Source of the DNA: Prevotella sp.
GTDB taxonomy: Bacteria; Bacteroidota; Bacteroidia; Bacteroidales; Bacteroidaceae
Direction of reading: 5' to 3'
Assembly (NCBI GenBank): GCA_017619755.1
Contig: JAFZRU010000051.1
Span: 1-48,140, forward strand
DNA: 48,140 nucleotides
Numbering within the stretch: the first letter of the stretch is position 1; each line of letters starts with the position of its first letter. The notes beneath the pieces are model-generated. The model had not been told where the DNA came from, did not search any database, and worked only from the letters and a program-made list of their open reading frames with translations. A program made the translations under genes and the position numbers. Positions 1-48,140 of this stretch are shown here, piece by piece.

Positions 1-22
1 AATTTGCATTTTTTCAACGTGT

Positions 23-44
23 GTTCCGAATAGACATTCGGAAC
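23..44. repeat. Perfect inverted repeat, 9-bp stem
   Basis: GTTCCGAAT, a 4-base AGAC loop, then ATTCGGAAC. It is not followed by a T tract on the plus strand, so it is not an obvious rightward terminator. On the minus strand the stem is followed by the T-poor sequence ACACGTTG, so it is not an obvious leftward one either. Confidence 0.6.
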
Positions 45-212
45 TAGCTTAATTATGTCAAAAAATAAAAGGTCTGTTAGAAAACCTCGTTTCTCCACCG
101 TAAAGACAAGCATGGTCTTTTCCTTTTTTAGAGGAAATATATGGAATTATTTCCATAATTGCAAACTATTGGATGGTGAAGGAAGTAAAAATCAGAACTA
201 TTTTCGGTATTT

Positions 213-305
213 ATCCGAAAATACGGAAATCTTTTTGTGGGATTCATCCGAAAATACGGGAATCTTTTTGCGGGTTTTATCCGAAAATACGGGAATCTTT
301 CGTCC
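213..305. repeat. 33-bp tandem repeat, nearly three copies
   Basis: Units start at 213, 246 and 279, exactly 33 bp apart. Each begins ATCCGAAAATACGG and continues with AATCTTT. The third unit diverges after about 27 bases. The unit length is a multiple of three, so one frame reads a repeated S-E-N-T-G-I-F peptide, but nothing else supports coding. There are no spacers, so it is not a CRISPR array. The sequence just upstream (TTTTCGG) also pairs with the CCGAAAA in the unit. Confidence 0.85.
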
Positions 306-323
306 TTATGTCATAATGCTTTT

Positions 324-408
324 GCCCCTGCAGGGCGCATTCTACTCCGTTATTTACCATTTACCCAGGGCGTTGCCCTGGGCTGGTATCTCCTTGGCCT
401 TTCAGGCC
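324..408. repeat. Cluster of short GC-rich hairpins (dispersed-repeat-like)
   Basis: Three hairpins lie in a row: GCCC-CTGCA-GGGC (324-336), CCCAGGGC-GTT-GCCCTGGG (364-382) and GGCCT-TTC-AGGCC (396-408). Two have 3-base loops. From memory, similar sequence with CAGGGC..GCCCTGGG occurs in many copies between genes in Bacteroidales; I cannot check this here. Its function is unknown. Confidence 0.6.
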
Positions 409-471
409 GTCTTTGCACAAAATCCATCCACACAGTACGGAATCTTTCACCTCTGTAAGGATGCATAAAGT

Positions 472-559
472 AATTCCCTACAAATGCATCGGCCTCTTGG
501 CGTTAGGCATGAAGGAATTCCCTACGCGAGCACCGGCCTCTGGGCGTTTGAAGAGGTGC
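472..559. repeat. 44-bp tandem duplication
   Basis: AATTCCCTAC recurs at 472 and 516, and GCATCGGCCTCTTGGCGTT (486-504) recurs as a near-identical copy at 530-548, all offset by 44 bp. The second copy is followed within 45 bases by the stop codon of the leftward acetyltransferase gene. Confidence 0.75.
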
Positions 560-604
560 TTAAGGAAGTATGCGGATAAACATATATTACAGGAGGAGGA
601 TGGA

Positions 605-1036
605 CTATAAGTCCTTCTCCATCCTGTAGCAAGTGAAAGTCTCACCATCTATCCTTTTTTCGAGGTCGGCGATATAACCCATCGCTTCATAGAAGGGGAT
701 TTTGTTGTCGCGGCTCTCGACAACGGCGATGGTGAAACCCTGCTCTTTGGCCCATGCCTCAGCCTCTCTGACAATGAGCGTTCCTAAACCTTGATGACGA
801 TATTCGGGCAGTACGACGATGCGCCCCAACATCATGTGACTGTCATCTTCGGGATACAGTCTGCAAGTGGCCACTGGCAGGAAATCATCCACCGCCACGA
901 CATACTTGGTGTCCGGCGTGTCGTGCTCGTCAAACTCTACATCGAGCGGGATATGATGCTTTCTCGCCATCGCCTGGATGCGGACATAATAGGCTCCTGC
1001 CCTACCCGCCGTAGTCGTAGCCCTAAGTATCTCCAT
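605..1036 (-). CDS. GNAT family N-acetyltransferase
   Basis: A 143-residue single-domain protein of the GCN5-related N-acetyltransferase fold. The acetyl-CoA pyrophosphate-binding motif is seen as R80-H-Q-G-L-G85 after a beta-strand (GRIVVLPEY), followed by the helix with EAEAWAKEQG and the late FYEAMGY element typical of the family. Substrate cannot be predicted. The ATG lies 14 bases behind the stop of the carbonic anhydrase gene, so the two are probably one transcript. The stop codon sits inside a small hairpin (GGACT-ATA-AGTCC, 602-614). Confidence 0.9.
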   Translation of the reverse strand: MEILRATTTAGRAGAYYVRIQAMARKHHIPLDVEFDEHDTPDTKYVVAVDDFLPVATCRLYPEDDSHMMLGRIVVLPEYRHQGLGTLIVREAEAWAKEQGFTIAVVESRDNKIPFYEAMGYIADLEKRIDGETFTCYRMEKDL

Positions 1037-1050
1037 GGCTCTCCTCTTGT

Positions 1051-1593
1051 TTAGCAGATTTCTTCCAGTTCCCCGGTCTCGGAATCAATGATAAACCCTC
1101 TTACCACGATGTCTTTGGGAACGAGGGGATGCGTCTTGATGGTCTCCACGGTCTTTCGTACGGAGGTTGTCGTGTCCTTGAAGCCCTCCAACCACGCATG
1201 GAGGTCTATGCCACACTTGCAAATGGTGTCAAGTGTCTCGTCCGTCACGCCACGCGCAATCATCTCATGGTGAAAATGGTCGAAACTCATGTGGCAGGCA
1301 CCGCAATGAGAGTGAGCCACCACCATGATTTCTTCTACACCCAACTCATAGATGGCCACAATCAAGCTTCGCATGGCAGAGTCGAAAGCCGAGATGACCA
1401 AGCCTCCCGCGTTCTTGATGACCTTGGCGTCACCATTCTTTATCCCCAAGGCGGCAGGCAAGAGTTCTGTCAGCCGGGTGTCCATGCACGACAACACCGC
1501 CAATTTCTTGTCTGGATACTTGTCGGTGATATACTTCTCGTAGCCCTTCTGAGCAACGAACGTCTTGTTAAATTCTAAAATTTGGTCAATCAT
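1051..1593 (-). CDS. Beta-class carbonic anhydrase
   Basis: A 180-residue cytoplasmic enzyme interconverting CO2 and bicarbonate. The zinc ligands are visible as C36, H94 and C97, and the D38-R40 pair in the motif S-C-M-D-T-R completes the beta-CA active site. The length fits the short bacterial type (about 160-180 residues, as in the Rv1284-like group) rather than the longer plant-like forms. It is the first gene of a two-gene leftward operon with the acetyltransferase and has its own good promoter (1619-1650). Bicarbonate supply to carboxylases is the likely role. Confidence 0.93.
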   Translation of the reverse strand: MIDQILEFNKTFVAQKGYEKYITDKYPDKKLAVLSCMDTRLTELLPAALGIKNGDAKVIKNAGGLVISAFDSAMRSLIVAIYELGVEEIMVVAHSHCGACHMSFDHFHHEMIARGVTDETLDTICKCGIDLHAWLEGFKDTTTSVRKTVETIKTHPLVPKDIVVRGFIIDSETGELEEIC

Positions 1594-1618
1594 ACACGTC
1601 AGTTTGATAAATCCATCG

Positions 1619-1650
1619 CAAAAATAGTAGTTTTATTTCAAACCTCCAAA
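1619..1650 (-). promoter_or_regulatory. Bacteroides-type promoter of the carbonic anhydrase operon
   Basis: Read leftwards, TTTG (1650-1647), 20 bases, then TATTTTTG (1626-1619). This fits the Bacteroidetes sigma-ABfr pattern TTTG-N19/21-TAnnTTTG. Transcription should start a few bases further left, giving a 5' leader of about 20 bases before the ATG at 1593. Confidence 0.75.
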
Positions 1651-1749
1651 TTTTCTCCAATCAAGTTCATTACGGATGACTTGCCCACTTGATGCAATCG
1701 AGGTGCAGACAGTCTGAATCCTCACCGCGAGCGTCGCAGGGCGGGAGTG

Positions 1750-2526
1750 TTATTGTTTCTCCGTCAGATATTTCCAATATCGCCGTGGCATGTCGTTGAG
1801 TTGTTTGCGCGGGTTCAGGCGTTCACGGATGCAGATGGCCTTGAAGTAAGTGCGCCACAAGTCTTGCAACAGGTGGTCATCGCTGCTGAGGATGTCGTCA
1901 TTGAGTTTGCCGTCGGTGAGGGAGAAGGGAACAGCCGACTCATCCTCGAAGGTGATGCGGATGGGTGGCGACTGACCGTCGTAGTGGTAGCCGTAATGGC
2001 GATGGGCGTCATAGATGAGCCACGGCTGGTCATTGAAACGGTCATGGAAATGGCTTGTGATAAGGGGCAGCACATTGTGGTCGGGTGAGATGACAGCGAG
2101 GTAGGTGCCGTCCTTCGCCTTTTGGAAGCGGACGAACTGCTTCATACGGTGGGCCTCGTGCATCACGCGGCGTGCCACCTGCGTCACGGCAAGCACGTCC
2201 GGGTCAGCAAATTCTCTCACCACGTTACATCCCCGCCGGAACACCTTGCACACAAACATGAACAGAGGTTGCCACAGTTCGGGCAGTTCCGACAGTTGAC
2301 AGGTGGAAATCATCCGCAAGGCCTCCTTTGGCAGTTGCTTCTCCAAGCCAGTCCACACGCGGCGGGCTTTCTCGTTGTCGGTAGCCACCTTGTGTATTCG
2401 TTCACAAAACAAGGGCAAGGCATCGCCGCCCGTCAGCAATCGCTCCGGCTCTTCCTTCAGCAGGAAGGCATCGAACACAGCCGAGAGCAGGCCATCCATC
2501 GTCCCGTCGAACACATACACTGTCAT
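1750..2526 (-). CDS. TIGR03915-type putative DNA metabolism protein (DUF4130)
   Basis: 258 residues, beginning MTVYVFDGTMDGLL, the typical start of this family. It has R/H-rich conserved parts (AHRMKQFVRF, YLAVISPDHNVLPLI, HFHDRF, IYDAHRHYGYHYDG) and ends with an RQLNDMPRRYWKYLTEKQ-like tail, as in the family. The biochemical activity is not established; in some bacteria the domain is fused to a uracil-DNA-glycosylase-like domain, which points to DNA repair. The ATG overlaps the stop of the upstream radical SAM gene by 4 bases (ATGA), so the two are translationally coupled, as in many genomes. Confidence 0.88.
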   Translation of the reverse strand: MTVYVFDGTMDGLLSAVFDAFLLKEEPERLLTGGDALPLFCERIHKVATDNEKARRVWTGLEKQLPKEALRMISTCQLSELPELWQPLFMFVCKVFRRGCNVVREFADPDVLAVTQVARRVMHEAHRMKQFVRFQKAKDGTYLAVISPDHNVLPLITSHFHDRFNDQPWLIYDAHRHYGYHYDGQSPPIRITFEDESAVPFSLTDGKLNDDILSSDDHLLQDLWRTYFKAICIRERLNPRKQLNDMPRRYWKYLTEKQ

Positions 2527-3812
2527 TCTCCAAAGTCCAGTTTCAGTTGCATTTCATCCGCCGCCTTTTTCCGCTGTGACTTCGACACGAGCAAGGGCCG
2601 CAAGCGTTCAGGGCGCAGTTCGTTGATACCCACGATGGGTTGCGAAAAAGACGAAGTCAGTTCGCCACAAGTGATGAAATACTTTGCCTTTTTCATCACC
2701 ACCCCCATCTTTTTCAAGTGGTAAGATGTCAGTCGCCCCGTGCGGCGAGCGTTCACGATGAGCCATGCCGACTTGGTGCCGAGGCCGGGAACACGCAGCA
2801 GTTTTTCATAAGCGGCGGTGTTGATGTCAACAGGGAAATACTCGGGGTGCCGCAGCGCCCAAGCCAACTTGGGGTCTATCTCCAAATCGAGGTGGGCGTG
2901 GTTGTCGTCCACTATCTCGTCCACCGTAAAGTGATAGAACCGCAGCAGCCAGTCGGCCTGATACAGCCGGTTCTCTCGGACGAGGGGCGGCTGCTTCAAG
3001 ACGGGCAGACGTGGGTCGTAGGTGTTCACACTGACATACCCTGAATAATAGACACGCCGCATCTGAGCCTGTCCGTAGAGTGATGATGACATCTGCAAGA
3101 TTTCGCGGTCGCTCTCTCCCGTGGCTCCCACGATCATCTGGGTGGATTGCCCTGCTGGCACGAACCGAGGAGCATGGCGAAACTTGCGGCGTTCCTCCTT
3201 GTTCTCCAATATGCCTTGTTGGATGAACTGCATGGGTTGGAACACGCTCTTGTGGTCCTTCTCCGGCGCGAGCAGTTTGAGTGATTCCTCACGGGGGATT
3301 TCAATGTTCACGCTCATTCGGTCTGCCCATTTGCCAGCCTCTGTGAGCAGTTTCTGGGAAGCCCCGGGGATGCTCTTCAAATGGATGTATCCATTGAAAC
3401 GGTGGACGGTGCGCAGGTCACGCACGACAGCCACCAGTCGTTCCATCGTGTAGTCGGGGGTTCGAACCACGCCACTGGAGAGGAAAAGCCCCTCGATGTA
3501 GTTGCGGCGATAGAACTCCATCGTGATCTCCACCAGTTCCGACACGGAGAGCGTAGCACGCCGGATGTCGTTGGAGCGGCGGTTGATGCAGTAGGCGCAG
3601 TCGTATATGCAGTAGTTGGTGAGCATTACCTTCAACAAGGAGATACAACGGCCATCGTCGGCGAACGAATGGCAGATGCCCACACCGCCCACGGTGTTTC
3701 CCACCATGCCCTTGCGCCCGCTTCGCACGGTGCCGCTCGACGAACACGACACATCGTATTTCGCCGACTCCGCGAGCAACCGCAGACGTTCCATCGTTTT
3801 CTCTGTCAACAT
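2523..3812 (-). CDS. TIGR03916-type putative DNA repair/modification radical SAM protein
   Basis: 429 residues. The radical SAM cluster motif CxxxCxxC is C68-C72-C75 in NYCIYDCAYC, so a [4Fe-4S] cluster and S-adenosylmethionine chemistry are expected. Extra cysteines (C23, C47, C56) lie upstream. Near residue 335 a helix-hairpin-helix element (LLRVPGLGTKSAWLI) suggests DNA binding. The family is annotated as a putative DNA modification/repair enzyme but its reaction is unknown. It is first in a two-gene coupled operon with the TIGR03915 gene. A TAnnTTTG-like box (3867-3874, leftward) lies upstream without a clear partner. Confidence 0.9.
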   Translation of the reverse strand: MLTEKTMERLRLLAESAKYDVSCSSSGTVRSGRKGMVGNTVGGVGICHSFADDGRCISLLKVMLTNYCIYDCAYCINRRSNDIRRATLSVSELVEITMEFYRRNYIEGLFLSSGVVRTPDYTMERLVAVVRDLRTVHRFNGYIHLKSIPGASQKLLTEAGKWADRMSVNIEIPREESLKLLAPEKDHKSVFQPMQFIQQGILENKEERRKFRHAPRFVPAGQSTQMIVGATGESDREILQMSSSLYGQAQMRRVYYSGYVSVNTYDPRLPVLKQPPLVRENRLYQADWLLRFYHFTVDEIVDDNHAHLDLEIDPKLAWALRHPEYFPVDINTAAYEKLLRVPGLGTKSAWLIVNARRTGRLTSYHLKKMGVVMKKAKYFITCGELTSSFSQPIVGINELRPERLRPLLVSKSQRKKAADEMQLKLDFGE

Positions 3813-4023
3813 ATTCTATTACTTGTCGGTATATGCCAAGGGGAGTTCCTTTCAATCTGACACATGCAAAGATACAACAAATTCGTCTAAAAACGCCATC
3901 AACGGAAGCAGAATTCTCACAACCCATCAATTCTTTGATTTTTTCCAAAAAAAATTCTTCTACGCAATAAAACTTCGCAATAAAGTTGTATCTTTGCACC
4001 ATCATTGCGAAAATTATGATAAT

Positions 4024-4080
4024 ATGACAAAAAGAGAGAGGTCAAGAACAGCTTACTCCTTCCTCAGTTCAATGACTTAG
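4024..4080 (+). CDS. Possible 18-residue leader ORF
   Basis: ATG at 4024 opens an 18-codon frame (MTKRERSRTAYSFLSSMT) ending TAG at 4080, about 27 bases after a TATCTTTG promoter box and 55 bases before the start of the large downstream gene. Its codons 4-7 form the left arm of a stem whose right arm is followed by seven Ts. It is not enriched enough in one amino acid to suggest a classic attenuator. Coding is unproven. Confidence 0.3.
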   Translation: MTKRERSRTAYSFLSSMT

Positions 4081-4107
4081 CCGTTCAATTACCTCTCTTC
4101 TTTTTTT
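4034..4107 (+). promoter_or_regulatory. Long-loop stem with T tract in the leader
   Basis: GAGAGAGGT (4034-4042) pairs with ACCTCTCTT (4091-4099; one G-U) across a loop of about 48 bases, followed by a run of seven Ts (4101-4107). The left arm lies inside the possible leader ORF, so a translating ribosome would block it. This could be a conditional terminator for the gene starting at 4136, but the long loop makes it weaker than a normal terminator. Confidence 0.35.
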
Positions 4108-4135
4108 GTCAGCACAACAAGGAGAGGACAACACC

Positions 4136-6394
4136 ATGAACAAAAACCTGACCAAAGTGGCGTTGCGTTATCGCGCCATATTCCTCGACATCGACCGTGA
4201 GAAAATCGACATGCAATCGGAGGCCACAGTGCCGGCGATGGCCTACACCACACGTCTTCAAGAGAAAGGCTACTGCGTCAGCGAGGAACTCCTCCATGCG
4301 CTCAACACCGTCAATGCCAAGGATCTTGCCGGTATCACCCTATGCATCAACGACGTATTGGGCGTGACCCTCAACTGGGCGCCGCTCGTCAAGGGATGGA
4401 AAGTACCCACTGGAGAGACTTTCATCGACCATCTCGTCACCCTTGTGGCCAACATCTTCGGCAAGGAGGCAGGCTTCAACGGCGTCACGCTCCCCTGCGG
4501 GCACCTCATCCCGGAGGGCACCTTCCCCCTCGAACGCTACAACGGCTGTCCGTTCTGCGGCACACCTTTCAAGACGGCCAACTATGTTTATAAGGGTCAG
4601 GGCAGCAAACTGAAGGAACTGCGGCTTTTCACCATGGACGACATGCAGCATATCTTCCACACGCTTCTCACTTCCGCCACTCCACTCGATGCCACGCAGA
4701 AAGATTCGTTGGAAGTGTTGCTGCGTGAACTCCCCCTGCCCAAAGACCCGGGCGTCACCATGAAGGAGACCGCCATGCTCGTCGTCAAGGCGTTAGTGGA
4801 ACAGGGCAAGGACGACGAGGCGGCAAAGTTCATGAAGTCTCCCACCGACGTGTTGCGATTCCTGTGGTATGAGAAGACCGGCCACGTGCAAATCATCGAA
4901 CCAAGAACCTTGGTGGAACACGCCGGCAAGCTCCACAGCCACATTTCCCTTCCGTTGGACAGAAGCAACGCCGCCGAAGAGGAGATGAAGGAGAAGTTAA
5001 AGCTGAAATATGACCGCCGGCAATGCCTACGCGTGGCGCGATGGATGAACGCCCTCCCCATGGCCGCCCGCCAGGCAGCCGAAAACATGAACCCCAAGCG
5101 CGGGATGTGGGTGCGCATGATACGCGCTCTGCGACTGGCAGAGTATTCACACAAGAAAGGCTTCGAACGCCTTCAAGAACTGCTCGACGTGTTCTACAAC
5201 CAAGACTACACCACCTGGCAGGGACGCATCGACAAGGCCGTCGCGGCCAGCGACGCCGACAAGACACTCGCACTGCTCAAAGAGCGGCCGGGGATGTTCG
5301 CCAGATGCCTCTTCGCCACGATGCTGCGCTTCGGCAGCGAAAAGGTGCTGGCAGCGTTTGAAGAGGTGACCGAACAACTGCCCTCACGCCTCCTCCTGTC
5401 GCTTGGTAATGCGGCGGAGACGTATTTCAACCCGAAACAGACACGCATCGCCAGACCCATCACGGGAGGGACGAAAGAGATTCTTGCCAACCCCCTGTTG
5501 TGGCTTTATGACGAGAACGACCTTGCCAGCATGGCGAGCACCGTCAACGACCTCTACCAAGCATCGATGGAAAGGCGCTTTGCCACACAACAGACAGAGG
5601 CCAAGACCATCTACATCGACCCGGAATTGTACCGCATCCCCATCAGCGTGGGCGACCGCTCGACCACCATCCAAGATACGTCGTGCGCCCTGCAAGGAAC
5701 ACGCTTCAGTGTGGAGGGCGATGCCGTGCGCCTCTTCCTGCAATGGGGAAAGGGGCTGCACGCCCAGCACCTCGACATGGACCTGAGTTGCCGCATCTTC
5801 TTCCCCAACCACTCTGAAGACTGCGCATACTACCACCTGGCATGCACGGGAGCGAACCATTCCGGCGACATACGCTCCATCCCCGAGATGGTGGGTACGG
5901 CGGAATACATCGAACTGTCATTGTCGGAACTACAGGAAGCCGGGGCTTCGACGGCGGTGTTCACCTGCAACGCCTACTCCACTGGGGCGCTCTCGCCCAA
6001 CCTCATGGTGGGATGGATGGACTCCGCCCATCCCATGAAGGTGTCGGAGGAGGACGGCGTGGCCTACGACCCTTCCTGCGTGCAGCATATCGTGCGCATC
6101 AGCGAGAGCAACCTCTCCAAAGGGTTGGTCTTCGGCATACTCGATGTGCCGAAGCGCGAAATCATCTGGCTCGAAATGCCATTCACCGCACAAACGCTCA
6201 AAAGTGTCAGTATTGATAGCGTCAATGCCTTGCTGCACAAGTTGGAGACGAAACTCACCATCGGCCAATTGCTTGAAATCAAGGCCAAGGCACAACAGCT
6301 GACACGAATCGAAAGCCTCGCCGAAGCCGACGAGGCATACACCTACGAATGGGCGTTGAACCCTGCGGAGGTGACCAAACTGCTGAACGGGTAG
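4136..6394 (+). CDS. Large zinc-ribbon/RING-like protein (MXAN_6230/SCO0854-like)
   Basis: 752 residues from the ATG at 4136; a TTG 30 bases upstream is open but the ATG has a rare good ribosome site (AAGGAGAGG at 4119-4127). A zinc-binding cluster is formed by C121-G-H123 and C138-P-F-C141. The middle is helix-rich and the C-terminal third is beta-rich and acidic, with VGWMDSAHP and IVRISESNLSKGLVFGILD parts that I find reminiscent of TerD-type stress proteins. I assign it to the MXAN_6230/SCO0854 RING-domain family from its overall pattern, with moderate confidence. No signal peptide or membrane segment is seen. The function is unknown. Confidence 0.7.
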   Translation: MNKNLTKVALRYRAIFLDIDREKIDMQSEATVPAMAYTTRLQEKGYCVSEELLHALNTVNAKDLAGITLCINDVLGVTLNWAPLVKGWKVPTGETFIDHLVTLVANIFGKEAGFNGVTLPCGHLIPEGTFPLERYNGCPFCGTPFKTANYVYKGQGSKLKELRLFTMDDMQHIFHTLLTSATPLDATQKDSLEVLLRELPLPKDPGVTMKETAMLVVKALVEQGKDDEAAKFMKSPTDVLRFLWYEKTGHVQIIEPRTLVEHAGKLHSHISLPLDRSNAAEEEMKEKLKLKYDRRQCLRVARWMNALPMAARQAAENMNPKRGMWVRMIRALRLAEYSHKKGFERLQELLDVFYNQDYTTWQGRIDKAVAASDADKTLALLKERPGMFARCLFATMLRFGSEKVLAAFEEVTEQLPSRLLLSLGNAAETYFNPKQTRIARPITGGTKEILANPLLWLYDENDLASMASTVNDLYQASMERRFATQQTEAKTIYIDPELYRIPISVGDRSTTIQDTSCALQGTRFSVEGDAVRLFLQWGKGLHAQHLDMDLSCRIFFPNHSEDCAYYHLACTGANHSGDIRSIPEMVGTAEYIELSLSELQEAGASTAVFTCNAYSTGALSPNLMVGWMDSAHPMKVSEEDGVAYDPSCVQHIVRISESNLSKGLVFGILDVPKREIIWLEMPFTAQTLKSVSIDSVNALLHKLETKLTIGQLLEIKAKAQQLTRIESLAEADEAYTYEWALNPAEVTKLLNG

Positions 6395-6403
6395 GCGGGG
6401 AAA

Positions 6404-6871
6404 CTACTCGATGGTGTCGATGCGTAATCGAATGAGGCCGGCGGGCACGCGCACTTCCACCACATCACCCACGCTCTTGTTCAACAGGGCGTTGGCGATG
6501 GGTGACTTGATGGAAATCTTATTCTCCGGCAGACTTGCCTCATGCGGGCTGACAATGGTGTAGGCCATCTGTCGGTTGTTGGTGAGGTTGGTCATTGCCA
6601 CCTTGCTCAGCAACTGCACCTTGCCCGTGACCAAGCGCGACGTGTCAAGCACGCGGGCATTGGCAAGCACCCGTTGCTTGAAACGAATACGGCCTAAGAG
6701 GCGCGACTGCTCGCGCTTGGCGGCATGGTATTCGAAATTCTCGCTCAGGTCGCCCTTGTCACGCGCCTCGGCAATCGCCTCGCGCACCTGGGGAAGTTCC
6801 ACATGCTCCAACTGATGGAGTTCGGCCACAAGCTGGTCGTAGCCTTCTTGAGACATATATTCAAAACTCAT
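6404..6871 (-). CDS. greA: Transcription elongation factor GreA
   Basis: 155 residues, normal for GreA. The protein rescues backtracked RNA polymerase by stimulating transcript cleavage. The N-terminal coiled coil carries the tip acidic residues D41 and E44 in GDLSENFEY, and the C-terminal FKBP-like domain has the signature SPIANALLNKSVGDVVEV. The start is placed at the ATG giving MSFEYMSQEGYDQL; a longer frame to 6946 adds 25 residues without family support. The stop is 9 bases from the stop of the convergent zinc-ribbon gene. A TAATTTTG box (6899-6892, leftward) lies upstream. Confidence 0.95.
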   Translation of the reverse strand: MSFEYMSQEGYDQLVAELHQLEHVELPQVREAIAEARDKGDLSENFEYHAAKREQSRLLGRIRFKQRVLANARVLDTSRLVTGKVQLLSKVAMTNLTNNRQMAYTIVSPHEASLPENKISIKSPIANALLNKSVGDVVEVRVPAGLIRLRIDTIE

Positions 6872-6975
6872 AGCATTCGTGTTTGGGGCTGCAAAATTAC
6901 TCTTTTTCCCCCAAATTCCACTTCCTTTCAACAACAAATTACGCAAGGGGCGGTTGATCTTTTCATTTTAATGAC

Positions 6976-7058
6976 GGCCTGCAAGGCCTCGTGACGGACA
7001 TTCGCCCTGACGGGCGAGCGGATGGACATAAAGTCCACCCCTACAGTTACAACAGGGG
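6976..7058. repeat. Chain of four short hairpins
   Basis: In order: GGCCT-GCA-AGGCC (6976-6988), TCGCCC-TGAC-GGGCGA (7002-7017), TGGAC-ATAAA-GTCCA (7023-7037) and CCCCT-N11-AGGGG (7038-7058). The first has the same stem as the hairpin at 396-408 with a different triloop. The group lies between greA and the end of the rhamnogalacturonan lyase gene and ends at that gene's stop. There is no T tract, so ordinary termination is not the obvious role. Confidence 0.65.
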
Positions 7059-10000
7059 CTACTCTATCCTAATCTTTTTCGATGCATTGCCGTGGACGAC
7101 AATATATGTGCCGGGGCTGAGCGTGGCACGTGCTGCAGCAAAGGGCTTGCGGGTATGGAGGCAGATGCCGTTGGTGGTGTATATGTCCACCAAGTCATCG
7201 GCGGCGATGATGGCATCCACGGTACTGGCGATGGCGGTGACGCGCAGTTTGCCGTCGTCGAGCATCGTGGAACTGTCGAACTCATAACCCACACCCCCGT
7301 CATCCACTTTTACGATGAAACTTCCCGTGTGCGAGCCGGTGACTTTGAACACGGTGATTTCATCACCTACTTGCAATTGACGTGTGGTGGGAACGACCAC
7401 GAGGATGGTGTCGCCGTCATGCCTCAAATTGCCCTTCACGGTGAGACACGAGTTGCCGTAGGCATTCAACTGGCAGAGGGTGGTGGCACCTTTCTTCAAC
7501 GTCAGGTTCTGCACGGTGGCCGTACCGGTGACGACACCCGTGGAAGCCACAGAAATCAATCCCGTCGTCATGGCCGTGGTGGTAGTGTTGCTCAGTTCCA
7601 GCGTACCGCCGTTGACGGTGATGGGCGACGTGCTGCCTGCGGTTCTCAGCGTCAGTCGTCCCTTCCCTTCCTTGATAACCCCTGCCCCCTTGAAAAGGCC
7701 GGAGAATGTCATGTCCTTGTCGAGACAACCTATGCGGTAGGTGGTCTGTCCTTCCAACACACCGTCGGCGGCCGTCCCTGCGATGGCGCCAATCTTCAGC
7801 GTGGCGGCCTGCTGGTTGCCGCTTCCGCCGGAGTAGTGGGCGATGTTGGTGGCGGCATCCACCTTCAGCGTGGCCTTCGACATGTCGGTGACATTGCTCA
7901 TCAGGCGCCACTGACTGCCCGAGGCAGTCAACGTGCCCTCATAGTCCTTGAAGTCAAGGCCGATGTCACAACGCACATATTTCGACACGATGGTCAGCGC
8001 CCCTTTTCCCTTCACGCTGCCGTTCAACTTGCCTCGGGAAGAGCCTACTATCTTGTTGGACGTGCCTTCCGCCACCGTGACCACGTGGTTGAAAACAGGC
8101 ACGGTGGAGGTGCTGTTCACGTCTATCTGGTGAACCTCACCACCTGAGAGCAGCATGGGCGAACCACTGCGTCCGAAGGTGGCGTTCCAAGCCCCTTGCG
8201 CCACAACACCCCTCTTCACTATCAGGCCGGCGAAGTTGTTGGCACCGCCGTAAGTAAGGTTCAGTTGCCCGGCACCGTCCTTGACAAGATAACCCGTGCC
8301 GCTGACGGCACCCTTCAGCGAGAGGGAACTATTGCTTTGTGTGATGCGGATGGTGGCGGTGTCGGTGAGGGTGACTTGGCGGTTGGTACCCATGTTCTCC
8401 TTGCTCAGCACCAATGTGCCGCCGTTGAGCTGCAGGTTGTCCTTGGCCGCCGTGGCAGCACCGAGAGCACTCTTTTGGCCACCGTCGTAGAAGTTGGGTA
8501 CGGTGAGCGTGCCGCCGTTGACGATGGTCCTGCCCGTATAGTCGCTGTATTTCATATTCAGTGTCACATTGGCGTCCTTGTTCACTGTTACTCCGCCCTC
8601 GCCGCTGATGCCTCCCTCGCCGTACAGGGTGTAGGTGCCGGCATCGAAGGTGACACCATTGGTGACCATCATCTCCGGCACGTTGATGTTCTTTTGCTGA
8701 CTTTGGGCGTTAAACACCACGGCGTCGCCCGACACGAATGTCGTGGGCTGACCGATGCTGAAATTCATATCTTTGTAGTTCCACACATTGCTCTCGCTGC
8801 CCGTCCATACCACATTCAACTGTGGTGCGCGACTTTCATTGATGACAAGCACCAGCTGTTTGTCCTTCACTACAAGATCGTAGTTGACACCTTCGAGGCC
8901 GCGCACCTTCAACTTTGACACGTCGCAGGTGAGCGTGCCGCTGCACTCGGCAATGACGTACTCGGCGGCATCGTAACCCCCATAGTTGATGGTAATATAG
9001 TTGGTGCCGCGGAAGGTGAGATCACCCTCCACCATCAGATGACTGCACACCGGGAAGCAATCATAGCCGGCGCAAACGAAGCCGGCACCGATTTCCAGAT
9101 AGACATTGCCAGGCAGCACCATACTCTTCTTCGACGTGATGACACCATCGAGGAGATTTTCTTCGGTTCCCGGCATCAGGCGGCATCCCTCATGGTTCAG
9201 TGCGCCTTCGAAAGTGATGGTGTCCTTCAAGGTGACGCTGCCACTCAAGGTGCCACGGGCACGCAGTTCCACGGGGCCGACAATCTCTCCGTTCACCTGC
9301 AACATTCCCTCGCTGATGATGGTGGGACCGGTGTGTCGCAGGTATCCTGCCAAAGCAGCCTTTCCTTGCATCGACTTGATGAGCGAACCGGAGCCAGTGG
9401 TGAGGATGGCATTCGTTGCCCACACGTGCTTGCTCACCATCTCGTAGTCGTGACCACGGGGATTCATCAAGTAGATGACAGGAGCATCCATGGGCTTGTC
9501 CACCCAAATCCTGGAGGAATTGTCGCCATAGATGTCGAAGAGGATGCTCTTGCCGTCGGCATAGGGGGCCGTGTTCGCCATATCGAAGGTGGTGAAACCA
9601 TCGTCAAGGTCCATACCCTGACCAATTTTCGAGGCTGAACCGCGTTTCCATCGGAGGTCGGCCTCGAAAACGGGCGGCAGGGGTGGCATGGGCATGTCGC
9701 CACCGAGATAGAAACCAGTGTTGGGGTGCTGATAGTAGCCTCGTGTGGTGCAGTCGCCTCGGTAATGGGGGTCTTGCTGCAGACAATAGATGCTGTAGTT
9801 GGTGGGCATGGCCGTGGTGTAGCCCACAAGGCCGGTGCAGCTCTCATCGTTCTGCTTGGCCAAGATGACTTCCTCGCGCCAGTCGCCCATGATGTCGCCC
9901 ATGAAGGCGGGGCGCGTGCCGGTGGCGGCATGCGTGGCCCAGTTGCTCTCCTGCGAGAACTCCGCCAAGCGGTCGCCCAACACCTTCGACACCATCAGGT

Positions 10001-11663
10001 TGGTGCCCCATCCGCTGCCGCCGGGGGAGTTGAGCCACTCGCGTTGGAGGTCACCGTCCCACCAACATCCCTCGAACATCGACCCCGTGCGGGTCTGGCC
10101 GGTGCGCTCGCCCTTGCAGTCATACACATAGTCATCTACATAGCTCAGAATCTCATAACCCTTGCGCGAGGCGTCGATGTCGAGACAGGTGCCGCGCCCC
10201 ACGTCATAGACGCTGGGGAGATGCCACTCCTTGATGCGCTCGGCGGAGCGGGCGTCGTAGAGCAGTTGGCCGAGCAGGGAACTTTGCTGGATGGCATAGA
10301 CCTCCAAGCCGGGGCGGTCGGGGTCGATGTCGGAAAGGACGAAGCGGTCGCCGTGACCGATGCCGGGACTGGCGAACCATCCCGTGTGGGGGTTCACCGA
10401 GTAGCCGCCCTGTATCATCTCGTCGGTGCCGTCGCCATCGACGTCGGCCACGCGCAACTGGTGGAACTCCGCAGGCCATGGGGTCTTGTCGTTCCGGCTC
10501 CAAGTGTGGGAGTGGTGCCAGTTTGTTGGACTTCCGTTGCTCCAATCGTAGTCCCAGGTGAAGACGTAATTGTGATGGGTTTTGCTGTTGTCGCGGTCCA
10601 GGCACTCCATCACCAAGGAGGGATGGATGCCGTCAAGGTAGCAGATAGCGAAATGGCCGTCCATGGCCGAATAGCCGTCGCTCATATAGTTGGGGCGCGA
10701 AGTGCGCGTATAGTGGTCGCTGCCGTCGTGTACCTCTTCGTATTTCAACTCACTACAGGCAATCTCCTCGCCAGTCAGGCCATCGATGACGCTGATGTAG
10801 AACGGACGGTTGCGCACCGCCTGCGTGCGGTAGTCCACGATGCCGTCGCCATCGACGTCTGGCACGTCACTGCCCATGGCATATTTGCCCCAGGTGTTGT
10901 TGGCCTTGTCCCAGAAGCGGGTGCCGTCGCTACTGCGCACCATCACCTCGCAACGCCCGTCGCAGTTGATGTCCCAAGCTACGACCATATCGTTCTGACC
11001 GCCGCAGATGTTCACGTTGGGCCCCATATCCACCGTCCACAGCAGTTCGCCGGTGAATCGATAGGCCTGGATTTTGTGAGAGGTGGTGGCGGTGTTCTCC
11101 GTGTTTTCTGCCTCATCCGACACGGCACTGGCAAAGAGACGGTCCACCACCACGGCGTCATACTCACCATCGCCGTCGGTGTCCATGGGCCAACAGAACT
11201 TGGTGCGATAGTCGTTGCGACGGAGCACGGTGTTGTCGAAATCGATGTTCAGCCACACGTTGGGCCAAGGCTGGGTCTTGTAGAGGAAGGGCTTGCTCAT
11301 GGGGCCTTCCACGCCGCTGGGGCTGATGGCGGTGACAGCATATTCGGTGTTCGTCGTAAGCGAAGACGGCTTGTAATTGGTCATTTGCAGGGGCGTAGCG
11401 TTCATCTTCGTAAAATCGGAAGCTCCCGCCGAACGCTTGTAAACATTATAGGTTGTGCCTTCTGGTTCCTGTGCCAACTTGCGCCAAGAGATGAGGTAGC
11501 CCGTGCCGCCCGAGGAGGTGACACTGCGGCCGCCGGAACGATAGACGGCCACCACGCCGCGGTCCAAAGGTTGTTGAAGCCGTTGCGCACTTACGGAAAG
11601 ATGGCATAGGACAGAAAGCAAAATCGCCAAGGCGATGCGCTGGAAATGTGGAAATTGTTGCAT
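7059..11663 (-). CDS. Secreted rhamnogalacturonan lyase (PL11) with beta-solenoid tail
   Basis: 1534 residues. A signal peptide (cut near SVSA26-Q) leads into a PL11-type rhamnogalacturonan lyase domain to about residue 650, recognised from YLISWRKL, WPMDTDGDGEYDAVVVDR, repeated Asp-rich calcium-loop segments (DVDGDGIVDYR, DVDGDGTDE) and the MGDWREEVIL region. It cleaves the rhamnose-galacturonate backbone of pectin. The next 800 residues are Gly/Thr/Val-rich repeats of the autotransporter-associated beta-strand kind (VNGGTLTVPN, VNGGTLELSN). The end (LSPGTYIVV..SKKIRIE) looks like a type IX-secretion sorting tail. PL11 enzymes are usually about 600 residues, so the tail is unusually long. 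No SusC/SusD genes lie nearby. A leftward TAACTTTG box is at 11699-11692. Confidence 0.88.
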   Translation of the reverse strand: MQQFPHFQRIALAILLSVLCHLSVSAQRLQQPLDRGVVAVYRSGGRSVTSSGGTGYLISWRKLAQEPEGTTYNVYKRSAGASDFTKMNATPLQMTNYKPSSLTTNTEYAVTAISPSGVEGPMSKPFLYKTQPWPNVWLNIDFDNTVLRRNDYRTKFCWPMDTDGDGEYDAVVVDRLFASAVSDEAENTENTATTSHKIQAYRFTGELLWTVDMGPNVNICGGQNDMVVAWDINCDGRCEVMVRSSDGTRFWDKANNTWGKYAMGSDVPDVDGDGIVDYRTQAVRNRPFYISVIDGLTGEEIACSELKYEEVHDGSDHYTRTSRPNYMSDGYSAMDGHFAICYLDGIHPSLVMECLDRDNSKTHHNYVFTWDYDWSNGSPTNWHHSHTWSRNDKTPWPAEFHQLRVADVDGDGTDEMIQGGYSVNPHTGWFASPGIGHGDRFVLSDIDPDRPGLEVYAIQQSSLLGQLLYDARSAERIKEWHLPSVYDVGRGTCLDIDASRKGYEILSYVDDYVYDCKGERTGQTRTGSMFEGCWWDGDLQREWLNSPGGSGWGTNLMVSKVLGDRLAEFSQESNWATHAATGTRPAFMGDIMGDWREEVILAKQNDESCTGLVGYTTAMPTNYSIYCLQQDPHYRGDCTTRGYYQHPNTGFYLGGDMPMPPLPPVFEADLRWKRGSASKIGQGMDLDDGFTTFDMANTAPYADGKSILFDIYGDNSSRIWVDKPMDAPVIYLMNPRGHDYEMVSKHVWATNAILTTGSGSLIKSMQGKAALAGYLRHTGPTIISEGMLQVNGEIVGPVELRARGTLSGSVTLKDTITFEGALNHEGCRLMPGTEENLLDGVITSKKSMVLPGNVYLEIGAGFVCAGYDCFPVCSHLMVEGDLTFRGTNYITINYGGYDAAEYVIAECSGTLTCDVSKLKVRGLEGVNYDLVVKDKQLVLVINESRAPQLNVVWTGSESNVWNYKDMNFSIGQPTTFVSGDAVVFNAQSQQKNINVPEMMVTNGVTFDAGTYTLYGEGGISGEGGVTVNKDANVTLNMKYSDYTGRTIVNGGTLTVPNFYDGGQKSALGAATAAKDNLQLNGGTLVLSKENMGTNRQVTLTDTATIRITQSNSSLSLKGAVSGTGYLVKDGAGQLNLTYGGANNFAGLIVKRGVVAQGAWNATFGRSGSPMLLSGGEVHQIDVNSTSTVPVFNHVVTVAEGTSNKIVGSSRGKLNGSVKGKGALTIVSKYVRCDIGLDFKDYEGTLTASGSQWRLMSNVTDMSKATLKVDAATNIAHYSGGSGNQQAATLKIGAIAGTAADGVLEGQTTYRIGCLDKDMTFSGLFKGAGVIKEGKGRLTLRTAGSTSPITVNGGTLELSNTTTTAMTTGLISVASTGVVTGTATVQNLTLKKGATTLCQLNAYGNSCLTVKGNLRHDGDTILVVVPTTRQLQVGDEITVFKVTGSHTGSFIVKVDDGGVGYEFDSSTMLDDGKLRVTAIASTVDAIIAADDLVDIYTTNGICLHTRKPFAAARATLSPGTYIVVHGNASKKIRIE

Positions 11664-11834
11664 GTTTCTTGTAGTAGTTTGTTGATGGGTGCAAAGTTAC
11701 AAAAAACGAGTGAAAAGTTAAAGGAAAGTATGCTTTTCTTTTACTTTTCCGAGTTACGATTTAGGCAACACACAAAACGAAGGCCCGAATAACGTTTTTC
11801 CAAGCCTTCGCTTGGAAGGTCACAACCACCCCGC

Positions 11835-12042
11835 CCCCTCCCGACATCGGGAGGGGACTCAACCGCGCCTACTTGGCGCTCTGACACTAAGGAACCCTCG
11901 ACCCATCAAAGGCACGAGTAAGCGAGAGCATAGAGAAAATGCAATTTTCTCTATGCCGAGCGTGAGTGCTTTCGACCGAAGGTCAAAGGGTCGGGGTGAT
12001 TGCTTACGCAACAAAGTTGCGATTTCCTATGGGCTTCGCCCA
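11835..12042. repeat. Dense chain of seven mini-hairpins
   Basis: Within 208 bp: CCCCTCCCGA-CA-TCGGGAGGGG (11835-11856), GCGCC-TACTT-GGCGC (11865-11879), a 13-bp stem GCATAGAGAAAAT with loop GCA (11928-11956), GACC-GAA-GGTC (11974-11984), CGCAAC-AAA-GTTGCG (12007-12021) and TGGGC-TTC-GCCCA (12030-12042), plus a CTCGACCC/GGGTCGGG long pair around them. Most loops are three bases. It lies between the lyase gene start and the truncated MATE gene. No protein is encoded that I can support. Confidence 0.7.
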
Positions 12043-12078
12043 CCGAACGTGGATACCATACCCGTGGGAAAAAGAGTA

Positions 12079-12723
12079 CTATATGCTCTTAGTTTTGACA
12101 AAACCTTTGTCCTTCCATTTCCCCGACCGCCAACGGCAAAGGAGAATGATGCCGCGGATGTTCTCGTCAAGGGCAAAACAAATCCAAATGCCCACTAAGC
12201 CATATCCTAATGAGATGCCCAGGAAATAGCTCAAGCCCACAGCGACTGTCCATTGGAAGATGATGCCGATGACGATGGGATAAAAGACATCACCTGTAGC
12301 ACGCAATGTTCCCACGGCGAAAATGTTGCAGCTGCGTCCAATCTCAGCTAAAAAGTCAATGATAAGCACCCAGCAGCCCAAGGCAATGATTTCCTGATTG
12401 TCGGTGAACACGCCGAGGATGGTTCTTCCCATCAACGCCAAAACGGCGGAGATTGTGAGCGTCACCATAAAGGAGATGCGGAAGACGTAGTTGCCCAATT
12501 CGTATGCCTTCTGATGCCGCTGCTGCCCTACAAGGCGTCCCACAAGAATGCTACCACCCTGGGAGAAGCTTATGCAGAAGAGAATGACAAACATGATGAC
12601 GTTGATGCAATAGGTTCGAGCGGCAAGAGCCTCGGAACTGATTTGATTGATGAAATAGACGATGACCACTTGTGACAGATTGTAGGAGACGCTGTCTGTC
12701 AAACCCGGTATGCCGACGCGCAA
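12079..12723 (-). pseudogene. Truncated MATE family exporter (C-terminal half)
   Basis: 214 codons matching the second half of a MATE (NorM-like) multidrug exporter: about six membrane segments, LRVGIPGLTDSVSYNLSQ at the start of the second bundle, and a normal C-terminal end (LCRWRSGKWK). MATE proteins are about 440-460 residues, so the first half is missing. The only start is a TTG inside the conserved region, and a TGA stop lies in frame ten codons upstream (12751-12753). The N-terminal half is not found in the 343 bases before the next gene. It is most likely non-functional. Confidence 0.8.
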
Positions 12724-13066
12724 AAGGTTATATCCAACAACATTGTATTTTCAATGAAATTTTATCCTCATCATACGATTTTCACCTCAAAATCCTCGCA
12801 AAGAGGAATGAAACAACAAGACAATCATCAAAACACGATATTCACAAGATGGACATGAACCCTACGACGACACAGGGGGCGAAAGTGAAACCGCCACCCT
12901 CCCTCACGGGTGGGCGACGGTTATGAAAACATCTTTTTGTTCAAACTTAAAACCTTTACTTACACTTATTGCATTATTTGTATTTCTAAACGATATACCC
13001 CACTCGGGGAAAGTTTCTATCACCATAGATAGTTAAATAATATTAAAAAAACACCCATGGTTTTCT
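12724..13066. other. Spacer without recognisable gene
   Basis: This 343-base stretch has no coding frame I can support and no remnant of the missing MATE N-terminal half that I can read. A short GC inverted repeat (about 12891-12920, CCACCC/GGGTGG) lies in it, followed by AT-rich sequence up to the stop of the helix-hairpin-helix gene. Confidence 0.5.
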
Positions 13067-14044
13067 CTAAAACTCCACGTATGGTGCCAAGCGTCGGACA
13101 ACCTCCGGGGTGAAGTCGGGCAGGAGAGAGAGTTCTTCAAGGGAGTGCAGCGGCCCCTTGAGCCTCCTCCTGTCGGTGATGGCCTTTGCCATATAGAAAT
13201 TGATGTACGGATGCTGCCTAAGCTGTGCGAGAGAGAGTTTGTTGACATTGAGCCGCCTGACATTGGAGGGATTCAGGATGAAAAAACCGGCGGCCTCCTC
13301 GGGAAAGCCCTCTATCTCCATGAGCTGGTCAGTGGAACAGAACCCACCGAGCCTCTCGCGATAGGCCACCACCTTCTTGGCGTAATAGCTCCCAATGCCC
13401 GGCACCTTCTTGAGCATGGTGGTGTCCGACGTGTTGAGGTCCACCGTCTCCCCCACCCTCAACTTGACAGGAAACCTCAGCGTGTCCCTTGAATAAGTTG
13501 GTGTGGATTCAACCGTCCTTCCCCGCCTCGGCGTTCCGCCCTCCATGGCGGTGTATGCCCCCCCATCGCCGTAGGCTTGCCGGGCGGATGGGCGCCTCTT
13601 GCCATAGACGTCGGCCGCCGGGCGGTATTCGGGCGAGATGCGTATGTAAGGCTCCAACTCCCGATACTGCTTGACAGTGAGGCCATAGACCCTGGCGAAA
13701 TCCTCCGGTTGCCGGAAGACCCCTCCCTTCGCCCGGTATCGGTAGATGCTCCTCACCTGCCATGGCTGCAAGCCGAGATCAAGGAGTTGCGTACTGTCTG
13801 CCAAATTGGGGTCGAAGGGCTGCAGATGCACCACCCTTTCCTCCGTGGCATAGTATCGGCTCTCCTCCTTTTTCTCGCCCTCGCTTCCTTCCCCTTCCAC
13901 CCTCGCGATGGTTTCTTCCTCTGCCGTGCTGTTGTTGCTCCCTCCCACGAGCCATACGCCCACGATGGCGGCGGTGGCGACGAGCAAAGCGGCAAGAATG
14001 CCCTTTCTGTCGGACTTGGGGAAATAGAAGAACTCCTTGAACAT
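13067..14044 (-). CDS. Membrane-anchored helix-hairpin-helix (ComEA-like) protein
   Basis: 325 residues. One membrane segment near residues 17-34 (GILAALLVATAAIVGVWLVGG) is followed by a low-complexity charged stretch and three helix-hairpin-helix units: FDPNLADSTQLLDLGL.., VDLNTSDTTMLKKVPGIGSYYAKKVV and LNVNKLSLAQLRQHPYINFYMAKAI. This matches Bacteroidales ComEA-like proteins; ComEA itself binds incoming DNA in competence, but that role is not shown here. It lies 15 bases behind the second sodium symporter gene and probably shares its transcript. Confidence 0.85.
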   Translation of the reverse strand: MFKEFFYFPKSDRKGILAALLVATAAIVGVWLVGGSNNSTAEEETIARVEGEGSEGEKKEESRYYATEERVVHLQPFDPNLADSTQLLDLGLQPWQVRSIYRYRAKGGVFRQPEDFARVYGLTVKQYRELEPYIRISPEYRPAADVYGKRRPSARQAYGDGGAYTAMEGGTPRRGRTVESTPTYSRDTLRFPVKLRVGETVDLNTSDTTMLKKVPGIGSYYAKKVVAYRERLGGFCSTDQLMEIEGFPEEAAGFFILNPSNVRRLNVNKLSLAQLRQHPYINFYMAKAITDRRRLKGPLHSLEELSLLPDFTPEVVRRLAPYVEF

Positions 14045-14059
14045 GGCCTCAGGTGTTTG

Positions 14060-15421
14060 TCACAGCACGCCGAGTTGGTGGAGGAAGACAGCAGCGATGC
14101 ACACGGGGCATACGAAGCGCACAAAGAAGAGAAACACCCGATAGAGGCTGGTGGGCAAAGCACCCCAATTGGTGACCTGCTCACGCACCACCTTCGCCGG
14201 CACATACCAACCCACAAAGAGGCATGTGAGCAACGCCCCCACGGGGAGCATGATCTGCGCGGTGAGTGCGTCGCAGGCGTCCAGGATGTTCATACCCATG
14301 ACCTTTGCCTGCGACAACACACCCTGAGACAGTGAGCAGAAGACGGCGATGACACTGCAGCAGACAGTGACCACCCATGCCCCGGCGTTGCGCGAGATGT
14401 GCAGTTCCTCATGGAAAAACGCGGTGCCAATCTCATGCATGGAAATGGTGGAAGTGAGGGCGGCAAGGGCGAGGAGGGCGTAGAAGAGGATGGATATGAC
14501 ATAACCCACGACCGGCATGGACGCGAAAGCCTGGTGGAACACGTTGGGGAGGGTGATGAAGATGAGCGACGGTCCAGCATCGGGGGACACCCCCACGGAG
14601 AAAGCTGCCGGGAAAATCATCAGTCCGGCGAGGATGGCAATGAGCGAGTCTATAAGCGCAATTTGCACTGCCGAACCCACCAAACGCGTGTCACGTGTGA
14701 AATAGGAGGCGTAGGTGCAGAGGCACGCCGTGCCGAGCGAGAGGGAGAAGAAAGCCTGACCGAGAGCCTCAAGCAGCATGCTGTGCGTCACCTTGCTGAA
14801 GTCGGGCTTGAAGAGGAACTCCACTCCCTTGGCGGCTCCGGGCAGCATGCACGACGCCGCGATGAGTACGATGAGCAGCACGAAGAGCGTGGGCATGAGC
14901 AACTTGGATGCCTTCTCTATGCCGTCGCGCACGCCACGTGCGACGACGAGGTGGGTACCACCGATGAAAGCCACCGCCCACAGAACGGGTTTCCACGGGT
15001 TGGCGGCAAACTCCTGGAAATAGGTCTGCACGTAGCCGGTGTCGCCATCGAGATGCCCGGCGAAAGAAGCGATGAGGTATTGCAGACACCACCCGGCGAC
15101 GACGGCATAGAAGCCGAGGATGATCATAGACGTGAGCACGCCGAGATAGCCTATGACGCGCCAGGGCGTCCTCCCCGCGAGTTTGTTGTACGCCCGGGCG
15201 GCATTGGATGCCGACGAGCGCCCCACGACGAACTCGGCCACCATGCCGGGTATGCCGAGCATCAGCACGCAAAGAGCGTAGATGAGGATGAAGGCCGCTC
15301 CACCGTTCATCCCCGCCATATAGGGGAAGCGCCAGATGTTACCCAAACCCACCGCCGAACCGGCAGTGGCGAGGATGATGCCCATACGTGAGCCGAAATT
15401 GCCTCTGTGGTGTGTGTGCAT
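14060..15421 (-). CDS. Sodium-dependent transporter, NSS/SNF family (copy 2)
   Basis: 453 residues of the neurotransmitter:sodium symporter (LeuT) fold. TM1 carries the signature GLGNIWRFPYMAGMNGGAAF and about 11-12 membrane segments follow. Bacterial members import amino acids or similar solutes with Na+; the substrate here is unknown. The ATG at 15421 (MHTHHRGNFGSR) is preferred because it gives the same start as the paralogue; an alternative start at 15448 would overlap the upstream gene. It sits 13 bases behind that paralogue, to which it is clearly similar along its whole length. Confidence 0.9.
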   Translation of the reverse strand: MHTHHRGNFGSRMGIILATAGSAVGLGNIWRFPYMAGMNGGAAFILIYALCVLMLGIPGMVAEFVVGRSSASNAARAYNKLAGRTPWRVIGYLGVLTSMIILGFYAVVAGWCLQYLIASFAGHLDGDTGYVQTYFQEFAANPWKPVLWAVAFIGGTHLVVARGVRDGIEKASKLLMPTLFVLLIVLIAASCMLPGAAKGVEFLFKPDFSKVTHSMLLEALGQAFFSLSLGTACLCTYASYFTRDTRLVGSAVQIALIDSLIAILAGLMIFPAAFSVGVSPDAGPSLIFITLPNVFHQAFASMPVVGYVISILFYALLALAALTSTISMHEIGTAFFHEELHISRNAGAWVVTVCCSVIAVFCSLSQGVLSQAKVMGMNILDACDALTAQIMLPVGALLTCLFVGWYVPAKVVREQVTNWGALPTSLYRVFLFFVRFVCPVCIAAVFLHQLGVL

Positions 15422-15434
15422 GGGAGAGGGTATT

Positions 15435-16799
15435 TCAGATGATGCCAAACTGATGGAGGAAGATGAGCAGGATGCTCACCGGACAAACATATCTCAGGCA
15501 GAAGAAAAAGATGCCGAAGAAGGCGCCGGAGACTGTGCCCCAGTTGGTGAACTCATCGCGCACTACTTTTCGCTGAGCCACCCACCCGAGGAAGATGCAG
15601 GTGAGCATGCCGCCGATGGGCAAGAATATTTGTCCTGTGACAAAGTCGAAGAGGTCGAAGAGTGACTTGCCAAACAACCCCAAACCTTCCCATGCGCCGA
15701 GGGAGAGGGAGCAGAAAGCTCCCATGATGGCGCAGACCACCGTGACGATGAGGGCCGCCTTGGGCCGCGAAATCCTCGCCTCCTCCTGAAGGAAGGCGGT
15801 GCTCACCTCATGGAGCGAGATGAGCGACGTGAGAGCCGCCACAGAGAGCAGGAGATAGAAGAGAATGGAGACGACATACCCCACAGCCGGCATGGCCGTA
15901 AAAGCCTGTTGGAAGACGTTGGGGAGGGTGATGAACACCAACGAGGCCCCAGAGTCAGGCGCCACTCCCACAGAGAAGGCTGCCGGGAAAATCATCAGTC
16001 CGGCAAGGATGGCCACAAGGCAGTCCACGAGGCTGATTTGCAGGGCGGAATTGAAGAGGTTGGTGCGCCGAGAGAAATAGGAGGCGTAGGTGCAGATGCA
16101 TCCCATGGCGATGCTGAGCGAATAGAACGACTGACCAAGTGCTCCGAGGAACACGCCGCTGTCCACCTTGCTGAATTCGGGTTTGAAGAGGAAGGCAAGT
16201 CCGCGCTCCGCTCCCGGCAGCATGCACGAGGCCACGACGATGACAAGGAGAAGGATGAAGAGCAGCGGCATCATGAGTTTCGACATGCGCTCGATGCCGT
16301 TGCGCACGCCCCTGACGATGACAAAATGTGCCATGGCGAGGAAAGCCACCATTGTGAGGATGGGCTTGACAGGGTGCGAGGAGAAGGCGGTAAAATACTC
16401 CTTCACATACTCCGCATCGCCTTTGAGCGTACCCACTGCCGCACCAAAGACATACTGCAGACACCATCCCGAAACGACGGCATAGTAGCCAGTGATGAGA
16501 AAACCGGTGAGTACGCCGAGATAACCCACGTATTTCCATGCCCCGCCGCCGGCCATCCGCTCGTATGCCCTGGCCGTATTGGCCGCGCCGTGCCGTCCGA
16601 TGATGAATTCTGCCACCATGCACGGTATTCCCAAGATGAGCACACACACGATGTAGATGATGATGAATGCCGCACCACCGTTCTCTCCAGCCATGTAGGG
16701 AAAGCGCCAGACGTTGCCCAACCCCACGGCAGAACCCGCAGTGGCCAATATCACGCCAAGCTTGCTTCCGAAGTTGGCCCTCTCTGTTGTTTTAGACAT
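15435..16799 (-). CDS. Sodium-dependent transporter, NSS/SNF family (copy 1)
   Basis: 454 residues, LeuT-type NSS symporter with the TM1 signature GLGNVWRFPYMAGENGGAAF and about 11-12 membrane segments. It is first in a three-gene leftward unit (two NSS transporters, then the helix-hairpin-helix gene). The two NSS proteins share most conserved blocks (SAVGLGN, GYYAVVSGWCLQY / GFYAVVAGWCLQY, ILAGLMIFPAAFSVGV), so they arose by tandem duplication. A leftward TAATTTTG box lies at 16874-16867, overlapping the divergent promoter of the VanZ-like gene. Confidence 0.92.
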   Translation of the reverse strand: MSKTTERANFGSKLGVILATAGSAVGLGNVWRFPYMAGENGGAAFIIIYIVCVLILGIPCMVAEFIIGRHGAANTARAYERMAGGGAWKYVGYLGVLTGFLITGYYAVVSGWCLQYVFGAAVGTLKGDAEYVKEYFTAFSSHPVKPILTMVAFLAMAHFVIVRGVRNGIERMSKLMMPLLFILLLVIVVASCMLPGAERGLAFLFKPEFSKVDSGVFLGALGQSFYSLSIAMGCICTYASYFSRRTNLFNSALQISLVDCLVAILAGLMIFPAAFSVGVAPDSGASLVFITLPNVFQQAFTAMPAVGYVVSILFYLLLSVAALTSLISLHEVSTAFLQEEARISRPKAALIVTVVCAIMGAFCSLSLGAWEGLGLFGKSLFDLFDFVTGQIFLPIGGMLTCIFLGWVAQRKVVRDEFTNWGTVSGAFFGIFFFCLRYVCPVSILLIFLHQFGII

Positions 16800-16863
16800 A
16801 TATTACTCTTTTGCTGTCAACATAGGCTGCATGGATTAAATGTCACATTGCCGCCATTTTTCA

Positions 16864-16894
16864 TTGCAAAATTACGATAAAAATATTAATTTTG
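16864..16894 (+). promoter_or_regulatory. Bacteroides-type promoter of the VanZ-like gene
   Basis: TTG (16864-16866), 20 bases, then TAATTTTG (16887-16894), fitting the TTTG-N19/21-TAnnTTTG pattern. The first box is only TTG. A leftward TAATTTTG box for the NSS genes (16874-16867) lies within it, so the two divergent promoters would overlap and may compete. Confidence 0.6.
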
Positions 16895-16914
16895 CACACA
16901 AATTACAACAAAAG

Positions 16915-17304
16915 ATGCGTTATCTCATCCATTTGGCCATCCACTACCCTCTTTCAAGTTTCCTGATAGTGGTGATTTGGTTCTTGTGTTTCTGCACACC
17001 GCCACACACAAGGCTCAACCATGTGGCGTTCATCGACAAGTGGACGCACATCGCGATGTACCTCCTCACCTGCTGCACCATCTGGGAGGAATACCTCCAC
17101 CGTCACCGCAGCGTGGCGTGGTGCAAGGCCGTGCTATTGGCATGGGCGGCCCCGGTGGTGATGAGCGGACTAATCGAGGTGCTGCAAGCCACCTGCACGG
17201 GCGGCCGACGCAGCGGGGAGTGGCTCGACTTCGCCGCCAACACCACCGGGGCCACACTGGCCTTGGTCATCGGTATTCTTCGGGCAAGGAGCCGCGCCAA
17301 ATGA
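16915..17304 (+). CDS. VanZ family membrane protein
   Basis: 129 residues from the ATG at 16915, about 20 bases after the promoter box. Four hydrophobic segments and the VanZ-like motifs (FIDKWTHIAMYLLTC near residue 40 and SGLIEVLQATCTGGRRSGEWLDFAANTTGA near residue 85) are seen. VanZ of Enterococcus confers low-level teicoplanin resistance, but most bacterial homologues have no known function. The 3' end overlaps the convergent CYTH gene by 38 bases. Confidence 0.88.
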   Translation: MRYLIHLAIHYPLSSFLIVVIWFLCFCTPPHTRLNHVAFIDKWTHIAMYLLTCCTIWEEYLHRHRSVAWCKAVLLAWAAPVVMSGLIEVLQATCTGGRRSGEWLDFAANTTGATLALVIGILRARSRAK

Positions 17305-17767
17305 CGAAGGGGTACTTGCGCATGTTCTTGTTGTAGAAACGACCGTCGCCGGTCACCTCCATGCCAATGAAGTCGGGCTTCTCAAACGCCTCGTCCTCAC
17401 TCCCAAGCTCCACCTCGGCCATCACCAACCCCTCGTTGTCGCCATAGAACTCATCCACCTCGAAGACGTGCTTTCCGCTTTGCACCAGATAGCGCGTCTT
17501 GTCGATGACACCCGCCTCGCAGAGTTTGAGCAGCTGTCCGGCCTCTTCGAGGGTGATTTCCTTCTCAAATTCGTAACGCTTGAGCCCCTTGCCATCGGAA
17601 GGGGCCTTGATGGTGAGATATCCCTTGTCGTCGCGGACGCGGACGCGGACGGTGGCTCCCTTGGCTGCAATGTATCCTTGCTTGATGCGGCTGGATGCGA
17701 AAGCCCGGCTCTTGAAATCCCTGTCCTTATGAACGAGGAATTTCCGTTCTATCTCATACCCACTCAT
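17267..17767 (-). CDS. CYTH domain protein (triphosphate tunnel enzyme family)
   Basis: 166 residues. The N-terminal E-I-E-R-K-F-L-V (residues 4-11) is the ExExK signature of the CYTH / triphosphate tunnel fold, followed by alternating charged strands (VRVRVRDDKGYLTIK, YEFEKEI, TRYLVQ, FEVDEF, AEVEL) that line the tunnel. Related bacterial enzymes hydrolyse inorganic tripolyphosphate or other triphosphates with a divalent metal; some are adenylate cyclases. The exact substrate is not predictable. It follows the small membrane-protein gene by 12 bases and its end overlaps the VanZ-like gene. Confidence 0.9.
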   Translation of the reverse strand: MSGYEIERKFLVHKDRDFKSRAFASSRIKQGYIAAKGATVRVRVRDDKGYLTIKAPSDGKGLKRYEFEKEITLEEAGQLLKLCEAGVIDKTRYLVQSGKHVFEVDEFYGDNEGLVMAEVELGSEDEAFEKPDFIGMEVTGDGRFYNKNMRKYPFVIWRGSLPEEYR

Positions 17768-17779
17768 GGCGGTAACGTG

Positions 17780-17923
17780 TTATGAGAAGCGAGTGATGGA
17801 ATAGAATGCGAAGAGGAGCGCCAAGATGATCAATGCGATGATGATCCACATTACCACGTTCTGTCCTTGCTTCTCTTGCTTCTGGGCGTAAGCCTGACGC
17901 CTTTTGTTGACTTTTTTTGACAT
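17780..17923 (-). CDS. Small single-pass membrane protein, 47 residues
   Basis: ATG at 17923 to TAA at 17780. The first 23 residues are strongly basic and Gln-rich (MSKKVNKRRQAYAQKQEK), followed by one hydrophobic helix (VVMWIIIALIILALLFAF) and a short tail. The topology would put the basic end in the cytoplasm. It lies between prfB and the CYTH gene, 12 bases before the latter. I do not recognise a family. The clear basic-then-hydrophobic layout and snug position support a real gene. Confidence 0.65.
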   Translation of the reverse strand: MSKKVNKRRQAYAQKQEKQGQNVVMWIIIALIILALLFAFYSITRFS

Positions 17924-17974
17924 GATGATTATATTTTTTGGTTGATTTTTTATTTTTTGTGGGGGGGTAGATTT

Positions 17975-18025
17975 TCTAGAGCATCTAGAGTATCTAGATT
18001 TTCTAGAGCATCTAGATTTCTATAG
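17975..18025. repeat. Array of TCTAGA hexamers at a 9-bp step
   Basis: TCTAGA starts at 17975, 17984, 17993, 18002 and 18011, always 9 bp apart, and one CTATAG follows at 18020. The array begins 5 bases after the prfB stop codon read leftwards. TCTAGA is its own reverse complement, so any two units can pair in the transcript. Three other such arrays are in the window. Confidence 0.9.
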
Positions 18026-18029
18026 CCTT

Positions 18030-19154
18030 TCAGGCATTCTCGTCATTGACGGGGAATTCCATGAGGTATGCTTTGATGAAGCCGTCGATTTTTCCGTCCA
18101 TCACGCCGTCCACGTCGGTGGTCTGGTAGTTGGTGCGGTGGTCCTTCACCCTTCTGTCGTCGAAGACATAGCTTCTGATTTGGCTTCCCCACTCGATTTT
18201 CTTCTTTCCAGCCTCTATCTTCGCCTTTTCTTCCAAGCGTTTCTTCATAGCGCGGTCGTAGAGTTGCGACTTGAGGAGGCGCATGGCGTTGTTGCGGTTT
18301 TCCAACTGCTTGCGGCTCTCGGTGTTCTCAATGAGGATTTCCTCCTCTTCGCCGGTGTCGGGGTCCACATACTGGTAACGCAGCCTGACGCCCGTCTCCA
18401 CTTTGTTGACATTCTGGCCTCCCGCTCCACCGCTTCTGAAGAGATCCCAGGACACTTTGGAGGGGTCCACATACACCTCTATCGTGTCATCAACCAGGGG
18501 TGAGACGAAGACACTTGCGAAACTTGTCATACGCTTTCCCTGTGCATTGAACGGCGAGACCCTGACGAGACGGTGCACGCCGCTCTCGCTCTTGAGGAAG
18601 CCGTATGCGCTGTCGCCGCCTTCGATTTCCATGGTGACGCTCTTGATGCCGGCCTCGTCGCCATCCTGCAAGTTGCTCACAGTGACCTTGTGCCCGTGTG
18701 CCTCCGCCCACCGCATGTACATGCGCATGAGCATCTGAGCCCAGTCCTGGCTCTCGGTCCCTCCTGCCCCGCTGTTGATTTTCACCACGCAGTCCATGGG
18801 GTCCTCTTTCTGTCGGAGCATGTTTCGCAGTTCAAGTTCCTCGATGGCCTTGATAGCCTGTGCGTAGTCGTCGTCCACCTCTTCCTCGGTGACCATGTCG
18901 TCGTGGTAGAAGTCGAAAGCGAGTTGCAGCTCGTCGGCCTTGTCGCGCACGTCCTTGTAACCATCGAGCCATTTCTTGATGCCCTTCACCTTTTTCATCT
19001 GCTCCCTGGCCCGCTCGGGGTCGTCCCAGAAGTCGGGAGCCTGCGTGCGGAGGTCCTCCTCCTCGTATTCTATCTTTTTCTTGTCTATCTCAAGGTATTT
19101 GTGCAGTGCGTCGGCTCGCTCCAGCACGTCCTTCAGTTGGTCGCTGGTGATCAT
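18030..19154 (-). CDS. prfB: Peptide chain release factor 2
   Basis: 374 residues, normal for RF2, which releases proteins at UGA and UAA stops. The catalytic GGQ is G245-G246-Q247, and the stop-recognition tripeptide SPF is residues 200-202. Many bacteria control prfB by a +1 frameshift at CUU-UGA-C in the early coding region; here the matching place reads TAC-CTT-GAG (codons 20-22) in a single frame, so the frameshift and its autoregulation are absent. The gene is leftward; a 9-bp-step hexamer array follows its stop. Confidence 0.96.
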   Translation of the reverse strand: MITSDQLKDVLERADALHKYLEIDKKKIEYEEEDLRTQAPDFWDDPERAREQMKKVKGIKKWLDGYKDVRDKADELQLAFDFYHDDMVTEEEVDDDYAQAIKAIEELELRNMLRQKEDPMDCVVKINSGAGGTESQDWAQMLMRMYMRWAEAHGHKVTVSNLQDGDEAGIKSVTMEIEGGDSAYGFLKSESGVHRLVRVSPFNAQGKRMTSFASVFVSPLVDDTIEVYVDPSKVSWDLFRSGGAGGQNVNKVETGVRLRYQYVDPDTGEEEEILIENTESRKQLENRNNAMRLLKSQLYDRAMKKRLEEKAKIEAGKKKIEWGSQIRSYVFDDRRVKDHRTNYQTTDVDGVMDGKIDGFIKAYLMEFPVNDENA

Positions 19155-19202
19155 ATTGGGTTTGGAAGTGGCGTTTAGATGTTGTTGTGATGTGTCTCGG
19201 AA

Positions 19203-21011
19203 CTACTCTTGGTACATTTCCTCTATCTCTGCTGCATAGTTCTTAACGAGAACGTTTCTTCTGATTTTCAGCGTGTTGGTAAGTTCCCCATTCTCCATGG
19301 AGAAAGGCTTTGGCAGCAGTGTGAAGCGCTTGATGCGCTCATAGCTTGCCAGACCCTGTTGCAGGGTTTCCACTCGCTCGGTCATCATGGCCATGATCTT
19401 GGGATGACGGCAGAGTTCCTCACGGCTGTCGGCCTTCACACCGTTGTCGCGTGCGTATTCCTCAAGGAGATTGAAATCAGGCACGATGAGTGCGGAGACG
19501 AACTTTCTCTGGTCGGCGATGACAGCTATTTGGTCAACGAACTTATCAACGAGCAGTTTCGACTCAATCATCTGCGGCGCGATGTATTTGCCGTTGGATG
19601 TTTTGAAGAGGTCCTTGATGCGCTCCTTGAGGAAGAGTTCTCCGTCTTTGAGGTATCCGGCGTCTCCTGTTTTGAAATATCCGTCCTTGTCGAAAGCGGC
19701 GGCAGTGAGTGCCTCGCGCTTGTAGTACCCCCGGGTGATGGTCGGTCCCTTGAGCAGTATCTCCTCGTTTTCACCTATCTTCACCTCCACGTCTTCGAGC
19801 GGCCTTCCCACGGAGCCGAGGGTGTAAGGCTCTCCCAAGTGGTCGTGCGAGACGGTGGCGAGGCTCTCGGTGAGGCCGTAGCCCACCATCATGTTGATGC
19901 CAATGGCATGCACGAATTCCTCCACCTCCGGCGAGACGGTGGCTCCGGCGGTGGGGAAGAAATGCGCGTTCTCCAAGCCGAGCTGCTTGCGTATGAGGCT
20001 GAACACCATCTTGTTGAAGAAGGTGTACTCCATTTGCAGGTGGAGAGGCGGCCTTCGCCCGTTGCTCAGATATTCCACGTTGTGCCTCCTGCCCACGCTA
20101 AGGGCTTTTTTGAAGAGGGCGCGCTTGGCCCCGCTGGCATTGTCGATTTTTGCCTTGACGCCCACGAAGACTTTCTCCCAGAAGCGTGGCACGGAACTCA
20201 TGCAAGTGGGGTGGATTTCCCGCATCGTTTCCTGTATCTCTCTTGGGTAGGTGTTGATGACAAGCCTTGCTCCGACGGTGAGTGCCAGGATGGCCCATCC
20301 CCTTTCAAACACATGGGTGTAGGGCAGGAAATTCATCACCACGTCGTTCTCATCCACAGGCACCGTCTTGTGGTTGGCAGCCATGGCCGCATAATATTGT
20401 CCGTGGCTGAGGATGACCCCTTTGCTGTCTCCCGTGGTGCCGCTGGTGTAGAGAATGTTGGCGATGTCGTCCATGGAGGCTTGTGCGCACCGCTGCTCCA
20501 CCTCTGTCTGCCGAGGCAGGTTTTCTCCTAATTTGAGGAAGTCGTCGAAATAGATGGCGTTGGGATCCCCGGGGAGAATGACCACGCTTCGATCGAAGAT
20601 GATGATTCGCTCAAGCGTGGGGCATTGCGGGAAAACGCGGTGAGCCTTGTCGTATTGTTCCTGCTCTCCCACGAAAAGCAGACGTATGTCGGCGTCGGAA
20701 ATCATGAAGCGTATCTGCTCCTCGCTGCTGGTGGCGTAGAAGGGTACGGTGACAGCCCTGACGCCAAAAGCACCGAAGTCGGTGTAAAGATATTGCACGG
20801 CGTTCTGGGAGAACACACCGATGTTCTCCTGCACCTTGACACCAAGGTTGAGCAAGGCGCTTGACACTTGCTTGACGGTGAGTGAGAATTGGTTCCACGA
20901 CACCGCCTTCCACTCACGACTTCCAAACTCTCGGTAGGTGAGGGCCGTTTTCTCCCCCAAAACCTTTGCTTGCTCGTGTACGAAGGACGAAAGATGACAA
21001 TTGGTCTGCAT
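19203..21011 (-). CDS. Long-chain fatty acid-CoA ligase (AMP-forming)
   Basis: 602 residues of the adenylate-forming family. The P-loop-like motif YTSGTTGDSKG (188-198) and GYGLTES (near residue 375) bind ATP/AMP, and the C-terminal KTGDAGYLKDGELFLKERIKDLFKTSNGKYIAPQ part carries the hinge and catalytic region. The layout resembles FadD15/long-chain acyl-CoA synthetases, which activate fatty acids as CoA thioesters. The protein has no signal peptide. It has its own promoter (21041-21071) and stands alone between prfB and the cupin gene. Confidence 0.92.
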   Translation of the reverse strand: MQTNCHLSSFVHEQAKVLGEKTALTYREFGSREWKAVSWNQFSLTVKQVSSALLNLGVKVQENIGVFSQNAVQYLYTDFGAFGVRAVTVPFYATSSEEQIRFMISDADIRLLFVGEQEQYDKAHRVFPQCPTLERIIIFDRSVVILPGDPNAIYFDDFLKLGENLPRQTEVEQRCAQASMDDIANILYTSGTTGDSKGVILSHGQYYAAMAANHKTVPVDENDVVMNFLPYTHVFERGWAILALTVGARLVINTYPREIQETMREIHPTCMSSVPRFWEKVFVGVKAKIDNASGAKRALFKKALSVGRRHNVEYLSNGRRPPLHLQMEYTFFNKMVFSLIRKQLGLENAHFFPTAGATVSPEVEEFVHAIGINMMVGYGLTESLATVSHDHLGEPYTLGSVGRPLEDVEVKIGENEEILLKGPTITRGYYKREALTAAAFDKDGYFKTGDAGYLKDGELFLKERIKDLFKTSNGKYIAPQMIESKLLVDKFVDQIAVIADQRKFVSALIVPDFNLLEEYARDNGVKADSREELCRHPKIMAMMTERVETLQQGLASYERIKRFTLLPKPFSMENGELTNTLKIRRNVLVKNYAAEIEEMYQE

Positions 21012-21040
21012 GACTATTCTTTTTTTCGTGCAATTAATTG

Positions 21041-21071
21041 CAAATATACGACAAAATCGATGAACGGCAAA
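21041..21071 (-). promoter_or_regulatory. Bacteroides-type promoter of the acyl-CoA ligase gene
   Basis: Read leftwards: TTTG (21071-21068), 19 bases, TATATTTG (21048-21041). Both boxes and the spacing match the Bacteroidetes consensus. The ATG of the ligase gene at 21011 would follow after a leader of roughly 25 bases. Confidence 0.8.
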
Positions 21072-21148
21072 AAAAATCAGCGTTTTTCTTCAAGCCAACC
21101 GTCATAAACGTGTGAAAAACACGTGGCTCCACCCTCTTTTCCCTTTTC

Positions 21149-21493
21149 TCAAGGCAGGAAATCCTGACGCATGGGGCTGAAGGTGTCCACCAACCTTCCC
21201 TCCTCCAAACACACGCAGCCGTGTATCACGCCGGGAGCCACGTAGTATCCGTCCCCCTCTTGCAGCACGGCCTCCTCGTCGCCGATTTTGACTTTGAACT
21301 TGCCGCTTGCCACGTATGTGGCCTGACTGTGCGGGTGTGTGTGCGGCGTTCCCACGGCTCCGGTGAGGAAGTCCACCTTCACCACCATCAATTGGCCGTC
21401 ATATCCCATGATTTGCCTTTTCACGCCTTCACCGGCCTCTTGCCACGCTTGCTCCTTGGCCACCTGGAAGGCGGCACTACTCGTTTTTTCCAT
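21149..21493 (-). CDS. Cupin domain protein
   Basis: 114 residues with a single cupin beta-barrel. The two metal-binding motifs are visible: G-x5-H-x-H-x3,4 in GTPHTHPHSQATY (around residues 49-61) and the second in GDGYYVAPGVIHGCVCLEEG (around residues 79-98). Single-domain cupins like this often bind a sugar or small carboxylate, but the ligand is unknown. It lies 41 bases behind the TPR protein gene and probably ends that operon. Confidence 0.88.
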   Translation of the reverse strand: MEKTSSAAFQVAKEQAWQEAGEGVKRQIMGYDGQLMVVKVDFLTGAVGTPHTHPHSQATYVASGKFKVKIGDEEAVLQEGDGYYVAPGVIHGCVCLEEGRLVDTFSPMRQDFLP

Positions 21494-21534
21494 TCTTACC
21501 TGATATTGTTAGAAATCTTGTTCTCTTTGCTTCC

Positions 21535-22356
21535 CTACGACTTGAACTCCCCGTTGAGATGGTCGAGTGCGGAGGGGTCGAGTTCGAGGAGCTGCCGCAT
21601 GTCGCTCTCCGCCCCCTCCTTGTCGCCCAAGGCCAGTCGTGCGGCTCCACGCCCCTTGAAAGCGGCGATGGAGAAGGGGTTGGCCTCAAGGGCGCGGTCG
21701 TAGGTGGCGATGGCCTCCGGCAACCGCCCGGAAGCCTCCAAGACAGCAGCCTGCAACAACAGCACCTCCTCCACCCCGGGAGCCACCTCCATGAGGTGGG
21801 CGGCATCCTCGGCGGCACCTTCCACGTCGCCCATCTGCAGCAGGAGCCTGCCGCGTTCGAGGTATGCGTCGCCGAAATTCTCGTTGAGCATGATGCTCTT
21901 GGTGAACATCGCCACGGCGTTCACCATATCGTTCTGACCCTTCACCGCCCTGGCGTAGAGGAACATCACCTCTGCATTGTCGGGGTCGAGCAGCATAGCC
22001 TTTTCGCACATGTCGGCCATGGCGTTGTAGTCCTCGCGCATATAGTCCACGCGAGCCATCATGATGAGGATGTGCACGTTGTCGGGTTGTGCCTGTGCGA
22101 GTATTTGCAACTGCTCACGGGCCTCCATCAGACGGTCGCATCTGATGAGAGCTTGTGAGAGGTAGTCACGAACCTCCAAGTCTTCCTTGATTTCCAATGC
22201 CTTGGTGAAGCACCTGAAGGCCGCCTCGCCCTGGCCCATGCGCAGGGCGCGCGCACCGTCGGTCTTCAACACGTCAAAGTCACGCTCGTCGTCTCTTTTC
22301 TTCTTCTCCTCGGGACTTTCGTCCTTGCCAAGGAAAAGTGATTTCAAGAATCCCAT
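21535..22356 (-). CDS. Tetratricopeptide-repeat protein
   Basis: 273 residues from the ATG at 22356; a TTG three codons earlier is less likely. The N-terminus has a short hydrophobic part (MGFLKSLFLG) and a charged linker. From about residue 40 to the end it is built of TPR helices, with repeated G/A-x-Y/F and P-x-N/D patterns (LRMGQGEAAFRCFTKALEIKE, MLLDPDNAEVMFLYARAVKG, YDRALEANPFSIAAFKGRGAA). It is likely a protein-interaction scaffold. It begins 12 bases behind the secreted-protein gene. Confidence 0.88.
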   Translation of the reverse strand: MGFLKSLFLGKDESPEEKKKRDDERDFDVLKTDGARALRMGQGEAAFRCFTKALEIKEDLEVRDYLSQALIRCDRLMEAREQLQILAQAQPDNVHILIMMARVDYMREDYNAMADMCEKAMLLDPDNAEVMFLYARAVKGQNDMVNAVAMFTKSIMLNENFGDAYLERGRLLLQMGDVEGAAEDAAHLMEVAPGVEEVLLLQAAVLEASGRLPEAIATYDRALEANPFSIAAFKGRGAARLALGDKEGAESDMRQLLELDPSALDHLNGEFKS

Positions 22357-22368
22357 GGCTGACAACGC

Positions 22369-22950
22369 TTATTTGGTGAGCAGTTGTTGATAAACGTCGC
22401 GTGTGAGTACGTCGGTGCGTATCCACAAGGGCCATTTCACACGGTTGCCCATCGTTGGCTCGCCCACCTTCTTCTGCTTCTCAAAGACAAATTTGGCATT
22501 GATGAAGCCCTCCTCGCCATCCTTGGCGATGACGTAGCAAAAGAGTGTCTGTGCGTAGCCGATGACCTGCCCGTCTTTCTCCACGGTACTGGTTTCCCAT
22601 TCCGTCTGCGGGATGACGACGCTTTTCACCGTCACGGCGGGGTATTTCTCCACAAACTCCTTGCGGCAGAGAGCGAGCAGTTCCTCGCTGTCGGCACCCT
22701 TGTAGAGGTTAGTGTCGTAAAGGTTCATATAGTATTTCCCCTTCACCCTTCTCAGGCCGCTGTTTTCATTCTCAAAACTGTCCTGCACCTTGGTCACCAC
22801 GCCGTCAGCTGTCTCCTTGGCTTGTTTCCAGAAATTGGACACGCGCTCCTTCAGCGGTCCTTTGCCGGTGGGCTTGTCGGTCATCTGTGCATGGGCTGAG
22901 CCGGCAACAAACAAGGCCAGCACTGCCAAAATCATCGTTTTCCTTTTCAT
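22369..22950 (-). CDS. Secreted protein of unknown function
   Basis: 193 residues from the ATG at 22950; the frame is open further but this start gives a clean signal peptide (MKRKTMILAVLALFVAGSAHA, cut before Q). The mature part has KVQDSFENENSG, YYMNLYDTNLYKGADSEELLALCRKEF and a Trp-rich end (VKWPLWIRTDVLTRDVY). I do not recognise the family; it resembles unnamed Bacteroidales periplasmic proteins. It is first in a leftward unit with the TPR and cupin genes. A CAAAAGTA box (23088-23095, leftward TACTTTTG) could be its -7 element. Confidence 0.7.
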   Translation of the reverse strand: MKRKTMILAVLALFVAGSAHAQMTDKPTGKGPLKERVSNFWKQAKETADGVVTKVQDSFENENSGLRRVKGKYYMNLYDTNLYKGADSEELLALCRKEFVEKYPAVTVKSVVIPQTEWETSTVEKDGQVIGYAQTLFCYVIAKDGEEGFINAKFVFEKQKKVGEPTMGNRVKWPLWIRTDVLTRDVYQQLLTK

Positions 22951-23178
22951 TTGTTTTCTCCTTTCCTTAAAGTGATGAATGTCTTTCTGTCGGCTTTCCA
23001 CGCCCTGCGCATCCAGCCGCCTATTATATATAATAAGGTGTAAGCCCTGCCATCTCTTCCATGAGAGGCTTGCCGCCGCCTTTTGTGCAAAAGTACAACA
23101 ATTCCACAATACGGGGAAATTTTTCGCAATCGAAAAATCTTAAAAAACCAAAACCAAAGATAAAAGCGATGACAGGGG

Positions 23179-23250
23179 CTATAGCATCTATAGCTTCTAT
23201 AGCATCTATAAGCTCCTATAGCTCCTATAAGCTCCTATAGCTCCTATTAG
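23179..23250. repeat. Array of CTATAG/CTATAA hexamers at 9-10-bp steps
   Basis: CTATAG starts at 23179, 23188, 23197, 23216 and 23235, with CTATAA at 23206 and 23225 and a degenerate CTATTAG at 23244. Steps are 9 or 10 bp. Unlike the other three arrays it is not next to a stop codon; it lies in the divergent region between the secreted-protein gene and the aromatic operon promoter. Confidence 0.85.
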
Positions 23251-23304
23251 CCACAAAAATCAGAAAAAATGAGCAAAATGTTTTTTTATTTGAAGAAAAA
23301 GTTA

Positions 23305-23312
23305 TAATTTTG
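23305..23312 (+). promoter_or_regulatory. -7 promoter box of the aromatic amino acid operon
   Basis: TAATTTTG matches the TAnnTTTG element. A TTTG lies at 23289-23292, only 12 bases upstream, and no good box is at the usual 19-21 spacing (there the sequence is a T run). The start of transcription a few bases downstream would place the leader peptide about 20 bases into the RNA. Confidence 0.55.
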
Positions 23313-23339
23313 CACGCGAAATCACCAAAGAATGACAAA

Positions 23340-23414
23340 ATGAGAAATCTCGGCGCATACTTTTACCTTTATTTTTACTTTGCAAGCGATTGCGAAGCGG
23401 GAAGTTGCGCATAG
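23340..23414 (+). CDS. Tyr/Phe-rich attenuator leader peptide, 24 residues
   Basis: ATG at 23340, stop TAG at 23412-23414. Residues 6-15 read A-Y-F-Y-L-Y-F-Y-F-A: four Tyr and three Phe in eight codons, the control region. A 3-codon frame (ATG-ACA-AAA-TGA, 23332-23343) overlaps its start. The codons for C18-E-A-G (23391-23403) also form the left arm of the antiterminator. A ribosome stalled on the Tyr/Phe codons would leave this arm free; one that reaches the stop codon would cover it. Confidence 0.88.
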   Translation: MRNLGAYFYLYFYFASDCEAGSCA

Positions 23415-23492
23415 ATACAACTCAAGAGGATAAAGGCCGGAGGCCAGCACCATATTCCCGCTTCGCACATCGAGGCGGGAATTGTTTGTTTG
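23391..23492 (+). promoter_or_regulatory. Transcription attenuator: antiterminator and terminator
   Basis: Antiterminator: TGCGAAGCGGGAA (23391-23403) pairs perfectly over 13 bp with TTCCCGCTTCGCA (23455-23467). Terminator: ATTCCCGCTTCG (23454-23465) pairs over 12 bp (one G-U) with CGAGGCGGGAAT (23471-23482), loop CACAT, followed by TGTTTGTTTG. The two structures share 23455-23465 and exclude each other. A small GGCC-GGA-GGCC hairpin (23435-23445) lies between. The next gene is prephenate dehydratase, so control by Tyr and Phe supply fits. Confidence 0.88.
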
Positions 23493-23518
23493 AATTCCGG
23501 GGCTAAAAGAGAGGAAAA

Positions 23519-24361
23519 ATGAGAAGAGTAGCCATCCAAGGGCAAAACGGTTCGTTTCACGACATCGCCGCCCATCTGTATTTCGAGGGAGAGCAGGTGC
23601 AACTCATCTGCTGCTCCACCTTCGAGGAGGTCTATGAGCACATCCACCGCGACCCCACCATCATCGGACTGACGGCGATAGAGAACACCATCGCCGGCAG
23701 TCTCCTCCACAACTACGAGTTGCTGCGCGACTCAGGGGCCACGGTGGTGGGAGAGCACAAGTTGCACATACGCCACTGCATCTGCTGCCTGCCGGAGGAC
23801 GACTGGGACAGCATCGACGAGGTACACTCACACCCCGTGGCCCTGATGCAATGCCGGCAGTTCCTTGCAGGGCACCCGTCGCTGAAGGCGGTGGAGACGG
23901 AGGACACCGCCGGAGCCGCAGAGGCCATCATGGCACAGGGGCTGCGCGGGAAGGCCGCCATCTGCCATGCCGAGGCCGCACGACTGCACGGGATGAAGGT
24001 GTTGGAGGACTCCATCGAGGACAACAAGCACAATTTCACCCGTTTCCTCGTGGTTTGCGACCCCCGGAAGGCCGACTTCCTCCGCCCATTAGAGAAGTCG
24101 AACAAGTCGAGCATCGTCTTCGCACTGCCACACGAGGAAGGCTCCCTCTCGAAAGTGCTCACCATCCTTTCCTTCTACAGCATCAACCTCACCAAGATAC
24201 AGTCGCTGCCCATCATCGGACACGAGTGGGAATACCTCTTCTATGTAGATGTGACCTACAACAACCTCACCCGCTACCGGCAGAGCATCGACGCCATCAC
24301 CCCCCTCACCCGCGAACTGAAAATATTAGGAGAATATGAGAATGGAAGACAAACCAACTGA
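23519..24361 (+). CDS. pheA: Prephenate dehydratase
   Basis: 280 residues. Converts prephenate to phenylpyruvate for phenylalanine synthesis. The catalytic domain (1-180) shows IQGQNGSFHDIAA, the ENTIAGS block (55-61) and the hallmark T174-R-F in NKHNFTRFLVV. An ACT regulatory domain follows (about 198-275), with EEGSLSKVL in place of the usual GALxxxL-like turn; feedback by phenylalanine is expected. There is no fused chorismate mutase; that activity is on the third gene. It starts 27 bases after the attenuator T-rich tract. Its end overlaps the next gene by 26 bases. Confidence 0.95.
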   Translation: MRRVAIQGQNGSFHDIAAHLYFEGEQVQLICCSTFEEVYEHIHRDPTIIGLTAIENTIAGSLLHNYELLRDSGATVVGEHKLHIRHCICCLPEDDWDSIDEVHSHPVALMQCRQFLAGHPSLKAVETEDTAGAAEAIMAQGLRGKAAICHAEAARLHGMKVLEDSIEDNKHNFTRFLVVCDPRKADFLRPLEKSNKSSIVFALPHEEGSLSKVLTILSFYSINLTKIQSLPIIGHEWEYLFYVDVTYNNLTRYRQSIDAITPLTRELKILGEYENGRQTN

Positions 24362-25526
24362 CATCCGGCCGGCCGAGCGGTTGAGCTTGGTGCAAGAATA
24401 TTATTTCAGCCGAAAACTGAAGGAGGTGGCGCGCCTCAACGCCGAGGGCCGCGACATCATCAGCTTAGCCATTGGAAGCCCCGACATGCCACCGTCGGAG
24501 GCCACCATCGACACCCTCTGCCAAGTGGCACGGCAACCAGGAGCACACGGCTACCAACCCACCATGGGCACGCCGGAGCTGCGCCAGGCCATGGCACAGT
24601 TCTACCAACGGTGGTACGGCGTGACCCTCGATCCGGCAACGGAGGTGCTGCCACTCATTGGCAGCAAGGAGGGCATCCTCCATGTCACCCTGGCCTTCGT
24701 CAACCCCGGCGACGGCGTGCTGGTACCCAACCCCGGCTATCCCACCTACACGTCGCTGAGCAAACTCCTCGGGGCGCGCATCGTCAACTACGACTTGCGC
24801 GAGGACAACGGCTGGCAGCCCGACTTCGACGCCCTGGAGCACATGGACCTGAAGGGGGTGAAACTGATGTGGACCAACTACCCCAACATGCCCACCGGCG
24901 GCGATGCCAGGATGGAGACCTACGAACGGTTGGTGGACTTCGCCCGACGCCATGGCATCGTCGTAGTCAACGACAACCCCTACTCCTTCATCCTCAACCA
25001 CTCCCCCAAGTCGCTCCTGCAAGTGCCGGGCGCCAAGGAGTGTTGCATAGAGTTCAACTCCATGAGCAAGAGCCACAACATGCCCGGATGGCGCGTGGGC
25101 CTCTGCGCCTCCAACGCCACCTTCATCTCATGGGTGCTCAAGGTGAAAAGCAACATCGACAGCGGCACTTTCCGGGGCATCCAACTCGCCGCAGCCCAAG
25201 CATACGCCAACGACGACGCCTGGCACGAGGAGGCCAACGTGAAGACCTACGCCCGCCGACGCGCCATCGCAGAAGACATCATGCACACACTGCAATGCAC
25301 CTTCGACCCCCGGCAGGTGGGAATGTTCCTCTGGGGGAAAATCCCGGAGCACTACTCCGACGTGGAGCAACTCACCGAGCGCGTACTGCACGAGGCCAGG
25401 GTGTTCATCACACCCGGCTTCATCTTCGGCTCCAATGGTAGCCGCTACATACGCATCTCCCTCTGCGCAAAGGAGGAGAAGATGAAAGAAGCCTTGAGAA
25501 GAATAAAAGAATGCCTCATAAAATAA
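24336..25526 (+). CDS. PLP-dependent class I/II aminotransferase (aromatic or aspartate type)
   Basis: 396 residues, fold-type I. The PLP lysine is K245 in NSMSKSHNMPGWR, with D213 (VVNDNPYS) for the pyridine nitrogen and the substrate-binding NYPNMPTGG near 181-189. The C-terminal SRYIRISL provides the carboxylate-binding Arg. The sequence resembles the LL-diaminopimelate/aspartate aminotransferase branch. Its place between pheA and the DAHP synthase gene suggests it makes Phe and Tyr from phenylpyruvate and 4-hydroxyphenylpyruvate, or converts prephenate to arogenate; this is inferred from context. A second ATG at 24342 is equally possible. Confidence 0.88.
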   Translation: MRMEDKPTDIRPAERLSLVQEYYFSRKLKEVARLNAEGRDIISLAIGSPDMPPSEATIDTLCQVARQPGAHGYQPTMGTPELRQAMAQFYQRWYGVTLDPATEVLPLIGSKEGILHVTLAFVNPGDGVLVPNPGYPTYTSLSKLLGARIVNYDLREDNGWQPDFDALEHMDLKGVKLMWTNYPNMPTGGDARMETYERLVDFARRHGIVVVNDNPYSFILNHSPKSLLQVPGAKECCIEFNSMSKSHNMPGWRVGLCASNATFISWVLKVKSNIDSGTFRGIQLAAAQAYANDDAWHEEANVKTYARRRAIAEDIMHTLQCTFDPRQVGMFLWGKIPEHYSDVEQLTERVLHEARVFITPGFIFGSNGSRYIRISLCAKEEKMKEALRRIKECLIK

Positions 25527-25536
25527 ACACAACACA

Positions 25537-26601
25537 ATGGAACTCACCCTCACCCCCCTCAACCTCCCCAGCGATCATGAACGCCCCGTGGTGATAGCCG
25601 GCCCCTGCTCGGCAGAAACCGAGGAGCAAGTGATGACCACCGCCTATCAACTGGCCCGCAAGGGCTGCCACATGTTCCGAGCCGGCGCCTGGAAACCCCG
25701 TACGAAGCCAGGCGGCTTCGAAGGCCAAGGCGAGAAAGCACTCCCCTGGCTCAAGCGCGTGAAAGAGGAGACCCACATGCTCGTGGCAACGGAGGTGGCA
25801 ACCCCCCGCCACGTGGAGGCCGCCTTGGAACACGACATCGACATCCTGTGGATTGGCGCACGCACGTCGGCCAACCCCTTCGCCGTGCAAGACCTGGCCG
25901 ACGCCCTCAAGGGCGTGGACATCCCCGTCTTCGTGAAAAACCCTGTCAACCCCGACCTGGAACTGTGGATAGGAGCCTTGGAGCGCATCAACCAAGCCGG
26001 CGTCACCCGGATGGCAGCCATTCACCGGGGCTTCTCCAGTTACGACAAGAAAATCTACCGCAACCTGCCCATGTGGCAGATCCCCATCGAACTCAGGCGG
26101 CGCATCCCCTCGCTGCCCATCATCTGTGACCCCAGCCACATCGGAGGACGCCGCGAATTGGTGGCCCCGCTGTGCCAGCAGGCCATGGACCTGGGCTTCG
26201 ACGGCCTCATCGTGGAGTCGCACTGCGACCCCGACAAGGCATGGAGCGACGCCAAACAACAGGTGACACCCGACATCCTCGACTACATCCTCTCCCTCTT
26301 GGTCATACGCAACGAGAAAGTCACCACAGAGGGCATACACGAACTGCGCAAGCAAATCGACGAACTCGACAACCAGCTGATGGACCTCTTGGCCAAGCGC
26401 ATGCGCGTGTGCCGAGAGATTGGCCAATACAAGAAGGAGCACAACATGACCGTGCTGCAACCGGCACGTTACGGGGAAATTCTCGACAAGCGCGGAGCAC
26501 AAGGCTCACTCTGCGGCATGGGCTCCGACTTCGTGAAGAAAGTCTTCGAAAGCGTACACGAGGAAAGTGTCAGGCAGCAGATGGAGATATTGAGCAAATA
26601 A
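25537..26601 (+). CDS. Bifunctional DAHP synthase / chorismate mutase
   Basis: 354 residues. The N-terminal part (about 1-255) is a type I-beta DAHP synthase: AGPCSAE (20-26), GAWKPRTKPGGFEG, WIGART, KNPVNP and DPSHIGGRR are its conserved blocks. It condenses phosphoenolpyruvate with erythrose 4-phosphate, the first shikimate step. The C-terminal part (about 270-354) is an AroQ-type chorismate mutase (IHELRKQIDELDNQLMDLLAKR), making prephenate for both neighbours. Such fusions let chorismate-pathway end products inhibit the synthase through the mutase domain. It starts 10 bases after the aminotransferase stop. Confidence 0.95.
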   Translation: MELTLTPLNLPSDHERPVVIAGPCSAETEEQVMTTAYQLARKGCHMFRAGAWKPRTKPGGFEGQGEKALPWLKRVKEETHMLVATEVATPRHVEAALEHDIDILWIGARTSANPFAVQDLADALKGVDIPVFVKNPVNPDLELWIGALERINQAGVTRMAAIHRGFSSYDKKIYRNLPMWQIPIELRRRIPSLPIICDPSHIGGRRELVAPLCQQAMDLGFDGLIVESHCDPDKAWSDAKQQVTPDILDYILSLLVIRNEKVTTEGIHELRKQIDELDNQLMDLLAKRMRVCREIGQYKKEHNMTVLQPARYGEILDKRGAQGSLCGMGSDFVKKVFESVHEESVRQQMEILSK

Positions 26602-26638
26602 GCCAGAAGGGCAAGACCTATTATAAATAAGGAGCATC

Positions 26639-27436
26639 ATGAAGATTTTAGTTTTGGGAGCCGGCAAGATGGGAAGTTTTTTTCTCGACCTGCTCAGTTT
26701 CGAACACGAGACGGCGGTGTATGAAAAAGACCCGCGCCGCATGAGATTCACCTACAACACGCAACGCTTCACCTCCTTGGAGGAAATACGGGAATTCCGA
26801 CCCGAACTGGTGATCAACGCCGTCACGGTGAAATACACCATCCCGGCCTTCAACGAGGTGACGCCATACCTCCCCGACGACTGCATCATCAGCGACATCG
26901 CATCGGTGAAAACCGGACTGAAAGAGTACTACGAGCAATGCGGACGACGTTACGTCTCCACACATCCCATGTTCGGACCCACCTTCGCCAACCTGCAGCA
27001 ACTCTCCGAGGAGAACGCCATCATCATCAGCGAGGGCGACTACATGGGACGCATCTTCTTCAAAGACCTCTACCAACGCCTCGACCTCAATATCTATGAG
27101 TACACCTTCGACGAGCATGACCGCACCGTGGCATACTCCCTCAGCATCCCTTTCGTGAGCACCTTCGTCTTCGCCGCTGTCATGAAGCACCAAGACGCAC
27201 CAGGCACCACCTTCAAAAGACACATGCGCATCGCAAAAGGAGTGCTCACCGAGGATGACTACCTCCTCCAGGAAATACTTTTCAACCCCTACACCCACGA
27301 CCAGGTGGCACAAATACGCACCGAACTCAAGGAGCTGCTGCAAATCATCGACACCAAGGACGCCGAGGGGATGAAGGGATATTTGACGAAAATCCGAGCC
27401 AACGTGAAAAGGGACATCGACTTGGGGAAAAAATAG
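26639..27436 (+). CDS. tyrA: Prephenate dehydrogenase
   Basis: 265 residues. Oxidises prephenate to 4-hydroxyphenylpyruvate with NAD(P)+, leading to tyrosine. The Rossmann nucleotide motif is G7-A-G-K-M-G12 at the very N-terminus, and STHPMFGPTF (near 104-113) is the conserved substrate-binding block with the catalytic His. It has no ACT domain, so feedback may come through the attenuator or the synthase. It is the last gene of the attenuated operon, 37 bases after the DAHP synthase gene. Its end is followed by three copies of TTGGGG with A runs rather than a clear terminator. Confidence 0.93.
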   Translation: MKILVLGAGKMGSFFLDLLSFEHETAVYEKDPRRMRFTYNTQRFTSLEEIREFRPELVINAVTVKYTIPAFNEVTPYLPDDCIISDIASVKTGLKEYYEQCGRRYVSTHPMFGPTFANLQQLSEENAIIISEGDYMGRIFFKDLYQRLDLNIYEYTFDEHDRTVAYSLSIPFVSTFVFAAVMKHQDAPGTTFKRHMRIAKGVLTEDDYLLQEILFNPYTHDQVAQIRTELKELLQIIDTKDAEGMKGYLTKIRANVKRDIDLGKK

Positions 27437-27526
27437 GAATGCTCTCTCTTTTTGGGGAAAAAACTACTTTTTTCACAAAAAAAACACGTTGGGGGAAAAA
27501 AAATAAAAAAATATTGGAGAAAATGA

Positions 27527-27556
27527 TTGGTGAATGAAATATTTTTCTTATATTTG
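27527..27556 (+). promoter_or_regulatory. Bacteroides-type promoter of the secreted cohesin-like protein gene
   Basis: TTG (27527-27529), 19 bases, TATATTTG (27549-27556). The match to the consensus is good and leaves a 5' leader of about 95 bases before the ATG at 27658. Confidence 0.75.
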
Positions 27557-27657
27557 CACCGCCTTAAGTATGAAAAGTGCAACAAGGCGTAGCATACACT
27601 TAATCAAATAACACTAAAAACAGGTCACAAGACACTTATTTTCAAAACATATCAGAT

Positions 27658-28917
27658 ATGAAAAAGAAACTACTATTATTTGCAATGGGCCTCTTTGTCT
27701 TAGCAGGCAACACGATGGCCAAGAGTGATATCTACTACAAGGTAGAGAAGGTGGATATCATGCAGGGTAAAACAGCTGCCATCACACTCATGTATGATGC
27801 AGATGCTGACGCAATCTTCAAGGGCTTCCAGGTGGAGTTCACTCTTCCGGAAGGATTCAGTATGGCACCAGGCCACAAACTGGGTGCAGAACTTGCATCA
27901 CACAACCCCGAGTTGCAACTCCGCTTCAGCGACACTCAGGTCGGCGAAGGCGGACGCCCCCTTGTCGTCTTCATGGGCTTCCAGATTGACTTGACCGAAT
28001 TCCCCGTTGGCGAGGGTATCGAGCTCTTCACATTCTATGTTAAATGCGACGAGGGCGTGGACCTTGGCGAATATTCTTTCACCACCACTCACCTGGAGTT
28101 CGCTGACATGAAAACAGGACAGTCCTTCCACTGCACACCGAAAAAATGCACGCTCAACGTCATTGAGTACGCTCCAAGAGTCATCAGCGAGGAAGACACC
28201 GAAGTGGCTGAGGCCTCCACTGAACCTGAGGAAGTTACTGTCAAGCGCACCATCAAGGCCAACACATGGTCAACATTGACCCTCCCGTTCGACCTCACAG
28301 GCGATCAAGTTGCTGAAGCCTTCGGCGACGACGTGCAGATAGCAGAGTTCACTGATTTCGAGATGAATGAAAAGGATCAATTTGTTGTGAATTTCGCAAG
28401 CGATGATCCTGCTGACGGTCTCTTCGCTAACTATCCCTACATCATCAAGACCAGCAAAGCTATTGACCAGTTCTTAGTGAAAGATGTTGAGGTGGATGCC
28501 AACGAGGAAGAAGCTTACATCAATTACGACAATGGCAGACCCCAGACCCATCCAAAATATGAGTTCTATGCCGCCATGTATGGCACATTGCACAACGGTG
28601 TCAGCGTACCAAAGAACGGCTTGTTCCTCCGCAACAACAAGTTCTTTGTCTCCGATGGTGGCTCCGTGCTCCAGGGCTTGCGCGCATACTTTGTCATCAA
28701 AGATTACGAGTTCTTTGGTGAGGAAGCAGCCAACATCTCCTTCGCAATTGACGGCGAAACAACCGCCATCGAGGGTGTGTCTGTCAACGGCAGCGAAATT
28801 GTCAGCGGCGACGTTTACAGCGTGAACGGCACCTTCATGGGTCGCGCCGAGAACGTGATGAAGAGCCTGCCACGCGGCATCTACATTGTGAACAACAAGA
28901 AAGTGGTCGTGAAATAA
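27658..28917 (+). CDS. Secreted protein with cohesin-like N-terminal domain and sorting-type tail
   Basis: 419 residues with a signal peptide (MKKKLLLFAMGLFVLAGNTMA, cut before K22). Residues 22-170 look like a cohesin/adhesin-type beta-sandwich (DIYYKVEKVDIMQGKTAAITL, FKGFQVEFTLPEGF), followed by a Glu/Thr linker and a beta-rich part starting KRTIKANTWSTLTLPFDLTG, common in Prevotella surface proteins. The end (YSVNGTFMGR..LPRGIYIVNNKKVVVK) matches the C-terminal tail seen in many exported Bacteroidetes proteins. The ligand is unknown. A 60-residue peptide gene follows 32 bases later. Confidence 0.8.
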   Translation: MKKKLLLFAMGLFVLAGNTMAKSDIYYKVEKVDIMQGKTAAITLMYDADADAIFKGFQVEFTLPEGFSMAPGHKLGAELASHNPELQLRFSDTQVGEGGRPLVVFMGFQIDLTEFPVGEGIELFTFYVKCDEGVDLGEYSFTTTHLEFADMKTGQSFHCTPKKCTLNVIEYAPRVISEEDTEVAEASTEPEEVTVKRTIKANTWSTLTLPFDLTGDQVAEAFGDDVQIAEFTDFEMNEKDQFVVNFASDDPADGLFANYPYIIKTSKAIDQFLVKDVEVDANEEEAYINYDNGRPQTHPKYEFYAAMYGTLHNGVSVPKNGLFLRNNKFFVSDGGSVLQGLRAYFVIKDYEFFGEEAANISFAIDGETTAIEGVSVNGSEIVSGDVYSVNGTFMGRAENVMKSLPRGIYIVNNKKVVVK

Positions 28918-28949
28918 TCCTGTCAAACAACAAATAAAAAACAACAGAA

Positions 28950-29132
28950 ATGAAAAAGACATATATCAACCCCGCCTGCAAGGTGAGAACAATGAAGATT
29001 GAGGCAATCCTGGCCAACACCGTTATAGGTGGCCCCGACGGACAAGGTGGCATTGGCTTCGGTGGTCCCGACGGTGAAGGTGGCGCTGGTGGCGACGCTA
29101 ACAGAAAGAGCCTCTGGGACGAAGAAGAATAA
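28950..29132 (+). CDS. Small peptide of the MKKTYI-x-P ... LWDEE type
   Basis: 60 residues: a start MKKTYINPACKVRTMKIEAI, then LANTVIGG, a Gly/Asp-rich middle (GPDGQGG, GGPDGEGGAGGD) and an acidic end KSLWDEEE. There is no signal peptide. It shares KKTYI-x-P near its start and LWD[E] at its end with the peptide gene at 36963-37163. From memory, small proteins with this layout are abundant in Prevotella; their function is unknown. The VIGG could be a double-glycine cleavage site as in exported peptide precursors, but no transporter or modifying enzyme is nearby. A strong terminator follows 25 bases after the stop. Confidence 0.8.
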   Translation: MKKTYINPACKVRTMKIEAILANTVIGGPDGQGGIGFGGPDGEGGAGGDANRKSLWDEEE

Positions 29133-29157
29133 ACCTTAACATCCCCATAACAAAGAG

Positions 29158-29195
29158 CCTCCCCACGTGGATCATCTCCACTGGGGAGGTTTTTT
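29158..29195 (+). terminator. Strong rho-independent terminator
   Basis: CCTCCCCA (29158-29165) pairs with TGGGGAGG (29182-29189), with an inner GTGGA-TCATC-TCCAC stem, followed by six Ts. It ends the two-gene unit of the secreted protein and the small peptide. Confidence 0.93.
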
Positions 29196-29395
29196 AGAAT
29201 ATTCTCTAAAGAACAGACACTACATAAAGTTTACAAATGAGTGCTGAAACTTGAAATAATTTATGATAATTCCATACGTTGATTTTTCACATATAATTTC
29301 CATGTAATTGAACATATAATTTTGCAAGCAAGGAATTAATGAATAATTCGTGGTAATTCGTGTTAAAACATCTCGTACCATTCATCTAAAGAAAC

Positions 29396-30337
29396 ATGCT
29401 CGCCCTCCTGCTCACCACCCTGCTCACATTCGTGGAACTCAACTGTGAGAACCTCTTCGACTACACGCACGACGAGGGGAAGAACGACCAAGAGTTTCTC
29501 CCTAACAGTTCGCGCAAATGGGACAAGGGTAAATATTGGCACAAAGTGAACGCCATCGCACAGGAAATCATCTCCTGCGGAGGGGAGGGAGCAGAATGGA
29601 GCCTCCCCGACTTAGTGGCTCTGACGGAGGTGGAAAACGACAGTGTATTGACGCACCTCACCCGCCACTCGCCAATGCGAAACGCCGGTTACGAGTATGT
29701 GATGACCGCCTCGGACGACGAGCGCGGCATCGACGTGGCCCTGCTCTACTCACCTTTCTCCTTCCGGCTGCTCTCCAAACAGTCGCTGCACGTCACGCCA
29801 CCGAAAGGGAAACACGCCACACGCGACATCCTCTACGTCACCGGTCAAGTGCTTTCCGGCGACACCCTCCACGTGATGGTAGTACATGCCCCGAGCCGCG
29901 TGGGCGGAGCCACGGCCACACGGCCTTTCCGCATCGCCGTGGCACAACGCATCGCCGAAACCGTGGACTCCATCCTCGACATCTCCCCGGAGGCACACAT
30001 CGTCGTGGCCGGCGACTTCAACGACCATGCCGACGACGCCACTCTCACCCTGCTTTACAAGCACCAGCTCACCAACATCTCACACGGAGCCACTGGCACA
30101 CACGGTGCTCGCGGCACTTACAAACACCGAGGAGCATGGGGCAGCCTCGACCACATCCTCGTGAGCGAGGCCATCAGAAGCCGGTTCATCGGCTGCCACA
30201 TCCACGACGCACCCTTCCTTTTGGAAGACGACGAGAAATATGGTGGCGTGCAACCCAAGCGCACCTACATCGGTCACAGATACCACAAAGGCTACAGCGA
30301 CCACCTGCCGCTCGTGGCACGATGGGAAATGGAATAA
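29396..30337 (+). CDS. Endonuclease/exonuclease/phosphatase family protein
   Basis: 313 residues. The EEP fold is recognised from VELNCENLFD (catalytic Asn-Glu region, residues 13-22), VALTEVEND (the metal-binding Glu), VVHAPSR, VVAGDFNDH (Asp and Asn) and the final YSDHLPLVA (catalytic His). Members hydrolyse phosphodiester or phosphomonoester bonds in DNA, RNA or lipids; the substrate here is unknown. A short hydrophobic start (MLALLLTTLLTFV) may be a reduced signal peptide. A TAATTTTG box (29317-29324) lies upstream. Confidence 0.9.
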   Translation: MLALLLTTLLTFVELNCENLFDYTHDEGKNDQEFLPNSSRKWDKGKYWHKVNAIAQEIISCGGEGAEWSLPDLVALTEVENDSVLTHLTRHSPMRNAGYEYVMTASDDERGIDVALLYSPFSFRLLSKQSLHVTPPKGKHATRDILYVTGQVLSGDTLHVMVVHAPSRVGGATATRPFRIAVAQRIAETVDSILDISPEAHIVVAGDFNDHADDATLTLLYKHQLTNISHGATGTHGARGTYKHRGAWGSLDHILVSEAIRSRFIGCHIHDAPFLLEDDEKYGGVQPKRTYIGHRYHKGYSDHLPLVARWEME

Positions 30338-30446
30338 TGCGCCATTTTTTCGGCAAGCAACACCTTGAAAGGATGCAAAGTAGCACGAAAAAAGCGAATA
30401 ATGCCATTTTCTTTCTGCAACATTTTCGTATTTGCCTTTTTTTGCC

Positions 30447-30454
30447 TAAATTTG
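30447..30454 (+). promoter_or_regulatory. -7 promoter box before ffh
   Basis: TAAATTTG matches TAnnTTTG. A TTTG is 12 bases upstream (30431-30434), too close for the normal spacing; no box at 19-21 bases is seen. It would give a leader of about 50 bases. Confidence 0.45.
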
Positions 30455-30509
30455 CAGTTCGATACCAAACAAACGGAATAGAAACAGCATAAAAATACGA
30501 AAGTAAAAG

Positions 30510-31856
30510 ATGTTTGAAAATTTAAGCGAGAGACTTGAGCGCTCGTTCAAGATACTCAAAGGCGAGGGAAAAATCACCGAACTCAACGTTGCCGCCACGA
30601 TGAAGGACATCCGCAAAGCCCTGATGGAGGCCGACGTGAGCTACAACGTGGCCAAAACCTTCACCAACGAGGTGAAAGAGAAAGCCATGGGCATGAACGT
30701 GCTTACCGCCGTGAAACCCGGACAGCTCTTGGTGAAACTGGTGCACGACGAGATGGCCGTCCTCATGGGCGGCGAGACCGTGGGGCTGAACCTCACCAGC
30801 AAACCCTCCGTCATCCTCATGTCGGGCCTGCAAGGCTCCGGCAAAACCACCTTCAGCGGCAAGCTTGCCAACATGCTCAAGACACGCAACAAGAAGAACC
30901 CGTTGCTCGTGGCCTGCGACGTCTATCGACCGGCAGCCATCAACCAGTTGCAAGTGGTGGGCGAGCAAGTGGGAGTGCCTGTGTATTCCGAACCCGACAA
31001 CAAGGACGTGGTGAGCATCGCCAACAACGCCCTCCACGAGGCGAAGGCCAAAGGGCACGACATTGTCATCATCGACACCGCCGGCCGACTGGCCGTCGAT
31101 GAGCAGATGATGCAAGAAATAGAGACGCTGAAAAACGCCATCCACCCCGACGAGACTCTCTTCGTGGTGGACTCCATGACCGGCCAGGACGCCGTGAACA
31201 CCGCCAAGACGTTCAACGAGCGCCTCGACTTCGACGGCGTGGTGCTCACCAAACTCGACGGAGACACCCGAGGCGGTGCCGCCCTCTCCATACGGACGGT
31301 GGTCAACAAGCCCATCAAGTTCATCGGCACGGGAGAGAAGATGGAGGCCATCGACGCCTTCCACCCGGCCCGCATGGCCGACCGCATCCTCGGCATGGGC
31401 GATGTGGTGAGCCTCGTGGAGCGCGCACAAAACCTCTACGACGAGAAAGAGGCCCAGGAACTGGTGAAGAAAATCCAGAAGAACAAGTTCGATTTCAACG
31501 ACTTCATGTCGCAGATCCAGCAAATCAAGAAGATGGGCAACATCAAGGACTTGGTGTCGATGATCCCGGGCATGGGAAAGGCCGTCAAAGACTTGGACAT
31601 CGACGACGACGCCTTCAAGAGCATCGAGGCCATCATCCAGAGCATGACGCCGTTTGAGCGCAACAACCCGCAAATTCTCAACACCAGCCGCCGCATGCGC
31701 ATCGCCAAAGGCTCCGGCACCTCCATCCAGGAGGTAAACAAACTGCTCAAGCAGTTTGAGCAGACCCGTAAGATGATGCAGATGGTGACCAACACCTCGA
31801 AAATGAACATGATGATGAACGCCATGCGCGGCAAGATGCCGCAAATGCCGCAATAA
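30510..31856 (+). CDS. ffh: Signal recognition particle protein Ffh
   Basis: 448 residues, the GTPase of the signal recognition particle that brings membrane and exported proteins to the translocon. The N-domain is followed by the G-domain with G1 GLQGSGKTT (106-114), DTAGRLAVDEQMM, and TKLDGDTRGGAA. The C-terminal Met-rich M-domain (from about 320) binds 4.5S RNA and signal peptides; SRRMRIAKGSGTSIQEVNKLLKQF is its RNA-binding part, and it ends in a Met-rich tail. It is first in a rightward run with folD 13 bases behind. Confidence 0.97.
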   Translation: MFENLSERLERSFKILKGEGKITELNVAATMKDIRKALMEADVSYNVAKTFTNEVKEKAMGMNVLTAVKPGQLLVKLVHDEMAVLMGGETVGLNLTSKPSVILMSGLQGSGKTTFSGKLANMLKTRNKKNPLLVACDVYRPAAINQLQVVGEQVGVPVYSEPDNKDVVSIANNALHEAKAKGHDIVIIDTAGRLAVDEQMMQEIETLKNAIHPDETLFVVDSMTGQDAVNTAKTFNERLDFDGVVLTKLDGDTRGGAALSIRTVVNKPIKFIGTGEKMEAIDAFHPARMADRILGMGDVVSLVERAQNLYDEKEAQELVKKIQKNKFDFNDFMSQIQQIKKMGNIKDLVSMIPGMGKAVKDLDIDDDAFKSIEAIIQSMTPFERNNPQILNTSRRMRIAKGSGTSIQEVNKLLKQFEQTRKMMQMVTNTSKMNMMMNAMRGKMPQMPQ

Positions 31857-31869
31857 ATAAAGAACAGAC

Positions 31870-32748
31870 ATGACACTCATTGACGGAAAAGCCACAGCCG
31901 CCGCCATCAAGCAGGAGATAGCCGCTGAAGTGAAGGACATCATCGCCGCCGGCGGAAAGCAACCCCACCTGGCCGCCATCCTTGTGGGCCACGACGGAGG
32001 TTCTGAAACCTACGTGAAGAACAAGGTGCTTGCCTGCGAGGCCTGCGGTTTCAAATCCTCACTCATACGCTTCGAGGACGATGTGACGGAAGAGGCGCTC
32101 TTGGAAAAGGTGCGCGAACTCAACGAAGACAAGGACGTGGACGGCTTCATCGTCCAACTGCCCCTGCCCCGGCACATCGACGAACAAAAGGTGATCATGG
32201 CCATCGACTACCGCAAGGACGTGGACGGCTTCCACCCCATCAACGTGGGACGCATGGCCGTCGGACTGCCTTGCTTCATCTCCGCCACACCCTTGGGCAT
32301 CCTCACCCTGCTGAAACGCTATGGAGTGACCACAAGCGGCAAGAAATGCGTCATCCTCGGACGCAGCAACATCGTGGGCAAGCCCATGGCGCAACTGATG
32401 ATGCAAAAGCAATATGGCGACGCCACGGTGACCGTGTGCCACAGCCACTCCGCCACCCTCAAGGATGAATGCCGACAGGCGGACATCATCATCGCCGCCA
32501 TCGGACAGCCCGATTTCGTCACCGCCGACATGGTGCGCGAGGGAGCCGTCATAGTGGATGTTGGCACCACACGCGTGCCCGACGCCACACGCAAGAGCGG
32601 ATACCGCCTCAACGGCGACGTGAAATTCGACGAGGTGGCTCCCAAGGTATCCCTGATCACCCCCGTCCCCGGCGGTGTGGGGCCGATGACCATCTGCTCG
32701 CTGATGAAGAACACGCTGGCAGCGGCGAAGAAGGAATACTACCCCTGA
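31870..32748 (+). CDS. folD: Methylenetetrahydrofolate dehydrogenase / methenyltetrahydrofolate cyclohydrolase
   Basis: 292 residues, normal length. It interconverts 5,10-methylene-, methenyl- and 10-formyl-tetrahydrofolate, with NADP+. The catalytic Y48-x3-K52 lies in ETYVKNK, the substrate-binding block is [11 protein letters not shown], and [10 protein letters not shown] with the final [11 protein letters not shown] form the nucleotide-binding part. It follows ffh by 13 bases and precedes the small TPR gene, probably on one transcript. Confidence 0.97.
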
Positions 32749-32776
32749 GCCACCGCGAGCGATAAAAGAGAAGAAG

Positions 32777-32956
32777 ATGACCGCAGAGGAATACTACCAG
32801 AAAGGGAACGAATACCGCCGCCAAGGCAACTGGCAGATGGCCCTGAACAACTACCTCGAAGCCATCGCCCTCGACCCCGAGAGCCCCGCCGTGCACGCCA
32901 AAGAGATGCTCGACGACATTCTCAACTTCTACCACAAGGACTATTACAACCCTTAA
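32777..32956 (+). CDS. Small one-repeat TPR protein
   Basis: 59 residues, ATG at 32777, TAA at 32954-32956. It is a single tetratricopeptide unit plus a capping helix: EEYYQKGNEYRRQGNWQMA, then LNNYLEAIALDPESPA and AKEMLDDILNFYHKDY. The gene is 28 bases after folD and 39 bases before the ferredoxin-like subunit of the oxidoreductase. Such a protein may bind one of the oxidoreductase subunits; that is inferred only from position. Confidence 0.82.
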   Translation: MTAEEYYQKGNEYRRQGNWQMALNNYLEAIALDPESPAVHAKEMLDDILNFYHKDYYNP

Positions 32957-32995
32957 ACCGCCCCCGCACATCGGGTGGCGACAAAACGAAACAAT

Positions 32996-33229
32996 ATGAG
33001 TAAAATCAAAGGTCAAATCCTGGTCAACACGAACAGATGCAAAGGATGTGCACTCTGCGTGGACGCCTGCCCCAAGGACGTCATCGCCCTGGCGGACAAG
33101 AAGGTCAACGTCTCCGGCTATCCTTACATCGAGGCCGTCAACCCCGGCAACTGCATCGGCTGCGCCTCATGCGCCATCGTCTGCCCCGACGGATGCATCA
33201 CTGTTTACCGCAAAAAAATGGAGGATTAG
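32996..33229 (+). CDS. Ferredoxin-like subunit of a 2-oxoacid:ferredoxin oxidoreductase
   Basis: 77 residues from the ATG at 32996 (a GTG further left is open but gives no family sequence). Two [4Fe-4S] motifs are seen: C15-x2-C18-x2-C21-x3-C25 and C53-x2-C56-x2-C59-x3-C63. It would carry electrons from the catalytic subunits. It is the first of four subunit genes (delta-alpha-beta-gamma order), 3 bases ahead of the alpha gene. Confidence 0.93.
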   Translation: MSKIKGQILVNTNRCKGCALCVDACPKDVIALADKKVNVSGYPYIEAVNPGNCIGCASCAIVCPDGCITVYRKKMED

Positions 33230-33232
33230 CTG

Positions 33233-34318
33233 ATGGCAGAGCAAGAAGTAACACTGATGAAAGGCAATGAGGCCATCGCCCATGCCGCTATCCGCTGCGG
33301 CGCCGACGGGTATTTCGGATACCCCATCACGCCACAGAGCGAGGTGATAGAAACCCTCTGCGCACTGAAGCCTTGGGAAACCACCGGCATGGTGGTGGTG
33401 CAGGCTGAGAGCGAGGTGGCATCCATCAACATGGTGTATGGAGCCGCCGGCGCCGGCAAGCGCGCACTCACATCCTCGTCGAGCCCCGGCGTGGCCCTCA
33501 TGCAGGAAGGCATCGCCTACATGGCCGGTGCAGAACTGCCCGGCGTCTTTGTCAACGTACAGCGCGGAGGTCCCGGCTTAGGCACCATCCAACCTTCGCA
33601 GAGCGACTATTTCCAAGCCACCAGAGGCGGCGGCAACGGCGACTACTACGTCATCACCCTATGCCCCTCCTCCGTGCAGGAGATGGCCGACTTCGTGGAC
33701 CTGGCCTTCGAGCTGGCGTTCAAATACCGCAACCCGGCGATGATCCTCTCCGACGGCATCATCGGACAGATGATGGAGAAAATCGTACTGCCTCCCTACA
33801 AGCCCCGCCGCACCGACGAAGAAGTGATGGAGCAATGCCCATGGGCCTCCTTTGGAAAAAAGAAAAACAGGCAACCCAACATCATCACGTCGCTCGAACT
33901 GAAACCGGAGGCGATGGAGGTGAGAAACATTCACCTGCAAGAGAAATACCAACAGATACGTGACAACGAGGTGAGATACGAGACACAGCACTGCGAAGAT
34001 GCCGAATACCTCATCGTTGCCTTCGGCAGCGCCGCACGCATCTCCGAGAAAGCCATCGAACTCGCACGAGAAGAAGGCATCAAGGTGGGACTGCTGAGAC
34101 CCATCACCGTATGGCCGTTCCCCACAAAGGAGGTGATTGCCTACTCAAAAGGGAAGAAAGGGGTCTTGGTGGCGGAAATCAACGCCGGCCAGATGGTGGA
34201 GGACGTGCGCTTGGCCATCAACGGCGAGGTGCCCGTGGAACATTTCGGACGCTTAGGCGGCATCGTACCCGAGCCGGAAGAGATTGTGGAAGCATTGAAA
34301 ACAAAATTGATGAAATGA
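33233..34318 (+). CDS. vorB: 2-oxoacid:ferredoxin oxidoreductase, alpha subunit (VorB type)
   Basis: 361 residues. The start (LMKGNEAIAHAAIRCGADGYFGYPITPQSEVIE) is typical of the VorB/KorA alpha subunit, with ALTSSSSPGVALMQEGIAYMAGAELP as the pyrimidine-binding part. The complex oxidatively decarboxylates a 2-oxoacid to an acyl-CoA with TPP, or runs in reverse to fix CO2. The branched-chain 2-oxoacid (3-methyl-2-oxobutanoate) naming is conventional for this type; 2-oxoglutarate is also possible. The stop overlaps the start of the beta gene by 4 bases (ATGA). Confidence 0.9.
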   Translation: MAEQEVTLMKGNEAIAHAAIRCGADGYFGYPITPQSEVIETLCALKPWETTGMVVVQAESEVASINMVYGAAGAGKRALTSSSSPGVALMQEGIAYMAGAELPGVFVNVQRGGPGLGTIQPSQSDYFQATRGGGNGDYYVITLCPSSVQEMADFVDLAFELAFKYRNPAMILSDGIIGQMMEKIVLPPYKPRRTDEEVMEQCPWASFGKKKNRQPNIITSLELKPEAMEVRNIHLQEKYQQIRDNEVRYETQHCEDAEYLIVAFGSAARISEKAIELAREEGIKVGLLRPITVWPFPTKEVIAYSKGKKGVLVAEINAGQMVEDVRLAINGEVPVEHFGRLGGIVPEPEEIVEALKTKLMK

Positions 34319-35088
34319 TGGAAGCAAACGAAATCATCAGCCCCGAGAACCTGGTTTACAAGAAACCGACACTCATGAACGACGTCCCGATGCACTACTG
34401 CCCGGGCTGCTCGCACGGAGTGGTGCACAAACTCATCGCCGAGGTGATAGAGGAGATGGGCATGGAGGAGAAGACGGTGGGCATCTCACCAGTGGGATGC
34501 GGCGTGTTCGCATACAAATACATCGACATCGACTGGCAGGAGGCAGCACATGGCCGCGCCCCCGCCGTGGCCACCGGCATCAAACGGCTGTGGCCCGACC
34601 GCCTGGTATTCACCTACCAAGGCGACGGAGACCTGGCATGCATCGGCGCGTGCGAGACCATCCACGCCCTCAACCGCGGAGAGCATATCGTCATCATCTT
34701 CATCAACAACGCCATCTACGGCATGACGGGAGGACAGATGGCCCCCACCACGCTCATCGGACAGAAGACCTCCACCTGCCCATACGGCCGTGAACCGGCT
34801 CTCCATGGCTATCCGCTGAAAATCACCGAGATAGCAGCCACCCTCGAAGGCACCTGCTATGTGACGCGACAAAGCGTGGAGAACGTGGCGGCCATCCGCA
34901 AGGCGAAAAAGGCGCTGCGCAAGGCCTTCGAGGCTTCCATGGCCGGCAAGGGCTCCTGCTTGGTGGAGTTCGTGAGCACCTGCAGCAGCGGTTGGAAACT
35001 CCCCCCGAAGAAAGCCAACGAGTGGATGGAGGAACACATGTTCAAGTTCTACCCCAAAGGCGACCTGAAGGACAGCACGGAAGATTAA
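34315..35088 (+). CDS. 2-oxoacid:ferredoxin oxidoreductase, beta (TPP) subunit
   Basis: 257 residues from the ATG at 34315, which overlaps the alpha stop; a second ATG at 34318 is next to it. The TPP-binding motif starts at GDGDLACIG and ends at FINNAIYGMTGGQ, and CPGCSHG near residue 26 is the iron-sulfur-ligand region of this subunit. Together with alpha it forms the catalytic core. A 7-base unit (AAAGATG) is repeated after the stop at 35088. Confidence 0.92.
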   Translation: MMEANEIISPENLVYKKPTLMNDVPMHYCPGCSHGVVHKLIAEVIEEMGMEEKTVGISPVGCGVFAYKYIDIDWQEAAHGRAPAVATGIKRLWPDRLVFTYQGDGDLACIGACETIHALNRGEHIVIIFINNAIYGMTGGQMAPTTLIGQKTSTCPYGREPALHGYPLKITEIAATLEGTCYVTRQSVENVAAIRKAKKALRKAFEASMAGKGSCLVEFVSTCSSGWKLPPKKANEWMEEHMFKFYPKGDLKDSTED

Positions 35089-35129
35089 AGATGAAAGATG
35101 AAAGATGAAAAATTAAAGAAAAAAGATAT

Positions 35130-35675
35130 ATGAAAAAAGAAATCATCATATCCGGCTTCGGAGGCCAGGGAGTGTTGTCCATGGGAAAGATTTTGGCCTA
35201 TTCCGGCCTGATGGAAGGCAAGGAGGTGACATGGATGCCAGCCTACGGCCCTGAGCAGCGCGGCGGCACCGCCAACGTCACCGTGATCGTCAGCGACGAG
35301 CGCATCTCGTCGCCCATCCTCAGCCGCTACGACATTGCCATCGTGCTCAACCAACCCTCCTTGGACAAGTTTGAGCCAAAAGTGAAGCCCGGCGGCATAC
35401 TCATCTACGACAGCTACGGCATCCTCAACCCGCCCACCCGTAAAGACATCGAGGTCTATAGCATCAACGCCATGGACAAGGCGGCAGAGATGAAGAACGC
35501 CAAGATTTTCAATATGATTGTCCTTGGTGGCCTTCTCCATGTTTGCCCCGTCGTCACCAACGCCGGCTTGGAGAAAGCCCTGAAAAAGACCCTCCCCGAG
35601 CGTCACCACGACCTCATCCCCCTCAATATGGAGGCCATCAGAGTGGGCGGCGAGGTCATGGAGAAAAAAGGATAA
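35130..35675 (+). CDS. 2-oxoacid:ferredoxin oxidoreductase, gamma subunit
   Basis: 181 residues. IISGFGGQGVLSMGKILAYSG is the conserved start of the gamma (CoA-binding) subunit, followed by WMPAYGPEQRGGTANVTVIVSD. It completes the complex of delta, alpha, beta and gamma. A 41-base spacer separates it from the beta gene. A 9-bp-step TCTAGA array starts 4 bases after its stop. Confidence 0.93.
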   Translation: MKKEIIISGFGGQGVLSMGKILAYSGLMEGKEVTWMPAYGPEQRGGTANVTVIVSDERISSPILSRYDIAIVLNQPSLDKFEPKVKPGGILIYDSYGILNPPTRKDIEVYSINAMDKAAEMKNAKIFNMIVLGGLLHVCPVVTNAGLEKALKKTLPERHHDLIPLNMEAIRVGGEVMEKKG

Positions 35676-35678
35676 TTA

Positions 35679-35738
35679 TCTAGAGAATCTAGAATATCTA
35701 GAAAATCTAGAGCATCTAGAAAATCTAGAGATTCTAGA
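35679..35738. repeat. Array of seven TCTAGA hexamers at a 9-bp step
   Basis: TCTAGA starts at 35679, 35688, 35697, 35706, 35715, 35724 and 35733, exactly 9 bp apart each time. The three bases between vary (mostly A with GA, AT, AA or GC). It starts 4 bases after the stop of the gamma subunit and ends 7 bases before a terminator. Confidence 0.95.
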
Positions 35739-35744
35739 AAATGC

Positions 35745-35783
35745 CCCCTTGGAAGACCATTACGGCCTTCCAAGGGGTTTTTA
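35745..35783 (+). terminator. Rho-independent terminator after the oxidoreductase operon
   Basis: CCCCTTGGAAG (35745-35755) and CTTCCAAGGGG (35767-35777) form an 11-bp perfect stem with an 11-base loop, followed by TTTTT. The tail overlaps the stop of the convergent hydrolase gene. Confidence 0.92.
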
Positions 35784-36950
35784 CAAGTTTTTCTTGAAGA
35801 ACTTCAGCATCCTCTCCTGCACCTTCACCCCGCAGGAGTGCTTGATGTCCCATATCTCTGTTTCAAGCTTCTCGCCAGCCTTCTGGCTGTCCCATGTGTC
35901 GTGCATGGTCTGGAAGGCGGCCTTGACACCCCTGACGGGGAATAGGTGGTCCTGCGTGCCGTTGATGAAGAGCATGGGCTTGGGGCATGCCATGGAAGCG
36001 ATATGCGGATAGTCGAGATACTGGCGGAGTCCTGGGAGACAGTTGGCAAACCCTCCATTCTCTTTCTTATTGTCTGCGGTGGACATCTGTACGTCGGTGG
36101 TCACCATCCAGCAGATGGCCGCCCCCGCCTTGATGTGGTCGGAGAGGGCCGAGAGCATCCATGCGCGATAGCCACCCATGGAGCATCCCAGGCATCCCAC
36201 ACGCTTGCCATCCACCATGGGGAGGGAGCAGAGAAATTCCGTGGCGGTGATGTCGTCATAGTGCATAAATGCACAGAGGTCGCGCCCGAGCATCATCATA
36301 TTGCCGGCGATGATGTCATACTTGCTTCTGTCCACCCCCTCCTGGCGGCCTCGCTCGCCCCACAGCGGTGCGTCGGTAGAGAACACCACGTAGCCGTTGC
36401 GGGCCATGAAATCACCCACATACTGACCCTCGTAGAGGTTGTCCACCCAGGCGTCGGCATCGTCAAGCACCTCCTTCTCCACGCCGAAGGGGCGTATCAT
36501 CTTCTCCTTTCCAATATAGAGGTGTGCGCCATGGTCGTGGAGGGCATTGATGGCGGGAAACGGCCCCTTGCCGTCCGGCACGAGGAGGTAGGCAGTCACC
36601 CTGGCGTATGCGTTGATGTTGAAGGCGATTTTCTGTGCCGTGTATCCCTCCCTTCGCTCCGTGGCCAACACCTCCATGTCGTAGTTGGCAGCGGCCTTCG
36701 GCGGGGTCATCATACACTCAAACACCTTCTTCCGGGCCATGTCCCTCCACTTGGGAAACTTCCTCACCTTGCTGTTGCCCCACGCCAAGGGATAGGTGAG
36801 CTCGGTCTTCAACTGCTCCACGTATGCGGGGAGTTCGAAAGAGAACTCATACTTGTCGCGCTTCTGAACCGGCTTTTTCTGCGCAGAGGCCGACAAGGCC
36901 GCCCCCATGACGAAGACGAGCAAAGCTGTCAGGAAGTTTCTTCTTACCAT
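35781..36950 (-). CDS. Secreted alpha/beta hydrolase (dienelactone hydrolase / acetyl-esterase-like)
   Basis: 389 residues from the ATG at 36950; a GTG three codons earlier is less likely. A signal peptide (MVRRNFLTALLVFVMGAALSASA, cut before Q) exports it. The alpha/beta hydrolase nucleophile elbow is G-C-S-M-G-G near residue 260, with Asp in INGTQDHLFPV and His in KHSCGVKV as likely partners. Large secreted members of this family often remove acetyl or other esters from plant polysaccharides, but the substrate is not clear. It is the last gene of a unit with the amylase and the small peptide, starting 12 bases after the latter. Confidence 0.85.
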   Translation of the reverse strand: MVRRNFLTALLVFVMGAALSASAQKKPVQKRDKYEFSFELPAYVEQLKTELTYPLAWGNSKVRKFPKWRDMARKKVFECMMTPPKAAANYDMEVLATERREGYTAQKIAFNINAYARVTAYLLVPDGKGPFPAINALHDHGAHLYIGKEKMIRPFGVEKEVLDDADAWVDNLYEGQYVGDFMARNGYVVFSTDAPLWGERGRQEGVDRSKYDIIAGNMMMLGRDLCAFMHYDDITATEFLCSLPMVDGKRVGCLGCSMGGYRAWMLSALSDHIKAGAAICWMVTTDVQMSTADNKKENGGFANCLPGLRQYLDYPHIASMACPKPMLFINGTQDHLFPVRGVKAAFQTMHDTWDSQKAGEKLETEIWDIKHSCGVKVQERMLKFFKKNL

Positions 36951-36962
36951 GTCATACACAGA

Positions 36963-37163
36963 TTATTCATCCCACAGCTTGTTGTTGTACACACCTTCCT
37001 CGAAAAAGGAGGTGGAGTTGGCATCCAACTCACCATCGTCAAGGACGTGTACATCCCTTGTAGGCTCGCTGAAGCCATCATCGCCAAGCAGTCTCTCACC
37101 CGTCAATGGCACCACGTCACTCACGGGGGTGATATATGTTTTCTTTTCCATATCGCTCATCAT
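36963..37163 (-). CDS. Small peptide of the KKTYI-x-P ... LWDE type, behind the amylase gene
   Basis: 66 residues from the ATG at 37163, or 62 from 37151 (MEKKTYITP), which matches its relative better. It shares KKTYI-x-P and the terminal NKLWDE with the peptide at 28950-29132, while the middle is acidic (FSEPTRDVHVLDDGELD) and has no glycine run. No signal peptide. Its first ATG is one base behind the amylase stop, so translation is probably coupled. Function unknown. Confidence 0.8.
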   Translation of the reverse strand: MMSDMEKKTYITPVSDVVPLTGERLLGDDGFSEPTRDVHVLDDGELDANSTSFFEEGVYNNKLWDE

Positions 37164-37164
37164 T

Positions 37165-40100
37165 TTATCTCACCACAAATTTCTTTCCATTGCTAATATA
37201 GACTCCCTTGGGGAGGCGCTCCTTGTTGCCGGATGCACCCACCTTCCTGCCGTCAAGGGTGAAGACACCCTTTGCACGGCTCTTTTCGGACAAGACCTCA
37301 CGGATGCCATCGGCCTCTCCCTCGTCGAACACCGCCTCCACGGCAGAACCCATTTCGCTATCGGTCACGATGTATGCACGGAAGGGATTGACCCCCACCC
37401 GGCTTCCCACCTGGACAAAGGTGCCGTTGCTGTATCCGTAATACACCTCTTCCGCCGAGGTGAGCAATACGCGCTGCATCGTCCCCCTGAACGTCACGTT
37501 GTCGGCAGTCGTCTCCAAGTTGGCGGTCTGCGCCACCGTGCGTCCATCGAGGTTGGCAAAGGGCTGCCCGGAAGCCTCCACCACGTAGGGGTGGTTGGCC
37601 TCCATCGCCTCCACGAGTGAGAAATGGAAATTGCCTTTTGATGTCAGTCCGTCGAACTCGTATGCCTTGATGCCCAACTCAGACATTTCGGCAGCGGTGA
37701 TGGCAAAGGGGAGGCAAACGGTCACTTTCTTGCCCGTCTGGAAGGTGCGGTCGTAACTGACGGCATCGGCGGTGAAGCCCGCAGTGGCACAGAAGTCGTA
37801 TGCACCATCGGTGAGTGCCAACTGTGAACAATTTCCACCCACCACGGCGTTGCAAGGCAGCAGGGCCGGGGCTTGCTCGGCAGTGGCGGTGACGAGTGCG
37901 TTCTTGTTGACGCCCCGGTCATAGAAACTGAAATGTTTCATGCCCACGACGTCGGCGTTGGTCTCCGTCACCTGCCAGGTGGCCGTGGTGCGGTAGTTAT
38001 CCTGGCTGTCGGCACTTTTGAGGACGGTGATAGCTCCCACCTGCCACGTGGCGGCGTCCGAAGTGAGCGTCATCTTCAACACGCCCTCCTCGGCGAGGAG
38101 ATACCGTGCCTGCACCTTGTGCCAGCCGTTGTTGGTGCCGGTGACCACGCCTTCCACCACGCCGTCGGGGGTGACGGTGGAGGTGGCCCCGTCGAGGCCG
38201 GTGAGGTCGGTGGTGGCGGTGGCGTTGTCGCTGCCCCCGGGCGTGCCAACGGTGAGTGTCACCGTTCCGCCAGAGGTGCCTCTGACGATGGCTTGCACGG
38301 TGTATTCACCGGCCGGGTAGTAGAGGCTATGTGTCATGGTTTCCCCGCTTCCTGCCTGTGCGAGGGAGGTGGTGTTGCCATCCCAGTTGGTGCCGCTGAC
38401 CATTGTGGCGCCGCGCATAACAGTTGGGAAGAAATAGAGTTGGCTTTCGGATGCCAGTCCGCTTTGGTCGTAATAGGCGGCATTGTAGAACTCGAGATTT
38501 CCGGTCTGTCCGCCATTGTTGTTGTTATTGAAGATGATGTGGTCTGGCACGCCGTCACCGATGTTCTTGGCAATGCTCCATCGGTAGATGTCGTTGCCGG
38601 TGCTCGACTTGCCCACCTTCTCCATGGTCTGTCCCGGCCATTCGCCGGCGTATTTCTTGTCAGGTATATCATAGAACCAAGTACACCATGCATAGGCTTT
38701 GTACCATCCGTCTGGTGCGTCGAAGTAGGCGTGCACCGTGGGGGCTTCGCCGTCGCCTCGGAAGAGCGAGGTGTAGTCGGCGTATTTCCCGTCGTCGCCC
38801 TTGTAGTAGCAAATGTAAATGTCATCGCTGAACGGACCGATGTTGGAACTTTGATGACCGTCGTTGAAATGAACGATGACGCTGAGCGACGAGATGTGGA
38901 ATGTCTGCTTGTACCATGTGGTGCCGTCGTCGCGGGTGACTTTCTCGGTGAGTTGTCTGCCAGGGAATCCGCCGTTGGGTTGGTTGCCGCCGTTCCAAGC
39001 ATAGAGGTAGGGCGCCCCCTGGTTGTTGTCTTTCACATAGACGGTGATGTCCTTTGCGCTCTCGGCATCGATGGCGTCGTATGTCTGGGCGTTATATACG
39101 CCATCCCATAGATAGAAGGCGAAATTATCACCGCTCTGCACAAGGGTGTGTTGGTCGATATCGGGGTTTACGGGATTGCCCAGTGTGAGTATGACGGAGC
39201 CATTTTTCCCCGTCACCTTCAGGTAGTATCCTCCGTCCAACGAATATTGCGCGGTGATGGTGCTTTGGTTGGTGATGCCGGCAGCATATCGTGCCGCAAT
39301 CATCTTCTTAAGCTCTGGCTTGTATTGCTTCCAATGAGGCAGGAAGACGCACGGCGTACCTGGCATGGCGAGGATGAAGGCGTTGGCGGCCAACACATTG
39401 TTGTTCACACGATCGTAGTCATTGCGGTAGGTGTCGTGGTTATCGACAAAAGTGACGGCATAGCGTTGCCAATCGGAACTGCCGGCAACACCCTTGTTGC
39501 TAAGTCCGCCCCAATTGTTGTTGTTGAACACATCGTTCATCACATATTTGAGCGGGAAGTCGAAGGCGGCGGACTGCGGCACCCAACTGGCGGGGCGTCC
39601 CGTTTCATTTATCCAATTCCATACCACATTGTCAAAACTGCTGTCCCAATATTCTCCTACGGAGAACTCCGGCTGGGCATGCATGTTGTACAGGCCGGTG
39701 TAATACCCTTTGTATCCCTTCACCATGTCGTAGCGGAAGCCCACGTACCCGAGTTCCTTGATGAGGAAGTCGAGGTAGGTATAGATGTTCTGCTGCACTT
39801 GGGCATTGGTGTGGTCCAGGTCACGACAACCGTCGAAATTGTCGGCCTCGTCATCGTAGGCGCTGCTATTGCATGTGTATTGCACGCCATCATGGAGGCC
39901 ATCATTTTGGGTGAAGACCTCGTCATTCTTACAGATGCCCCACAAGTCGGACATGTCTGTACACCAGGTGACGGTGTAGGTGTCTCCCGTGGTGGGGCCA
40001 GTGACGGTCTCGTTGGGGAAGTCGGCCCAGTTGGTCAGGCCGTTCTTGTGGTTGATGACGACATCCTCGATGAAGCCGGTGCCTTTGGCCTTGAAGGTTT

Positions 40101-40428
40101 GGATCATCTGCATCAACTCCTCTTGTGTGCCGAAGCAGGTGTTGTGCTTCAGCCAATAAACGGGCGAGTAGCCCATATTCTCATAGCCCCAATTGCCAGG
40201 GGAGTTCCATTGGTCAGCTTTCGTCTGCCCGGAATTGGGCACCCAGATGAGTTTGAAATACTGCGATAGTTCGTCGGCCTGATTAGTGAGGGTTGTCCAT
40301 TTGGCATCCTCGTAGGAGTCCCAGTAGAAGCCCTGGAGCATCACACCGCCGTAATTGGCTGGCCAGCCCTGGGCAAGCAGCCCCATGGGCAGGAGCAAGA
40401 ATAGGAAATAAAGTAGTTTTCTTCTCAT
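37165..40428 (-). CDS. Secreted GH13 alpha-amylase with starch-binding modules
   Basis: 1087 residues. A signal peptide (LLLPMGLLA, cut before Q20) precedes a GH13 barrel: DVVINH (122-127), nucleophile D234 in FRYDMVKGY, acid E259 in GEYWD, and FVDNHD (327-332). It hydrolyses alpha-1,4-glucan. Two starch-binding-like repeats follow (near 457-540 and 560-655; the second, with WYKAYAWCTWFYD, resembles CBM26), then a carbohydrate-binding-like jelly roll (MVSGTNWDGNTTSLAQAGSGE..) and a sorting-type end (FTLDGRKV..LPKGVYISNGKKFVVR). It is first in a unit with the small peptide and the hydrolase. A TAATTTTG box (leftward, 40504-40497) is upstream. Confidence 0.9.
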   Translation of the reverse strand: MRRKLLYFLFLLLPMGLLAQGWPANYGGVMLQGFYWDSYEDAKWTTLTNQADELSQYFKLIWVPNSGQTKADQWNSPGNWGYENMGYSPVYWLKHNTCFGTQEELMQMIQTFKAKGTGFIEDVVINHKNGLTNWADFPNETVTGPTTGDTYTVTWCTDMSDLWGICKNDEVFTQNDGLHDGVQYTCNSSAYDDEADNFDGCRDLDHTNAQVQQNIYTYLDFLIKELGYVGFRYDMVKGYKGYYTGLYNMHAQPEFSVGEYWDSSFDNVVWNWINETGRPASWVPQSAAFDFPLKYVMNDVFNNNNWGGLSNKGVAGSSDWQRYAVTFVDNHDTYRNDYDRVNNNVLAANAFILAMPGTPCVFLPHWKQYKPELKKMIAARYAAGITNQSTITAQYSLDGGYYLKVTGKNGSVILTLGNPVNPDIDQHTLVQSGDNFAFYLWDGVYNAQTYDAIDAESAKDITVYVKDNNQGAPYLYAWNGGNQPNGGFPGRQLTEKVTRDDGTTWYKQTFHISSLSVIVHFNDGHQSSNIGPFSDDIYICYYKGDDGKYADYTSLFRGDGEAPTVHAYFDAPDGWYKAYAWCTWFYDIPDKKYAGEWPGQTMEKVGKSSTGNDIYRWSIAKNIGDGVPDHIIFNNNNNGGQTGNLEFYNAAYYDQSGLASESQLYFFPTVMRGATMVSGTNWDGNTTSLAQAGSGETMTHSLYYPAGEYTVQAIVRGTSGGTVTLTVGTPGGSDNATATTDLTGLDGATSTVTPDGVVEGVVTGTNNGWHKVQARYLLAEEGVLKMTLTSDAATWQVGAITVLKSADSQDNYRTTATWQVTETNADVVGMKHFSFYDRGVNKNALVTATAEQAPALLPCNAVVGGNCSQLALTDGAYDFCATAGFTADAVSYDRTFQTGKKVTVCLPFAITAAEMSELGIKAYEFDGLTSKGNFHFSLVEAMEANHPYVVEASGQPFANLDGRTVAQTANLETTADNVTFRGTMQRVLLTSAEEVYYGYSNGTFVQVGSRVGVNPFRAYIVTDSEMGSAVEAVFDEGEADGIREVLSEKSRAKGVFTLDGRKVGASGNKERLPKGVYISNGKKFVVR

Positions 40429-40658
40429 GGCGTATTGATTTTGTTATTAGTTTTGACGCTTTGCAAACCTTTGGTTTTCAACCAATTTACATGCTGCAAA
40501 ATTACCGAAAAATAGAATAGGATGAAAGAAAAAAGGCTGTAAAAAAAAGCACTTTTTATGCAAACGATTGCACAGATGTGTGAAACTTGGCGGCGTCGCA
40601 GCAATGCCAACACCTACACAGCCCTAAAACATAAAAATCCATAAAAAGAGGAAAACCT
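40429..40658. other. Divergent regulatory spacer, amylase / aldehyde dehydrogenase
   Basis: No gene is visible. The leftward side has CAAAATTA at 40497-40504 (TAATTTTG leftward), a likely -7 box for the amylase gene without a clear partner box. The right side leads into the strong rightward promoter at 40659-40689. Confidence 0.5.
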
Positions 40659-40689
40659 TTTGCCGTTTGCAGGAAAATTGCTATTTTTG
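40659..40689 (+). promoter_or_regulatory. Bacteroides-type promoter of the aldehyde dehydrogenase gene
   Basis: TTTG (40659-40662), exactly 19 bases, TATTTTTG (40682-40689). Both boxes match the consensus fully. The leader of about 65 bases contains the sequence ATGACAAAATGA (40706-40717) and a 19-codon out-of-frame ORF (40714-40773) that overlaps the gene start by 14 bases. Confidence 0.85.
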
Positions 40690-40759
40690 TGGGGCATTTT
40701 CAGAAATGACAAAATGAAGGAAAACACCATTAATACATGTCTAACTAAAACAACATCTT

Positions 40760-42199
40760 ATGAAAGACCTTAAAATGTACATCAACGGAAAGTTCGTTGA
40801 GAGCAAGTCGGGAAAATGGATTGACGTCCTCAACCCCTCCACGGAGGAAGTGATCAGCCGTCAACCAGAAGGAACCGTGGAAGAGGTGGACGAGGCACTG
40901 GACGCCGCCACCGCCGCCCAGAAGGCATGGGCAAAGACCCCCGCCATCGAGCGCGCCAGCTATCTGAAGAAGATGGCCGACGGCATCCGCGGACGTCGCG
41001 ACGAATTTGTGGACATCATCATGCGCGAGCAAGGCAAGACCCGTGGATGGGCATCCGTGGAAGTGGACGTGACAGCCGACTATTTCGACTACATGGCCAC
41101 CTTCGCCCGCTCCATCGAGGGTGAGATCATCCCAAGCGACCGCCGTGGCGAGACCATCATGCTCTTCAAGGAGCCCATCGGTGTGGTCGCCGGCATCCTT
41201 CCTTGGAACTTCCCGTTCTTCCTCATCGCCCGCAAGGCCGGTGCAGCTCTCATCACCGGTTGCACCATTGTCATCAAGCCGTCACAACTGACGCCGGAGA
41301 ACTGCTGCGAGTTTGCCAAGGTGGTGGATGCCACCGGCCTCCCCGCCGGCGTGTTCAACGTCATCACCGGCAAGGGCTCCGTGGTGGGCAACGCCATGGC
41401 CGCCAGTCCGAAAATCGGCATCGTGAGCGTGACGGGCAGCGTGGGCGCCGGCGAGAGCATCATGAAGGCCGCCGCCAACAACATCACGAAGGTGTCGTTG
41501 GAGTTGGGTGGCAAGGCCCCGGCCATCGTCTTCCCCGACGCCGACTTGGAGGCCTCCGCACAATGGATTGTGGACTCCCGCATCGGCAACAACGGCCAGA
41601 TTTGCAACAACGCCGAGCGCGTCTATGTGCACAAGGACATCAAGAAGGAATTCACCGACATCCTCGTCAAGAAGATGGAGGCGGTGAAGGTGGGCGACCC
41701 CTGCCAAGACGACGGCGTGGACATGGGTCCGTTAGTGGAGCAGCGCGCATTAGAGAGCGTGGAGGCCAAGGTGGCCAACGCCATCAAGCAAGGCGCGAAG
41801 TTGCTCTGCGGCGGCAAGCGCGTGGGCGAGAAGGGCTATTTCTACGCCGCCACCGTGCTCGACAACGTGAAACAGGACTTCGACATCGTGCATGAGGAAA
41901 CCTTCGGCCCGGTCATCCCCCTCTTGGAGTTTGAGGACATCGACCAAGTCATCACCTGGGCCAACGACGTGGAGTACGGCCTGGCCTCATCCGTGTTCAC
42001 CAAGAACATCGACACGGCCGCCAAGGTGTGCCGCGAACTGGAGTTCGGCGAGGTGTATGTCAACCGCGAGCATTTCGAGGCCATGCAAGGCTTCCATGCC
42101 GGCAAGAAGAAGAGCGGCATCGGCGGCGCCGACGGCAAGCACGGCGTGGAGGAATACCTCTCCACCAAGGTGGTCTATATGGACACCCACTACGAGTAA
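40760..42199 (+). CDS. aldA: Lactaldehyde/glycolaldehyde-type aldehyde dehydrogenase (AldA-like)
   Basis: 479 residues, the same length as E. coli AldA and very similar along its whole length. It oxidises small aldehydes such as L-lactaldehyde to the acid with NAD+. The catalytic Cys is C282 in NNGQICNNAERVYV, the base is E248 (LELGGK) and N150 (LPWNFPF) stabilises the intermediate. The AldA-type end (EAMQGFHAGKKKSGIGGADGKHG) is clear. Lactaldehyde arises from rhamnose and fucose breakdown, which would fit the rhamnogalacturonan lyase in this window; the link is inferred. It has its own promoter and terminator. Confidence 0.92.
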   Translation: MKDLKMYINGKFVESKSGKWIDVLNPSTEEVISRQPEGTVEEVDEALDAATAAQKAWAKTPAIERASYLKKMADGIRGRRDEFVDIIMREQGKTRGWASVEVDVTADYFDYMATFARSIEGEIIPSDRRGETIMLFKEPIGVVAGILPWNFPFFLIARKAGAALITGCTIVIKPSQLTPENCCEFAKVVDATGLPAGVFNVITGKGSVVGNAMAASPKIGIVSVTGSVGAGESIMKAAANNITKVSLELGGKAPAIVFPDADLEASAQWIVDSRIGNNGQICNNAERVYVHKDIKKEFTDILVKKMEAVKVGDPCQDDGVDMGPLVEQRALESVEAKVANAIKQGAKLLCGGKRVGEKGYFYAATVLDNVKQDFDIVHEETFGPVIPLLEFEDIDQVITWANDVEYGLASSVFTKNIDTAAKVCRELEFGEVYVNREHFEAMQGFHAGKKKSGIGGADGKHGVEEYLSTKVVYMDTHYE

Positions 42200-42234
42200 G
42201 CCTTAGCCAGCACATAACCGTTGCGAAGCCCGAG

Positions 42235-42249
42235 GCTTCACCAGCGTCA
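42235..42249. repeat. Triloop hairpin GAAGCC-CGA-GGCTTC
   Basis: A 6-bp perfect stem with a 3-base loop between the aldA stop and the main terminator. It has the same layout as the mini-hairpins in the gene-free spacers elsewhere in the window. Confidence 0.5.
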
Positions 42250-42253
42250 TTCA

Positions 42254-42298
42254 ACAATCGGAGCAGCCGTCATTCGGCTGCTCCGATTGTCTTGTTCC
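42254..42298. terminator. Terminator with 16-bp perfect stem
   Basis: ACAATCGGAGCAGCCG (42254-42269) pairs with CGGCTGCTCCGATTGT (42275-42290), loop TCATT, followed by the T-rich CTTGTTCCTTTT. It lies between convergent aldA and the TerB/DnaJ gene and may serve both. Confidence 0.88.
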
Positions 42299-42325
42299 TT
42301 TTGGAGGTCATAGGAAGCCCTTCCC

Positions 42326-43144
42326 CTACAGTCCCCTGGCCTTCCAAATTTTCTCCTTGGCGGCGTTGATTTCCTGGAATTTCTTCTCTGCCGCTTTCTT
42401 GACATCCTCTCCAAGGGCGGAGACACGGTCGGGATGGTGGTCGAGGGCGAGTTTCCGATATGCTTTCTTGACCTCCTCGTCGGAGGCGTCAGGCGAGACA
42501 CCAAGCACCTTGTAGGCATCCTCCAAGGAGCCACTGCTGCTGCCACCACTCTCCAAGTTGAGCATGGAGTCCACCTCACGGGCCGACATTCCCATATACT
42601 GAGCCACCTCGTAGAGGGCGCTGCGCTCCGCATCGGCCACCTGGCCGTCGGCCTTGGCAATCTCCACGAGGAACGCCAGCAACTGCAGCCGCTCGCTGTA
42701 GTTGAGGTTGGCTGCCACCTGCGCACACACCTGCCGCATGTAGCTGCGCGTTTGCCCATATCTTTGCGCATCCCATTTCTTCTGCTCCTCAAAGAGGCGA
42801 AGCAAGATTTCATTTCCCTGCTGGGCTGCCGCCTCCCCGAAATTGTTGCGGAGGAAAGTCCTCACATACTCCATCTCTGAATGCATGACCTTTCCGTCGG
42901 CCCGTATGATGTATGAGGCAAGCACCAACATGGAGAAAAGGAAGCTGTTGCGCTGCCCTTGGTTGGTGCCGCTGTATGAAGAGCCGCCGCCATAGCTGCC
43001 GCCGTATCCTCTTCCTGCATTGCTGTCGCCTTCATCCTCACCCAACGAGTCGATGAGGCTTCCTATGAACATGCCTGCAATGGCCCCTAAAGGTGGGAAC
43101 AGCATGAAACCCAAAATGCCACCTATCCATTTGAAAATGCCCAT
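42326..43144 (-). CDS. TerB-like and DnaJ domain protein (DjlA-like)
   Basis: 272 residues. An N-terminal Gly-rich hydrophobic part ([26 protein letters not shown]) could be a membrane anchor. A Gly/Ser/Tyr-rich linker leads to a TerB-like helical domain (about 65-190; [29 protein letters not shown]-like repeats) and a C-terminal J-domain (about 205-272) with the H-P-D motif in [12 protein letters not shown]. Such proteins stimulate DnaK at the membrane. It is the last gene of a leftward pair with the HsdR-N-like gene. Confidence 0.9.
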
Positions 43145-43171
43145 GTCGAATCTCCTTTATAAATATGTTTG

Positions 43172-43627
43172 TTAAATATTTTCATAATTGGGAATACTCT
43201 CCAAAAATAAATAATTTTGATGCTCATAGTCCATCTTGCAGCAATAATGACAGAGGCCGTTACTCACCACCAAATAGTCCACATGCAGCAGCATGTTGTA
43301 GGCTGTCACCTGGTCGAACACCTTCTGGGTGAGGGTGATGCTGGGTGCCTTGTATTCAATGACCATACGCGGCTCGGCTCGCAGACCATAGAGAACCGTG
43401 TCGCACCGCAAGCGCTTCTGCCCGATGGAGAGCTCCACCTCGTTGGCCAGCATCGAAGCAGGATAGCCAAGATGCACGGTGAGGTAGTTGACGAAATGCT
43501 GCCGCACCCACTCCTCCGGGGTGAGTGCCACGTATTTCCGGCGCAACATGTCGAAAATCATGCGCTTGCCAGAGCGCATCACCACCTTGGCGGGATATGG
43601 GGGAAGGTTCAGGTAGGACATCAGCAT
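43172..43627 (-). CDS. HsdR-N-like PD-(D/E)xK nuclease-fold protein
   Basis: 151 residues (ATG at 43627; 43621 is possible). It matches the type I restriction enzyme R protein N-terminal domain as a stand-alone protein: NLPPYPAKVVMRSGKRMIFDMLRRKYVALTPEEWVRQ at the start and CDTVLYGLRAEPRMVIEYKAPS as the D..ExK core (near residues 89-110). No methylase or specificity gene is near. Stand-alone versions are common in Bacteroidales; their role is unknown. It is 27 bases ahead of the TerB/DnaJ gene. Confidence 0.88.
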   Translation of the reverse strand: MLMSYLNLPPYPAKVVMRSGKRMIFDMLRRKYVALTPEEWVRQHFVNYLTVHLGYPASMLANEVELSIGQKRLRCDTVLYGLRAEPRMVIEYKAPSITLTQKVFDQVTAYNMLLHVDYLVVSNGLCHYCCKMDYEHQNYLFLESIPNYENI

Positions 43628-43704
43628 CCGAGGTGTTAAGTTGTTGAGAGATGGGTTGAAACAAAAGTATGATGCACGGGGAAGATAAAAATGAACGAGT
43701 TCAT

Positions 43705-43735
43705 TTTGTTTTCCGCTCAGCTTTCACTACCTTTG
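43705..43735 (+). promoter_or_regulatory. Bacteroides-type promoter of holA
   Basis: TTTG (43705-43708), exactly 19 bases, TACCTTTG (43728-43735). It matches the consensus fully and leaves a leader of about 60 bases. Confidence 0.85.
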
Positions 43736-43803
43736 CAGCTGCAAAGATAATAAAATCCTCTTTGAGGGCGAAAAGTTTTCCGTCTTTTTTATCACAACAC
43801 ACC

Positions 43804-44823
43804 ATGGCAGCAAAACAAACCTACGAGTCGATCATGAGCGACCTCATCGCCAGGAAATTCCATCCCATCTACATCCTGATGGGTGAAGAACCTTATTATA
43901 TAGACAAGGTGTGCAACTACATCGAGGAGCACGCGCTCCAACCCGAGGAGCGCGATTTCAACCAGACAGTGGTTTATGGCTCCGAAACGACACCTGCACA
44001 AGTGATTGACATGGCGAAGCGCTTCCCGATGATGTCGGAATACCAAGTGGTGGTGGTGAAGGAGGCCCAGAATATCAAGAACTGGGACCGCTTGGACGCC
44101 TATTTGGAGAAGCCTCTGAAATCAACCATCCTTGTCATTTGCTACAAACACGGCAAAATCGACGCAAGGAAGAAGTTCATGACCAAGGCCGGCGCCATAG
44201 GCGTGGTGTTCAACAGCGAGAAGATAAAGGACAACCACGTGCCATCGTTCATCGAGAATTATGTGAAGGAGAAAAACGCCACCATCGAACCCAAGGCTAA
44301 ACAGATGATAGCCGACTTCGTGGGCAACGACCTTTCACGCGTGGTGTCGGAAATAGACAAGACACTCATCGACCTTCCCGCCGACAAGAGGGTGGTGACA
44401 AGCGAGGTGGTGGAGGAGAAGATTGGCATCAGCAAGGACTACAATGTATTCGAACTACGCGACGCCCTGGTAAGCAGGGATGTTCTGAAAGCCAATCGAA
44501 TAGTGAAATATATTGACAAGAACCCCAAAACAGCCTCTATTTACTCCTTCTTGCCGCCACTGTTCAGCTTCTTCCAGAACCTGATGATTGCCCATTACGC
44601 CCCCGACAAGAGGTCCGACCGAAGCGTAGCCGCCGCCTTGGGCTTCAAGTCAGAGTGGTATGCCAAGGACTATATGGAGGCGATGAAAACATTCTCCGCA
44701 GTGAAAACGATGCAGATCATCCATGCAATAAGGGAAACAGATGCAAAAAGCAAGGGAATAGACACGCCAAACACCACTCCAGGCGACCTTTTGAAGCAAC
44801 TTGTCTATTTCATCCTTCACTAA
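43804..44823 (+). CDS. holA: DNA polymerase III subunit delta
   Basis: 339 residues from the ATG at 43804; the frame is open to 43669 but lies upstream of the promoter, so this start is safe. Delta is the clamp-loader subunit that opens the sliding clamp. The family features are HPIYILMGEEPYYIDKVCNYIEEHAL at the start, FPMMSEYQVVVVKEAQNIKNWDRL (near 85-105), KEKNATIEPKAKQMIADFVGNDLSRVVSEIDK and a C-terminal helical collar domain. It is monocistronic, with its own promoter and terminator. Confidence 0.95.
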   Translation: MAAKQTYESIMSDLIARKFHPIYILMGEEPYYIDKVCNYIEEHALQPEERDFNQTVVYGSETTPAQVIDMAKRFPMMSEYQVVVVKEAQNIKNWDRLDAYLEKPLKSTILVICYKHGKIDARKKFMTKAGAIGVVFNSEKIKDNHVPSFIENYVKEKNATIEPKAKQMIADFVGNDLSRVVSEIDKTLIDLPADKRVVTSEVVEEKIGISKDYNVFELRDALVSRDVLKANRIVKYIDKNPKTASIYSFLPPLFSFFQNLMIAHYAPDKRSDRSVAAALGFKSEWYAKDYMEAMKTFSAVKTMQIIHAIRETDAKSKGIDTPNTTPGDLLKQLVYFILH

Positions 44824-44851
44824 AAGCACGTTTTTTAAGATTTCAACACCT

Positions 44852-44882
44852 AAAACGCTCCATCTCCATGGGGCGTTTTTTA
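44852..44882 (+). terminator. Terminator after holA
   Basis: AAAACGCTCCAT (44852-44863) pairs with ATGGGGCGTTTT (44868-44879; one G-U), loop CTCC, and the Ts continue for five to six bases. It lies 28 bases after the holA stop. Confidence 0.9.
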
Positions 44883-45511
44883 TGACCTAACTACCAAAAG
44901 AGCAAAGCATTCACCCTTCAGGTAGCCCCTCAAAACTTCGATTTTTCATACAGTATGGACAATTGGTGGAGAAAGACCGAAAAACGCGAGTTTTGAGGGG
45001 ATAATGGAAGCAAAAAAGCCATATTAATATTATTTAACCTTTCAAAACGTAAATTTTAAAATTTCAACAAACAATTTTCAACTATCAAAACACAATGATT
45101 TATGTTTTAAAATCTGAATTTTTGTCGGGTGTTTATATTTCCCAACTTGTTTATAATTGTGTAAATTTTATGTTTGGATATATGAATGTATGAATATACA
45201 AATATGCAAAAATATCATATCTTTCTCATTCCCAATAAATTAACACTAATTATTAAAGTGAATGATTAGAAATATGGCTTGTTTTTCATCATTTTGATGA
45301 AATTGGGACATATTTCGTCCGTCATACATATATAATGATGTTTGACAGCCAATAATATATAGAAAAATGTAATAGCAAAGGTTGAAGTTAAAAACGGGCG
45401 TTAATTTCACATTTCCAAACACAAACAATTTCACGTTTTAAAATTTGAAAATTTCTGTTTATTTTTCACTTTGTAAATATAAACAGTCGTGCAAAAAAAC
45501 CATTAAAAAAC
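44883..45511. other. AT-rich gene-free island
   Basis: About 630 bases, visibly far more AT-rich than the rest of the window. No coding frame is convincing. The sequence TTTTAAAATTT occurs twice (near 45053 and 45434), each time close to a CAAACAATTT motif in different order. It lies upstream of the XRE-type regulator gene and could hold its control sites; I see no defined operator. Confidence 0.5.
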
Positions 45512-45542
45512 TTGCATGGATGAAAAAATTTGTTTACCTTTG
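45512..45542 (+). promoter_or_regulatory. Bacteroides-type promoter of the XRE-type gene
   Basis: TTG (45512-45514), 20 bases, TACCTTTG (45535-45542). The leader before the ATG at 45570 would be only about 20 bases. Confidence 0.75.
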
Positions 45543-45569
45543 TAAAATCTTTAAGAAATGCCATAAAAA

Positions 45570-46055
45570 ATGGCCTCATCATCAACTGTAGAAGAAATGA
45601 AAGACAGGATTAGACTTATCATGGAAAGCCAAAAGATGAATGCCGGGACTTTCGCCAAGTTCGTGGGCATCTCTTCCTCCTCGCTGAGCAACGTGTTCAA
45701 CGGGCGAACCAATCCCACCCTCTCCATGGTCATGTCCATCCATGAGCAATTCCCTGAGATCAGCTACCCCTGGCTGTTGGAAGGCAAGGGCGATATGTAC
45801 GCGAACGGCCTCCCCCAACCCACAAGTCCAGAGCAGGTTGCAACTCCTGCAAAGGAGGCAAGAATGCCCAAGGAAGAGAAGGCAGACATAAAGGCCAAAC
45901 CCGCCACCAACAAGGCCAGGCCGACCGAGTTGGGACTGGCCTTTGATTTCCAAGATGAGAAAAAAGCTGACAAAGCAAACTCACTCATCACAGAGATAAG
46001 GGTGTTCTTCGACGACTTGCACTATGAGTCATTCGTTCCCATCAACAAAAAGTGA
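45570..46055 (+). CDS. XRE-type helix-turn-helix transcriptional regulator
   Basis: 161 residues. The N-terminal helix-turn-helix (about 8-70) reads MKDRIRLIMESQKMNAGTFAKFVGISSSSLSNVFNGRTNPTLSMVMSI, of Cro/CI type. A PWLLEGKGDM segment follows, common in Bacteroidales XRE proteins, then a Lys/Ala/Pro-rich linker and a C-terminal beta-type piece (TEIRVFFDDLHYESFVPI). There is no prophage or restriction gene next to it, so the target is unknown. It has its own promoter and terminator. Confidence 0.88.
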   Translation: MASSSTVEEMKDRIRLIMESQKMNAGTFAKFVGISSSSLSNVFNGRTNPTLSMVMSIHEQFPEISYPWLLEGKGDMYANGLPQPTSPEQVATPAKEARMPKEEKADIKAKPATNKARPTELGLAFDFQDEKKADKANSLITEIRVFFDDLHYESFVPINKK

Positions 46056-46171
46056 GCACACATATTCTATTAATATACATTTCCAATCAATCAATTATTT
46101 TTATTGGGCGTAAGGCTCTGAGACAAAGCCTCAACGTCGATGTTTTCTAAATGGATAACATTTCTTCGGAT

Positions 46172-46210
46172 TACGGGCCTCGCTTGCAGGTGAGCGCCCG
46201 TAGTTTTTTT
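46172..46210 (+). terminator. Terminator after the XRE-type gene
   Basis: TACGGGC (46172-46178) pairs with GCCCGTA (46096-46102 read as 46196-46202), with an inner CTCGC/GTGAG stem, loop TTGCAG and one bulged C, followed by seven Ts (46204-46210). It lies 116 bases after the stop codon, so the transcript has a long 3' end. Confidence 0.85.
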
Positions 46211-46308
46211 GTAGTTCCTTTTGTCCTGCTCTCAATTTTCCCCTGAAGAATGGTAGATTCTTTATCTCAACTGACTTATAATTGCCGATTTTTATCTAAT
46301 TTTGCAGA

Positions 46309-47088
46309 ATGATGAGAAAATACATATTAGATTTAAAAGTGGTGTCGGTGGAATCTCTGGGTAGCAGGTATGCCTTGCTTCGCCTCACCTCCGACAGTCC
46401 TCTGCCCGAAATGCACCCCGGGCAGTTTGCCGAGTTGCGGGTGGATGGTTCTCCCTCCACCTTTCTTCGCCGCCCCATTTCCATCAATTACGTCTCTCGC
46501 GAGCGCAATGAGGTGTGGTTTTTGGTAGCAGTGGTAGGAAATGGAACTTCCCGCTTGTCTAAACTGCGAATGGGCGATGTTCTCAACTGCGTAATGCCCC
46601 TGGGCAATGGTTTTTCGCTTCCCTCCTCCCCCTCGGAGCGCGTGCTTTTGGTGGGCGGCGGAGTGGGTGTCGCCCCCCTGCTTTTCTTAGGCGAGTGCTT
46701 GTCGCAAATGGGCTGCCGCCCCACGTTCCTCTTGGGCGCACGCAACGCCTCGGACTTGGTGGAACTGGATCATTTCACCCGCTTGGGGCGTGTTCTTCTC
46801 ACCACGGAGGATGGAAGTGCCGGCGAGCGTGGCTTCGTCACCCAGCATCCCGTGTTGGATGCCGAGCGTTTCGACCGCATCTGCACCTGCGGCCCCAAGC
46901 CAATGATGGTGGCCGTGGCCAAGTATGCCAAGTCCCACGACATCTTCTGCGAGGTGTCATTGGAAAACAAGATGGCTTGCGGACTGGGAGCCTGCCTCTG
47001 CTGCGTGGAGGACACCACCGAGGGCAACATCTGTGTGTGCGAAAAAGGACCAGTGTTAAATATTAATCAATTGTTATGGCCAATCTGA
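46309..47088 (+). CDS. pyrK: Dihydroorotate dehydrogenase B, electron transfer subunit
   Basis: 259 residues (ATG at 46309 or 46312). It carries electrons from the catalytic subunit to NAD+. The FAD-binding R-R-P-I-S (54-58) and a NAD(P)-binding [14 protein letters not shown] are seen, and the C-terminal [2Fe-2S] site has the cysteines of [10 protein letters not shown] and a later CVC. A TAATTTTG sequence (46297-46304) lies only 4 bases before the ATG, too close for a normal leader. Its end overlaps pyrD by 13 bases. Confidence 0.94.
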
Positions 47089-47984
47089 ATGTAAAGATAA
47101 ATTCACTCTCTTTGAAGAACCCCGTCATGACAGCCTCCGGCACCTTTGGCTATGGCTTGGAGTTCTCCGACTTCATCGACCTCTCCCTCTTGGGAGGCAT
47201 CATCGTCAAAGGCACCACGCTGCACCCTCGGCAGGGAAACCCCTACCCCCGCATGGCAGAGACCGCCATGGGCATGCTCAACTGTGTTGGCTTGCAAAAC
47301 AAGGGCGTGGACTATTTCTGCGAGCACATCTACCCGGAAGTGAGGAACCTCGGCACGCACGTCATTGTCAACGTCAGCGGTTCCTCGCCGGAAGAGTACG
47401 CCGCCTGCGCCGCCCGCATCGACACCTTGGAAGACATCCCCGCCATCGAACTCAACATCTCGTGTCCTAATGTCCGCCAGGGCGGCATGGCCTTTGGCGT
47501 GACAACCTCCGGTGCATCTTCCGTCGTCAAGGCGGTGAGGGCGAACTACCACAAGACCCTCATCGTCAAACTCTCTCCCAATGTGACCAACATCGCCGAC
47601 ATCGCCCGTGCATGCGAGGCAGAGGGTGCCGACGCCGTGTCCTTAATCAACACGCTCATGGGCATGGCTGTCGATATCGAGCACCGCCAACCGCTGCTGA
47701 GCATCGGCACCGGCGGGCTCTCCGGCCCTGCCGTGAAGCCCGTGGCGCTACGCATGGTGTGGCAAGTGGCCAAGGCCGTAGGCATTCCCGTGGTAGGCTT
47801 GGGCGGCATCTCCACGCCAGAGGATGCCATAGAGTTCCTCATGGTCGGCGCCACGGCCATCGAAGTAGGCACCGCCAATTTCATCGACCCCGCAGTGACT
47901 GTCCGCATCATCGATGGCATCAACCACTGGCTCGACACCCATGGCTGTGAGAGCGTAAACGACATCATCGGGGTCATCTCTTAG
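47076..47984 (+). CDS. pyrD: Dihydroorotate dehydrogenase B, catalytic subunit
   Basis: 302 residues, class 1B. Oxidises dihydroorotate to orotate in pyrimidine synthesis, with FMN. The catalytic base is C130 in [12 protein letters not shown], in the place that is Ser in class 2 enzymes. The N-terminal TASGTFGYG and the FMN-phosphate-binding VVGLGGIST and [10 protein letters not shown] are seen. It overlaps pyrK by 13 bases, so the two are coupled. A CTATAG array starts 2 bases after the stop. Confidence 0.95.
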
Positions 47985-47986
47985 GG

Positions 47987-48064
47987 CTATAGAAGCTATA
48001 GAAACTATAGAAACTATAGAAGCTATAGTGGCTATAGAAGCTATAGAGACTATAGAGACTATAG
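47987..48064. repeat. Array of nine CTATAG hexamers at a 9-bp step
   Basis: CTATAG starts at 47987, 47996, 48005, 48014, 48023, 48032, 48041, 48050 and 48059, exactly 9 bp apart. The 3-base links are AAG, AAA, TGG or AGA. It begins 2 bases after the pyrD stop. CTATAG is its own reverse complement. Confidence 0.95.
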
Positions 48065-48086
48065 AGACCAGCCACCACAAAAAAAT

Positions 48087-48114
48087 TTGAGGGCAGCGAA
48101 AGCGCTGCCCTCAA
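48087..48114 (-). terminator. Terminator for a leftward gene beyond the window
   Basis: TTGAGGGCAGCG (48087-48098) and CGCTGCCCTCAA (48103-48114) form a 12-bp perfect stem with loop AAAG. The T tract is on the minus strand (AAAAAAA at 48079-48085 on the plus), so it best serves transcription coming from the right. pyrD transcripts could still use the stem. Confidence 0.8.
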
Positions 48115-48140
48115 CCAACACAAAAACTAAACTAGACTTA

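Follow-up and report, generated by a model that had tools for sequence, protein, structure and literature searches.

Does a Prevotella operon whose genes serve phenylalanine, tyrosine and their common precursor answer to both end products through one short leader peptide placed before its first gene? The question is raised by a 48,140-nt stretch of DNA, here called the window (GenBank assembly GCA_017619755.1, contig JAFZRU010000051.1), which is contig 64 in a 67-contig, 3.7-Mb assembly that is 86% complete. The PheA protein encoded in it is 95% identical to PheA from an uncultured Prevotellaceae bacterium, and the best 80 PheA records are nearly all from Prevotella or Prevotellaceae, with rumen or omasum in many of their titles. 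Attenuators of enteric bacteria combine control codons for the product of the pathway with stems 1:2, 2:3 and 3:4 and a terminator before the first gene, and the window resembles the enteric trp, his and pheA cases in its product codons, its three stems and its terminator 5' of the first gene. Leader-peptide attenuators of these enteric operons are named in the available part of PMC1183508. Given the observed sequence elements, their conservation, the compensatory changes in their stems and the match between codons and operon, the window's element is very probably a ribosome-mediated transcription attenuator of the trp/his/pheA type, one that would read charged tRNA-Tyr and charged tRNA-Phe together. 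Its parts and the genes behind it are as follows.

23305..23312, + strand: -7 promoter box TAATTTTG (TAnnTTTG), from sequence
23340..23414, + strand: leader peptide ORF MRNLGAYFYLYFYFASDCEAGSCA, 24 codons plus TAG, from sequence
23358..23381, + strand: control codons 7-14, Tyr Phe Tyr Leu Tyr Phe Tyr Phe, from sequence
23378..23385, + strand: region 1 (CTTTGCAA), 5' arm of stem 1:2, sharing bases with the final control codons, from folding
23390..23397, + strand: 3' arm of stem 1:2 (TTGCGAAG), from folding and pairing in relatives
23391..23403, + strand: region 2, antiterminator 5' arm, fully paired with 23455-23467 (13 pairs)
23454..23465, + strand: region 3, left arm of the terminator, overlapping the antiterminator 3' arm at 23455-23467
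23471..23482, + strand: region 4, right arm of the terminator
23483..23492, + strand: T-rich tail TGTTTGTTTG, from sequence
23519..24361, + strand: pheA, prephenate dehydratase (PF00800, E 1.2e-52)
24336..25526, + strand: class I/II aminotransferase, named AspC here (PF00155, E 1.6e-59)
25537..26601, + strand: aroG-CM, DAHP synthase-chorismate mutase fusion (PF00793 and PF01817)
26639..27436, + strand: tyrA, prephenate dehydrogenase (PF02153, E 1e-11)

The preliminary description had claimed a 24-codon leader with four Tyr and three Phe within eight codons, a 13-bp pairing sharing the left arm of a 12-bp terminator with a T-rich tail, and downstream genes for the precursor, Phe and Tyr. All of these were confirmed, at the coordinates given there. 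The leader is present at 23340-23414, its codons 7-14 reading YFYLYFYF; the antiterminator 23391-23403/23455-23467 consists of 13 Watson-Crick pairs, and the terminator hairpin 23454-23482 has 12 pairs, one of them G-T, followed by a T tract that is interrupted (7 T per 10). The genes 3' of the attenuator, in the order pheA, aminotransferase, aroG-CM and tyrA, have the claimed functions by their Pfam domains, with the aminotransferase in addition; for this AspC the top NCBIfam models are LL-diaminopimelate aminotransferases, at scores under those models' cut-offs. The stem 23378-23385/23390-23397, absent from the first reading, shares bases with the last Tyr/Phe codons through one arm and with region 2 through the other, and it excludes the antiterminator; it is the 1:2 stem of classic attenuators, and its addition makes the full three-stem design. 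The window therefore holds a control-codon leader, a terminator recognised by sequence, an antiterminator sharing its left arm, stem 1:2, and codons matching the products of the operon. The geometry of classic ribosome-mediated attenuation that had been proposed appears well founded on this 1:2, 2:3, 3:4 anatomy and on its conservation.

A simple terminator scan of 22900-27700 returned 5 sites against a shuffle mean of 6.7, with no excess, so that the hairpin alone is no evidence. When a hairpin was instead scored together with an upstream segment matching its left arm (triad score), the locus reached 11, against a maximum of 8 among 1000 mononucleotide shuffles of the region, and along the + strand of the window, in 200-nt windows with a step of 50, a score of 11 was reached solely by two windows over the attenuator site. 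The sequence TAnnTTTG is the -7 consensus of this phylum, and by eye the -33 element accompanying it in the window is imperfect. For Flavobacterium psychrophilum the same -7 consensus is named in the available text of PMC9723704. Further 5' of the promoter, at 23179-23251, lies a tandem array of 9/19-bp units of the CTATAGCTC type. A search of the window's genome with one exact pattern (assembly 86% complete) found no second copy of the leader and region-2 motif.

In the proposed course of events, RNA polymerase would start slightly 5' of the leader and a ribosome would translate it. Were either charged tRNA short, the ribosome would stall in YFYLYFYF and keep region 1 from pairing; region 2, now free, would pair with region 3 as the antiterminator, and the polymerase would read into pheA and the three further genes. 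With both charged tRNAs plentiful, the ribosome would reach the stop codon and cover region 2, and regions 3 and 4 would pair as the terminator. The start site, translation of the leader, the stall, the termination event and any effect of Tyr and Phe on it are all predictions drawn from sequence. A leader ORF could also serve chiefly to boost translation of pheA, by coupling or re-initiation, with the hairpin incidental, and re-initiation has indeed been proposed in PMC4833913, where the part available reports a peak in Bacteroidetes leader-gene distances at 11-14 bp. In the window, however, the leader stop lies 104 nt from the pheA ATG with a strong hairpin in between, and coupling would leave both the stems and the match between codons and gene content unexplained, which makes it very unlikely as the main function.

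Attenuation predicts that relatives keep the same parts, and conservation was followed in a genus set of 107 loci, made up of 27 (the window's own included) and the best 80 of 557 relatives; five records are common to both subsets, giving 102 distinct loci. A Phe/Tyr-rich leader lies 5' of pheA in 106 of the 107 (101 of 102 distinct), the exception being L194, which has just 140 nt upstream before its contig ends and keeps the region-2 and terminator letters. A block of at least 7 Phe/Tyr per 9 codons no more than 300 nt upstream was found at 101 of the 105 loci with 300 nt of upstream sequence (two of the 107 have less), and in none of 1050 dinucleotide shuffles and none of 105 reverse complements. 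By the rule used, a hairpin with a T-rich tail is present in 102/106 loci; in L133, L157, L169 and L207 the hairpin is present with a weaker tail that fails the T-rich rule. L157 and L169 keep leader and hairpin without a T tract, and may terminate poorly or act otherwise. Among relatives the leader stop lies 8-54 nt 5' of the hairpin and the hairpin 10-205 nt 5' of pheA, and 96 of 97 distinct genus sequences have a TAnnTTTG no more than 75 nt 5' of the leader ATG, versus 2.7% of mononucleotide shuffles.

In these 97 distinct sequences the codon block ends in Tyr (95), Phe (90), Tyr (96) and Phe (96). Counting back from the block end, the fifth codon is Phe in 47, Tyr in 43 and another in 7; the sixth, with 51 Gly against 42 Tyr or Phe, is a poor fit to a Tyr/Phe block; the seventh is Tyr in 79 and Phe in 14; and the eighth is Phe in 62, Tyr in 27 and another in 8. 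Phe and Tyr replace each other at several sites of the block. Where the last four codons begin, both TAC (51) and TAT (44) are used, so that the amino acid and not the letters is kept there, while the letters of the last two, TAC and TTT, are nearly invariant, as expected because these codons form stem 1:2. Strong conservation of the leader peptide in the genus, with the tail CEAGSC in many loci, might be taken to favour nascent-peptide arrest, in which the peptide itself would stall the ribosome on a ligand, yet the tail is kept as RNA and not as peptide. Seven loci (L003, L021, L137, L155, L160, L165 and L201, L003 and L165 being the same record) have their stop, a TGA inside the stem letters, right behind the block, L026 reads the tail letters in another frame, and the tails differ in other families. 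In several loci the peptide beyond the control codons is thus missing or altered although the RNA letters stay, and arrest by the peptide seems extremely improbable beside stalling at the control codons.

The stems were tested in a MAFFT alignment of 95 distinct genus sequences, with kinship between sequences ignored. Stem 1:2 is paired in 100% of scorable cells, compared with 34-60% when slid and with a mean of 96.6% and a maximum of 97.8% in 300 shuffles; its outer pair is A-T in 57 sequences, G-C in 36, T-A in 1 and T-G in 1. For the antiterminator, of which 12 of the 13 pairs were tested, 88% of cells are paired, compared with 38-54% when slid and with a shuffle mean of 86.6% and maximum of 87.4%. 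The margin over shuffles is small because the arms are highly conserved, and the weight of the structure test, as far as an alignment can carry it, rests on compensatory changes: five antiterminator pairs show changes on both sides, in 19 cells, against a shuffle mean of 6.9 and maximum of 14. The terminator was chosen by folding, and its pairing is no independent test. The alignment check suggested in the preliminary description has with this been run, relatives keeping the Tyr/Phe codons (in the 106 of 107 genus loci above) and the stems, with compensatory changes. A further hairpin, AGTTG/CAACT, between regions 2 and 3 with the stop codon in its loop, seemed conserved by eye; it is paired in 38% of cells at the window's register, where shuffles average 42%, and a shift by one raises pairing to 61%, the motif is found in 34 of 97 sequences, and the hairpin is not claimed.

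Whether these stems could switch as attenuation demands was modelled in two ways, with ribosome footprints assumed in both. In an equilibrium model of the full-length leader with four assumed footprints, the leader without a ribosome forms the terminator with probability 0.95 and stem 1:2 with 0.98, and a ribosome at the stop codon leaves the terminator at 0.94. With Tyr11 in the A site the antiterminator reaches 0.93-0.98 over the four footprints, and with Phe12 it reaches 0.93-0.98 with three footprints and 0.27 with the largest. The switch is partial at the Leu10 codon (0.07-0.68) and footprint-dependent at Tyr13 (at most 0.65), and for stalls at Tyr7, Phe8, Tyr9 and Phe14 the antiterminator stays at or below 0.23 and the terminator remains. 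In the window the equilibrium model thus yields a robust antiterminator at just two of seven control codons, Tyr11 and Phe12. Over the genus, its probability is at most 0.3 at every position in 65 of 97 sequences and exceeds 0.3 somewhere in 32, which argues against a purely thermodynamic switch and calls for a kinetic one. In a model of the decision point, at which region 3 has been made and region 4 has not yet, the mean probability of the antiterminator is 0.87-0.89 whichever of the last nine block codons the ribosome occupies; it is 0.16 once the ribosome is at the stop, and still 0.71 without a ribosome. The direction of the modelled switching fits attenuation.

Conserved alternative structures 5' of amino acid genes are also found among T-boxes, riboswitches and protein-binding leaders, and an RNA of such a class might respond to Phe or Tyr with no need of translation. 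At gathering score the window has no Rfam match, at a relaxed threshold nothing over 23280-23530 does better than an E-value of 3, and a link between leader codons and gene content requires translation; a sensor of this kind is hardly credible here. The same link bears on what an attenuator would sense, and it was sought in relatives beyond the genus.

Among Bacteroidales, prephenate dehydratase was found in 80 of 198 genomes, and 72 of the 79 besides the window's were examined. At 62 of these 72 loci a leader with 6 or more Phe/Tyr per 9 codons is followed by a terminator, and in nearly all 62 a region pairs with the left arm of the terminator better than in shuffles (60 each), the pairing being weak for L066 and L086 (p 0.07) and for L050 at its second leader (p 0.33). 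The ten others comprise L038, with the leader MLTFLNLQLNFVNNFYYFYFFLS and a visible hairpin that is no terminator by the rule used; L037, with a Phe leader slightly under threshold and a terminator; L067, which is truncated; L040, whose protein is longer and whose setting differs; and six loci without a leader. Of 28 loci examined at class level, 17 have a leader, the second leaders of L125 and L129 being weak; the other 11 have no leader by the rule, and among them L112 and L122 have weaker aromatic leaders with a terminator. The order-level blocks total 1233 residues, 9 of them Trp, and general tryptophan sensing was rejected on this count.

With hisG and trpE taken whatever their place within the operon, a His-rich leader with a terminator lies 5' of hisG at 9 of 10 Bacteroidales loci from other families (L374-L380, L389 and L398; L396 has no His leader), and a Trp-rich leader with a terminator lies 5' of trpE at 7 of 8 (L402-L405, L410, L413 and L418). 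In the window's genus His leaders were found at 0 of 15 hisG and Trp leaders at 0 of 15 trpE. Leader-peptide attenuation looks broad across the order, and of the three sites examined (pheA, hisG and trpE) the window's genus shows just the Tyr/Phe attenuator.

Split operons provide a natural experiment on whether control codons track gene content. The DNA downstream of 70 order-level loci and of 60 further loci from a second search (178 of 393 genomes; 60 taken of the 62 listed) was searched with the window's AspC, AroG-CM and TyrA, and with G213, G198, G093, G175 and G156 dropped for short sequence, 127 loci remained. At 114 of these pheA is linked, that is, has aroG-CM and/or tyrA 3' of it on its own strand, and 113 of the 114 have a leader, every block containing at least one Tyr, with a median Tyr share of 0.44. 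The sole linked locus without a leader is L096 (G126), in a 1.2-Mb genome; G228 (L054), of the same genus, has one, and loss of control with genome reduction in G126 is possible. Of the 13 unlinked pheA loci, 8 have no leader by the rule and 5 have leaders with 0-1 Tyr in the block, namely FFTHFFFFF, FFFFFAFFF (twice), MYFDFVFGF and NTIRFFFYF, the last two under the leader threshold and included by hand; without them, 3 of 3 are Tyr-free. Tyr-free blocks thus number 3 of 5 at unlinked loci versus 0 of 113 at linked ones (Fisher p 4e-5, with kinship ignored; the five come from three families).

In all 13 genomes with an unlinked pheA, AroG-CM and prephenate dehydrogenase are encoded at another place, and each of these 13 separate aroG/tyrA operons is preceded by a Tyr-containing leader and a terminator of its own, a result that dual sensing predicts and that is hard to explain otherwise. 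In G053 the leader of the separate operon is MNNTFGYYAFYYYFFYNN and that of pheA is MTRFFTHFFFFFTQQ; in G063 the separate operon has MIKNISVFAYFYYYFYFSKK and the pheA leader block is Phe-only. Two additional AroG-CM copies (L353 and L354) have no Tyr-containing leader in the stretch scanned. The separate tyrA-aroG leaders of L349-L352 (family f72) contain Trp beside Tyr and Phe, for example FYFWFYYF, a mix that would suit the reading of all three aromatic amino acids. The codons of a leader track the genes of its operon, and this relation, by the comparison of these loci, is the best evidence here for dual sensing; the sensing of Tyr and Phe at once, as first proposed for the window, gains its support from it and appears probable on that ground.

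The window has a single leader. Two Phe/Tyr leaders in series occur at 24 of the 114 linked order-level loci (for example L035, L047, L057, L062, L073, L074, L095 and L100), and with the class-level L125 and L129 the number is 26, of which 25 have a terminator per leader by the rule; the second terminator is missing in L071 and weak in L125. Both leaders of a serial locus mix Tyr and Phe, and they are therefore not one sensor per amino acid. Doubled leaders are also carried by the separated tyrA operons of G134 and G463. We lean towards the view that an old modular Tyr/Phe attenuator exists in Bacteroidales, its codon mix retuned to the genes downstream (Phe-only or nearly so before a lone pheA, Tyr/Phe before aroG-tyrA), with serial pairs, at about a fifth of linked loci, past which transcription would proceed just after two independent stalls.

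How far this had been seen before differs between its parts. Bacteroidetes/Chlorobi were reportedly named among groups with attenuators in a 2004 FEMS paper by Vitreschak and colleagues. The window departs from the enteric attenuators in that its block mixes Tyr and Phe before an operon making both, in having no Rfam match and in belonging to another phylum. According to the available text of PMC2965389, its authors in 2010 knew of demonstrated leader-peptide systems only from Proteobacteria and Actinobacteria, apart from ermC, and they added bacilli. Table 7 of PMC1173090 (2005) has a database entry for a putative attenuator before pheA-hisHb-aroAIb-aroQ-tyrA of B. thetaiotaomicron, which belongs to the same order and, judged from the table entry alone, concerns the same operon; it is very likely the same element as the window's, and the entry describes no leader peptide, codons, conservation or sensing. 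Small ORFs of B. thetaiotaomicron reminiscent of leader peptides are mentioned in the accessible part of PMC7366714. For F. psychrophilum, the available text of PMC9723704 (2021) reports strong indications that amino acid operons are preceded by leader-peptide attenuators, and it describes a structured element, without Rfam hits, 5' of pheA; phylum and gene are the same as here, and that text gives no codons, stems or dual sensing.

The statement in the preliminary description that such sensing is little described must accordingly be narrowed, since the 2005 table and the 2021 paper anticipate it in part, as far as their available text goes. The link between codons and gene content, like serial leaders with the same signals, was not found in the literature searched (open-licence PMC papers). 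Tandem attenuators are known from Salmonella mgtCBR, where they respond, according to the part of PMC3641672 available, to different signals (ATP and proline). The serial Bacteroidales loci are like mgtCBR, as portrayed there, in having two leader ORFs before one operon, and unlike it in that both leaders mix Tyr and Phe, at 24 of 114 linked pheA loci.

The window would accordingly contain a genuine and strongly conserved classic attenuator, probably a mixed Tyr/Phe sensor, whose type of mechanism is old and partly anticipated in print, and the comparative case for what it senses seems unusually clean. The serial copies would allow the stacking of attenuators that share their signals to be tested and, if the view of two independent stalls is true, would provide a built-in sharpening of the response or a lower leak. 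The element could serve as a Tyr/Phe-responsive part for Bacteroides genetics. For the order as a whole, these loci, for which the Rfam library searched gave no match, point to textbook attenuation as a widespread control of phenylalanine and tyrosine synthesis in Bacteroidales.
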